From assembly GCA_026388095.1 (NCBI GenBank), contig JAPLKL010000065.1:1-34895 (forward strand): DNA of 34,895 nt, given 5' to 3'. Position 1 is the first letter of the stretch, and each line of letters opens with the position of its first letter. Of the stretch, positions 1 through 34,895 are shown one piece after another. Under the pieces are notes generated by a model, which searched no databases, had not been told where the DNA came from, and was given only the letters and a program-made list of their open reading frames with translations. This DNA comes from Elusimicrobiota bacterium. Its GTDB lineage: Bacteria > Elusimicrobiota > Elusimicrobia > UBA1565 > UBA9628. The translations under genes and the position numbers were made by a program.

Positions 1-1
1 G

Positions 2-265
2 AAGACCGCGTGGAAGGCGGGGGCGTGGCTGACGGCGCAAGAGGCGCAGGCGGATTTCCGCGAGCGCTACGCGATCCGGGCGGGCATCGAGTCCACGAAC
101 TCGGAGCTCAAGCGGGCTCATGGGCTGGGGAGACTGCGTGTGCGCGGAGGAAAGCGGGTCCGGCTGTCGGTTTACTTGAAGGCGACGGCGTGCAACCTCA
201 AACGCGCGCTGAGGTGCTGGCTCGAACCTGGGCTGGCCGTGGAGGGCGCGGTCGCGCTTGCATGA
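2..265 (+). CDS. Transposase, C-terminal fragment (cut by window edge)
   Basis: An open frame runs in from the left edge and stops with TGA at 263-265, giving about 87 residues. The readable part contains [20 protein letters not shown] and then [25 protein letters not shown]. The R..IE..NSELK segment carrying the last catalytic Glu, followed by a Gly/Arg-rich strand and a Leu/Lys/Asn helix, is the usual C-terminus of DDE transposases of the IS1182/IS5-like group. The start lies outside the window, so the element may be intact or a relic. It lies upstream of dcd and is probably unrelated to it in function. Family-level assignment is fairly secure; the exact IS family is not. Confidence 0.72.
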
Positions 266-297
266 GGCGCCCCGCGCTAAAAGCGCGGTGCGGCGCC
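266..297. repeat. Hairpin just after the transposase (IS end or terminator)
   Basis: Immediately after the transposase stop, CCGCGC (272-277) pairs with GCGCGG (283-288) around TAAAA. An outer GGCGC (266-270) pairs with GCGCC (293-297). The position right behind the transposase suggests the terminal repeat of the insertion sequence or its terminator. No T-run follows. Confidence 0.45.
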
Positions 298-557
298 GGC
301 GAGTCGGGCCTACAATTCGAGATGGGAAGTTATCCAGGCTATCCACAACCTGGCGGATCGGGCATGAACAGCAGCGCGGCCCGAGAAGGGATTTTAAGAC
401 GAGCCGAGCCCAACGGGCTCAGCAAGCCGGGCCGCGACGCGCCACAAGATACCCTCGGCACTGGGTTCTTACGAGAGGCTCAAGACTTGATTCAAGGCCG
501 CTTGGCCGCCATGGGCAGGAATTTAGTATTGTGTCCCCGAATTCCAGAGGAGAAGAT
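298..557. other. Non-coding spacer before dcd
   Basis: I see no convincing gene here; the open frames crossing it lack recognisable protein features. It contains a small perfect hairpin, GAGCCC (406-411) with GGGCTC (415-420), and ends with a REP-like motif followed by the dcd ribosome binding site. It looks like decayed mobile-element DNA plus the dcd leader. Confidence 0.5.
523..545. repeat. REP-like motif (GTGTCCCCGAATT) in the dcd leader
   Basis: The run TAGTATTGTGTCCCCGAATT resembles a terminal motif I recall from REP elements and IS200-like (Y1/RAYT) transposon ends in many bacteria. A close relative, AATTCAGGGACACTT, occurs in the opposite orientation at 12999-13013. It sits 12 bases upstream of the dcd start, so it forms part of that leader. 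Confidence 0.4.
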
Positions 558-1124
558 ATGCTGAAATCAGACAAATGGATACGCAAAATGTGCCTGGAGC
601 ACATGATGATCGACCCGTTCGTTGAACGCGTCGACGGCCAGGGCCGCATCTCCTACGGCCTGTCATCCTACGGCTACGACATCCGGCTCGCCGACGAGTA
701 CAAGATCTTCACCAACGTCTACGGCGCCATCGTCGACCCCAAGGCCTTCGACCCCAAGGCCTTCGTGGACTACCGCGGTCCCCACTGCGTCATCCCCCCC
801 AACTCCTTCGCCCTGGCGCGCTCCGTGGAGACCTTCAATATCCCGCGCCAGGTCCTGGCCATCTGCCTGGGCAAGAGCACCTTCGCCCGCTGCGGCATCA
901 TCGTCAACGTCACGCCCCTGGAGCCCTGCTGGACCGGGCACCTGACCATCGAGATATCCAATACCACGCCGCTGCCTGCCAAGGTGTATTCGGGAGAGGG
1001 CATCGCGCAGCTGTTGTTCTTCGAAGGCGACGAGCTCTGCGAGACCAGCTACGCCGACCGCAAGGGCAAGTACCAGGCCCAGGTGGGCGTCGTCTTGCCG
1101 CGCGTCGATTCCAACCCAGGATGA
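558..1124 (+). CDS. dcd: dCTP deaminase
   Basis: This gene makes a cytosolic homotrimeric enzyme that deaminates dCTP to dUTP, feeding dTTP synthesis through dUTPase and thymidylate synthase. The 188-residue length matches the family. Visible signatures are [16 protein letters not shown] near the N-terminus, [11 protein letters not shown] with the nucleotide-contacting Ser and Arg, TIEISNT with the catalytic Glu, and [13 protein letters not shown] followed by [11 protein letters not shown] near the C-terminus. I chose the ATG at 558 because AGAGGAGA lies just upstream and MLKSDKWI is a normal Dcd N-terminus; the frame is open further upstream but that part looks non-coding. Its stop overlaps the next gene's start as ATGA. 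Whether it also hydrolyses dUTP cannot be told by eye. Confidence 0.93.
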
Positions 1125-1861
1125 GAGCCGCGCTCGGCGCCGTCCTCCTGCTGGCGCAGAGCCCCTCCTGGGCCGCCGACGCCCCGGCGGGGCCGGACGA
1201 CCACCACGCCCCCGCCGAGAATCTCGCGCAGTCCTCGTCCCGGGACCAGCGGCTGGAGACCTTGAAGGATATGTGGCAGAGGGGCATCCTGGGCACTGAC
1301 ATGAACCAGTGGAGCCCGGAGGACCTGGCCCTCCTGTTGCGCATGCGCCAAGCCGAGGCCGCCGGCGCCTTGGGGCTTCTGCGGCGGCATTTCCTCTCCT
1401 TGAAAGACCTCATCCTGCGCGACCATCCGGCCGGCGGGAGCTCGACCCGGCTGCGGCTGACCCGCCGGGGCTACGAGAGGTACATAGCCATCAAGTCCCA
1501 GGAGTCGCTGCAGTACTTCGAGTCCAAGGAGGTCGAGACCAAGTGGGCGTACTGGCTCGCGGACCTCGACGGCCGGCCGCTCTACGACCGCGGCAGCGGC
1601 CTCTTGACCGAGGCCGGCGAGGAGCTCTATTCGCGCGCGCTCGCCAACCGCCCGACCTTCTGGCGGCTGCGCACGGGCGAGGTCCGGGGCAACCGTCCCG
1701 TGCCGCCGGAGCTGAGGCCCAAACCGGCGCCGCCTCCGCCCGCCCCCAGGCCCCCGGCCCCGCGGCCTTCCGCCCCCGTTGTGACCGGCGCCCCGGTCCA
1801 GGCCTCGAGTCAGACCGCGGTCTTCACAACGCCCGCGCCCGCTCCAGCCAAGGCGCGATAG
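1121..1861 (+). CDS. Secreted protein of unknown function with Pro-rich tail
   Basis: I do not recognise this 246-residue protein. It starts inside the dcd stop codon (ATGA), so the two are likely translationally coupled. The N-terminus [20 protein letters not shown] reads as a signal peptide cut near residue 18 after SWA, pointing to export. Residues 40-190 are charged and probably helical, including [18 protein letters not shown] and [18 protein letters not shown]. Residues from about 190 are very rich in Pro and Ala ([16 protein letters not shown]), like a wall-spanning or linker tail. The last 38 bases overlap the 3' end of the convergent glycosyltransferase gene. No catalytic motif is apparent. 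Coding status is supported by the overlap and the signal peptide. Confidence 0.7.
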
Positions 1862-2834
1862 TCCGCTCCACGGCCCGGTACTCTTCCGGCGCGAAGGCCT
1901 CGCTGTAGCGCAGCTCCAAGGCGGCGCGGCGCAGCCTCTTGAGCCAGATCAGCGCGGCTGCGGGCACGAAGCTCAGCCGATAGAGCGTCAGCCCGCGCGC
2001 CTGTTCCCCCAGCTGGCGGGTCAGGAACTGCCGGGCCTGGTCCGGGCGGCCCTCCTTCAGGAAGTAGGTGGAGGTCTCCAGGACCAGCTCCCGCCATCTG
2101 AGCTCGCGCTCGGCCGGCCCGGGCCCCCCGGCTTCGAGAGCCATGACCGCCTCGCGGAACGTGGTCTCGTGATCGCGGGTGATCTGGGCCTCGTGCATGG
2201 TCCGCACGGAGAGCGGCTCCGGGATGGCCCCGACTTCCAGGCCCCCCGCGAGCATGCGCGCGTAGAGCTCGGTGTCCTCCAGGATGCGCATGTCCTCGCG
2301 GAAGAGCCCGTGCCGGGTGAAGGCCTCGCGGCGGACGGCTACGTTGGTGGTCACGTAGGGCAGGAACTTGTCTCCCACCGCGTACCAGCCGGGCACGCGA
2401 CCCTGGGGGATGGCCCGCCCCGGATCGAAGAGCCGGGAGATGACGCGGCCGAAGCGCCGCAGGTAGGCGTTGGAGAACCAGAAGCCCGCCGCCGGGCGGG
2501 CCTCCGCGGCCCGCCGGAAGGCCTCCAGCCGGCCGGGCAGGTAGAGGTCGTCGCTGTCGAGGAAGGTCACGAAGCGCCCGCGCGCCATGCGGATGGCGCG
2601 GTTGCGGCAGGCGTGCTGGCCGCTGTTGCGCTCCATGCGCACCAGGTGCAGGCGCGGGTCGCCGGGCAGGCGGCTCAGGAGCCTGGGAGTCTCGTCGGTG
2701 GAGCCGTCGTCGACGACGAAGAGTTCGAAGTCGCCTTCGCTCTGGGCCAGGACGCTCAAGACCGCGGCCGCGCACATGCGCGCCACGTTGTAGGTGGGGA
2801 CGACCACGCTGAAGAAAGGCTCGCGCTCCGCCAT
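1824..2834 (-). CDS. Family 2 glycosyltransferase
   Basis: This 336-residue GT-A fold protein should transfer a sugar from a nucleotide-sugar donor onto a glycan or lipid acceptor at the cytoplasmic membrane face. It begins FFSVVVPTYNVARM, followed by VVDDGSTDET (40-49) and the metal-binding FLDSDD (DSDD at 93-96), the standard GT2 layout. EDTELYARML further on matches the acidic acceptor-site motif (ED) of family 2. It is the last gene of the minus-strand block and starts three bases after the neighbouring glycosyltransferase ends. With that gene and the GT39-like enzyme upstream, a role in surface polysaccharide or glycoprotein assembly is likely. Donor and acceptor cannot be named from sequence. 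Confidence 0.88.
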   Translation of the reverse strand: MAEREPFFSVVVPTYNVARMCAAAVLSVLAQSEGDFELFVVDDGSTDETPRLLSRLPGDPRLHLVRMERNSGQHACRNRAIRMARGRFVTFLDSDDLYLPGRLEAFRRAAEARPAAGFWFSNAYLRRFGRVISRLFDPGRAIPQGRVPGWYAVGDKFLPYVTTNVAVRREAFTRHGLFREDMRILEDTELYARMLAGGLEVGAIPEPLSVRTMHEAQITRDHETTFREAVMALEAGGPGPAERELRWRELVLETSTYFLKEGRPDQARQFLTRQLGEQARGLTLYRLSFVPAAALIWLKRLRRAALELRYSEAFAPEEYRAVERTIAPWLERARAL

Positions 2835-2837
2835 ATC

Positions 2838-3842
2838 CTAGTCCTTCAGGAGCCTCCGGCGCAGCGACACCAAGCCCTGCGCGCGGGCATAGACGCCCAG
2901 GCAGGCCAGATAGAGGGCGGGCGAGGCCAGGGCCAGGAGCAAGGACGCCCGCTTGAATAGGCCGTAGCCCCCGCCCCAGGTCCGCCCCAGCTCGCGCCAG
3001 CACTCCCAGGCCCGGGCCGTCTCGCCGCGGTAGCGGCGCAGGAAGAGCTCCTCCTGCAGGGCCTCGGCGCGCCGGCGCCGGACCTCGCTGGGCGCGAAGG
3101 CCGCGCCCCGGGAGCGCAGGAGCCCGTCCAGCTCCGCCTCGAGGATGAGGCGCACCCGGCGGCGTTCGGCGAGACGAGCCGGGTCGCGGTAGAGCCCGGC
3201 GTAAAGGTTGGCGCCGTGCACGCGGCGCCAGGCCAGGGGCGATGGGATGGTGCCGAGCGGGGCGAAGAAGACGGCGTGGGTGTAGAGGTACTCGTCGGCG
3301 CAGAAGGTGAGGCCGGCGGGGATCGGGCCGACCGAGCGCAGGAGCTCGCGCCGGAAGCTCAGGCCCGTGGTGCCGGTGAAACAGGTGCGGCCCTCGAGGA
3401 AGTCCTCCAGGCGGAAGACCGCGGGGGCCGGCGGCATCCGCCCGGGCACGGGCCGCAGCGCCGAGTCGACTTCCCGGCACCAGTGCTGCACCAGCCCCAG
3501 CTCGGGCTCGCCGCGGAACCGCTCCACCACGCGCGTCAGCTTGTCCTCGCTCCACCAGTCGTCGGAGTCGAGCAGGCAGACGATCTCCCCCTTGGCCGCC
3601 GCCACGCCGGCGTTGATGGCCGCGGCCTGCCCGCCGCGCTCCTGATAGACGGGATTGACGCGGCCTGCGAAGGACTCGATGACGCGGCGGGAGCCGTCCG
3701 TGGAGCCGTCGTCGACCACCACCAGCTCGACGAGCTCGGCGGGGTAGGTCTGGCCCAGGACGCTTGCGATGGCCTGGCCCAGGAACCTGCCGTAGTTGTG
3801 GTTGTTGATGACCGCCGAGACGGTCGGACGCTCTGCTGACAT
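2838..3842 (-). CDS. Family 2 glycosyltransferase with C-terminal hydrophobic segment
   Basis: This 334-residue protein is a second GT2 enzyme. It starts MSAERPTVSAVINNHNYGRF and has VVVDDGSTDGSRR (42-53), ERGGQAAAINAG (68-79) and CLLDSDDWW with DSDD at 92-95. These are the donor-binding and metal-binding elements of the family. The C-terminus has an Arg-rich helix region and then a hydrophobic stretch, SLLLALASPALYLACLGVYA, which may anchor it to the membrane. The ATG at 3842 is chosen because it gives a normal GT2 N-terminus; an open frame continues upstream but overlaps the transporter gene. Five bases separate it from the transporter stop, so co-transcription is likely. Sugar specificity is unknown. 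Confidence 0.87.
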   Translation of the reverse strand: MSAERPTVSAVINNHNYGRFLGQAIASVLGQTYPAELVELVVVDDGSTDGSRRVIESFAGRVNPVYQERGGQAAAINAGVAAAKGEIVCLLDSDDWWSEDKLTRVVERFRGEPELGLVQHWCREVDSALRPVPGRMPPAPAVFRLEDFLEGRTCFTGTTGLSFRRELLRSVGPIPAGLTFCADEYLYTHAVFFAPLGTIPSPLAWRRVHGANLYAGLYRDPARLAERRRVRLILEAELDGLLRSRGAAFAPSEVRRRRAEALQEELFLRRYRGETARAWECWRELGRTWGGGYGLFKRASLLLALASPALYLACLGVYARAQGLVSLRRRLLKD

Positions 3843-3847
3843 CCTAT

Positions 3848-5323
3848 TCAGCTGGCCGGAGCGGCGGAGGATATGCCGCGGTCCTTGGTCTTGTAGTAGT
3901 AGCCCACCATGGCCAGCGTGGCCACCAGGCCCACCGCGCCCAGGATCACCCAGACCTTCCAGGGATGGTGCAGGTCCCAGAGCAGGCGCGTGGCTTCCTC
4001 CACCGTGCCGCCCTTGCCGCCGTTCAAGGTCGCGGCCATGGCGGCCATGACCTTCTCCGACGACAGGGCCTTGACCGGTGCGGCGCCCAGGCCCGCGGTC
4101 TGCTCCAGGTACTGCCGGGCGAAGTTGATCTTGCTGCCCAGGCTCTCGTAGAGGTAGCCTGAGATGAAGTTGCCCAGCCCCCAGCCCACGGCGAAGGGGA
4201 TGTTGGAGTAGCCCATGTAGACCGCCTTCTTGTCCGGAGGCGCGGTCAGGCCGATGTATTCGGAGAACTTCGGACTGCACATCATCTCGCCCACGGCGAA
4301 GACGAAGATGGCCAAGGCCACGATCCAGCCCGCGGAGCTCGAGCCGCAGCCCACGAAGGCCGCCACCGAGACCACCATGCCGCCGATCAAGGCCACCATG
4401 GGGTGGAACTTGCCCGTCAGCCAAGAGATGGGCAGCATCAGGGCGATGATGGCGGCGGAGTCGATGTTGATGAGGACCTCGGGCTTGACATAGCCGTTGG
4501 CCAGCACGCTGCCCGAGCTCACCCAGGCGAAGAACGGCGCCACGTCGCGGGAGACCACCCACTCGTCGATGAAGTTGGGCAGCAGGTCCCAGAGCTGCAT
4601 GAACATGAACCAGAACCCGCTGAAGATGGCCAGGAAGATGAGGAAGTTCTTGTCCTTGAGCGTGCTCATGGTGTCCAGGAAGGTCTGGGCCACGGTCTTG
4701 GGCTTGGCGTCCGGGGACTTCTCCGGCTCCTTGTAGAAGAAGATCGCGGGGATGTAGTTGAAGGCGGTCACGCCGGCGGCGCAGAGGAAGACCAGCTTGA
4801 AGTTGGTCTCGCCGCGGAGGTTGGCCGCGAGCATGGGCGCCAGGAACCCGCCCACGTTGACCATCCAGTAGAAGATGCCCCAGGCGATGGAGCTATTGTC
4901 CTCGGTGGAGGCCTTGGCGATGGTGCCCTGGACCGGCGGCTTGAAGATGGCCGTGCCCAGACCGATGAGGCAGGCCGCGCCCAAGGCGCCCCAGAAGCCG
5001 TGGGCGAAGGCGAAGGCGAGGTAGCCGAGGATGTTGATGGAGTAGGCCACGTAGAGGCTCTTCTTGTAGCCGTACTGGTCCGTGAACCCGCCCGAGACCA
5101 TGGGCACCAGGCACTGGATGAGCGCCCAGACCGCGTAGATGTTGCCCTTCTCCGCGTAGCTCAGGCCCATGCCGCCCTGGGCCACGGCGTAGACCATGTA
5201 GAGCGGGAGGATGGCGCGGGCCCCGAAGAAGGCCAGCCTCTCGTTGGCCTCCATCCAGTTGGCGAACCAGAAATTGGGCCGGAGCCCGCGGACCTGCTGC
5301 CAGACGGTGAGTTTGGTGGTCAT
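3848..5323 (-). CDS. MFS transporter of the POT/PTR peptide-transporter type
   Basis: This 491-residue polytopic membrane protein resembles proton-coupled oligopeptide transporters. NERLAFFGARAILPLYMVYA near residue 25 matches the ER..(Y/F)G.R..L.LY signature of the POT/PTR2 group. VSGGFTDQYGYKKSL fits the loop 2-3 motif of the major facilitator superfamily. About a dozen hydrophobic segments can be read along the length, with larger hydrophilic loops near the middle and C-terminus. The start at 5323 has AAGGAG upstream and overlaps the GT39-like gene stop as ATGA. The substrate could be a peptide, but POT-like proteins carry other compounds too. Its place downstream of purine-type catabolic genes makes a heterocycle substrate conceivable. 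Confidence 0.8.
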   Translation of the reverse strand: MTTKLTVWQQVRGLRPNFWFANWMEANERLAFFGARAILPLYMVYAVAQGGMGLSYAEKGNIYAVWALIQCLVPMVSGGFTDQYGYKKSLYVAYSINILGYLAFAFAHGFWGALGAACLIGLGTAIFKPPVQGTIAKASTEDNSSIAWGIFYWMVNVGGFLAPMLAANLRGETNFKLVFLCAAGVTAFNYIPAIFFYKEPEKSPDAKPKTVAQTFLDTMSTLKDKNFLIFLAIFSGFWFMFMQLWDLLPNFIDEWVVSRDVAPFFAWVSSGSVLANGYVKPEVLINIDSAAIIALMLPISWLTGKFHPMVALIGGMVVSVAAFVGCGSSSAGWIVALAIFVFAVGEMMCSPKFSEYIGLTAPPDKKAVYMGYSNIPFAVGWGLGNFISGYLYESLGSKINFARQYLEQTAGLGAAPVKALSSEKVMAAMAATLNGGKGGTVEEATRLLWDLHHPWKVWVILGAVGLVATLAMVGYYYKTKDRGISSAAPAS

Positions 5324-6630
5324 TGCTTCTTCTCCTTCATGTAGGCGGCGCCGGCCGCGACGGCCAGCAGGGGCACGAGCGGGATGCGGTAGCGGCCGCA
5401 GCCGCCCAAGGGCAAGGTCGCCGCGACCAGGTACAGGACGCAGGCTCCCAGCAAGAGCAGTTCGGCGAGGCGCCCGGCTTGGAAGAGCCTCCAGCAGCCC
5501 TTGAGCGCGGCCGCGTAGAGGCCGAGCAGGAGGGCCAGCCCTCCGATCCACAGCGGGACCAACGCGGGGTGGTCTCTTTGGAACTGGAACCTGCGCGGGG
5601 GCGCGGAGGAGGCCGCCATGGGCGGGGCGCCCACTCTCATCATGTCGACCAGCATGTCCAGGCTCGTGCCTTCGAACAGATAGAAAAAGCGCTTGGCGAG
5701 GATTTTGCCCACGAAGACGGGCCGGGTCGCGGCGCAGCGCAGGAACAGGCGGAGCGGCGAGTCCCCGGAAGGCCGCTCCGGACAGGTGAGCGCCACCAGC
5801 TCAGCCTGGGTGGAAGGCCCCTTGATCATCCCGGCCTCCGCCGGGATCTCGGCGAAGGTCCAGCCCGAGATGCAGCAGAAGACCGGCCGTCCGTAGCGGG
5901 AGTTGCGCGCCACCCACAGGCCCGGCAGCAGATACGCCGCAAGGAGGAAGACCGCCAGGGCCTTCTTGCGGCGCAGCAGCAAGCCCGCGAGCAGCACGGG
6001 CAGGTAGAGGGTGACCGGGCGGACCATGATGCCGATGCCGTAGACCAAGCCGCTGCCTGCGGCGGACAGGGCCCGGTCCGAGGGATCCTGGAGCAGCTTC
6101 CAGAAGAGGAAGGTCGCCAGCAGCAACAGCGCCGCGCCGAAGGTGTCGGAGAGCAGCAGGGGCGTATGGATGACGCCGGCCGGCTCCAAAGCCGCGAAAA
6201 CGGCCGCCCAAGCCGCGCCCCGGGGACCGCCCAGCATGCCCCCCCAGTGCCAGCACAGCAGAACCGTCAGGACGCCGGCGACGGTCTGCAGCAGGGCCAG
6301 CGGGACCACCGGAGAGTCCATCACCTTGAACCAGGGCGCCAGGAGCAACGGGTAGCCGGGGGTGCGGTATCTGTCGAAATGGAAGGGCGGCCCCAGGTTG
6401 CCGTCGAGCCAGGCGCGCAGCTCCGCGGCGTCGCGCTTGGGCCGGCGGTCCTCGTCCCACTCGCCCAGCTTGGAGCCGAAGCTGCCGCGCAAGGCCAGGT
6501 TCTGGGCCACGGAGGCGTAGTGCAGGCTGTCCGCGTAGATCAGGCCCCGGAGCGGCTGCGCCGCCACGTAGGCGAAGACCGCCAGGCGGGGAAGGAATGC
6601 CAGCAGCCAGACCCAGGCCGGGGGCCGCAT
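5320..6630 (-). CDS. GT39/PMT-like membrane glycosyltransferase
   Basis: This 436-residue protein has many hydrophobic helices and looks like a GT-C fold glycosyltransferase of the PMT/ArnT type, which uses lipid-linked sugars on the outer face of the membrane. The first loop carries ADSLHYASVAQNLALRGSFG (about residues 33-52) with the acidic residue typical of the family. It is followed by RYRTPGYPLLLAPWFK near residue 97, the conserved R.PGYPL.LA motif. Further helices follow, including VLLCWHWGGMLGG and GLVYGIGIMVRPVTLYLPV. It starts within the stop codon of the crotonase gene (TGATG) and overlaps the transporter start. It probably works with the two family 2 enzymes in glycosylating a surface molecule. 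The acceptor is unknown. Confidence 0.8.
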   Translation of the reverse strand: MRPPAWVWLLAFLPRLAVFAYVAAQPLRGLIYADSLHYASVAQNLALRGSFGSKLGEWDEDRRPKRDAAELRAWLDGNLGPPFHFDRYRTPGYPLLLAPWFKVMDSPVVPLALLQTVAGVLTVLLCWHWGGMLGGPRGAAWAAVFAALEPAGVIHTPLLLSDTFGAALLLLATFLFWKLLQDPSDRALSAAGSGLVYGIGIMVRPVTLYLPVLLAGLLLRRKKALAVFLLAAYLLPGLWVARNSRYGRPVFCCISGWTFAEIPAEAGMIKGPSTQAELVALTCPERPSGDSPLRLFLRCAATRPVFVGKILAKRFFYLFEGTSLDMLVDMMRVGAPPMAASSAPPRRFQFQRDHPALVPLWIGGLALLLGLYAAALKGCWRLFQAGRLAELLLLGACVLYLVAATLPLGGCGRYRIPLVPLLAVAAGAAYMKEKKQ

Positions 6631-7409
6631 CAGTCGCCCCGGAAGCGCGGGGGCCGCTTCTCCAGGAAGGCCCGGATGCCCTCGGTGTAGTCGTGGCTCT
6701 CGAAGACCTTGCGGCGCAGCTCCTCGATGCGCTCGAAGGTGTCGGGGCTGATGGGATGGGCGCCGGAAAGGATGCGGAACTGCTCCTTGATGACGTTGAC
6801 CGAGAGCGGGGAATGCGCGGCGATCCCCTCGGCCAAGCGCAAAGTGAAGTCATCGAGCTCCGCTGGCTCCACCAGGTGGTTGAGGATGCCGTAGTCCAGC
6901 GCGCGGCGGGCGTCGATAGGTTCGGCTGTGAAGAAGAGCTCCTTGGCGCGGTTGAGTCCGAGATGGTTGATGAAATGCAGGATGCCCGAGGCGTTGTAGG
7001 GCAGGCCCACCTTGACCGGCGTGATGGCGAAGGTGAAGCTGGGATCTCCGACCACCAGGTCGCAGGTGAGCATGAGGTCGCAGGACTTGCCCCAGACCCC
7101 GCCGCGCACCATGGCCAGCACCGGGCCGGGATAGGTCTCGACCGCGCGCAGGGCCTGCTCCAACGGGGTGTCGTAGCCGAAGGGATCGTGCCGCTGCTTC
7201 TCCATCTCGGCGATGTCCGCGCCGGCGGACCACACCTTGGCGCCCGGAGCCGTGCGCAGGATGACCACCGGCACGCGCTGGCCGCGCAGGCGCTCGAAGC
7301 TCGCGGCCAACTCCTCCAGGAGCTTGGCGCACAGGGCGTTGCGCTTGCCCGGATTGTCGAAAGTGACGAAACCGACCTTGCCGCGGGTCTCGGTGGTTAT
7401 GAAACCCAT
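6630..7409 (-). CDS. scpB: Methylmalonyl-CoA decarboxylase-like crotonase
   Basis: This 259-residue protein belongs to the crotonase superfamily and most resembles methylmalonyl-CoA decarboxylase (ScpB/YgfG), which turns (R)-methylmalonyl-CoA into propionyl-CoA. Matching blocks include KVWSAGADI (58-66), RHDPFGYDTPL (73-83), VRGGVWG (101-107), FAITPVKVGLPYNASGI, FTAEPIDARRALDYGILNH and, at the C-terminus, EGIRAFLEKRPPRFRGD. The ScpB active-site Tyr140 is present as Tyr138. His66 and Gly110, whose backbone amides hold the thioester, are replaced by Ala64 and Lys108. The gene starts one base after the hydroxylase large-subunit stop, so it is in that operon. The symbol reflects closest family resemblance; another acyl-CoA reaction is possible. 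Confidence 0.72.
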   Translation of the reverse strand: MGFITTETRGKVGFVTFDNPGKRNALCAKLLEELAASFERLRGQRVPVVILRTAPGAKVWSAGADIAEMEKQRHDPFGYDTPLEQALRAVETYPGPVLAMVRGGVWGKSCDLMLTCDLVVGDPSFTFAITPVKVGLPYNASGILHFINHLGLNRAKELFFTAEPIDARRALDYGILNHLVEPAELDDFTLRLAEGIAAHSPLSVNVIKEQFRILSGAHPISPDTFERIEELRRKVFESHDYTEGIRAFLEKRPPRFRGD

Positions 7410-7410
7410 A

Positions 7411-9756
7411 CTACTCGGCGCTCACCGGCGCCTTCTCCTCCTTCTTGGTCATGAGCGCGGCCAGCACCTTCTCCGGCGTGAAAGGCGGAGCGAAGAGCCG
7501 CACCCCCACCGCGTCGTAGATGGCGTTGGCGATGGCCGGCTGCGGCCCGTTGATGCCGATCTCCGAGACCGACTTGGCGCCGAAGGGGCCGTCGGGCTCG
7601 TAAGTGGGGATGAGGATGGTCTTGAAGGGCGGGGCGTCGCCGGCGGAGTAGATCTTGTAGTTGCGGAAGGAGGAGTTCACCATGGCCCCGGCCGCGTTGA
7701 AGCGCATCTCCTCGGTCAGGGCGTAGGAGATGCCGTTGAGGACCGCGCCGTCGTTCTGGCCCTCCGCGAGGGTCGGATTGATCGCGGTGCCGCAGTCCAC
7801 CGTGGATACGTAGGCGAGGACCTCCACTTGGCCGGTCTCGGTGTCCACCTCCACCTCCGCGAAGTGCGCGGCGAAGGGCGGCGGCGAGCTGGTGGCGAAA
7901 TGCGAGGCCACGCCCATGATCTGGTGCTGGTCGTGGTAGTAGAACGCGGTGTTGGCCACCTCGGAGAGGGCGCAGGAGCGGCCGGATTTGCCCACAGCCT
8001 TGCCGTCCTTGAGGTCCAAATCCTCGGGCTTCTCGTCGAGGATATTGGCCGCGACCTTCAGGATCTGCTCGCGGGCGTGCAGGGCCGCCTTCTTGACCGC
8101 GTTGCCGGAGATGAAGGTGGTCGAGGAGGCGTAGGCCCCCACGTCGAAAGGGGTCAGGTCCGTGTCCGAGGACAGCACGATGATGTCCTGGACCGTCACG
8201 CCCAGGACCTCGGCCGCGATCTGGGCCAGGACCGTGTCCGAGCCGGTGCCCAAGTCGGTGGCGCCCATGTGCAGGTTGAAGGAGCCGTCCTCGTTCATCT
8301 TGATGGAGGCGGCGGCCATGTCCACCTCCGGGATGCCCGAGCCCTGCATGAGGCAGGCGCAGCCCAGGCCCCGGCGCTTCGCGCCGGTCTGGCCTTGGTT
8401 GCGCTTCTTGCGCTCGTCCCAGCCGAAGGCCTCCAGGCCCTGGATGATGCACTCATCCATGCCGCAAGAGCCGATCTTCTGCTCGATGCCCTCGCGGCCC
8501 TCGCCCATGGCCTTGAACACCGGTGAGCCCTCGCCGGAGCGGATGTAGTTCTTGCGGCGGAACTCGATGCGGTCCAGGCCCAGCTTCTCGGCCATCAGGT
8601 CCATCTGGCTCTCCCAGGCGAAGAAACCCTGAGTGGCGCCGAAGCCGCGGTAAGCCCCGCCCACGGGCAGGTTGGTGTAGACCGAGCGGCCGATGAACCG
8701 GGAATTCTTGGCCTGGTACATGGGCAGGGTGTGGGAGCCCGAGCACATCATGACGGTCAGCGAGTGCGCGCCGTAGGCGCCGTTGTCGCAGTACACCTCC
8801 ATGTGCGCGTCCGTGATGGTCCCGTCCTTTTTGGCCCCGGTCTTGAGCCGGATGACGCAGGGATGCCGGGTGCGCGAGGAGACGAAGGTCTCCTTGCGGG
8901 AGAGCTCGATCTTGACCGGCCGCCGGGTCGCCAAGGTCAGGGCCGCGCAGACCGGCTCGAGCAGGACCTCCTGCTTGGAGCCGAAGCCCCCGCCGATGCG
9001 CGGCTTGATGACCCGGATGGACTTGAGCGGCAGCTGCAGGACCCGGGCCGTGATGCGCCGGCAGTGGAAGGGAACCTGGGTGGAGGTGCGGATGACCAGC
9101 CGGCCGTCGCCGTCGAAGTAGGTGATGGTGACGTGGGGCTCCAGGGCGCAGTGCTGGGCCCACTGGGTCTTGTACCACTGGTCCACGACCACGTCGGCCT
9201 CCGAGAACCACTCGACCTCCTTGACCTCGAAGTCGAACTTGGCGCAGATGTTGTGCTTGGCGTCGGGGATGTTCTTGGAGTCGTCCTCGTCGTGGATGAC
9301 CGGAGCCCCGTCCTGCATGGCGGCCAGCGTGTCGAACACCGCGGGCAGCACCTCGTAGTCCACTTTGATCTTGGCGAGGGCCTCTTCCGCGGCCTCGGCC
9401 GTCTCGGCGGCCACGGCGGCGATGCGGTCGCCCACGTAGCGGGCCTTCTCGCTCAAGACCAGCGTGTCATAGGGCGAGGGCTCGGGATAGCCTTGCCCGG
9501 CCGTGGTGTGGCGCACGCGCGGCAGGTCCTCGTGGGTGAGGACCGCCAGCACGCCCGGCACCTTCTTGGCCGCCCGGGTGTCTATGCTCCTGATGCGCGC
9601 GTGGGCATGGGGGCTGAACAGGATGCGGCCCGTGAGCAGGCCGCGTATGTCCACGTCGTCCGTGAACTGCGCCGTGCCGCAGGCCAGCGCCAGCGCGTCG
9701 ATCTTATCGACCCGGTGGTTGACGACCGTGAAAACCCTCTTATCCGCTACGCCCAT
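7411..9756 (-). CDS. Xanthine dehydrogenase-type hydroxylase, molybdenum subunit
   Basis: This 781-residue protein is the catalytic subunit of a xanthine oxidase-family enzyme, holding the molybdopterin cofactor and hydroxylating an N-heterocycle or related substrate using water. The N-terminal domain has FSPHAHARI and VGDRIAAVAAETAEAAEEA. The large domain has STQVPF, IKPRIGGGFGSKQE and VGGAYRGFGATQ, which line the cofactor site, and ATDLGTGSDTVLAQIAAE. Near the C-terminus FGAKSVSEIGINGPQPAI contains the Glu expected to act as catalytic base. It follows the 2Fe-2S and FAD subunits with a two-base gap, the usual three-gene set. Neighbouring 8-oxoguanine deaminase-like and MoaD-like genes favour a purine substrate, but that is inference; nicotinate- or aldehyde-type substrates cannot be excluded. 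Confidence 0.88.
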   Translation of the reverse strand: MGVADKRVFTVVNHRVDKIDALALACGTAQFTDDVDIRGLLTGRILFSPHAHARIRSIDTRAAKKVPGVLAVLTHEDLPRVRHTTAGQGYPEPSPYDTLVLSEKARYVGDRIAAVAAETAEAAEEALAKIKVDYEVLPAVFDTLAAMQDGAPVIHDEDDSKNIPDAKHNICAKFDFEVKEVEWFSEADVVVDQWYKTQWAQHCALEPHVTITYFDGDGRLVIRTSTQVPFHCRRITARVLQLPLKSIRVIKPRIGGGFGSKQEVLLEPVCAALTLATRRPVKIELSRKETFVSSRTRHPCVIRLKTGAKKDGTITDAHMEVYCDNGAYGAHSLTVMMCSGSHTLPMYQAKNSRFIGRSVYTNLPVGGAYRGFGATQGFFAWESQMDLMAEKLGLDRIEFRRKNYIRSGEGSPVFKAMGEGREGIEQKIGSCGMDECIIQGLEAFGWDERKKRNQGQTGAKRRGLGCACLMQGSGIPEVDMAAASIKMNEDGSFNLHMGATDLGTGSDTVLAQIAAEVLGVTVQDIIVLSSDTDLTPFDVGAYASSTTFISGNAVKKAALHAREQILKVAANILDEKPEDLDLKDGKAVGKSGRSCALSEVANTAFYYHDQHQIMGVASHFATSSPPPFAAHFAEVEVDTETGQVEVLAYVSTVDCGTAINPTLAEGQNDGAVLNGISYALTEEMRFNAAGAMVNSSFRNYKIYSAGDAPPFKTILIPTYEPDGPFGAKSVSEIGINGPQPAIANAIYDAVGVRLFAPPFTPEKVLAALMTKKEEKAPVSAE

Positions 9757-9758
9757 GG

Positions 9759-10283
9759 CTAGTTCCCTCCTTGGGAGGCTTTCAGCCTCTTGGCGGCCAG
9801 GAGCGCCGCCTCGACCTGCTTGACATAGCCCGTGCAGCGGCAGAGGTTGCCGTCCAACGCCCGGCGCACGGCCGGCTCATCCGGGTCCGGATTCTGGTCC
9901 AAGAGCGCTTTGGTCACCAGCACCATGCCCGGGATGCAGAAGCCGCACTGCACCGCGCCGGCCTCCACGAAAGCCTCCTGGATGGGATGGGGATGATTCG
10001 GGTCGCCCAGGCCCTCGATGGTGAGCAGACGGCGGCGGTGGGCTTGGGCCGCGAACATCATGCAGGCCAGGACCGGTTTGCCGTCGAGGAGCACGGTGCA
10101 GGTGCCGCAGTCGCCGTTGTCGCAGCCCCTCTTGACGCCCTTGTAGCCTTCCCGGCGCAGGGCGTCGAGCAGGTACTCGCCCGGGGCCACGGCCCAGGCC
10201 TGCTCCCGGCCGTTGATGTTGACGGTGATGGCGATCTTGCCGTCCTTCGCCTGCAAGACTCCGCGTCCCTTGGTCTTGGCCAT
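9759..10283 (-). CDS. Xanthine dehydrogenase-type hydroxylase, 2Fe-2S subunit
   Basis: This 174-residue protein carries electrons from the molybdenum centre to FAD through two [2Fe-2S] clusters. The plant-ferredoxin-like domain has Cys54, Cys59 and Cys62 in RGCDNGDCGTC and Cys74 in VLAC. The C-terminal helical domain has Cys113 and Cys116 in VQCGFCIPGM and Cys148 and Cys150 in NLCRCTGY. Both cysteine sets are complete. I chose the ATG at 10283 because GAGGTGAGA lies at the right distance upstream; a GTG nine bases earlier is possible but would take in that ribosome binding site. It sits between the FAD and molybdenum subunits, ten bases after the former. Confidence 0.92.
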   Translation of the reverse strand: MAKTKGRGVLQAKDGKIAITVNINGREQAWAVAPGEYLLDALRREGYKGVKRGCDNGDCGTCTVLLDGKPVLACMMFAAQAHRRRLLTIEGLGDPNHPHPIQEAFVEAGAVQCGFCIPGMVLVTKALLDQNPDPDEPAVRRALDGNLCRCTGYVKQVEAALLAAKRLKASQGGN

Positions 10284-10293
10284 TTCTCTCACC

Positions 10294-11145
10294 TCATCCT
10301 TGGAAGACTTCGAGCAGGCAGCGCCGCACCAGGACCCCGGAGGTCCGGCAGGCGTAGGCCTTGGCCGGAGCCCCGGCGGTGAGCGCCTGGAGCTCGGCCG
10401 TTGCCGCGGCCTCGGCCGCGCGCGCCGCGGCCTCGCCGCAGCTCTTGCCGATCAGGGCCGCTTCGGATTCGGCCAGGCGCACGGCCCGGGGCAGGACCGA
10501 GCCGACCACCACGGACGCGCGGCGCACCACGCCGTCCTTCTTCTCCACTGCGACCACGCAGTTGGTGTAGGCCTCCCAGCTGGTCTTGGTGATGGCCAGG
10601 CGCGCGCAGGCGGCCGACCAGTTCCTGGTCTCGGCCGGCACGCGGACCTCCACGACGATGTAGCGCGTGCCCAGCGCGCGCATGAGCCCGGGCTCGAGGA
10701 TCTGCGTGAAGGGGATGGTCTTCTCGCGGCGGCCGTCCGTGCACACCGCGACCGCGTCCAGGGCCAGGAAGACCGGGGGCAGGTTGTTGTGCGGATGGGC
10801 GCGCGCCACATTGCCGCCCACGGTGCCCATGCTGCGGGCCAGGGCGTTGCTCCAATGGCCCGCGGCCTTGGCGATGACGCCGCCCGCCCACTTGGCCAGA
10901 AGCGGAGACACCTCAAGCGACTGGATGGAGCAGAGGGCTCCGATGCGCAGCCCCTTCTTGTCCGCCTGGATGTGCTTGAGCGGCAGGTCCGCCAGATCCA
11001 CCACGGTCTCCACGCTGGGCAGCAGGGCCCGCGACAGCCGCGTGCCCCCGGCCACGACCACGGCCTTGCTCTTGAGGCGGTTGATGAGGCTCGCCGCCTC
11101 CTTGGCGCTGGTCGGGAAGCAGAACTGCTTGATGTTGTTCTTCAT
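10294..11145 (-). CDS. Xanthine dehydrogenase-type hydroxylase, FAD subunit
   Basis: This 283-residue protein is the flavin subunit that passes electrons from the Fe-S clusters to NAD or another acceptor. KAVVVAGGTRLSRAL near residue 30 is the first FAD-phosphate loop, and SMGTVGGNVARAHPHNNLPP near residue 105 is the second, both typical of the CoxM/XdhB family. The C-terminal CO dehydrogenase flavoprotein domain is present, ending in TSGVLVRRCLLEVF. There is no extra 4Fe-4S loop as found in 4-hydroxybenzoyl-CoA reductase. The start lies only nine bases inside the edge of an inverted-repeat element, so its translation start region is partly repeat-derived and no strong ribosome binding site is visible. 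Confidence 0.88.
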   Translation of the reverse strand: MKNNIKQFCFPTSAKEAASLINRLKSKAVVVAGGTRLSRALLPSVETVVDLADLPLKHIQADKKGLRIGALCSIQSLEVSPLLAKWAGGVIAKAAGHWSNALARSMGTVGGNVARAHPHNNLPPVFLALDAVAVCTDGRREKTIPFTQILEPGLMRALGTRYIVVEVRVPAETRNWSAACARLAITKTSWEAYTNCVVAVEKKDGVVRRASVVVGSVLPRAVRLAESEAALIGKSCGEAAARAAEAAATAELQALTAGAPAKAYACRTSGVLVRRCLLEVFQG

Positions 11146-11153
11146 ATCTCTAT

Positions 11154-11330
11154 GGGGTCAGGTCTTGACATTTGACATACGAAGGGGCACTGCTCAGCTC
11201 GCGCCGGGTCCTGTCGGCCCGGTATCCCGCCGGCGGCGACCGCCGCCGTCGGGACGCCCTCCGGGCCGCCACCCGTCGCTGCTTCACACCTGAGCAGTTA
11301 CCGCGAATGTCCAAAGTCAAGACCTGACCC
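11154..11330. repeat. MITE/REP-like element with 15-bp perfect terminal inverted repeats
   Basis: GGGTCAGGTCTTGAC (11155-11169) is the exact reverse complement of 11316-11330. The arms extend inward about nine bases with two mismatches. An inner pair, ACTGCTCAG (11189-11197) and CTGAGCAGT (11288-11299 region), nests inside, and the core is very GC-rich with its own palindromes. No protein is encoded. The GGGTCAGGTCTTGAC sequence resembles ends I recall for REP-associated tyrosine (IS200-like) transposase elements. It separates the MoaD-like gene from the FAD-subunit gene. Confidence 0.7.
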
Positions 11331-11608
11331 TATCCTCCTGAAATGGGAGGGAAGATGTGCAGGACATTGCCCTCCTTGAGCTGCACCTGGTCCAAAGCGT
11401 TGCGGTCGAGGATCTCCGAATCCAAAGCGAGCAGGAACTCGTTGCGCACGATGCCTTTGTCGTCGAAAAGCAGCTTGGCGACTTCGTCGCCGCCCAGATC
11501 GGCCACGCGTCTGACCAGGTCGGATGCGGTATTCCCTTCGACCCAGACCTGATTCTTATTGAGGCGCAAGCGCAAAGTGGTGTAGAGCTTGACCAGGACC
11601 TGAGGCAT
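11330..11608 (-). CDS. MoaD/ThiS-family sulfur carrier protein
   Basis: This 92-residue ubiquitin-fold protein ends exactly in Gly-Gly (IFPPISGG), the residue pair that is adenylated and thiocarboxylated in MoaD-type carriers. MoaD supplies sulfur to molybdopterin synthase. The beta-grasp pattern is readable: VKLYTTLRLRLNKN at the start, a central EFLLALDSEIL region, and VQLKEGNVLHIFPPISGG at the end. It starts directly after the amidohydrolase stop and precedes the molybdenum hydroxylase genes, so a role in maturing that enzyme's cofactor is likely. Its TAG stop uses the first G of the repeat element. It could instead serve another thiolation pathway, since no MoaE is in the window. Confidence 0.78.
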   Translation of the reverse strand: MPQVLVKLYTTLRLRLNKNQVWVEGNTASDLVRRVADLGGDEVAKLLFDDKGIVRNEFLLALDSEILDRNALDQVQLKEGNVLHIFPPISGG

Positions 11609-12976
11609 CTAGGCCGCCTGCTCCAGCATGTCCTGGGAGAGCTTGTTGGCCTTGCGGGCTAGAGCGGGCTCGTCCACGTTGACGAGCCGGCTGTCTTTCA
11701 CGACCTGCCTGCCGTCCACGAAGACATGCTTGGCCTTGTGGCTGGCGCCGCAGAACACCGCGGCGGCCACGGGGTCGGAGAGCGAGCCGGCGAAATCGAT
11801 GCCGCTCAAGTCGAAAAGCGCCAGATCCGCGGCCTTGCCGGGCGAGAGCTCGCCGATGTCGTCGCGGCCCAGGACCTGGGCGCCGCCGCGCGTGGCGATC
11901 CAGAGCGCGTCGCGCGCAGGCATGGAGTGCACGCCGGACTTGACCCGGGCCACGAGCATGGCCTGCCGCACCTCGGCGAGCATGTCGCAGCAGTCGTTGG
12001 AGGCGGAGCCGTCCACGCCGAGGCCCAGGGGGACCTTGTGCTCGAGATACATGCGCGCGGGCGCGATGCCCGAGCCGAGGCGCAGGTTGGAGGAGGGGCA
12101 GTGGGCCACGCCGGTCTTGGTCTTGCCCATGAGCTGGGACTCCGCTTCGTTCATGTGCACGCAATGGGCGAACCAGGAGCGCCCGCCGTCGAGCCAGCCC
12201 ACGGATTCCATGTAGGCCAAGGGCCGCATCTTGTGGCGCTCCAGGCAGTAGGCCTCCTCGTCCAAGGTCTCGGCGAGGTGGGTGTGCAGGCGCACGTCCC
12301 ATTTCTTGGCCATCTGGGCGGAGAGTCTGAGGAGCTCGGTCGTCACCGAGAAGGGCGAGCAGGGGGCCAGGGCGATGCGGGTCATGGCATAGGGCTTGCG
12401 GTCGTGGTATCTGTCGACCAGCCGCTCGCAGTCCTTCATGATCTCGTCTTCGGTCTGGACCACGTCGTCGGGGGGCAGGCCGCCTTTGGACTTGCCGCGC
12501 GACATGGAGCCGCGGCAGGCGTGGAAGCGCATGCCCACCTCGGCCGCGCCCGCGATCTCCCGGTCGATGAGGTCGGCGCTCTGGCCGCCCGGGAAAAGGT
12601 AGAAGTGATCGGAACTGGTCGTGCAGCCCGTCAGCATGAGCTCCCCGAGGCCGACCTGGGCGCTGATGTTGACGCCTTCAGGGGTGACGTGGCGCCAGAC
12701 TTCGTAGAGATAGATGAGCCAGTCGAAGAGCTTGCTGTCCTGGACCGCCGGGAGATTGCGGGTCAGCGTCTGGTAGAGGTGATGGTGGGTATTGATGAAG
12801 CCCGGGAAGACCACGCAGTTCCTGGCGTCTAAGACGAGGTCGGCTTTAGCCTTGATGCCTTTGCCGAGCTTCTTGATGACATTGCCGGCGATAAGGATAT
12901 CGCTGTCTGTTAATTCATCGCGAGTATCATTCATGCGCGCGATGCGCAGGGCGTTCTTGACCAGTATGGTCTTCAT
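11609..12976 (-). CDS. 8-oxoguanine deaminase-like amidohydrolase
   Basis: This 455-residue enzyme belongs to the amidohydrolase (TRZ/ATZ, cytosine deaminase-like) superfamily and most resembles 8-oxoguanine deaminase, which converts 8-oxoguanine to urate. Metal ligands are His64 and His66 in INTHHHLYQ, His231 or His233 in RLHTHLAET, His271 in WFAHCVHM and Asp322 in GLGVDGSASND. Other blocks such as LTRNLPAVQDSKLFDWL, CTTSSDHFYLFP and RGSMSRGKSKGGLPPD also fit that enzyme group. I start at the ATG at 12976 (MKTILVKNAL); an open frame goes 36 codons further, but into a repeat-rich spacer. It heads the molybdenum hydroxylase cluster. Related enzymes act on hydroxyatrazine-type triazines, so the substrate is inferred from resemblance and context. 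Confidence 0.8.
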   Translation of the reverse strand: MKTILVKNALRIARMNDTRDELTDSDILIAGNVIKKLGKGIKAKADLVLDARNCVVFPGFINTHHHLYQTLTRNLPAVQDSKLFDWLIYLYEVWRHVTPEGVNISAQVGLGELMLTGCTTSSDHFYLFPGGQSADLIDREIAGAAEVGMRFHACRGSMSRGKSKGGLPPDDVVQTEDEIMKDCERLVDRYHDRKPYAMTRIALAPCSPFSVTTELLRLSAQMAKKWDVRLHTHLAETLDEEAYCLERHKMRPLAYMESVGWLDGGRSWFAHCVHMNEAESQLMGKTKTGVAHCPSSNLRLGSGIAPARMYLEHKVPLGLGVDGSASNDCCDMLAEVRQAMLVARVKSGVHSMPARDALWIATRGGAQVLGRDDIGELSPGKAADLALFDLSGIDFAGSLSDPVAAAVFCGASHKAKHVFVDGRQVVKDSRLVNVDEPALARKANKLSQDMLEQAA

Positions 12977-12998
12977 CTTCGCTGGCCTATCATAATAA

Positions 12999-13013
12999 AA
13001 TTCAGGGACACTT
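12999..13013. repeat. REP-like motif AATTCAGGGACACTT
   Basis: This motif is the reverse-complement relative of the one in the dcd leader (positions 531-544), differing mainly at one base of the C/T-rich core. It lies upstream of the amidohydrolase start and only five bases from the larger inverted repeat at 13018-13110. The two may be parts of one composite element. Confidence 0.4.
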
Positions 13014-13017
13014 GGGT

Positions 13018-13110
13018 GGTGCCGGTGGTCAACTTTTTCAACTTTCTTGACTTTTGTGGATTTGAGGCCGGCACAAGTTAACAAAGTTAAGAAAGTTGAC
13101 CACCGGCACC
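13018..13110. repeat. Short element with 19-bp perfect inverted repeats between recG and the amidohydrolase
   Basis: GGTGCCGGTGGTCAACTTT (13018-13036) is the exact reverse complement of 13092-13110. The arms continue inward with several more paired bases (AACTTT with AAAGTT). The inner sequence repeats TCAACTTTCTTGACTTT-like blocks and encodes nothing. It is a MITE- or REP-like element and could also end recG transcription. The recG stop TAG takes its last base from the element. Confidence 0.7.
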
Positions 13111-15215
13111 TAGGCGAGGTCGACCCAGTCCCACTGGTCCTGATAGAGCTCGAGAAGCCGCTGCCGCAGGGCCGCGTTGTCCGGGGCCAATAGCCGCGGG
13201 TCCAAAGACAAGGCCTTCTGCGCGTCCTGGCGCGCCTGCGCCAAGAGCGCGGCGTCCTTGAAGATGTCCGCCACCTTCAAGGTGAGTTCGCCATGCTGGG
13301 CCGTGCCCATGAACTCCCCCGGCCCGCGGAGCTTGAGGTCCTCCTCCCCGATCTTGAAGCCGTTGGAGGACGCCACCAAGGTGGCCAGCCGCTTGCGCGC
13401 CTCCGGCGTCTTGGCCTCCGCCACCAAGAAGCAGGTCGACTCCAGCCGGCTGCGGCCGATGCGGCCGCGCAATTGGTGCAAGGACGCCATGCCGAAGCGA
13501 TCGGCGTTCTGGATGACCATCACCGTGGCGTTGTGCACGTCGATGCCCACCTCGATGACCGGGGTCGCGACCAGCACCTGCCAAGCCCCGGCCGCGAACT
13601 CGTTCATGATCCTGGTCTTCTGCTTGCCCGGCATAGCCCCGTGGATGAGCGCCACCTTCAAGCCCGCCAAAGGCCCGGCGCGCAGGCGCTCGTACTCCTT
13701 CTTGGCCGACCGCAGGTCGAGCCGGCTCGACTCCTCGATGATGGGATAGACCACGTAGGCCTGATGGCCGGCGGCGACCTCACTTTTAAGGAAGTCCAGG
13801 GCTTCCCCCTCTCCCGTGTGGACCGTGCGCGCCGTGGTCTTGCCCGGCGGCATCTCGTCCAAAGTGGAGACATCGAGGTCCCCGTAGAGAGCCAAGGCCA
13901 AAGTCCGCGGGATCGGCGTCGCGGTCATGATCATGAGGTCCAACAGCGAGCCCTTCTGGCGCAGAGTGGCGCGCTGGCGCACGCCGAAGCGGTGCTGCTC
14001 GTCGATGACCGCCAGGCGCAGGCGCGGGAAGATCACGTCCTCTTCGAGGAGGGCGTGCGTGCCCACCAGGATGTCCACCTCGCCACGACGCACCAAGGAC
14101 AGGGTCTCTTCGCGCTCCTTGGCCTTGAGCCGCGAGGTCAGCATGGCCGTGCGCACGGGCAGGTCCTTCAGGAAACCCTTCATGGTGGAGAGATGCTGGT
14201 CCGCCAATATCTCGGTCGGCGCCATGAACGCGCCCTGATATCCGTTCTCAACGGCCAAGAGCAGGGCAGAGAGAGCCACCACGGTCTTTCCCGAGCCCAC
14301 GTCGCCCTGCAGGAGGCGGGTCATGGGGCTGGGGAGGCGCAGGTCGTCGAAGATCTCGTTGATGACCCTTTTCTGAGCGTTGGTCAGCTCGAAGCCCAGC
14401 TGCTCGCGGTAGGGCGTGAGCAGGCTGCGCTTGAGCTCGTAGCCGAAGCCCTTGGAGAGACTCTTGGTCTGGCGACGCTTGAGGAACCAGGCCAGCTCCA
14501 GGAGGAGGAGCTCCTCGTAGGCCAGCCGGGAACGCGCCGCGGCGAGTTCTGCCGGCGCGGCCGGGAAATGCACGGCGCGCACGGCCTGGTCGTAGGCCAG
14601 GAGCCGCCGCTCGGCCAGGATCCGCCCGGGCAGGTGCTCGCGCAGTTGCGCGGCGTGGTCGGCCAAGGCCTTGAAGACGAGCTCGCGCAGGAAGCGCTGG
14701 GTGATGCCCTCAGTCAGGCCGTAGACCGGCACGATGCGGCCCACGTGGATGGCGGCGCGCGGGTCGTCTTCGCGGTAGTACTCCTCGGCGTGCACCTCGC
14801 ACGCGCCCAGCAGTCCCGGCTCGCTGCGGCCCACCACCCAGAGGTCCCGGCCCCGCACCACGTCGCGCTTGAGGGCCTCGAACACGTCGTAGCGCCGGCT
14901 GCCGTGCTTGAACCAGAGCACGGGGAGCTGGCCTGAAGCCGTGGCGAGAACGGCCTTGTAGATGGCCATGCGCGGGCCGGCCTGGAAATGCTCGGCCCGC
15001 GCCACCCGGCCTCTGGCCACGACCAAGGTCTCCGCCAGAGGCTGGGAGAGGTCCGTGGGCTGGCGCCGGTCTTGCCAGTCCCGCGGGAAGTGGTGCAGCA
15101 GGTCCGCCACGCTCTTGATGCCGAGGCGCTCCAGGGCCAGGGCCCGGCGCGGGCCCACACCCTTGAGGTATTGGACCGGCTGTTTACGGATATCGGCCGC
15201 GGGCGTTTGCCCCAT
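13110..15215 (-). CDS. recG: ATP-dependent DNA helicase RecG
   Basis: This 701-residue monomeric helicase reverses stalled replication forks and processes branched DNA. The N-terminal wedge domain includes YLKGVGPRRALALERLGI and HHFPRDWQDRR, a standard RecG opening. Helicase motifs are LLQGDVGSGKTVVA (Walker A), VIDEQHRFGVRQR (DEQH box), TATPIPRTLAL (motif III) and HQLRGRIGRS (motif VI). The C-terminus LFQ-type region ends at DWDWVDLA-like residues near the expected length. I use the ATG at 15215 giving MGQTPAADI; a GTG just before it is also in frame. It is divergent from rpmB across a 47-base gap and is the first gene of the long minus-strand block, separated from the next gene by a repeat element. 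Confidence 0.95.
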   Translation of the reverse strand: MGQTPAADIRKQPVQYLKGVGPRRALALERLGIKSVADLLHHFPRDWQDRRQPTDLSQPLAETLVVARGRVARAEHFQAGPRMAIYKAVLATASGQLPVLWFKHGSRRYDVFEALKRDVVRGRDLWVVGRSEPGLLGACEVHAEEYYREDDPRAAIHVGRIVPVYGLTEGITQRFLRELVFKALADHAAQLREHLPGRILAERRLLAYDQAVRAVHFPAAPAELAAARSRLAYEELLLLELAWFLKRRQTKSLSKGFGYELKRSLLTPYREQLGFELTNAQKRVINEIFDDLRLPSPMTRLLQGDVGSGKTVVALSALLLAVENGYQGAFMAPTEILADQHLSTMKGFLKDLPVRTAMLTSRLKAKEREETLSLVRRGEVDILVGTHALLEEDVIFPRLRLAVIDEQHRFGVRQRATLRQKGSLLDLMIMTATPIPRTLALALYGDLDVSTLDEMPPGKTTARTVHTGEGEALDFLKSEVAAGHQAYVVYPIIEESSRLDLRSAKKEYERLRAGPLAGLKVALIHGAMPGKQKTRIMNEFAAGAWQVLVATPVIEVGIDVHNATVMVIQNADRFGMASLHQLRGRIGRSRLESTCFLVAEAKTPEARKRLATLVASSNGFKIGEEDLKLRGPGEFMGTAQHGELTLKVADIFKDAALLAQARQDAQKALSLDPRLLAPDNAALRQRLLELYQDQWDWVDLA

Positions 15216-15262
15216 CACCGTCTATTTTGTAAAATTTACGACACTTCGTAAAAGGAAACTAT
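15216..15262. promoter_or_regulatory. AT-rich divergent promoter region of recG and rpmB
   Basis: This 47-base gap is strikingly AT-rich compared with its surroundings and contains TATTTTGTAAAATTTACG and TTCGTAAAAGGA. It must hold the promoters of both divergent genes. TACAAA on the minus strand is a plausible -10 for recG. AAAGGA at about 15251-15256 is the rpmB ribosome binding site. Exact hexamers for rpmB are not clear. Confidence 0.5.
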
Positions 15263-15457
15263 ATGGCATACAAGTGCACTATCTGCGCCAAGCACCCGGT
15301 CGCGGGCGCCAGCTACAGCCATTCCCACCGGGCCACCAAGCGCATCTTCCGGCCGAACCTCCAGAAGCAGAAGGTCGTCATCGCGGGGCGCACGCGCAGC
15401 GTCTACGTATGCACCGCCTGCATCAAGTCCGGCCGCGCCCCGCGGCCCCTGCAATAA
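15263..15457 (+). CDS. rpmB: Large ribosomal subunit protein bL28
   Basis: This 64-residue protein is bL28 of the 50S subunit. It begins MAYKCTICAKHPVAGASYSH, continues with RATKRIFRPNLQKQKVV and ends VYVCTACIKSGRAP. Two CxxC pairs, Cys5/Cys8 and the pair in VCTAC, form the zinc-ribbon version of the protein. The Lys/Arg-rich middle binds rRNA. The ribosome binding site AAAGGA sits seven bases before the ATG. The gene is divergent from recG, and a membrane-protein gene starts six bases after its stop. Confidence 0.93.
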   Translation: MAYKCTICAKHPVAGASYSHSHRATKRIFRPNLQKQKVVIAGRTRSVYVCTACIKSGRAPRPLQ

Positions 15458-15463
15458 TCGGGC

Positions 15464-16114
15464 ATGACTGACCAGGAGGGCGCGGCCCCAGCCGCGCCCG
15501 TTCCGCCGACGAGCTTCGGCCTCGAAGACATCCTGGGCGACGCCTTCGCGGCCTTCAAGGCCCGCTTCGGCTTAGTCCTGGGCTTCTTCGTGGTTTTCGC
15601 GGTCATCCAGGCCGTGTGCGGCAAGCTTTTCTTCATCGGCCTTTTCTTGACGCCGCACCTCATCGCGGGCTTCTCCTTGGTTCTGCTCAAGCTCCTGCGC
15701 GACGAGACCCCGGTCTTCACCGACCTCTTCAAGGGCTTCTCCTATTATATCCCCGTCCTGGTGGCCGGCCTGCTCATGGGCGTGTTCCTCACCATCGGCC
15801 TGTTCTGCCTCGTCGCCCCCGGAGTCTTCCTGGGTCTGATGTGGTCGCAGACCATGTTCCTCCTGGCCGATGACATCCGGAGTGCGGAAGCCGGCCGCAA
15901 GGACAAGGCCGCGGTCTCCGGCTGGAGCGCCATGCAGCGCTCCGCGGTGCTAATGGACGGCCAGAAGCTGCGCTTCCTCGGCTACGCCATCGTCCTGGCC
16001 ATCATCGGCCTGGCCGGCGCCGTCGCCGTGGGCATCGGCGTGCTCATCACCATACCCTTCGCCTGGCTGGCCGGCGCGGCCTTCTACAACCGTCTCACCA
16101 AGCCGGCGCATTAG
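15464..16114 (+). CDS. Integral membrane protein of unknown function
   Basis: I cannot name this 216-residue protein. Residues 1-20 are a Pro/Ala-rich cytosolic-looking stretch. Then SFGLEDILGDAFAAFKARFG leads into hydrophobic segments at about 35-55, 58-72, 90-120 and 170-205. FKGFSYYIPVLVAGLLMG and FCLVAPGVFLGLMWSQTMF resemble a general layout of DUF975-like or other small polytopic proteins with paired helices and a cytosolic amphipathic helix. It follows rpmB by six bases, with no clear ribosome binding site, so it may be translated from the rpmB transcript. The topology suggests inner-membrane location; no catalytic residues are apparent. Confidence 0.75.
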   Translation: MTDQEGAAPAAPVPPTSFGLEDILGDAFAAFKARFGLVLGFFVVFAVIQAVCGKLFFIGLFLTPHLIAGFSLVLLKLLRDETPVFTDLFKGFSYYIPVLVAGLLMGVFLTIGLFCLVAPGVFLGLMWSQTMFLLADDIRSAEAGRKDKAAVSGWSAMQRSAVLMDGQKLRFLGYAIVLAIIGLAGAVAVGIGVLITIPFAWLAGAAFYNRLTKPAH

Positions 16115-16179
16115 GTCCAAAGACTTCCCCCCTGCTGGGCCTTGAGTCCCATGCCTTTTCCCCGTCTCATTCCTACACT

Positions 16180-17637
16180 ATGGCAATGACAACCCGCTCC
16201 TGCGGTCGCTGGGCCGTCCTGACTTCCTGGCTTTTGGCGACCGCCCTCCCGGCCGCCTCCCAGCAGGTGGTCTACCAACCGGTCCGCTTGCCGGCCGCGG
16301 TTTTGGCCGCCCCCATGGTGGGGACCCACCTGGGCGCCATGGCCGCGCCGACGCTCCATGCGACCCTCTCCCCTTCGCTCCTGACCCCATCGCTCTCGCC
16401 GTCCCTCATGCCCCGGGTCCAGGTCCCCTCTTTGTCGCCTTCCGCGGTCCCGCAGGTCGCGGTCCCCGGGCTCGTGCCGGCCCCGTCCGCGGGCCGGACC
16501 GTCGCCGCTCCGGATTGGGCGAAGTCCTGGGTCCCCAACGCAGCGGGCCTCCATGTCCCGGCCGGCCACGAGTCTTTGGCCACGGACTCGAGCGCCGAGC
16601 TGCACAAGGCGATCTCGGACCCGCGGGGCGCGTCCCTCTCGCAGGTCTTCTCCTCCGTTTACGACGGCCACAGCCGGGCGGCCGCGGCCGTGGACCTATC
16701 GCCCGCGGAAGCGCCTGCCGCTCCCGCTGCCGGCTATCTCGCCGAGGCCCGGGGCCTCTCCGGCTCCCAGCTCCTGGGCTCGCTGCACCAGATCACCGGC
16801 CGCAACTATCACAGCCACGACTACCGGGAGGCCAGCCAGTACCTGTTCGGCACGGCCTACAACATCACCAGTCACGGAGTGCGCGGAGTCATCGACGCCT
16901 ATTCCGGGATCTTCGTGCCCGGCACCAGCCACAACGGCGGCGACTATTCCGAGGGCGGGGACCAGGACGGCGACGGCTACCCGGAGCGCGACGGGATGAA
17001 CGTGGAGCACCCCTGGCCGCAATCCTTCTTCGACAAGGCCCTGCCCATGCGCTCGGACCTGCACCACCTCCTGCCCACCTTCCAGCATCCCAACAGCATG
17101 CGCTCCAACCTGCCCTTCGGCGAAGTGAAGGGCAGTCCCGATTACTCCAACAACGCGGGCGCCAAGGAAGGCGGCGGGGTCTTCGAGCCGCCGGACGTGT
17201 CCAAGGGCCTGGTCGCCCGCCACGTCCTCTATTTCTATACCCGCTACTACGACCGCAACATCATGCAGGGCGCCTACAACCACGGCTTCTTCAAGGACCG
17301 CATCGACATGTTCCTGCGCTGGAACCGGGAGCATCCCCCGACGGCCGACGAGTTGCGGGCCAACGACCTGATCGAGAAGTACCAGGGCAACCGCAACCCC
17401 TTCGTCGACGACCCCGCGCTGGCCGACCGCATCGGCGCGGAAGGCTTCGGCGCCGGCCCCGGCTTCGCCAAGGCTCAGCCCTCGGCCCGGCAGTTCGAGC
17501 CCTCCCGCCAGAGCCCGGACCGCGGCCAGGAGCCGGAGCGGCGGCACGGCAAGCACCACCACGGCGGCAACGACCGCCGCTACGCCGCGCCGGCCGCGCC
17601 AGCGCGCCTCTCCCCGCTGGACTTCGCCCTGAACTGA
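16180..17637 (+). CDS. Secreted endonuclease I-family nuclease
   Basis: This 485-residue protein has a C-terminal endonuclease I (EndA/NucM-type, beta-beta-alpha metal) domain that cuts DNA or RNA without sequence preference outside the cytoplasm. Key blocks are MNVEHPWPQSFF near residue 270 with the catalytic His, RSDLHHLLPT, NSMRSNLPFGEVKG, VFEPPDVSKGLVARHVLYF and KYQGNRNPFVDDP near residue 410. The N-terminus has a signal-like segment (RWAVLTSWLLATALPAAS). Residues 35-110 are a low-complexity Pro/Ser/Leu region with repeats such as PSLLTPSLSPSLMP, not part of the nuclease fold. The C-terminal tail is basic and His-rich (RRHGKHHHGG). It stands alone, and likely serves nutrient scavenging or defence against extracellular DNA. 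Confidence 0.85.
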   Translation: MAMTTRSCGRWAVLTSWLLATALPAASQQVVYQPVRLPAAVLAAPMVGTHLGAMAAPTLHATLSPSLLTPSLSPSLMPRVQVPSLSPSAVPQVAVPGLVPAPSAGRTVAAPDWAKSWVPNAAGLHVPAGHESLATDSSAELHKAISDPRGASLSQVFSSVYDGHSRAAAAVDLSPAEAPAAPAAGYLAEARGLSGSQLLGSLHQITGRNYHSHDYREASQYLFGTAYNITSHGVRGVIDAYSGIFVPGTSHNGGDYSEGGDQDGDGYPERDGMNVEHPWPQSFFDKALPMRSDLHHLLPTFQHPNSMRSNLPFGEVKGSPDYSNNAGAKEGGGVFEPPDVSKGLVARHVLYFYTRYYDRNIMQGAYNHGFFKDRIDMFLRWNREHPPTADELRANDLIEKYQGNRNPFVDDPALADRIGAEGFGAGPGFAKAQPSARQFEPSRQSPDRGQEPERRHGKHHHGGNDRRYAAPAAPARLSPLDFALN

Positions 17638-17646
17638 ACCTGAGTC

Positions 17647-17675
17647 TTGACGCAGGCCGCACCCCGCGTTATACT
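17647..17675 (+). promoter_or_regulatory. Sigma70-type promoter for the RDD-pseudopilin gene
   Basis: TTGACG (17647-17652) and TATACT (17670-17675) are separated by exactly 17 bases, close to the housekeeping consensus. The predicted start lies near 17682, leaving a leader of about 29 bases with an AGGAGG ribosome binding site just before the ATG at 17711. Confidence 0.75.
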
Positions 17676-17710
17676 CTGAGGCGTCTTCACCGTCTTCCCA
17701 GGAGGTCTTA

Positions 17711-18640
17711 ATGGACATCCCGCCCCAGACGCCCGAGGCCGGCGTCTCCTTGCAGGCTATCCCCCCCCAGGCCGCTCCGGTTGAGGCCGCCGCGCCCGCC
17801 CTCGTCCCGGCGGGCTTCTGGATACGCGCCGGCGCCTACATGATCGACGGCATCCTGATCACCCTCGGCCAGCTCCTGATCTTCGGCTTCCTGATCCTGG
17901 TGGGGATCCCGAAGACCGTGGCCAACCTGTGCAGTTCTCTTCTGGGCGTCGGCTACTTCGTCTGGATGCCCGTGGCCAACTCGGGCCAGACGGTGGGCAA
18001 GATGGCGGCCGGCATCGCGGTCGTGCGCATGGACGGCTCGCCGCTGACCTATCTGCGCTGCCTCGGCCGCTGGGCCGGCTATCTGGTCTCGACCATACTC
18101 GCGGGACTGGGCTTCGTGATCGCCGCCTTCACCGACCGGAAGCGCGCCCTGCATGATTACCTCGCCGACACCCGGGTCGTCTACGTCGAGCAGGTCGGCG
18201 GCGCGCGCAAGGCCCTGCTCGTCGCGCTGGCTCTGACGCCGGCGTTGCTGGGCGTCATCGCAGCCCTCGCCATCCCGAAATTCATGCAGGCGGCCGCCGC
18301 GGCCGGCGAGGAGTCGTCCCGGGGCCGGCTCACCGCGCTGCGCTCGGCCGTGGCCGCCTACAGCCGCGACAACCCGGGCCAGTTCCCGGCGGACCTCGCG
18401 ACACTCATGCCCAAATACCTGCCGGTCATCGACACCCTCAAGCTCAAAGACCATCAAGAGACCAACGACACCGCCGCCTACGACGCCTCGGCCTGCGCCG
18501 GCGCCGCCGTGGACCCGGGCAAGCTCCGTGACACGGGGAAATGGGGCTATGTCACGGACCCGGCCGCGTCCTGCCGAGGGGCCCTGTTCGTGGATTGCAC
18601 GCACACGGATGCGCGGCAGAAGCAATGGGCCTCCTATTAG
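17711..18640 (+). CDS. RDD-domain membrane protein fused to a pseudopilin-like domain
   Basis: This 309-residue protein joins two modules. Residues 35-165 form an RDD domain: AGFWIRAGAYMIDGILIT opens it, GQTVGKMAAGIAVVRMDG is the conserved loop, and RKRALHDYLADTRVVYV closes it. Residues 170-309 resemble the body of a type IV pilin or type II secretion pseudopilin. LLGVIAALAIPKFMQAA is the hydrophobic helix, then LTALRSAVAAYSRDNPGQFP and LMPKYLPVIDTL, ending with KWGYVTDPA and FVDCTHTDARQKQWASY. The usual prepilin peptidase site (G-FTLIE) is absent and the helix follows the RDD domain directly, so the pilin part is probably held in the membrane and not assembled. Two Cys (residues near 262 and 288) could form a disulfide. 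Function is unknown. Confidence 0.82.
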   Translation: MDIPPQTPEAGVSLQAIPPQAAPVEAAAPALVPAGFWIRAGAYMIDGILITLGQLLIFGFLILVGIPKTVANLCSSLLGVGYFVWMPVANSGQTVGKMAAGIAVVRMDGSPLTYLRCLGRWAGYLVSTILAGLGFVIAAFTDRKRALHDYLADTRVVYVEQVGGARKALLVALALTPALLGVIAALAIPKFMQAAAAAGEESSRGRLTALRSAVAAYSRDNPGQFPADLATLMPKYLPVIDTLKLKDHQETNDTAAYDASACAGAAVDPGKLRDTGKWGYVTDPAASCRGALFVDCTHTDARQKQWASY

Positions 18641-18661
18641 AATAGTTGGTAGAATGCATCC

Positions 18662-19999
18662 ATGCCGCCCCTGTCTGAGTTCGCCCGGCTCATCCGCCGC
18701 GCCGGCGTGGTCGGGGCCGGAGGCGCGGGCTTCCCTTCCTATGTAAAGGTCTCCTCCCGGGCCGAAACGGTCATCGTCAACGCCGCGGAGTGCGAGCCCC
18801 TTCTTCAGAAAGACCAGGAGATCCTGGAACATTTCGCTCCGGAGGTCGTCGCCGGCCTCGAATCGGTGGTGTCGGCGACCGGCGCCTCCCGGGGCGTCAT
18901 CGCCATCAAGGAGAAGCACGAGGAACTGGTCAAGCACCTGGAGAAAGCCGTGGCCGGAAAGAAGGCCCTCCGCGTCCACCGCTTGGGCGACTACTATCCG
19001 GCCGGCGACGAATACTGCCAGGTCTTCGAGGTCACGGGCAAGCTCATCCCCATGGGCGGCATCCCGCTCCAGGTCGGCGTCGTGGTCAACAACGTGGAGA
19101 CCCTTTACAACATGGCCCGGGCTCAGGACACCCCGGTGGTGGACACCTTCCTCACCGTGGCCGGAGCGGTCAAATCGCCCTGCACCTTGCGCCTGCCCGT
19201 AGGCGTCTCCATCGCGGAAGCCGTGGCCTTGGCCGGCGGCCCCTCGGCCAAGGACCCCGTGGCCCTGGACGGCGGGGCCATGATGGGCAAGGTGGCCGAG
19301 GACTTCTCCGCGCCCATCACCAAGACCAGCGGCGGCCTCATCATCCTGCCGCGCGAGCATCCCCTGGTGCGGCGCAAGGCCGCGGGGCGGGCCGCTTTCG
19401 ACCGCGCCGGTAAGTCCGCCTGCGACCAATGCACCCTGTGCACGGAGCTCTGCCCCCGCTATCTCCTAGGCTACGACATCCAGCCGCACAAGGTCATGCG
19501 CAGCCTGCTGTTCTCTCCCCCGGACCGCAAGCCCTGGAACCACTGGGCTTTGCTCTGCTGCGAGTGCAAGCTCTGCAGCCTCTTCGCCTGCCCGGAGAAC
19601 CTCAACCCCGGCGACATCTGCGGCTTCACCAAAGGCGACCTCGCGGCCCAGAAGGTCAACTGGAAGAACTCCCCCTTGAACCGCGGCCAGGAGCCGCGCG
19701 CCCATCCCATCCGGCCCTGGCGACAGATCCCGGTGAGCCAACTCAAGAGCCGGCTGGGGCTGGAGGATTACGAGGCCGAGGCGCCCCTGCGCCAGGAACC
19801 CTACGCGCCGGCGCTGGTGCGCATCCCTCTCAAGCAGCACGTAGGCGTGCCGGCCAAGCCCCTGGTGACTGCGGGGCAGACGGTCAAACGCGGTGACGTG
19901 ATCGGCGAGGTCCCCGAGGACCAGTTGGGAGTGCCGGTGCACGCCAGCATCTCCGGCAAGGTGACCGCGGTCAAGGATTTCGTGGAGATAACTGCATGA
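18662..19999 (+). CDS. pduS: PduS/RnfC-like flavin and Fe-S electron-transfer protein
   Basis: This 445-residue protein resembles PduS, the cobalamin reductase of propanediol-utilising microcompartments, and the RnfC/NuoF-like group. AGVVGAGGAGFPSYVK (15-30) is the nucleotide/FMN-binding glycine loop, and NAAECEPLLQKD follows. Two 4Fe-4S sites are complete: Cys254, Cys257, Cys260 and Cys264 in CDQCTLCTELCPR, and Cys299/300, Cys302, Cys305 and Cys310 in CCECKLCSLFACPE. A C-terminal barrel-sandwich (SLBB/RnfC-type) segment ends in VHASISGKVTAVKDFVEI. The ATG lies six bases after TAGAAT (18650-18655), with no ribosome binding site, so the message may be leaderless. Its stop overlaps the PduT-like start. 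It should pass electrons from NADH to the shell protein's Fe-S centre or to a cofactor. Confidence 0.83.
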   Translation: MPPLSEFARLIRRAGVVGAGGAGFPSYVKVSSRAETVIVNAAECEPLLQKDQEILEHFAPEVVAGLESVVSATGASRGVIAIKEKHEELVKHLEKAVAGKKALRVHRLGDYYPAGDEYCQVFEVTGKLIPMGGIPLQVGVVVNNVETLYNMARAQDTPVVDTFLTVAGAVKSPCTLRLPVGVSIAEAVALAGGPSAKDPVALDGGAMMGKVAEDFSAPITKTSGGLIILPREHPLVRRKAAGRAAFDRAGKSACDQCTLCTELCPRYLLGYDIQPHKVMRSLLFSPPDRKPWNHWALLCCECKLCSLFACPENLNPGDICGFTKGDLAAQKVNWKNSPLNRGQEPRAHPIRPWRQIPVSQLKSRLGLEDYEAEAPLRQEPYAPALVRIPLKQHVGVPAKPLVTAGQTVKRGDVIGEVPEDQLGVPVHASISGKVTAVKDFVEITA

Positions 20000-20544
20000 A
20001 CAATGCCATCGGCGGGGTGGAGCTTTCCAGCATGGCGCGCGGCTTCGACGTGACCGACACCATGCTCAAGACCGCGCCCGTCAAGCTCCTGCTGGCGCGG
20101 ACGGTCTGCCCGGGCAAATACATCGTCCTGGTCACGGGCGAGGTCGCCGACGTGCAGGCCAGCGTGGACGCCGGCGGCAACCGCGCCGGCGTCTCCTGCG
20201 TGGACCGCTTCGTCATCCCCAACATCCACCCCGAGGTCATGCCCGCCATCTCCGGCACGGCGCTGGTGGACAAGCTCGAGGCCCTGGGCGTCGTGGAGGC
20301 CTTCTCGATCTCGGCCATGATCGAGGGCGCCGACGCCGCGGTCAAGGCCGCGTCCGTTCGCCTCATCGAGCTGCGCCTGGCCATGGCCATGGGCGGCAAG
20401 GCCTTCGTGACCATGACCGGCAGCGTGGCCTCCGTGGACACGGCCGTGGCCGCGGCCGCGGCCGCGGTGGGCCGCCGCGGGCTCCTGGTCGAGAAGGTGG
20501 TCATCCCGCAGCCCCGGCCGGAACTCTTCACCGAGATGCTCTAG
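19996..20544 (+). CDS. pduT: PduT-like tandem BMC-domain shell protein
   Basis: This 182-residue protein has two bacterial microcompartment (BMC) domains, roughly residues 1-92 and 93-182, and so would form a trimeric pseudohexamer in a protein shell. It aligns with PduT along its length: IGGVELSSMARGFDVTD, ARTVCPGKYIVLVTGE, FVIPNIHPEVMPAISG, then VVEAFSISAMIEGADAAVKA and VVIPQPRPELFTEML. Cys38 in TVCPGK is in the exact position of the PduT cysteine that holds a 4Fe-4S cluster at the trimer pore. The ATG overlaps the PduS-like stop (ATGA), so the two are translationally coupled and likely interact. No other shell or microcompartment enzyme gene is in the window. Confidence 0.88.
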   Translation: MNNAIGGVELSSMARGFDVTDTMLKTAPVKLLLARTVCPGKYIVLVTGEVADVQASVDAGGNRAGVSCVDRFVIPNIHPEVMPAISGTALVDKLEALGVVEAFSISAMIEGADAAVKAASVRLIELRLAMAMGGKAFVTMTGSVASVDTAVAAAAAAVGRRGLLVEKVVIPQPRPELFTEML

Positions 20545-20549
20545 CCGCC

Positions 20550-21326
20550 ATGGGCGGCGGGCTGGAGGTCGTGGTGCTGGGCTCAGGGGCCTTCACCCCG
20601 GCGCGCAAACCGAGCCAGGTGCGCAACCCGGCCGGCTACGCGGTGCGCTTGCCCGGCGGACTCCTGCTCTTCGACCTGGGCTTCGGAGACCTCTGGCAGC
20701 TGGCGCGCTCGGGCCTGCGCCCCGCCGCGGCCAGCGACCTGTTCCTGACGCACCGCCATCCCGACCATGCGGGCGACCTGGCCGCCCTGCTCTTCCATCT
20801 GCGCTACGACGAGCCTCCGCGCTCCGGCCGGCTGCGCCTATGGGGCCCCGCCGGCCTGGCCGGGTTCGTGGCGCGGCTGCGGCGGGCATTCCATCCCTGG
20901 CTGGAGCCCCGGGGCTACCGCCTGGAGCTCCGCGTGCTCGCCGACGGGGACCGGGCCTGCGGAGCGGGCTGGCGCGTGGACGCCCTGCGCGCCCCGCACC
21001 CCACCCCGGCGCTGAGCTACCGTCTGCGCGCCGCCGGCCGCAGCGTGGTCTTCTCGGGAGACACCGGTCCCAACCCGCGCCTGGAACGCTTCGCGGCCGG
21101 CTGTGACCTGCTCATCCTGGAAGCCACTCTGCCTGCGGGCCGCCGGGAGCCCGGCCATCTCGATGCGGAGCAGGCGCTGGCCGCGGCCCGGGCCGCGGCG
21201 CCGCGCCTGACCGTGTTCTCACACCTGTCCGAGGGATCGGAGGCGGACCTGCGCCGCCTGCTCAGACGTGCGCCCCGCCTGCCTGGGAAGGTCGCCCAGG
21301 ACGGCATGCGCCTGCGGTATCGGTGA
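20550..21326 (+). CDS. MBL-fold metallohydrolase, ribonuclease Z-like
   Basis: This 258-residue protein has the metallo-beta-lactamase fold. Metal ligands are His68, His70, Asp72 and His73 in LTHRHPDHAGD, a later His in APHPTPALSYRL, and Asp in VFSGDTGPNPRLE near residue 170. LEVVVLGSGAFTPARKPSQVRNPAG at the N-terminus (shown here in part) resembles the GTG/GSG.P......S opening of RNase Z and ElaC-type enzymes. The terminal His is in VFSHLSEG. It follows the PduT-like gene by five bases, so it may share that transcript. RNase Z proper would carry a longer flexible arm, so a general phosphodiesterase or hydrolase role is equally possible. Confidence 0.82.
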   Translation: MGGGLEVVVLGSGAFTPARKPSQVRNPAGYAVRLPGGLLLFDLGFGDLWQLARSGLRPAAASDLFLTHRHPDHAGDLAALLFHLRYDEPPRSGRLRLWGPAGLAGFVARLRRAFHPWLEPRGYRLELRVLADGDRACGAGWRVDALRAPHPTPALSYRLRAAGRSVVFSGDTGPNPRLERFAAGCDLLILEATLPAGRREPGHLDAEQALAAARAAAPRLTVFSHLSEGSEADLRRLLRRAPRLPGKVAQDGMRLRYR

Positions 21327-21339
21327 TTCCGCGGGCCGG

Positions 21340-21367
21340 TTGAACTCCGCCGCGGGTTTGGTACAAT
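21340..21367 (+). promoter_or_regulatory. Probable sigma70-type promoter of the OmpA-family lipoprotein
   Basis: TTGAAC (21340-21345) and TACAAT (21362-21367) are 16 bases apart. The start site would fall only a few bases before the ATG at 21377, leaving a very short leader with no clear ribosome binding site. Confidence 0.6.
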
Positions 21368-21376
21368 GGGCGTGAT

Positions 21377-22381
21377 ATGAAAAGGATTTCCTGGGTCCTC
21401 GTCGTACCGCTCCTGCTGGCCGGCTGCGCTTCGGGCAAGCTCAAGCTGCTCCAGGCGAAATTCGATCGCTGCGAGCTCAGCTCCGGCGAGCTGCGCAAGC
21501 AGGTCCATGAGGGCGAAGACAAGGTCGCGGCCCTGCAGTCACAGATCAAGGGCCTCGAGGACCAGGCCGCGGACCTCGACGGCAAGCTCACGGCGCAGCA
21601 GGAACGCGTCGACTCCCTGAGCAAATCCAACCAGGACCTGCGCTCGACCATCAAGTCCAGCACCGGCCAACTCTCGGGCAAGGTCGCGGAGCTCGTCAAG
21701 GAAAAAGACGACATCTCCCGCAGCCTGGACACGGTCAAGAATGAGAAGATCGCCTCGGACCGAGCCAAGGCCAACCTGAAATCGGCTCGGGATCGGCTCG
21801 CCGCCGAGCTGGCCGCCGCGAAGGTCCGGCTCGACGAGCTGGCCGCGGCGGCCGCGGCCGACAAGGCCGAGAAGGACAAGGCCCAGGCCGCCCGCGGCGC
21901 GCGCCAAGCCAAGGCGCACGAGGACCTGGGCGCCTTGGCCGACGCGGTCCTGAAGGAGATGCAGGGCGATCAGGTCCGGATCGCGCAGGACGGAGACTCC
22001 GTCGTGCTGACTTTGCAGGAGCCGCTCCTGTTCAAGCCCCAGCAAGCCAAGCTGACCGAGGGCGGGGTGGCGCTCCTGGACCGCCTGGGCCGGACGCTGC
22101 AGTCCTTGAGCCCGCGCGCCATCCGCGTCGAGGGCCATTCCGACAACTCCACCATCAAGTGGGAGCTCTTCGGCAGCTTCACCAGCCATTGGGACCTCTC
22201 CTCGGCGCGGGCCACGGCCGTGGCCCGCTATCTGCACGAGCACGCCGGACTCGAAGCCCGGCGCCTGACCGCGGCGGGGTTCGGGGAGTTCCACCCGATC
22301 CAGGGCAACGACACCCCGGAGGGCCGCGAGGCCAACCGGCGCGTCGTGCTCGTCATCGACCCGGCCGGGACCACGCCATGA
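21377..22381 (+). CDS. OmpA-family lipoprotein with coiled-coil region
   Basis: This 334-residue envelope protein carries a lipobox, LLAGC, so Cys17 should be lipidated and the protein anchored in a membrane. Residues 25-200 are heptad-rich coiled coil (LSSGELRKQVHEGEDKVAAL, then long Lys/Ala/Glu-rich helices). The C-terminal domain from about residue 215 is OmpA-like and should bind peptidoglycan: PQQAKLTEGGVALLDRLG, IRVEGHSDNS, SSARATAVARYL and AAGFGEFHPIQGNDTPEGRE, NRRVVLVI. It resembles MotB/Pal-type proteins and probably ties a membrane to the cell wall. The stop overlaps the CPXCG gene as ATGA. It has its own promoter-like sequence upstream. Confidence 0.87.
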   Translation: MKRISWVLVVPLLLAGCASGKLKLLQAKFDRCELSSGELRKQVHEGEDKVAALQSQIKGLEDQAADLDGKLTAQQERVDSLSKSNQDLRSTIKSSTGQLSGKVAELVKEKDDISRSLDTVKNEKIASDRAKANLKSARDRLAAELAAAKVRLDELAAAAAADKAEKDKAQAARGARQAKAHEDLGALADAVLKEMQGDQVRIAQDGDSVVLTLQEPLLFKPQQAKLTEGGVALLDRLGRTLQSLSPRAIRVEGHSDNSTIKWELFGSFTSHWDLSSARATAVARYLHEHAGLEARRLTAAGFGEFHPIQGNDTPEGREANRRVVLVIDPAGTTP

Positions 22382-22668
22382 AGGCCCGCCCGCGACGGCA
22401 CGCGCGCCGCAAGCCGGCCCTTGGCCGCCGGGCCGCCCACAAGCGCCCGTCCTCCCGGGGCCCGGCCTTGGCTGAGGAAACCCTGCCGCGCGCGCAAGAG
22501 TGGGCCCAGGTCCCCTGCCCCTATTGCGGGGAGCAGCTCGAGGTCCTGGTCGGCGCCGACGAGGACGGACACACCCGCTTCGAGGACTGCTCGGTCTGCT
22601 GCCGCACCGTGTCCTTGCACGTCACTTGGGATGAAGGTGAGACGCAGGTGGAGGCGGTCAGGGACTAG
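22378..22668 (+). CDS. CPXCG-motif cysteine-rich protein
   Basis: This 96-residue protein has a basic N-terminus (about 35 residues rich in Arg, Lys and Pro) followed by VPCPYCGEQLEVLVGADEDG and FEDCSVCCRTVSLHVTW. The CPYCG and C..CC motifs fit the small CPXCG family, a zinc-ribbon-like group of unknown function widespread in proteobacteria and relatives. The basic N-terminal extension is longer than is usual for the family, whose members are about 60 residues. It starts in the stop codon of the OmpA-family lipoprotein gene and is therefore coupled to it. A strong hairpin cluster follows the stop. Confidence 0.75.
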   Translation: MKARPRRHARRKPALGRRAAHKRPSSRGPALAEETLPRAQEWAQVPCPYCGEQLEVLVGADEDGHTRFEDCSVCCRTVSLHVTWDEGETQVEAVRD

Positions 22669-22684
22669 CCCCTTGCCGTAACGA

Positions 22685-22793
22685 GCGAGTCGCCCCTTGG
22701 GCGACTCGCAACCGCCTCCCCCCCTATGAGGGGGGAGGCGGTTCCGTTAGGGGTGGCCAGCCGTACAGACAGGAGTCGCCCAGCGGGCGACTC
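22685..22793. terminator. Three consecutive strong hairpins between convergent genes
   Basis: Hairpin 1 pairs 22685-22695 with 22699-22709 (11 bp, 3-nt loop). Hairpin 2 pairs 22710-22723 with 22730-22743 (14 bp, perfect, with runs of C and G). Hairpin 3 pairs 22773-22781 with 22785-22793 (9 bp). Hairpins 1 and 3 share the same stem, GAGTCGCCC, so their arms can also swap partners. They lie between convergent genes and probably terminate both; there is no long T-run. Confidence 0.65.
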
Positions 22794-22809
22794 GGGCACC
22801 CCCCAAAGG

Positions 22810-23919
22810 CTACTTCTTGACTATATCGAGCAGCTCGACCTCGAACACGAGCGTGGCTCCGCCGGGGATGCCCGGCCGGCCCTCGTCTCCATAGGCGATG
22901 GACGCGGGGCAAATGAGCTTGGCCTTGCCCCCCACCTTCATCTTCTGGATACCCTCGGTCCAGCAAGGGATGACGCCCCCGAGCGGGAACTCCGTTGGCT
23001 GCCCCCTCTGCACCGAGCTGTCGAACACCTTGCCGTCCGGGAAGGTGCCGGTGTAGTGGACCTTGACCGTGTCCGCGGCCTTAGGGCTCGCCCCGGTGCC
23101 GGCCTTAATTTCCTTATAAATGAGCCCGGAAGGGAAAGCCTTTGCGCCCGCCTCCTTGGCCGACTTATCCAGGAATTCCTTGGGGTCCTGGACCGGCTCC
23201 TTCTTGACCACTTCGGCGAGTTCCACCTCGAAGACGAGGGCCGCCCCGCCCGGGATGCCGCCCGTGCCGCGGTCGCCGTAGGCGATGTCGGAGGGGCAGA
23301 CGAGCTCGGCCTTGCCGCCCACCTTCATCTTCTGGATGCCCTCGGTCCAGCAGGGGATGACGGCATTGAGGGTGAATTCCATGGGTCCCGCGCCGTGCTT
23401 GGCGGATGCGTCGAACACGCTGCCGTCGACGAGCGTGCCCTTGTAATACGCCTTGACCGTGTCCGTGGCCCCGGGCGCCGCGCCGGTCCCGGCCTTGACC
23501 TCGAAGTAGATGAGCCCGGAAGCGGTTTTCTGGGCGCCCGCCTCCTTGGCCGTCTTGTCCATGAATGCCTGGGACTTCCGCTTCTCCTTCTCCGCCCGGG
23601 CTTTGATCCGGGACTGGGCCAAGTCGTTGATCTTGGGGCCGTAGACCGCGGGCTCCACCTGCGGCTTCTGATTCAGCACGGCGTCCTTGACGCCCAGCTG
23701 GACGTACTTGAGGTCCGCCGCGCTCAGGCTGAAGACGTCGACCTTCTGCGCCAGCCAGATGCCCAGGACATAGAGCGTCTTCTGCTCATCCGTCTGCAGG
23801 GCCGCCGCGGGCTTGGCGAGCTTGGCGGTCTTGCCGGCCGGAGCCGGCCCGGCGGGCGCGGCGAAGATGAAGGTCGGCGACAGCAGGGCGCAGATGACGG
23901 CGGATGCGAGTGTCTTCAC
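22810..23919 (-). CDS. Tandem FKBP-type peptidyl-prolyl isomerase, exported
   Basis: This 369-residue protein catalyses proline cis-trans isomerisation and aids folding outside the cytoplasm. It starts with a GTG at 23919 preceded by GAGAGGTGAG; the N-terminus TLASAVICALLSPTFIFAAP is a signal peptide. Residues 35-130 are a helical FKBP_N-type dimerisation region (LGIWLAQKVDVFSL, KRKSQAFMDKTAKEAG). Two FKBP domains follow, about 135-240 and 262-369, each with a GLIY opening, VIPCWTEGIQKMKVGGKA and IPGGA.LVFEVEL. The two copies are clearly duplicated but diverged. The GKAEL/KL.CP and IAYGD elements are intact in both. The gene stands alone between hairpins and a divergent neighbour. MIP/FkpA-type chaperone function is likely. 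Confidence 0.9.
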   Translation of the reverse strand: MKTLASAVICALLSPTFIFAAPAGPAPAGKTAKLAKPAAALQTDEQKTLYVLGIWLAQKVDVFSLSAADLKYVQLGVKDAVLNQKPQVEPAVYGPKINDLAQSRIKARAEKEKRKSQAFMDKTAKEAGAQKTASGLIYFEVKAGTGAAPGATDTVKAYYKGTLVDGSVFDASAKHGAGPMEFTLNAVIPCWTEGIQKMKVGGKAELVCPSDIAYGDRGTGGIPGGAALVFEVELAEVVKKEPVQDPKEFLDKSAKEAGAKAFPSGLIYKEIKAGTGASPKAADTVKVHYTGTFPDGKVFDSSVQRGQPTEFPLGGVIPCWTEGIQKMKVGGKAKLICPASIAYGDEGRPGIPGGATLVFEVELLDIVKK

Positions 23920-24018
23920 TTTCTCACCTCTCTTGCGGCATGGACGCCGGCGACGGAAGCCAATCATAGCAGATTGTGGACGGGACAAGCTCGGACTGCG
24001 AGATGCTATGATACTCTT
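23920..24018. promoter_or_regulatory. Divergent spacer with promoter-like -10 for the amidase gene
   Basis: This gap lies between the FKBP start (minus) and the amidase start (plus). TATGAT (24007-24012) is a good -10 six bases before the ATG at 24019, with GGGACA (about 23983-23988) as a weak -35. No ribosome binding site precedes the amidase ATG. The FKBP ribosome binding site is at 23922-23931 on the minus strand. Confidence 0.4.
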
Positions 24019-24783
24019 ATGAAGATCGCGCTCTGCCAACTGGATATGGCTTGGGAGGACAAGGCCGCCACCAAACGGCGGATACTCTCCTTGATGAGCG
24101 ACTGCCCGCCCAAGGACCGCATCGGCTGGGTCGTGTTCCCGGAGATGACCCTGACCGGGTTCTCCATGGACGCCGCCAAGACCGCCCTTGACGAGGCGGA
24201 CCTGGCCTTCTTCGCGGAGCTGGCCCGGACGCGCCGCGCCTGCGTCTCGTTCGGCGGCGTGCAAGGCGGCTGCAACAACCTCATCACGCTGGACGCCTCG
24301 GGCCAGGTCATCTCCACCTATTCCAAGACCCACCTCTTCTCCATGGGCAAGGAGGACGCGTCGTATCGGCCGGGAGCCCGGCCGGAGCGGTTCGACCTCG
24401 ACGGCCTCTCCGTGGTCCCCGCCGTGTGCTACGATCTGCGCTTCCCCTACCTCTTCTGGAACCAAGCCGCGCGCGCCGACGTCTTCGTGGTCATCGCCTG
24501 CTGGCCGGCCCGACGCGCCGAGCACTGGATGCGCCTGCTGCAGGCCCGGGCCATCGAGAACCAATGCTACGTGGTCGGGGTCAACCGCACCGGCCGCGAC
24601 CCGCTCCTGGAGTACAGCGGCAACTCCATGATCTTCGACCCCATGGGCGAAGTCGTGCTGGACTGCCGGCAGGGCGAGGGCCTCTTCGTGGCGGCCGCGG
24701 ACGTGGACAAGACCCTGGTCGCGCAGACCCGAACGCGCCTGCCCTTCTTCAAGGACCGCCGGCCGGACTTCGCCCTCGCCTGA
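24019..24783 (+). CDS. Carbon-nitrogen hydrolase, omega-amidase (YafV/Nit2) type
   Basis: This 254-residue nitrilase-superfamily enzyme carries the complete catalytic triad Glu42 (VVFPEMTLTGFS), Lys103 (YSKTHLFSMGKE) and Cys137 (VPAVCYDLRFPYLFWN). The CYDLRFP motif and HWMRLLQARAIENQCYVVGVNR match the omega-amidase group (YafV, Nit2), which hydrolyses 2-oxoglutaramate and 2-oxosuccinamate to the 2-oxo acids and ammonia, cleaning up transaminase by-products. The length is normal for the group. The start at 24019 is set by the conserved MKIALCQLDMAWED opening. It is divergent from the FKBP gene. Ureidopropionase or N-carbamoyl activity is less likely given the LRFP context. Confidence 0.85.
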   Translation: MKIALCQLDMAWEDKAATKRRILSLMSDCPPKDRIGWVVFPEMTLTGFSMDAAKTALDEADLAFFAELARTRRACVSFGGVQGGCNNLITLDASGQVISTYSKTHLFSMGKEDASYRPGARPERFDLDGLSVVPAVCYDLRFPYLFWNQAARADVFVVIACWPARRAEHWMRLLQARAIENQCYVVGVNRTGRDPLLEYSGNSMIFDPMGEVVLDCRQGEGLFVAAADVDKTLVAQTRTRLPFFKDRRPDFALA

Positions 24784-24865
24784 GGCCGCGCGCCCCCTCA
24801 TCCGCGAGTCGGGGTTTTATTATATACTAGGCCAATCCGCGACCCAATATTTGGAGGAGAGATAA

Positions 24866-25563
24866 ATGATAAAGGCCCCGCCGATGAAAGTCTCCCAGGA
24901 AACGGTCACCTTCAAGGTCTCCGAGCTCGAGCCGCTGCTCTCGCCGCCGCCCATGAACATCCCGGCTTTCGAGCCCGCCATGGTCAAGCTCAAGGACGGA
25001 CAGACCATGGTCATCCGCCCCATCAAGCTGGAGGAGGCGCCCCTGTTCCTCGGCTACATGGAAAAGCTCATGAAGGTCGACCATGACTTCTACGACATCG
25101 TGGGCGCGCGCGTTTACGCCGAGATCCTGGGTTGGGTCCGCAACCGCCTCAAGGACCCCTACCACCTCGTCGGCGCCATCGACGGGCAAGTGGTGGCCTT
25201 CTGCAACGGCCGCCTCATGAACGAGAACATCAACATCAGCCTGCACACCATGGCCTTCCGGCGCGGCCTGCGCGCGGGCGCCATCATGTACTACGCCAAG
25301 TGCGACTACTGCTTCGAGACCCTCAAGCAGAAGGAGTTCTGGGCCACCTACGAGAGCTACAACAGCCGTCCTACCCCTGGCCGGACGTCCAGCACGAGCT
25401 GGGCGGCGCCAAGGTGTTCTATATGACCAAGAGCTACTGGGACAACTCGATCAAGCAGTACCTGGAGCAGATGACCCAGACCAAGCTCGTGCGCCCGGTC
25501 CCGGCCGCCCTGCTCAAGAAGAACGAGAAGCTCATCATGCCGACCAAGCTGGAAGAGGATTAG
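24866..25563 (+). pseudogene. GNAT-like acyltransferase gene with a frameshift
   Basis: The reading frame that begins with a strong GGAGGAGA ribosome binding site and ATG at 24866 encodes MVIRPIKLEEAPLFLGYMEK and YHLVGAIDGQVVAFCNGRLM, resembling a GNAT N-acetyltransferase core. At about 25361-25363 it loses sense and ends in RPTPGRTSSTSW. The -1 frame continues with QPSYPWPDVQHELGG, KVFYMTKSYWDNSIKQYL and ends MPTKLEED at 25563. Restoring a single base near 25362 joins both into about 232 residues. A larger deletion of 4, 7 or more bases is also possible. A TATACT box (24823-24828) lies upstream and a strong terminator follows. It may be a true pseudogene, a programmed shift, or an assembly error. 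Confidence 0.68.
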
Positions 25564-25587
25564 ACCTCGGCCGGCCGCAGTCTCGAA

Positions 25588-25623
25588 CAAGCGCCCCGGA
25601 GGGGTTTTCCTCCGGGGCGCTTG
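25588..25623 (+). terminator. Strong hairpin terminator after the GNAT-like gene
   Basis: Positions 25588-25602 pair perfectly with 25609-25623 (15 bp) around the loop GGTTTT. The stem is GC-rich and is followed by GAAATTTC rather than a T-run. It lies 25 bases after the frameshifted gene's stop. Confidence 0.75.
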
Positions 25624-25643
25624 AAATTTCATAGAATCCCGGT

Positions 25644-26780
25644 ATGAAGAAGACCACAGCCCTCTTTTTCCTCACCGCAGCCCTGGGCCTGGCCGGCTGC
25701 CACACCGCCCCGGTCAAGCCCGTCGATACCAGGGTGCCGCGCTTCTACGGGGACGATGCCCTGCAGAAGGAGCTCGGCGCGCTGTTCAAGCAGCCCTACT
25801 CGGACACCCAATCCGTGGACGTGATCTACGTCACCAACCGCAACGCGGCCGGCGACGCGGCGGAATGCGACGACACGTCCTTCGGGATCAGCCCGTCCGA
25901 CAAGCTCTCCTACGGCGTATGCACCTTCAACGTTCCCAAGCGCCACCATATCGGCGGCTTCGAAATCGCTCCCAACCCGCGCGCCGACCCCCACATGTAC
26001 TACCGGCTGCTCAACTACTCCCCGCTAGACGAGGCGGGCTTGGCCGAGCGCCTGCGCCAGAAGCAGGGCTCGGACATCCTGGTCTTCATCCACGGCTTCA
26101 ACGTGAAGTTCCAGGAGGCCATGCTGCGCGCGGCGCAGATCGCCTACGACCTCAAGTTCCAGGGGCCGGTGGTCCTGTTCTCCTGGCCGGCCGGCGCGGA
26201 GGAGGGGATGTTCAACTCCGCCATGGTCACTCGCACCTACGGCGATAACCTCTCCAACGCGCTCAAGAGCGTAACCCCGGCCCAGGCCTTCTTCAAGCAG
26301 CTCGCGGGGCTGAACCAGACCGTGCACGTGATGGTCCACTCCATGGGCCACCAGGTGACGCTGCGGGCGCTCTCCCAGCTCGCCCAGGGCTCCGACAAGC
26401 CCTTCATCGGCGAGCTCATCCTCAACGCCCCGGACTTCCCGCTCAAGGACTTCCAGCGCGTGATGCCCCAGCTCAAGAAGGTGGCCGGTCGCGTGACCGT
26501 GTACTGCTCCTACAACGACAACGCCATCGCCGCATCCGAGTCCTACAACAAGAACCGGCGCATGGGCGCCTGCGAGCGCGTCAGCGGCACGGACATGATC
26601 AACGTAGGCGAGATCGACGCCCCGACCATGGGCGTCGGAGGCCTCGGGCACAGCTACTACTCCTCGCGGCCGATATTGACCGACATCTTCCAGGTGCTCC
26701 TGGGGATACCGGCGGAGGACAGGCTCTTCATCCGCAAGAGCGAGACCAACGGGACGGAGGATTACTACCTGAGGCCGTAG
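25644..26780 (+). CDS. DUF900-type alpha/beta hydrolase lipoprotein
   Basis: This 378-residue protein has a lipobox, GLAGC, predicting lipidation at Cys19. It then has an alpha/beta hydrolase domain of the DUF900 type: VDVIYVTNRNAAGDAAEC, then ILVFIHGFNVKFQEAMLRAA, VVLFSWPAGAEEG and VMVHSMGHQVTLRAL with the nucleophile Ser near residue 231. A likely acid is in LILNAPDFPL and the His in GLGHSYYSSRP. These are consistent with an esterase or lipase acting in the envelope. The start is clear from the signal sequence MKKTTALFFLTAALGLAGCH. A hairpin terminator precedes it and another follows, so it is probably transcribed alone. Substrate unknown. Confidence 0.85.
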   Translation: MKKTTALFFLTAALGLAGCHTAPVKPVDTRVPRFYGDDALQKELGALFKQPYSDTQSVDVIYVTNRNAAGDAAECDDTSFGISPSDKLSYGVCTFNVPKRHHIGGFEIAPNPRADPHMYYRLLNYSPLDEAGLAERLRQKQGSDILVFIHGFNVKFQEAMLRAAQIAYDLKFQGPVVLFSWPAGAEEGMFNSAMVTRTYGDNLSNALKSVTPAQAFFKQLAGLNQTVHVMVHSMGHQVTLRALSQLAQGSDKPFIGELILNAPDFPLKDFQRVMPQLKKVAGRVTVYCSYNDNAIAASESYNKNRRMGACERVSGTDMINVGEIDAPTMGVGGLGHSYYSSRPILTDIFQVLLGIPAEDRLFIRKSETNGTEDYYLRP

Positions 26781-26781
26781 A

Positions 26782-26802
26782 GCCCGGGCCCTAGGCCTGG
26801 GC
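26782..26802. terminator. Short hairpin between convergent genes
   Basis: GCCCGGGCC (26782-26790) pairs with GGCCTGGGC (26794-26802), nine pairs including one G-T, around CTA. It lies between the convergent hydrolase and response-regulator genes and may stop both transcripts. Confidence 0.5.
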
Positions 26803-26807
26803 GGGAG

Positions 26808-27206
26808 TCAGGCCTGCGCCTTGCGCTTCTCGAGGATCTTGGCCACGTTGCCGATGAGGTCCTCCGGAGCGAAGGGCTTGGTCAGGAACCCGTCGACCTG
26901 GACCGTGGCCGTGAAGAGCCGGCTCATCTCGCGCAGCGCCGAGACCACCAGGATGGGGATGCCCCGGGTGCGGGGGTTGTTGCGGATGACGGTCCCCACC
27001 GTGTAGCCGTCCGACTTGGGCATCATGATGTCGAGGACCAGGAGGTCGGGCAGCTCGAGGGCGGGATCGTCGGGCTGGATGCCCAGCTTCTTGAGCGTCT
27101 CCAGGCCGGAGGTGCAGGTGACCACCTTGTGGCCGGCCTTGGTCAGGATGGTGGCCATGAGCTTGAGGACGCTCGCGTCGTCATCGCTGACCATGATCTG
27201 GGCCAT
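26808..27206 (-). CDS. Single-domain response regulator
   Basis: This 132-residue protein is a stand-alone CheY-like receiver domain. Acidic residues Asp8-Asp10 near the N-terminus (MVSDDDASVLKL) bind Mg2+, Asp59 in LLVLDIMMPKSDGY is the phosphoacceptor, ILVVSAL holds the switch Ser/Thr, and FLTKPFAPEDL the conserved Lys. There is no output domain, so it should act by binding a partner or relaying phosphate. It is the last gene of a minus-strand group. Nothing in the window encodes a histidine kinase. Confidence 0.88.
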   Translation of the reverse strand: MAQIMVSDDDASVLKLMATILTKAGHKVVTCTSGLETLKKLGIQPDDPALELPDLLVLDIMMPKSDGYTVGTVIRNNPRTRGIPILVVSALREMSRLFTATVQVDGFLTKPFAPEDLIGNVAKILEKRKAQA

Positions 27207-27237
27207 GGATTCATGGTACCACCTTCACGACAGGTCG

Positions 27238-27720
27238 TCAAGAAGGACGGCCGAAGATCCTAAGGTGCGCGCCCGGCGAGAGCTCGAGGAAGGAGCCCCG
27301 GGCCGCCGCATAGAGCGCGGCGTCGGGGCCGCGCATCTCCCCCTCCACGAAGACCATGCGATGGCGGCGGGCGGTGATGCGGGTCTCGACGAGCATGGTC
27401 GCGCCCAGCGGCACCGCGCGGCGGAAATCCGTCGCGAGCTTCACGGTCATCACGCGACAGCCGGCCAGCCAGGCCGCGGCGCCGAGCGCCTCGTCGAGCA
27501 CGGTCAGGACCGCCCCCCCGTGCGCGTGCCCGGGGGCCCCCTCGGTGGCCGGCCGGAATCTCGCCACGGCCGCCAGGGAGCGGTCGGGCCGCTGATAATA
27601 GTCGATGACGACCGGGGCCTGCGCCGATGCGGGCCCCGTGAAAGCGCGGCGCGCCTCGCAGAAAGGGAACGGCTGCACGGGCTTCCAGTCGGGGAGCGGC
27701 CAATCGGACAGCGAGGTCAT
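27238..27720 (-). CDS. Hotdog-fold thioesterase (PaaI/4HBT type)
   Basis: This 160-residue protein has the PaaI-like hotdog thioesterase motif HAHGGAVLTVLDEALGAAAW, followed by VMTVKLATDFRRAVPLG and ALVE-type strand TMLVETRITARRHRMVFVEG. Such enzymes hydrolyse acyl-CoA thioesters. The ATG at 27720 overlaps the zinc-ribbon gene's stop (ATGA), which fixes it over an upstream in-frame extension. The Pro-rich start (SLSDWPLPDWKPVQPFPF) is unusual but seen in related proteins. The natural substrate cannot be told. Confidence 0.8.
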   Translation of the reverse strand: MTSLSDWPLPDWKPVQPFPFCEARRAFTGPASAQAPVVIDYYQRPDRSLAAVARFRPATEGAPGHAHGGAVLTVLDEALGAAAWLAGCRVMTVKLATDFRRAVPLGATMLVETRITARRHRMVFVEGEMRGPDAALYAAARGSFLELSPGAHLRIFGRPS

Positions 27721-28028
27721 TGCAGCGGCCGCTGAGGCGGGCCCTTGCGGAACAGCGCGTCGAAGGCGCCCCGGGACTTCGGGCTCTTGGGCTGCGGCGG
27801 AGTGCGCGCCGGGCCGCGGCGGGGCCGGAAATAATCGCAGCTGGTGGAGCAGGTCTTGTCGGCCACCGGTTCGGCCTGGGTCTCCTTGCACTCGGAGCGG
27901 TAGCTGGGCTCCTCGAAGAAGCAGTTGCGGCAGCAGCGGGTGTCGGACTCGCAGCCGGGGCAGCGGTCCTGGCGGCCGAAGGCGTTGCCCTCCAGATCCT
28001 GACCGCAGCGATAGCAGGCCGTGGTCAT
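27717..28028 (-). CDS. Small cysteine-rich zinc-binding protein
   Basis: This 103-residue protein begins MTTACYRCGQDLEGNAFGRQ and has further pairs in DRCPGCESDTRCCRNC and TCSTSCDYF. Cysteines come as CxxC units (residues 5/8, 23/26) plus several more, consistent with one or two zinc ribbons. The C-terminal third is basic and Pro-rich and probably unstructured. It overlaps both neighbours by four bases (ATGA), so it is translated as part of the operon. I know no specific function for it; a nucleic-acid or protein-binding zinc ribbon is the best description. Confidence 0.72.
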   Translation of the reverse strand: MTTACYRCGQDLEGNAFGRQDRCPGCESDTRCCRNCFFEEPSYRSECKETQAEPVADKTCSTSCDYFRPRRGPARTPPQPKSPKSRGAFDALFRKGPPQRPLQ

Positions 28029-29290
28029 GGCTTCTTGCCCCCCGCTTCGTCCAAGACTTCCTGAAGGGAGCGCGCGGCGTCCGGGAAGGCCTTGCCCGCC
28101 TTGATGTCCCTCTTAAGCAGAGCCGCGGCCTCGTCCTTGCGGGCCAAGGCCAGCAGGGCCTTGGCCCGGACCTTGGTCACGGCCAGGCGGTTGGCCCCGT
28201 AGGACAGCTTGTCCGCGGCCTCGGCCTTGGCCAGAGCCCCGGCCGCGTCGCCCTTGCCCAGCAGGACGCGCGCCCAGCGGTAGGGATAGACGTAGTCGGA
28301 GGGATAGGCCGCGACCAGCTCGCCGTAGAAGGCGCCTAGGCCGGCGTCGTCGCCGGCCTGCTCCAGGAAGAAGCGCCGGTCGTCGTCATGGTTGCGGTCC
28401 GCTCCGGTCTTTAGGCCCATGCCGTCGAGGAAGGCCGCGGCGCGCTTGAGCAGCGCGGCCTCCTGGTCCTTATGACCCAGGCCGGAGTAGACCTGGGCCA
28501 GCGCCTCGACCCCGGAGCGGAAGTCGGCGCAGCGCACGGGAGCAGGCGCGAAGAGCCGCTTCACCGAGAGGCTCTCCAGGGCGCGGCGCTCCGCATCCAG
28601 CAGCTCCTGGCGCCGCGGGGCGGGCAAAGACTCCAGGAGCTTGGCCGCGTGCATCACGTCGTAAGCCGCATCGCAGCCGTCCTCCTGGGACATCAAGGTC
28701 ATGAGCGCGGAAGCGGCCTTCTCGCCCGAGCCGCGCGCCAGCGCCAGCCGCGCCTCCAGGATGTTCCAGCCCCGCCGCGCGCGCAGGCTCTTGAGCCGCT
28801 CGGCCGGGAGCTTGGACACTTCCTTGGCGGCCTTGTCGTCCTCGCCGGCCAGGAGCCTCTGCTCGAGGCGCGACTCGGCCTCGGCCAGCGGGTCCGGGGC
28901 CGCGACCTTGAGCATCGCGCCCAGTCGCGCCAGGAAATCCGCCTCCGTCTGCTCCCCGGCGATGCGTCCCAGGACCTCGCCTTTGGGGCTGACCAGCACG
29001 AAGCTGGGCAGGGCCGTCACCGCGTACTTGGCCTTGAGCGTCCCGCCTTCCTCCTTGTCCACGTCCTCTTTGAGGAGCACCAGACCCTGGGCCGCGACCG
29101 CGAAGGGGTCCTTGGATAGCACGTTGGCGGCCATGTAATAGCAGGAGTAGCACCAGGGGGCCTGGAACTCGATGAGCAGGGGCCGGCGCGCGGCCCGGGA
29201 CTGAGCCTCGGCCTGGGCGCGGTCCTCCAGCCAGACCGGGGCGGCCTGGGCGGAGACGTTGAGGAAAAGCAAGGCAGCCAGGATCTTCAT
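28025..29290 (-). CDS. Periplasmic thioredoxin-like protein with helical repeat C-terminus
   Basis: This 421-residue protein has a signal peptide (MKILAALLFLNVSAQAAP) and a thioredoxin-fold domain at residues 20-125 with the redox-active WCYSC (Cys47, Cys50) and cis-Pro segment TALPSFVLVSPKG. Residues 130-420 are Ala/Leu-rich helices, likely TPR-like repeats (for example AEAESRLEQRLLAGEDDKAA and LAKAEAADKLSYGANRLA). It resembles thiol-disulfide proteins that service envelope or secretion proteins. It overlaps the zinc-ribbon gene by four bases and follows the lytic transglycosylase by 27 bases. No partner such as DsbD is in the window. Confidence 0.83.
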   Translation of the reverse strand: MKILAALLFLNVSAQAAPVWLEDRAQAEAQSRAARRPLLIEFQAPWCYSCYYMAANVLSKDPFAVAAQGLVLLKEDVDKEEGGTLKAKYAVTALPSFVLVSPKGEVLGRIAGEQTEADFLARLGAMLKVAAPDPLAEAESRLEQRLLAGEDDKAAKEVSKLPAERLKSLRARRGWNILEARLALARGSGEKAASALMTLMSQEDGCDAAYDVMHAAKLLESLPAPRRQELLDAERRALESLSVKRLFAPAPVRCADFRSGVEALAQVYSGLGHKDQEAALLKRAAAFLDGMGLKTGADRNHDDDRRFFLEQAGDDAGLGAFYGELVAAYPSDYVYPYRWARVLLGKGDAAGALAKAEAADKLSYGANRLAVTKVRAKALLALARKDEAAALLKRDIKAGKAFPDAARSLQEVLDEAGGKKP

Positions 29291-29317
29291 GCCGACATGA
29301 TATCAAAAGGCGCCGGC

Positions 29318-30442
29318 TCAGGCCTTGTAAAGCCCGCGCAGGTGCAGGTAGGTGCTCAGGACCTTCTGGACGTAGGCCATGGTCTCGCGGTAGGGCGGCA
29401 CGCCGCCGTATTTCTGCACGGCCCCGGGGCCCGCGTTGTAGGAGGCGATGACCTTCTTGACGTCGCTGCTCGCGAAGGGGTTGATGCCGGCCAAGGCCGA
29501 GAAGGAGATGTCCGTGAACTTGTTCCACATGCTCTTCAGGAACGCCACGCCGGCGCGCAGGTTGGTCGAGGCGTCGTAGAGGTGGTCCGGGTTGGCGACC
29601 CCGAGGCCCCGGCCCGTGTCCGGCATGATCTGCATCAGGCCCCGCGCGCCCACCGGGCTGGTGGCGCCGGTCTGGAAGCCGGACTCGTTCTGCACCAAGG
29701 CCAGGACCAGCAGCGGGTCGACCTTCTGGCGGACGGCCTCGGCGATGGTCATGTCGATGACTTTCTGGCTGGCGCCGCGGCCCTTGAGATAGTCGGCCAC
29801 CTTGGAGAAGCGCGAGCGGTCCGCGGCGTCGAGCGCGAGCGGGCTGGGCACCTCGCGGATCACGAGCCCCCGGGCCGGCGCCGGGGCGGCGAAGGCCGCG
29901 GCCGGGGCCACGGCGAAGACGGCCCGCGGCAGCGGGGCGGGGCGGGAGAAGCCGGCGTTGTCGAAAAGGCGGTCCAGGGACTGCGCGTCCGAGACCAGGC
30001 TTATTCGAGCTTTGAGATCCTCGAAGAACTTCTTCTGGTCCCCGGAGACGGCGCTCTGCTGGAGCTTCTTGACGGCTTGGAAAGCCTCGACTTGGGCCTG
30101 AGCCAGGAGCGCGGCCGGACTGGGCTGGACCAGCCCGCCGTGCAGGAACGGGAAAAGCTCGCCGGTGAGAGCCCGCTTCCAGGCGTCCAGGCGCAGCTGC
30201 GCGGGCCGGAGCGTCTCCACCGAGACCGCCGCCTCGCCCGCCGACTTGACCTGGGCGAGTTCCGGGCCATACTTCGCCTGCATCTGCGGCGTCAGCTTCG
30301 CCACGTAGTCGGTCCAGTCCCGGACGTCGCCTAGGAGCCGGCTTTGGTCGCGCTGCAGGACGGCCTGGGCCTGGTCCTCCGGAACGGCCGCGCCGGCCGG
30401 GGCCGCTGCCGCGAGGATGATTCCCAGGAGTAGGAACTTCAT
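29318..30442 (-). CDS. Lytic transglycosylase, SLT domain
   Basis: This 374-residue exported enzyme cleaves the glycan chain of peptidoglycan. The signal peptide is MKFLLLGIILAAAAPAGAAV. The C-terminal half has the Slt70-like catalytic domain: VLALVQNESGFQTGATSP with the catalytic Glu near residue 250, GARGLMQIMPDTGRGLGV, NLRAGVAFLKSMW and ASYNAGPGAVQKYGG, YRETMAYVQKVL. The N-terminal half (about residues 25-200) is helical with no clear domain. The ATG at 30442 sits on an AT-rich TACTAT-like box with no ribosome binding site. It heads the minus-strand group and is divergent from the radical SAM gene. Confidence 0.9.
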   Translation of the reverse strand: MKFLLLGIILAAAAPAGAAVPEDQAQAVLQRDQSRLLGDVRDWTDYVAKLTPQMQAKYGPELAQVKSAGEAAVSVETLRPAQLRLDAWKRALTGELFPFLHGGLVQPSPAALLAQAQVEAFQAVKKLQQSAVSGDQKKFFEDLKARISLVSDAQSLDRLFDNAGFSRPAPLPRAVFAVAPAAAFAAPAPARGLVIREVPSPLALDAADRSRFSKVADYLKGRGASQKVIDMTIAEAVRQKVDPLLVLALVQNESGFQTGATSPVGARGLMQIMPDTGRGLGVANPDHLYDASTNLRAGVAFLKSMWNKFTDISFSALAGINPFASSDVKKVIASYNAGPGAVQKYGGVPPYRETMAYVQKVLSTYLHLRGLYKA

Positions 30443-30542
30443 ACTAATAGTATGGGCCCCTTCGGTCCCTCTTCCCAGGAGCCGAGTACCCTGCACCCTC
30501 TAGGACTTTAGTCCTAGGCCCGGAGTTGAGCCGCGGCGGGAA
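30443..30542. promoter_or_regulatory. Divergent spacer with hairpin and AT-rich start regions
   Basis: This 100-base gap holds a perfect 7-bp hairpin, CTAGGAC (30500-30506) and GTCCTAG (30511-30517) around TTTA. Near the lytic transglycosylase start is the AT-rich ATACTAATAGTAT. TTGAGC near 30526 and TAACAT (30551-30556, inside the first radical SAM codons) form a possible promoter if translation begins at the second ATG. Confidence 0.35.
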
Positions 30543-32690
30543 ATGTGCGATAACATTGATATGCCTCAAGGCCGCCCCCCCAGCCGGACGCCGCCCAAGC
30601 GGACGTCGCCGCTATGGCGCAGGAGCCTCGATTCCCACTGGGCGATCAATACCACCATACGCTGCCAGCACCGCTGCGTGTACTGCTTCGAAGGCGACCG
30701 GCACGGCCTCAAGGACATCCCTTGCGCCGAGACCAAGGCTCTGCTGGACCAGGCCGCCCGGGAGGTCCCGGCCGTCATCTTCATGGGGGCCGAACCCACC
30801 CTGAATCCTCATCTGCCGGAGCTGGTCCGGTACGCGACCGATCTGGGGCTGGGGGCCAGCATCTCCACCAACGCCCTGCGCCTGGCGGACTGGGACTATC
30901 TCATGAGCCTGCACAAGGCCGGCCTGAAGAACATCGAGTTCTCGTTCCATTATCCGGACGAAAAGGTCTATAGCCGCATAACCCGCGCCGCTCCCGCGGG
31001 CTTCGCCCGCCTGCTCAAGGCCCTGGACAACATCGCGCGCTGGCAGCGGGAATTCGTGCCCCCCGGGCGCGCGCGCTACTTCCAGATCCTGCCCGCCGTC
31101 AACCTCGTGGTCAGCCGCTTCAACGTGGACCGCCTCGAAGAAGTCCTGGGGCATCTGGCCGGACACCTCGACGAAGGCCGCTACGTGGTGACCTGCAAGC
31201 GCCTGGATATGGCTCCGGTCCTGCACGAGGAGTCCTTCCGCCGCTCCATGTACGTGCCCCTCGCGGACCTGCGCCGCTGCCTCTCCCGGCTCGCCCCCCA
31301 GGCGGCCGCGGGGGTCAAGCTCGGGTTCCGGGACTTCCCGCTCTGCGCCATCCCCGGGCTGGAGCGCCTGGACTACGACCTGGGCTATTGGCTCAACGAC
31401 GTGCGGGTCAGGCAGAACTTCTTCCGCCAGGGGCAGATGGTGGACATGTACCCTGAGGAATCGCACGAGGCCCAGCCCTTCGACTGGATCTGCGAGGACT
31501 GCTCCCTCAGCCCGCTCTGCCGCCAGCGCTACCTCTTCCTCCAGGCCGACTCTTCGCCCGAGCACGCCCCGCGCCCCCTGTCGGGGGCTCTGCCCGAGCC
31601 GCTGGCCGCCTGGGTCGGCCGCCAACCCCGGGGCGCGGCGGTCCTGCGCGCGCCGCGCCGCCGCACCGCGCGGGGCTGGGCTCTGGGCTCTCTGCTGAAA
31701 GCCTCCCCGCCCGAGCGCCCCCTGGCCGGCAAGACTTTGTTCTGGGCGCCTCTGGAGCGCGGGGTCATCAGGCTCTCGGCCGGGACGCGCTCCACGCGAC
31801 TGAGCCTGGACCGCGACGGCGAGGGAACCTGGCGTCTCGTTCCGGCACAGGAGGGCCTGCCCGCCTGGGCTGAGCCCGGCCGCGCCCGGCTGCAGGACCT
31901 GCTGCGGCGCCTGCCCGCGCCGCCGCCCGACTGCCTGCCGGAGCCGGCCCTTAGGCCCACGGCCCTGCCTCCCTACTGGGGCAATCCGGCCGGCGCCAGG
32001 GCTCCGTCAGGAAAGCCCGCGGCCCGGCCCAAGCTGCCGCCGCGCTGGGACGGCTTCGTGGGCGGGCTCTTCCTGGAGCGCTGGCTCGCCGCGGCCGGCC
32101 GGGAGCCGGCTCTGCGCGAGGGGCGCCTGGAGCCGTCGGCCGGCGGCCTCATCCGCGCGCATGGGCCGCAGGTCGGAGACGAGGGCGAGTTCGTGGTCAC
32201 TCCGCGCGACGGGCCCAAGAGCTACGGCTTCCTGTGCGGCCCCCTGCGCCTGCAAGCGGACTGGCTCGGCTCCGGCGCCAGCGGCCTGCTCTGGCTGAAA
32301 GCGGCCTACGCGGCTGGCGCGGAGCTGGAAGCCCGGCGGGCCTGGCCGTCCGCGGTGCCTCGGCGGGAGGATTCCTTCCTGGCCCGAGCCTGGCGCATCT
32401 TCGGCGCGGGGCTGGCGCCGCGCGCCGGCGCCCGCTCGGGACTTCTGGGAGGCTGGGTCAGCGACGAGGGGATACAGCTCGACCTGGTCAAGGTGGAGGG
32501 ACGCCCATACGGGATCTTGCTGGTGCCGGAGGCGCTGGCGCAGAAGCCTTACGCCTGCGGCCACGGCATCAGCCTGCAGTACGCGATGCCCCAGGGCCTG
32601 CGGGACGAAAGCCGGTGGCTGGCCATCGTAGACGCCTACGCGCGCGTGCTGACCGGCGGCAAGACACCGGAACGGGGGCCGAAAATATGA
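30543..32690 (+). CDS. Radical SAM protein with long uncharacterised C-terminal region
   Basis: This 715-residue protein has the radical SAM signature Cys41, Cys45, Cys48 in RCQHRCVYCFEG, which binds the 4Fe-4S cluster that cleaves S-adenosylmethionine. FMGAEPTLNPHLPEL (80-94) is the GGEP-type motif and SISTNALRL follows. Cys317, Cys320 and Cys326 in WICEDCSLSPLCRQRY form a CxxCx5C site, probably an auxiliary cluster. Residues 340-715 have no domain I recognise; they mix Pro/Ala-rich links with strand-like segments such as LLGGWVSDEGIQLDLVKV. The first ATG (30543) is used; the ATG at 30561 is also possible. The stop overlaps the QueC-like gene (ATGA), so they almost surely act together. It is much longer than QueE and lacks a QueE-like layout. 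Confidence 0.82.
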   Translation: MCDNIDMPQGRPPSRTPPKRTSPLWRRSLDSHWAINTTIRCQHRCVYCFEGDRHGLKDIPCAETKALLDQAAREVPAVIFMGAEPTLNPHLPELVRYATDLGLGASISTNALRLADWDYLMSLHKAGLKNIEFSFHYPDEKVYSRITRAAPAGFARLLKALDNIARWQREFVPPGRARYFQILPAVNLVVSRFNVDRLEEVLGHLAGHLDEGRYVVTCKRLDMAPVLHEESFRRSMYVPLADLRRCLSRLAPQAAAGVKLGFRDFPLCAIPGLERLDYDLGYWLNDVRVRQNFFRQGQMVDMYPEESHEAQPFDWICEDCSLSPLCRQRYLFLQADSSPEHAPRPLSGALPEPLAAWVGRQPRGAAVLRAPRRRTARGWALGSLLKASPPERPLAGKTLFWAPLERGVIRLSAGTRSTRLSLDRDGEGTWRLVPAQEGLPAWAEPGRARLQDLLRRLPAPPPDCLPEPALRPTALPPYWGNPAGARAPSGKPAARPKLPPRWDGFVGGLFLERWLAAAGREPALREGRLEPSAGGLIRAHGPQVGDEGEFVVTPRDGPKSYGFLCGPLRLQADWLGSGASGLLWLKAAYAAGAELEARRAWPSAVPRREDSFLARAWRIFGAGLAPRAGARSGLLGGWVSDEGIQLDLVKVEGRPYGILLVPEALAQKPYACGHGISLQYAMPQGLRDESRWLAIVDAYARVLTGGKTPERGPKI

Positions 32691-34423
32691 AGGTCGCGGT
32701 CATGCGGCGCGGCCGCACGTTCCACTACGGCCTGCGGCTGGACCCGGACGACCACGAGGAAAGCCGGCGCGAGTTCAAGGACTGCCCGACCCCCTTCCTG
32801 CTGGTCAACCGCGAATACCGCATGTCCTTGCCCAAGTGCTTCCGGGACCTCCATCCTGACGCGCATGCTTTGGCCATCTGGTACGCCTTGCGTCCCGTGG
32901 TGGCCTCGCGGCTGGAGCTTCCTTTCGCGGTCTCTCCGGCCCTGGCGCAGTGGCTCCACCAGAAACACGCGGTGAGACTGACCAACGTGTCCGCCCGCCA
33001 GCGCCCGCGCCGGCTGCCCGATGAAGTCGTGCCGGCGCTGCTGTTCTCCGGCGGGATGGACTCCATGGCCGCCAGCGTCCTCATGCCCAAGGGCACGCAG
33101 CATATCGTCCTGGACCGCATACCGCACCTGCGCCCCGGCGACAGCAAGGATGTGCTTATCGACCTGGCCGTCACCCGGAAGGCCTGCGCCGCGGTCGCCG
33201 CGGCGGGCCGGGCCGTGCACGCCACCGCCGACGACCACGAGTTCCTGTTCTCGCCCTATCCCATGTGGCACTCCGACATGGGCCGCCTGCCCCCCCTGTA
33301 CCTGGCCGATTCCCTGGACCTGAGCACCCTCGACGCCGGAGAAGTCTTCGACGCCACCTTCTTCGGAGGCTACCATGCCGGCGCTTCGAACTGGCGCATG
33401 AAGCGGCGGCCGGGCCAGCCGCCTTCCCGCCGCGTCTGGCACGACCCCGAGGGATTCTGGAGCGCGGTGGGTCTGCGGCGGGCGAACAGCATCTGCGGCC
33501 TCTCCGAGGTGGTGACCACATTGGTGGTCGGCCGCAGCCGCTACCGCGGCAAGTCCTTCTCCTGCTACTATCCGCCCGCGCCCGGCGGGGAGAACTTCTG
33601 CATGCGCTGCGACAAATGCTTCAAGAAGCTGCTCCTACGACACATCGCGGACGGTCAGGAGGTGCCGGAAGCCCTCTTCGAGCGCTTCCTGAGCATCCCG
33701 CGCCTGGCGGCCGTCTTCGCCCGGCCCTACTTCGATTGGCACCACGTGTGGTACTACGTGTTCCAGAAGATGCGCTGCCGGCATTGGTTCTCCCGGGAAT
33801 TGCAGCGGCAGACCCGGCAGGGGCCGGACCTCTCGGTCCTGGAGAAGTGGTATCCCAAGGCCGCGCAGGACATGGAGCCGGCCTACGAGGACATCGTGCG
33901 GGCCAACATCGCCCGCTACGCCGAGACCATGAGCGCGGCGGAGATGACCCGACTGGAGAACCTGGACATCCCGCCTCTGCACGCCCCGCCGCTCAAGGAC
34001 CGGCCGGCATCAGGCCGAGGGCGCGGGCCGGCCCGGGCCCCGGCCGAGCTCTTCCCCGCCGAGACCAAGGCTCTCTTCCGGCTGCTCAAAGCCAAGCTGC
34101 TCGGCGGCCGCCCCACCCTGTGGGGCGGCTACCGCCTGGAGGAGGTCTTCTTGCGGCCTCCGGAGCCCAGCATCTGGTTCCGGCTGAGCCCCGCGCGCCA
34201 CAAAGCGGCCGCGGGTGCCGACGTGGTCGCCATGCTCCAGCGGACCGCCCCGGACGGGCCCAAGCCGCTCCTGCGCCTGGGCGGCTTCGGCATCTGTTTC
34301 CCGGTCGAGGGCCGGGCCCCCAAGGCCCTGCTCGGCCCCATGGCGCGCGGCATCATCGCCGCCCTGGGCGAAGCCCGGCGGGAGCTGGGTCCCGCGGGGC
34401 GGACTTTGTCATCCCCGCGCTGA
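32687..34423 (+). CDS. QueC-like PP-loop ATPase with extra N- and C-terminal regions
   Basis: This 578-residue protein has the PP-loop ATP-pyrophosphatase motif ALLFSGGMDSMAAS (SGGMDS at 121-126), which binds ATP and adenylates a carbonyl. A four-cysteine site, Cys293 in SCYYPP and Cys305, Cys308, Cys311 in NFCMRCDKCFKK, matches the zinc site of QueC (7-cyano-7-deazaguanine synthase) in order and spacing type. Residues 1-110 and 330-578 are extra compared with QueC, which is about 230 residues. These have no recognised domain; a Pro/Arg linker near 440-455 divides the C-terminal part. The ATG overlaps the radical SAM stop. A role in nitrile, amide or thio-group formation together with the radical SAM enzyme is inferred. 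Confidence 0.78.
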   Translation: MKVAVMRRGRTFHYGLRLDPDDHEESRREFKDCPTPFLLVNREYRMSLPKCFRDLHPDAHALAIWYALRPVVASRLELPFAVSPALAQWLHQKHAVRLTNVSARQRPRRLPDEVVPALLFSGGMDSMAASVLMPKGTQHIVLDRIPHLRPGDSKDVLIDLAVTRKACAAVAAAGRAVHATADDHEFLFSPYPMWHSDMGRLPPLYLADSLDLSTLDAGEVFDATFFGGYHAGASNWRMKRRPGQPPSRRVWHDPEGFWSAVGLRRANSICGLSEVVTTLVVGRSRYRGKSFSCYYPPAPGGENFCMRCDKCFKKLLLRHIADGQEVPEALFERFLSIPRLAAVFARPYFDWHHVWYYVFQKMRCRHWFSRELQRQTRQGPDLSVLEKWYPKAAQDMEPAYEDIVRANIARYAETMSAAEMTRLENLDIPPLHAPPLKDRPASGRGRGPARAPAELFPAETKALFRLLKAKLLGGRPTLWGGYRLEEVFLRPPEPSIWFRLSPARHKAAAGADVVAMLQRTAPDGPKPLLRLGGFGICFPVEGRAPKALLGPMARGIIAALGEARRELGPAGRTLSSPR

Positions 34424-34440
34424 TCTTCGATCTCTCGACA

Positions 34441-34511
34441 AGGGTTTTGTCGCCTCACCCTCCGAATGCCAAGCCCGGAATTCCCGCATCGCGGCAGCGC
34501 GACAAAACCCT
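34441..34511. repeat. Inverted repeat after the QueC-like gene
   Basis: AGGGTTTTGTCGC (34441-34453) is the exact reverse complement of 34499-34511, with a 45-base loop that encodes nothing obvious. It could be a weak terminator for the + strand genes or the ends of a small mobile element. A T-run is lacking on the + strand. Confidence 0.5.
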
Positions 34512-34524
34512 CCCCGGGAATCTC

Positions 34525-34888
34525 AAAAAACCGACCAGGAATGACTGCGCCCGGCCTGCCCAAGCGGTTCTGCCGACCCGTTTCCGTGCGTTATGGAGGC
34601 ACGGTGCCTCCCCGCCTTCCTTGCGGGCGGGTGCGCGGGTCGGTTGCGCCTGATGCGAAGCATCAGGCGCTGAGGTGGAGATCAAAGCGAGGCACCGGGT
34701 CTGGTCTAATGCCCATCCGCCCGGTTTGTACCCTCATACCAACTGTGGCCGGCCCAGAGCTGTCCGGGGAAAGTCAAAGAAACTTGCCCGGACGTTCTCT
34801 GAGTCTCTCGGAGCGGAACCGACCTGCGACGACCCTGGGCCCGACAGGGTTCTCTGTGCGATGCTGTCCGGGGCAGGTCTGGTCGAGG
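34525..34888 (-). ncRNA. Putative structured RNA of about 360 nt, family unknown
   Basis: No protein gene is visible here, but many mutually compatible helices are. The closing helix pairs 34532-34538 with 34879-34885. Inside are 34573-34580 with 34636-34643 (8 bp), enclosing hairpins 34595-34611 and 34612-34630. Others are 34646-34670 (11 bp, 3-nt loop), 34695-34699 with 34720-34724, 34756-34768 with 34787-34798 (12 pairs, one bulge), and 34822-34827 with 34873-34878, enclosing 34832-34850. On the minus strand a run of six T (34525-34530) follows directly after the closing helix, which supports that direction. I find no match to tmRNA, SRP RNA or the RNase P core. It may be cut at its 5' end by the window edge. 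Confidence 0.4.
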
Positions 34889-34895
34889 AATCTCA

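Follow-up and report, generated by a model that had tools for sequence, protein, structure and literature searches.

A conserved radical SAM–DUF6395 gene pair in Elusimicrobiota, a candidate accessory of an expanded His-Xaa-Ser/nitrogenase-like pathway

Near the end of an Elusimicrobiota contig of 34,895 nucleotides (the window, meaning the whole stretch of DNA that was analyzed), a gene for a radical SAM protein overlaps a gene for a PP-loop protein with a QueC-like zinc site, raising the question of what the two proteins do together. The initial annotation of the pair was exact in its coordinates, gene lengths, strand and ATGA overlap (Table 1). The pair is more than a chance arrangement because its proteins match PF04055 (5e-18) and PF19932 (1e-24), its homologs are found down to 38% identity, and dN/dS for the two genes is 0.26–0.40 when computed against two relatives.

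Table 1. Features of the gene pair, with positions counted from the first nucleotide of the window.
Feature	Position	Strand	Evidence
Radical SAM gene, 715 aa (P0001)	30543..32690	+	PF04055 5.1e-18 at residues 35-165; aligned homologs; dN/dS ~0.39
CxxxCxxC, SAM [4Fe-4S] cluster, Cys41/45/48	30663..30686	+	Motif check, homolog alignment
Cys268, invariant, probable fourth auxiliary-cluster ligand	31344..31346	+	Homolog alignment
CxxCx5C, Cys317/320/326, twitch/SPASM-like auxiliary cluster site	31491..31520	+	Motif, alignment, PDB fold matches
Predicted alpha-beta-alpha domain 1, radical SAM residues 376-455	31668..31907	+	AlphaFold2 secondary structure
Predicted alpha-beta-alpha domain 2, radical SAM residues 502-597	32046..32333	+	AlphaFold2
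Predicted alpha-beta-alpha domain 3, radical SAM residues 612-704	32376..32654	+	AlphaFold2
ATGA start/stop overlap of the two genes	32687..32690	+	Sequence
DUF6395 PP-loop gene, 578 aa (P0002)	32687..34423	+	PF19932 9.6e-25, 88 bits vs. cut-off 25
SGGMDS PP-loop motif, residues 121-126	33047..33064	+	Found in 8/8 homologs
DUF6395 domain	33458..33964	+	Pfam profile
QueC-like zinc site SCY...CxxCxxC, Cys293/305/308/311	33563..33619	+	Motif, profile-profile match
Predicted C-terminal alpha-beta-alpha domain, PP-loop residues 455-572	34049..34402	+	AlphaFold2, profile comparison

The first protein belongs to the radical SAM superfamily, as indicated by its PF04055 score (66 bits against a cut-off of 29.5) together with the CxxxCxxC motif. 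The cysteines noted earlier at both cluster sites are present and are kept in the homologs that cover those positions, and Cys268 is probably the fourth ligand of the second cluster, to judge from the homolog alignment. Fold matches in the PDB include MoaA, BlsE and SuiB, and in a tree the radical SAM proteins of the pair type group as one clade. The best NCBIfam match is HxsC4; however, its score of 63 lies far below the cut-off of 500, and that for HxsC is 21.5 against 267.9, so that the protein does not qualify as an HxsC/HxsC4 maturase.

The PP-loop protein does not fall into a characterized family with some other role. It scores above the curated gathering cut-off of DUF6395 (PF19932), a family for which no function is described and which no paper found in our literature search names. 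Its SGGMDS motif and its four zinc-type cysteines were confirmed, and both are kept in homologs covering these positions. At the zinc site the profile matches that of QueC (probability 76, pair E 2.3e-5; controls below 0.6), and the spacing is C-x11 in the window protein and C-x8 in four relatives (G006b, G022, G024, and G303). The initial annotation had assigned the remaining several hundred residues of both proteins to no recognized family, which stands for sequence profiles, but AlphaFold2 predicts small alpha-beta-alpha domains there, three in the radical SAM protein and one in the PP-loop protein. Profile comparison gave no support for the first of the three, and showed no relation between HxsD and the extra domains of either protein. 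In a paralogous locus (G006:C186), the PP-loop protein lacks the C-terminal domain and a relative of that domain is found on the radical SAM partner (hhalign probability 90, pair E 1.4e-6). The AlphaFold2 model of the PP-loop protein has a poor core (mean pLDDT 43) and found no counterpart among PDB folds at E 0.001; no significant match was obtained when PDB sequences were searched with the alignment profile.

The pair occurs in 8 loci of 7 genomes, the window genome among them. Five of these genomes are Elusimicrobiota and two (G303 and G334) were found via the phylum of a Myxococcales MAG. Within the close DUF6395 clade the pair is kept in all 8 loci, in one of which the genes are convergent rather than overlapping; thus, the association outlives gene order. 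The pair can be regarded as one functional unit that has been conserved.

In the window the pair stands alone, 472 bases from the contig end, and unrelated genes surround it here as well as in G001, G022 and G006:C186. A link to a pathway therefore rests on relatives and on co-occurrence. All seven pair genomes carry nitrogenase-like proteins and HxsB, a component of the His-Xaa-Ser (HXS) system HxsA/B/C/D (NCBIfam; Haft and Basu, as cited in PMC9062424). Among 57 relatives, nitrogenase-like PF00148 proteins occur in 5/5 genomes with the pair versus 12/52 others (Fisher p 0.0015), counts that treat genomes as independent of relatedness although three of the five pair genomes belong to one genus. 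The expectation held outside the phylum, with four PF00148 matches in G303, two of them adjoining the pair, and eight in G334. HxsB (TIGR03978) exceeds its cut-off in six of the seven pair genomes and is split in the window genome, where one contig (C57) encodes HXS repeats, HxsD over its cut-off and HxsB in two pieces that each fall below it. On the contig of the pair itself, G006 encodes HxsA4, HxsB and HxsD, all over NCBIfam cut-offs, and G024 encodes HxsB, HxsD and HXS repeats; no HXS repeat protein was seen beside HxsB in G334. Linkage to nitrogenase-like genes is likewise partial. For example, nitrogenase-like operons flank the pair at G006:C95, and in G014 a radical SAM homolog lies between a carbamoyltransferase-radical SAM fusion and a nitrogenase-like gene. 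A small domain common to the nitrogenase-like, carbamoyltransferase and radical SAM proteins of these clusters was suspected, and profile comparison gave it no support. Only 5 of the 16 relatives having both nitrogenase-like and HxsB genes carry the pair, so that pathway does not depend on it. None of the nitrogenase-like subfamilies shows a one-to-one match with the pair, and the number of HGS repeats is no guide to whether a genome has it.

On balance, we lean slightly toward the pair being a two-enzyme module with an accessory tailoring role in an expanded HXS/nitrogenase-like pathway, with ATP activation by the PP-loop protein and a radical change by its partner. Because the pair is confined to genomes with nitrogenase-like genes and a His-Gly-Ser repeat system, its probable role is in modifying the peptide or a related product. 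The two proteins would act as one module, probably a complex. By analogy with QueC-superfamily enzymes, the PP-loop protein may adenylate a carboxyl or carbonyl group of the substrate at the expense of ATP, leaving the group open to attachment of nitrogen or another nucleophile; it is a plausible candidate installer of a nitrile or amide, as first suggested. The radical SAM protein, with its second iron-sulfur cluster, would modify the same substrate through C-H based radical chemistry, and the extra alpha-beta-alpha domains probably serve in partner docking or substrate binding. The module would be a late, optional addition to an HXS peptide pathway that may also use nitrogenase-like reductases, several radical SAM enzymes and a ferredoxin-carbamoyltransferase-radical SAM fusion; as such an addition, it would most likely act on HxsA4, the (His-Gly-Ser)n precursor, or on a compound made with it. 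Since side-chain carboxylates are absent from the HGS repeat core, carboxyl activation would require the C-terminus or a group supplied by another enzyme. The chemistry of the pair is probably new. More tentatively, and with clearly less confidence than an even chance would warrant, we suggest that a (His-Gly-Ser)n ribosomal peptide is processed by nitrogenase-like reductases, many radical SAM enzymes, carbamoyltransferases and the QueC-superfamily/radical SAM pair.

Alternatively, the pair could serve nitrogenase-like enzymes only, in making a small-molecule cofactor or metabolite, with the HXS system present in these genomes independently. At one locus (L065) the pair indeed adjoins genes of the nitrogenase-like D and K types, with HxsB located on a different contig, and the F430 pathway offers a precedent in which amidation comes ahead of a nitrogenase-like step. 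However, nitrogenase-like genes depend strongly on HxsB, which is present in 16/17 genomes with such genes versus 13/40 without (Fisher p 1.4e-5), and nitrogenase-like and HXS genes occur on common contigs in several genomes. The two systems therefore look like one, and we regard their separation as unlikely.

Tailoring of a carbohydrate or lipid, by uronic acid amidation as with WbpG-like amidotransferases and a sugar-acting radical SAM enzyme, appears improbable. It would fit a distant DUF6395 protein (26% identity) encoded near polysaccharide genes on a Priestia plasmid, the sugar-acting DesII and BlsE among the best PDB matches of the radical SAM protein, and the frequent use of sugars as carbamoyltransferase substrates, but the genes that constantly accompany the pair are those of the nitrogenase-like and HXS systems, and no glycosyltransferase is constant beside it.

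The nitrogenase-like and HXS context favors peptide or cofactor tailoring. Two of the functions initially proposed, defense and a modified nucleobase, are disfavored. An anti-phage module like QatC or Cap9 plus a viperin-like radical SAM protein is very improbable. Viperin is among the fold matches of the radical SAM protein, Cap9 is one of two non-significant PDB sequence matches of the PP-loop profile, and PADLOC gave a weak pVip match to the radical SAM core; however, this was its only match to a defense system (Qat, CBASS, or pVip), with none for the PP-loop protein or tested neighbors, the radical SAM protein lies far under the viperin model cut-off, no relatives were found in phages or viral contigs, and neither a QatB nor a CD-NTase partner was seen in the neighborhoods examined. 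There is similarly very little to recommend a divergent QueE/QueC couple making preQ0 or a modified nucleobase: preQ0 synthesis does use a radical SAM and then a PP-loop enzyme in series, and the PP-loop protein has SGGxDS and a C-terminal CxxCxxC zinc motif after a Cys, but YxQxHxxE, VPxRN and YPDC are each found in 0/8 pair proteins (QueC controls 7/9, 9/9, and 8/9, respectively) and PF06508 scores 10.3 bits, below its gathering cut-off of 22. By these sequence features the protein is not QueC but DUF6395. Nor is its partner QueE, as the initial annotation had recognized, since no QueE model is among the best 25 of the 33 NCBIfam families matched. That annotation was also right that no que genes are nearby, but queC and queE are found elsewhere in the genome, the QueE candidate matching NCBIfam QueE models below cut-off.

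Overall, these findings supply DUF6395 with a constant partner, set it in a pathway context, and join three puzzles that were described separately, namely Elusimicrobia nitrogenase paralogs, HXS peptides and uncharacterized PP-loop enzymes, in one testable system. Meheust et al. reportedly described in 2020 such paralogs together with suites of radical SAM genes. Action of nitrogenase-like enzymes on a ribosomal peptide, if it occurs, would be the first case of such chemistry with a peptide substrate, and the product would be a modified peptide or peptide-borne cofactor of a new class, widening both the substrate range of the enzyme class and ribosomal-peptide chemistry.

Among known systems, the pair differs from the distant Priestia DUF6395 protein, which has no radical SAM gene, in that members of the pair clade always adjoin one. 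It resembles the HXS system in its company of HxsA4, HxsB and HxsD, yet its proteins are not HxsB, HxsC or HxsD. To our knowledge, the described HXS system includes no DUF6395 or nitrogenase-like gene, and our literature search found no mention of either in it. With the QueC superfamily (QueC, Cap9, and QatC; PMC13329287, PMC13279940) the PP-loop protein shares SGGxDS and the C-terminal CxxCxxC zinc site with SCY, and with QatC its N- and C-terminal extensions; unlike QueC, it lacks the three canonical motifs, carries more than 300 extra residues, and occurs in a context that is neither deazaguanine synthesis nor defense. Finally, NifH-, NifD- and NifK-like genes clustered with radical SAM genes in Elusimicrobiota recall IsrBHDK (PMC11423573), a group IV nitrogenase-like system with a radical SAM partner, whereas the nitrogenase-like genes described here are present in many copies and are tied to HXS repeat peptides and carbamoyltransferase-radical SAM fusions.

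We confirmed on the sequence the positions, lengths and ATGA overlap that the initial annotation gave for a radical SAM (rSAM) gene and a PP-loop gene, and the cysteines and motifs it named were present as described, including CxxxCxxC at 41/45/48 of the rSAM protein. The pair stands alone at the end of its 34,895-base contig. Both genes are under purifying selection, since dN/dS against two relatives is 0.26-0.31 for the DUF6395 (PP-loop) gene and about 0.39 for the rSAM gene.

Positions of the paired genes and of other features in the window
Feature	Position	Strand	Remarks
rSAM gene	30543-32690	+	715 aa; PF04055 found by Pfam
PP-loop gene	32687-34423	+	578 aa; PF19932 (DUF6395) found by Pfam
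Transposase-like fragment	1-265		At contig start; may account for contig break
Molybdenum hydroxylase (xanthine-dehydrogenase-like) subunits and amidohydrolase	7411-12976		Apparently a purine-type catabolic operon
RnfC/PduS-like protein, then apparent tandem-BMC (PduT-like) shell protein	18662-20544		No further microcompartment genes recognised in the window
Acetyltransferase-like ORF	24866-25563		Stops early, overlapping a 46-aa ORF; probable frameshift

The pair is not a queuosine synthesis system. A search for que genes elsewhere in the window genome located a true queC on another contig (TIGR00364 over cut-off), followed after 0.3 kb by a queE candidate. The Pfam match to QueC at the PP-loop of the DUF6395 protein is sub-threshold; compared with nine QueC sequences, a DUF6395 profile finds its match over the zinc site, at probability 76 (pair E 2.3e-5), with controls under 0.6. 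Canonical QueC is defined by three further motifs (PMC13329287), and this identity was rejected for the pair proteins, as the motifs are missing from 8/8 of them and present in 7/9, 9/9 and 8/9 of the QueC controls.

Close homologs were found in 5/57 relatives (window genome included) and in a Myxococcales MAG (G303), and screening 379 genomes from that MAG's phylum yielded one more (G334). The named records with close homologs are Elusimicrobia MAGs, one MAG called only “bacterium” and the Myxococcales MAG; one family holds most pair genomes. Across genomes, the pair-clade rSAM gene adjoins DUF6395 in 8/8 loci. The two genes are convergent in G334, and the rSAM gene of the Myxococcales locus is read in two pieces. 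One contig (in G001) carries only the C-terminal part of the rSAM gene and was left out of the rSAM tree. In G014 the rSAM gene occurs without DUF6395, within a nitrogenase-like cluster; the genomes compared are MAGs, in which gene absence can reflect incompleteness. A distant DUF6395 gene lies near polysaccharide genes without an rSAM gene, and the wider family is therefore not confined to a role in the pathway considered here.

Nitrogenase-like genes (PF00148 over cut-off) occur in 17/57 relatives, including all 5 pair genomes (p 0.0015, kinship ignored). The window genome has 15 matches to PF00148 as well as five NifH-like genes, all on contigs other than the pair's. The expectation that pair genomes carry nitrogenase-like genes was then tested on two new genomes: G303 has 4 PF00148 matches in two loci, one adjoining the pair, and in G334 three loci hold 8 such matches. 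On contig C95 of the relative G006, the pair (33590-37371) is flanked by nitrogenase-like operons and lies near a ferredoxin-carbamoyltransferase-rSAM fusion. Such fusions, of about 1100-1180 aa, were seen beside nitrogenase-like genes at L040:8279-11614 and L043:12503-16048, and genes that join a NifH-like to a NifK-like part (about 770-870 aa) are repeatedly present in clusters of Elusimicrobiota (such as L118, L110 and L114). In Elusimicrobia, nitrogenase paralogs accompanied by suites of rSAM enzymes were reportedly described in 2020.

The same G006 contig encodes HxsD, HxsB and a 167-aa HxsA4 with 31 His-Xaa-Ser (HXS) repeats, all over NCBIfam cut-offs. HxsD, HxsB and HXS repeat genes also share the pair's contig in G024; in the window genome they are on contig C57, beside nitrogenase-like genes. 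HxsB is present in 31/59 genomes, including 7/7 pair genomes, and nitrogenase-like genes are tied to it (16/17 vs 13/40, p 1.4e-5). These co-presence counts give a nested order, with an HXS core, the nitrogenase-like module next and the pair last, in some genomes only. For the window, the link between pair and pathway rests on relatives and co-presence. Elusimicrobiota HxsA4 proteins have a common leader ending near LHNSG, then an (HGS)n core that in most cases finishes with HG(S/Q)W. In G334, no HXS repeat protein turned up next to HxsB. The window-genome HxsB (C57:12732-14029) is in two pieces, split at about 13178 through sequencing error or decay, and adjoins an HxsA4 with 33 HXS repeats. 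The G031 HxsA4 repeat gene (L158:11111-11427) is frame-shifted within its (HGS)n array. With the terms used, a literature search found no paper that brings together nitrogenase-like enzymes, ribosomal peptides and rSAM enzymes.

The predicted rSAM model (mean pLDDT 72) matches DesII, BlsE, tetraether synthase, MoaA, SuiB and viperin in the PDB. Its C-terminal 340 residues belong to no family, in agreement with the initial annotation, and comprise three predicted units (376-455, 502-597, 612-704) ordered alpha, four or five beta, alpha. The predicted C-terminal unit of the PP-loop protein (458-566) has the identical order. This secondary-structure order is the sole basis for the suggested homology among the four units, which sequence profile comparison did not support. 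The one inter-protein domain link backed by sequence is a paralog on contig C186 of G006, whose PP-loop protein lacks the C-terminal domain and whose rSAM partner has a relative of that domain at its end (probability 90; pair E 1.4e-6). A domain moved between partners suggests that the partners work together.

The proposed mechanism starts from the genes, motifs, pairing, co-occurrence and partial linkage, all directly established. QueC-type PP-loop enzymes adenylate a carboxyl or carbonyl group, and second-cluster rSAM enzymes abstract hydrogen and frequently have peptides or cofactors as substrates. Both pair enzymes may act on one common substrate inside the HXS/nitrogenase-like pathway, with the extra domains docking or binding substrate, and the carbamoyltransferase may target serine hydroxyls of the HXS repeats. 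The weakest step is the target of DUF6395: since the HGS core is without side-chain carboxylate, this target would be the C-terminus, a group that a different enzyme produces, or a small molecule. Among known systems, QueC produces an amide and then a nitrile, and Cap9 attaches CDG to an N-terminus (PMC13279940). The rSAM protein, for its part, is like twitch/SPASM enzymes in its second cysteine set, C268 with C317/C320/C326, which is invariant among homologs covering that region.
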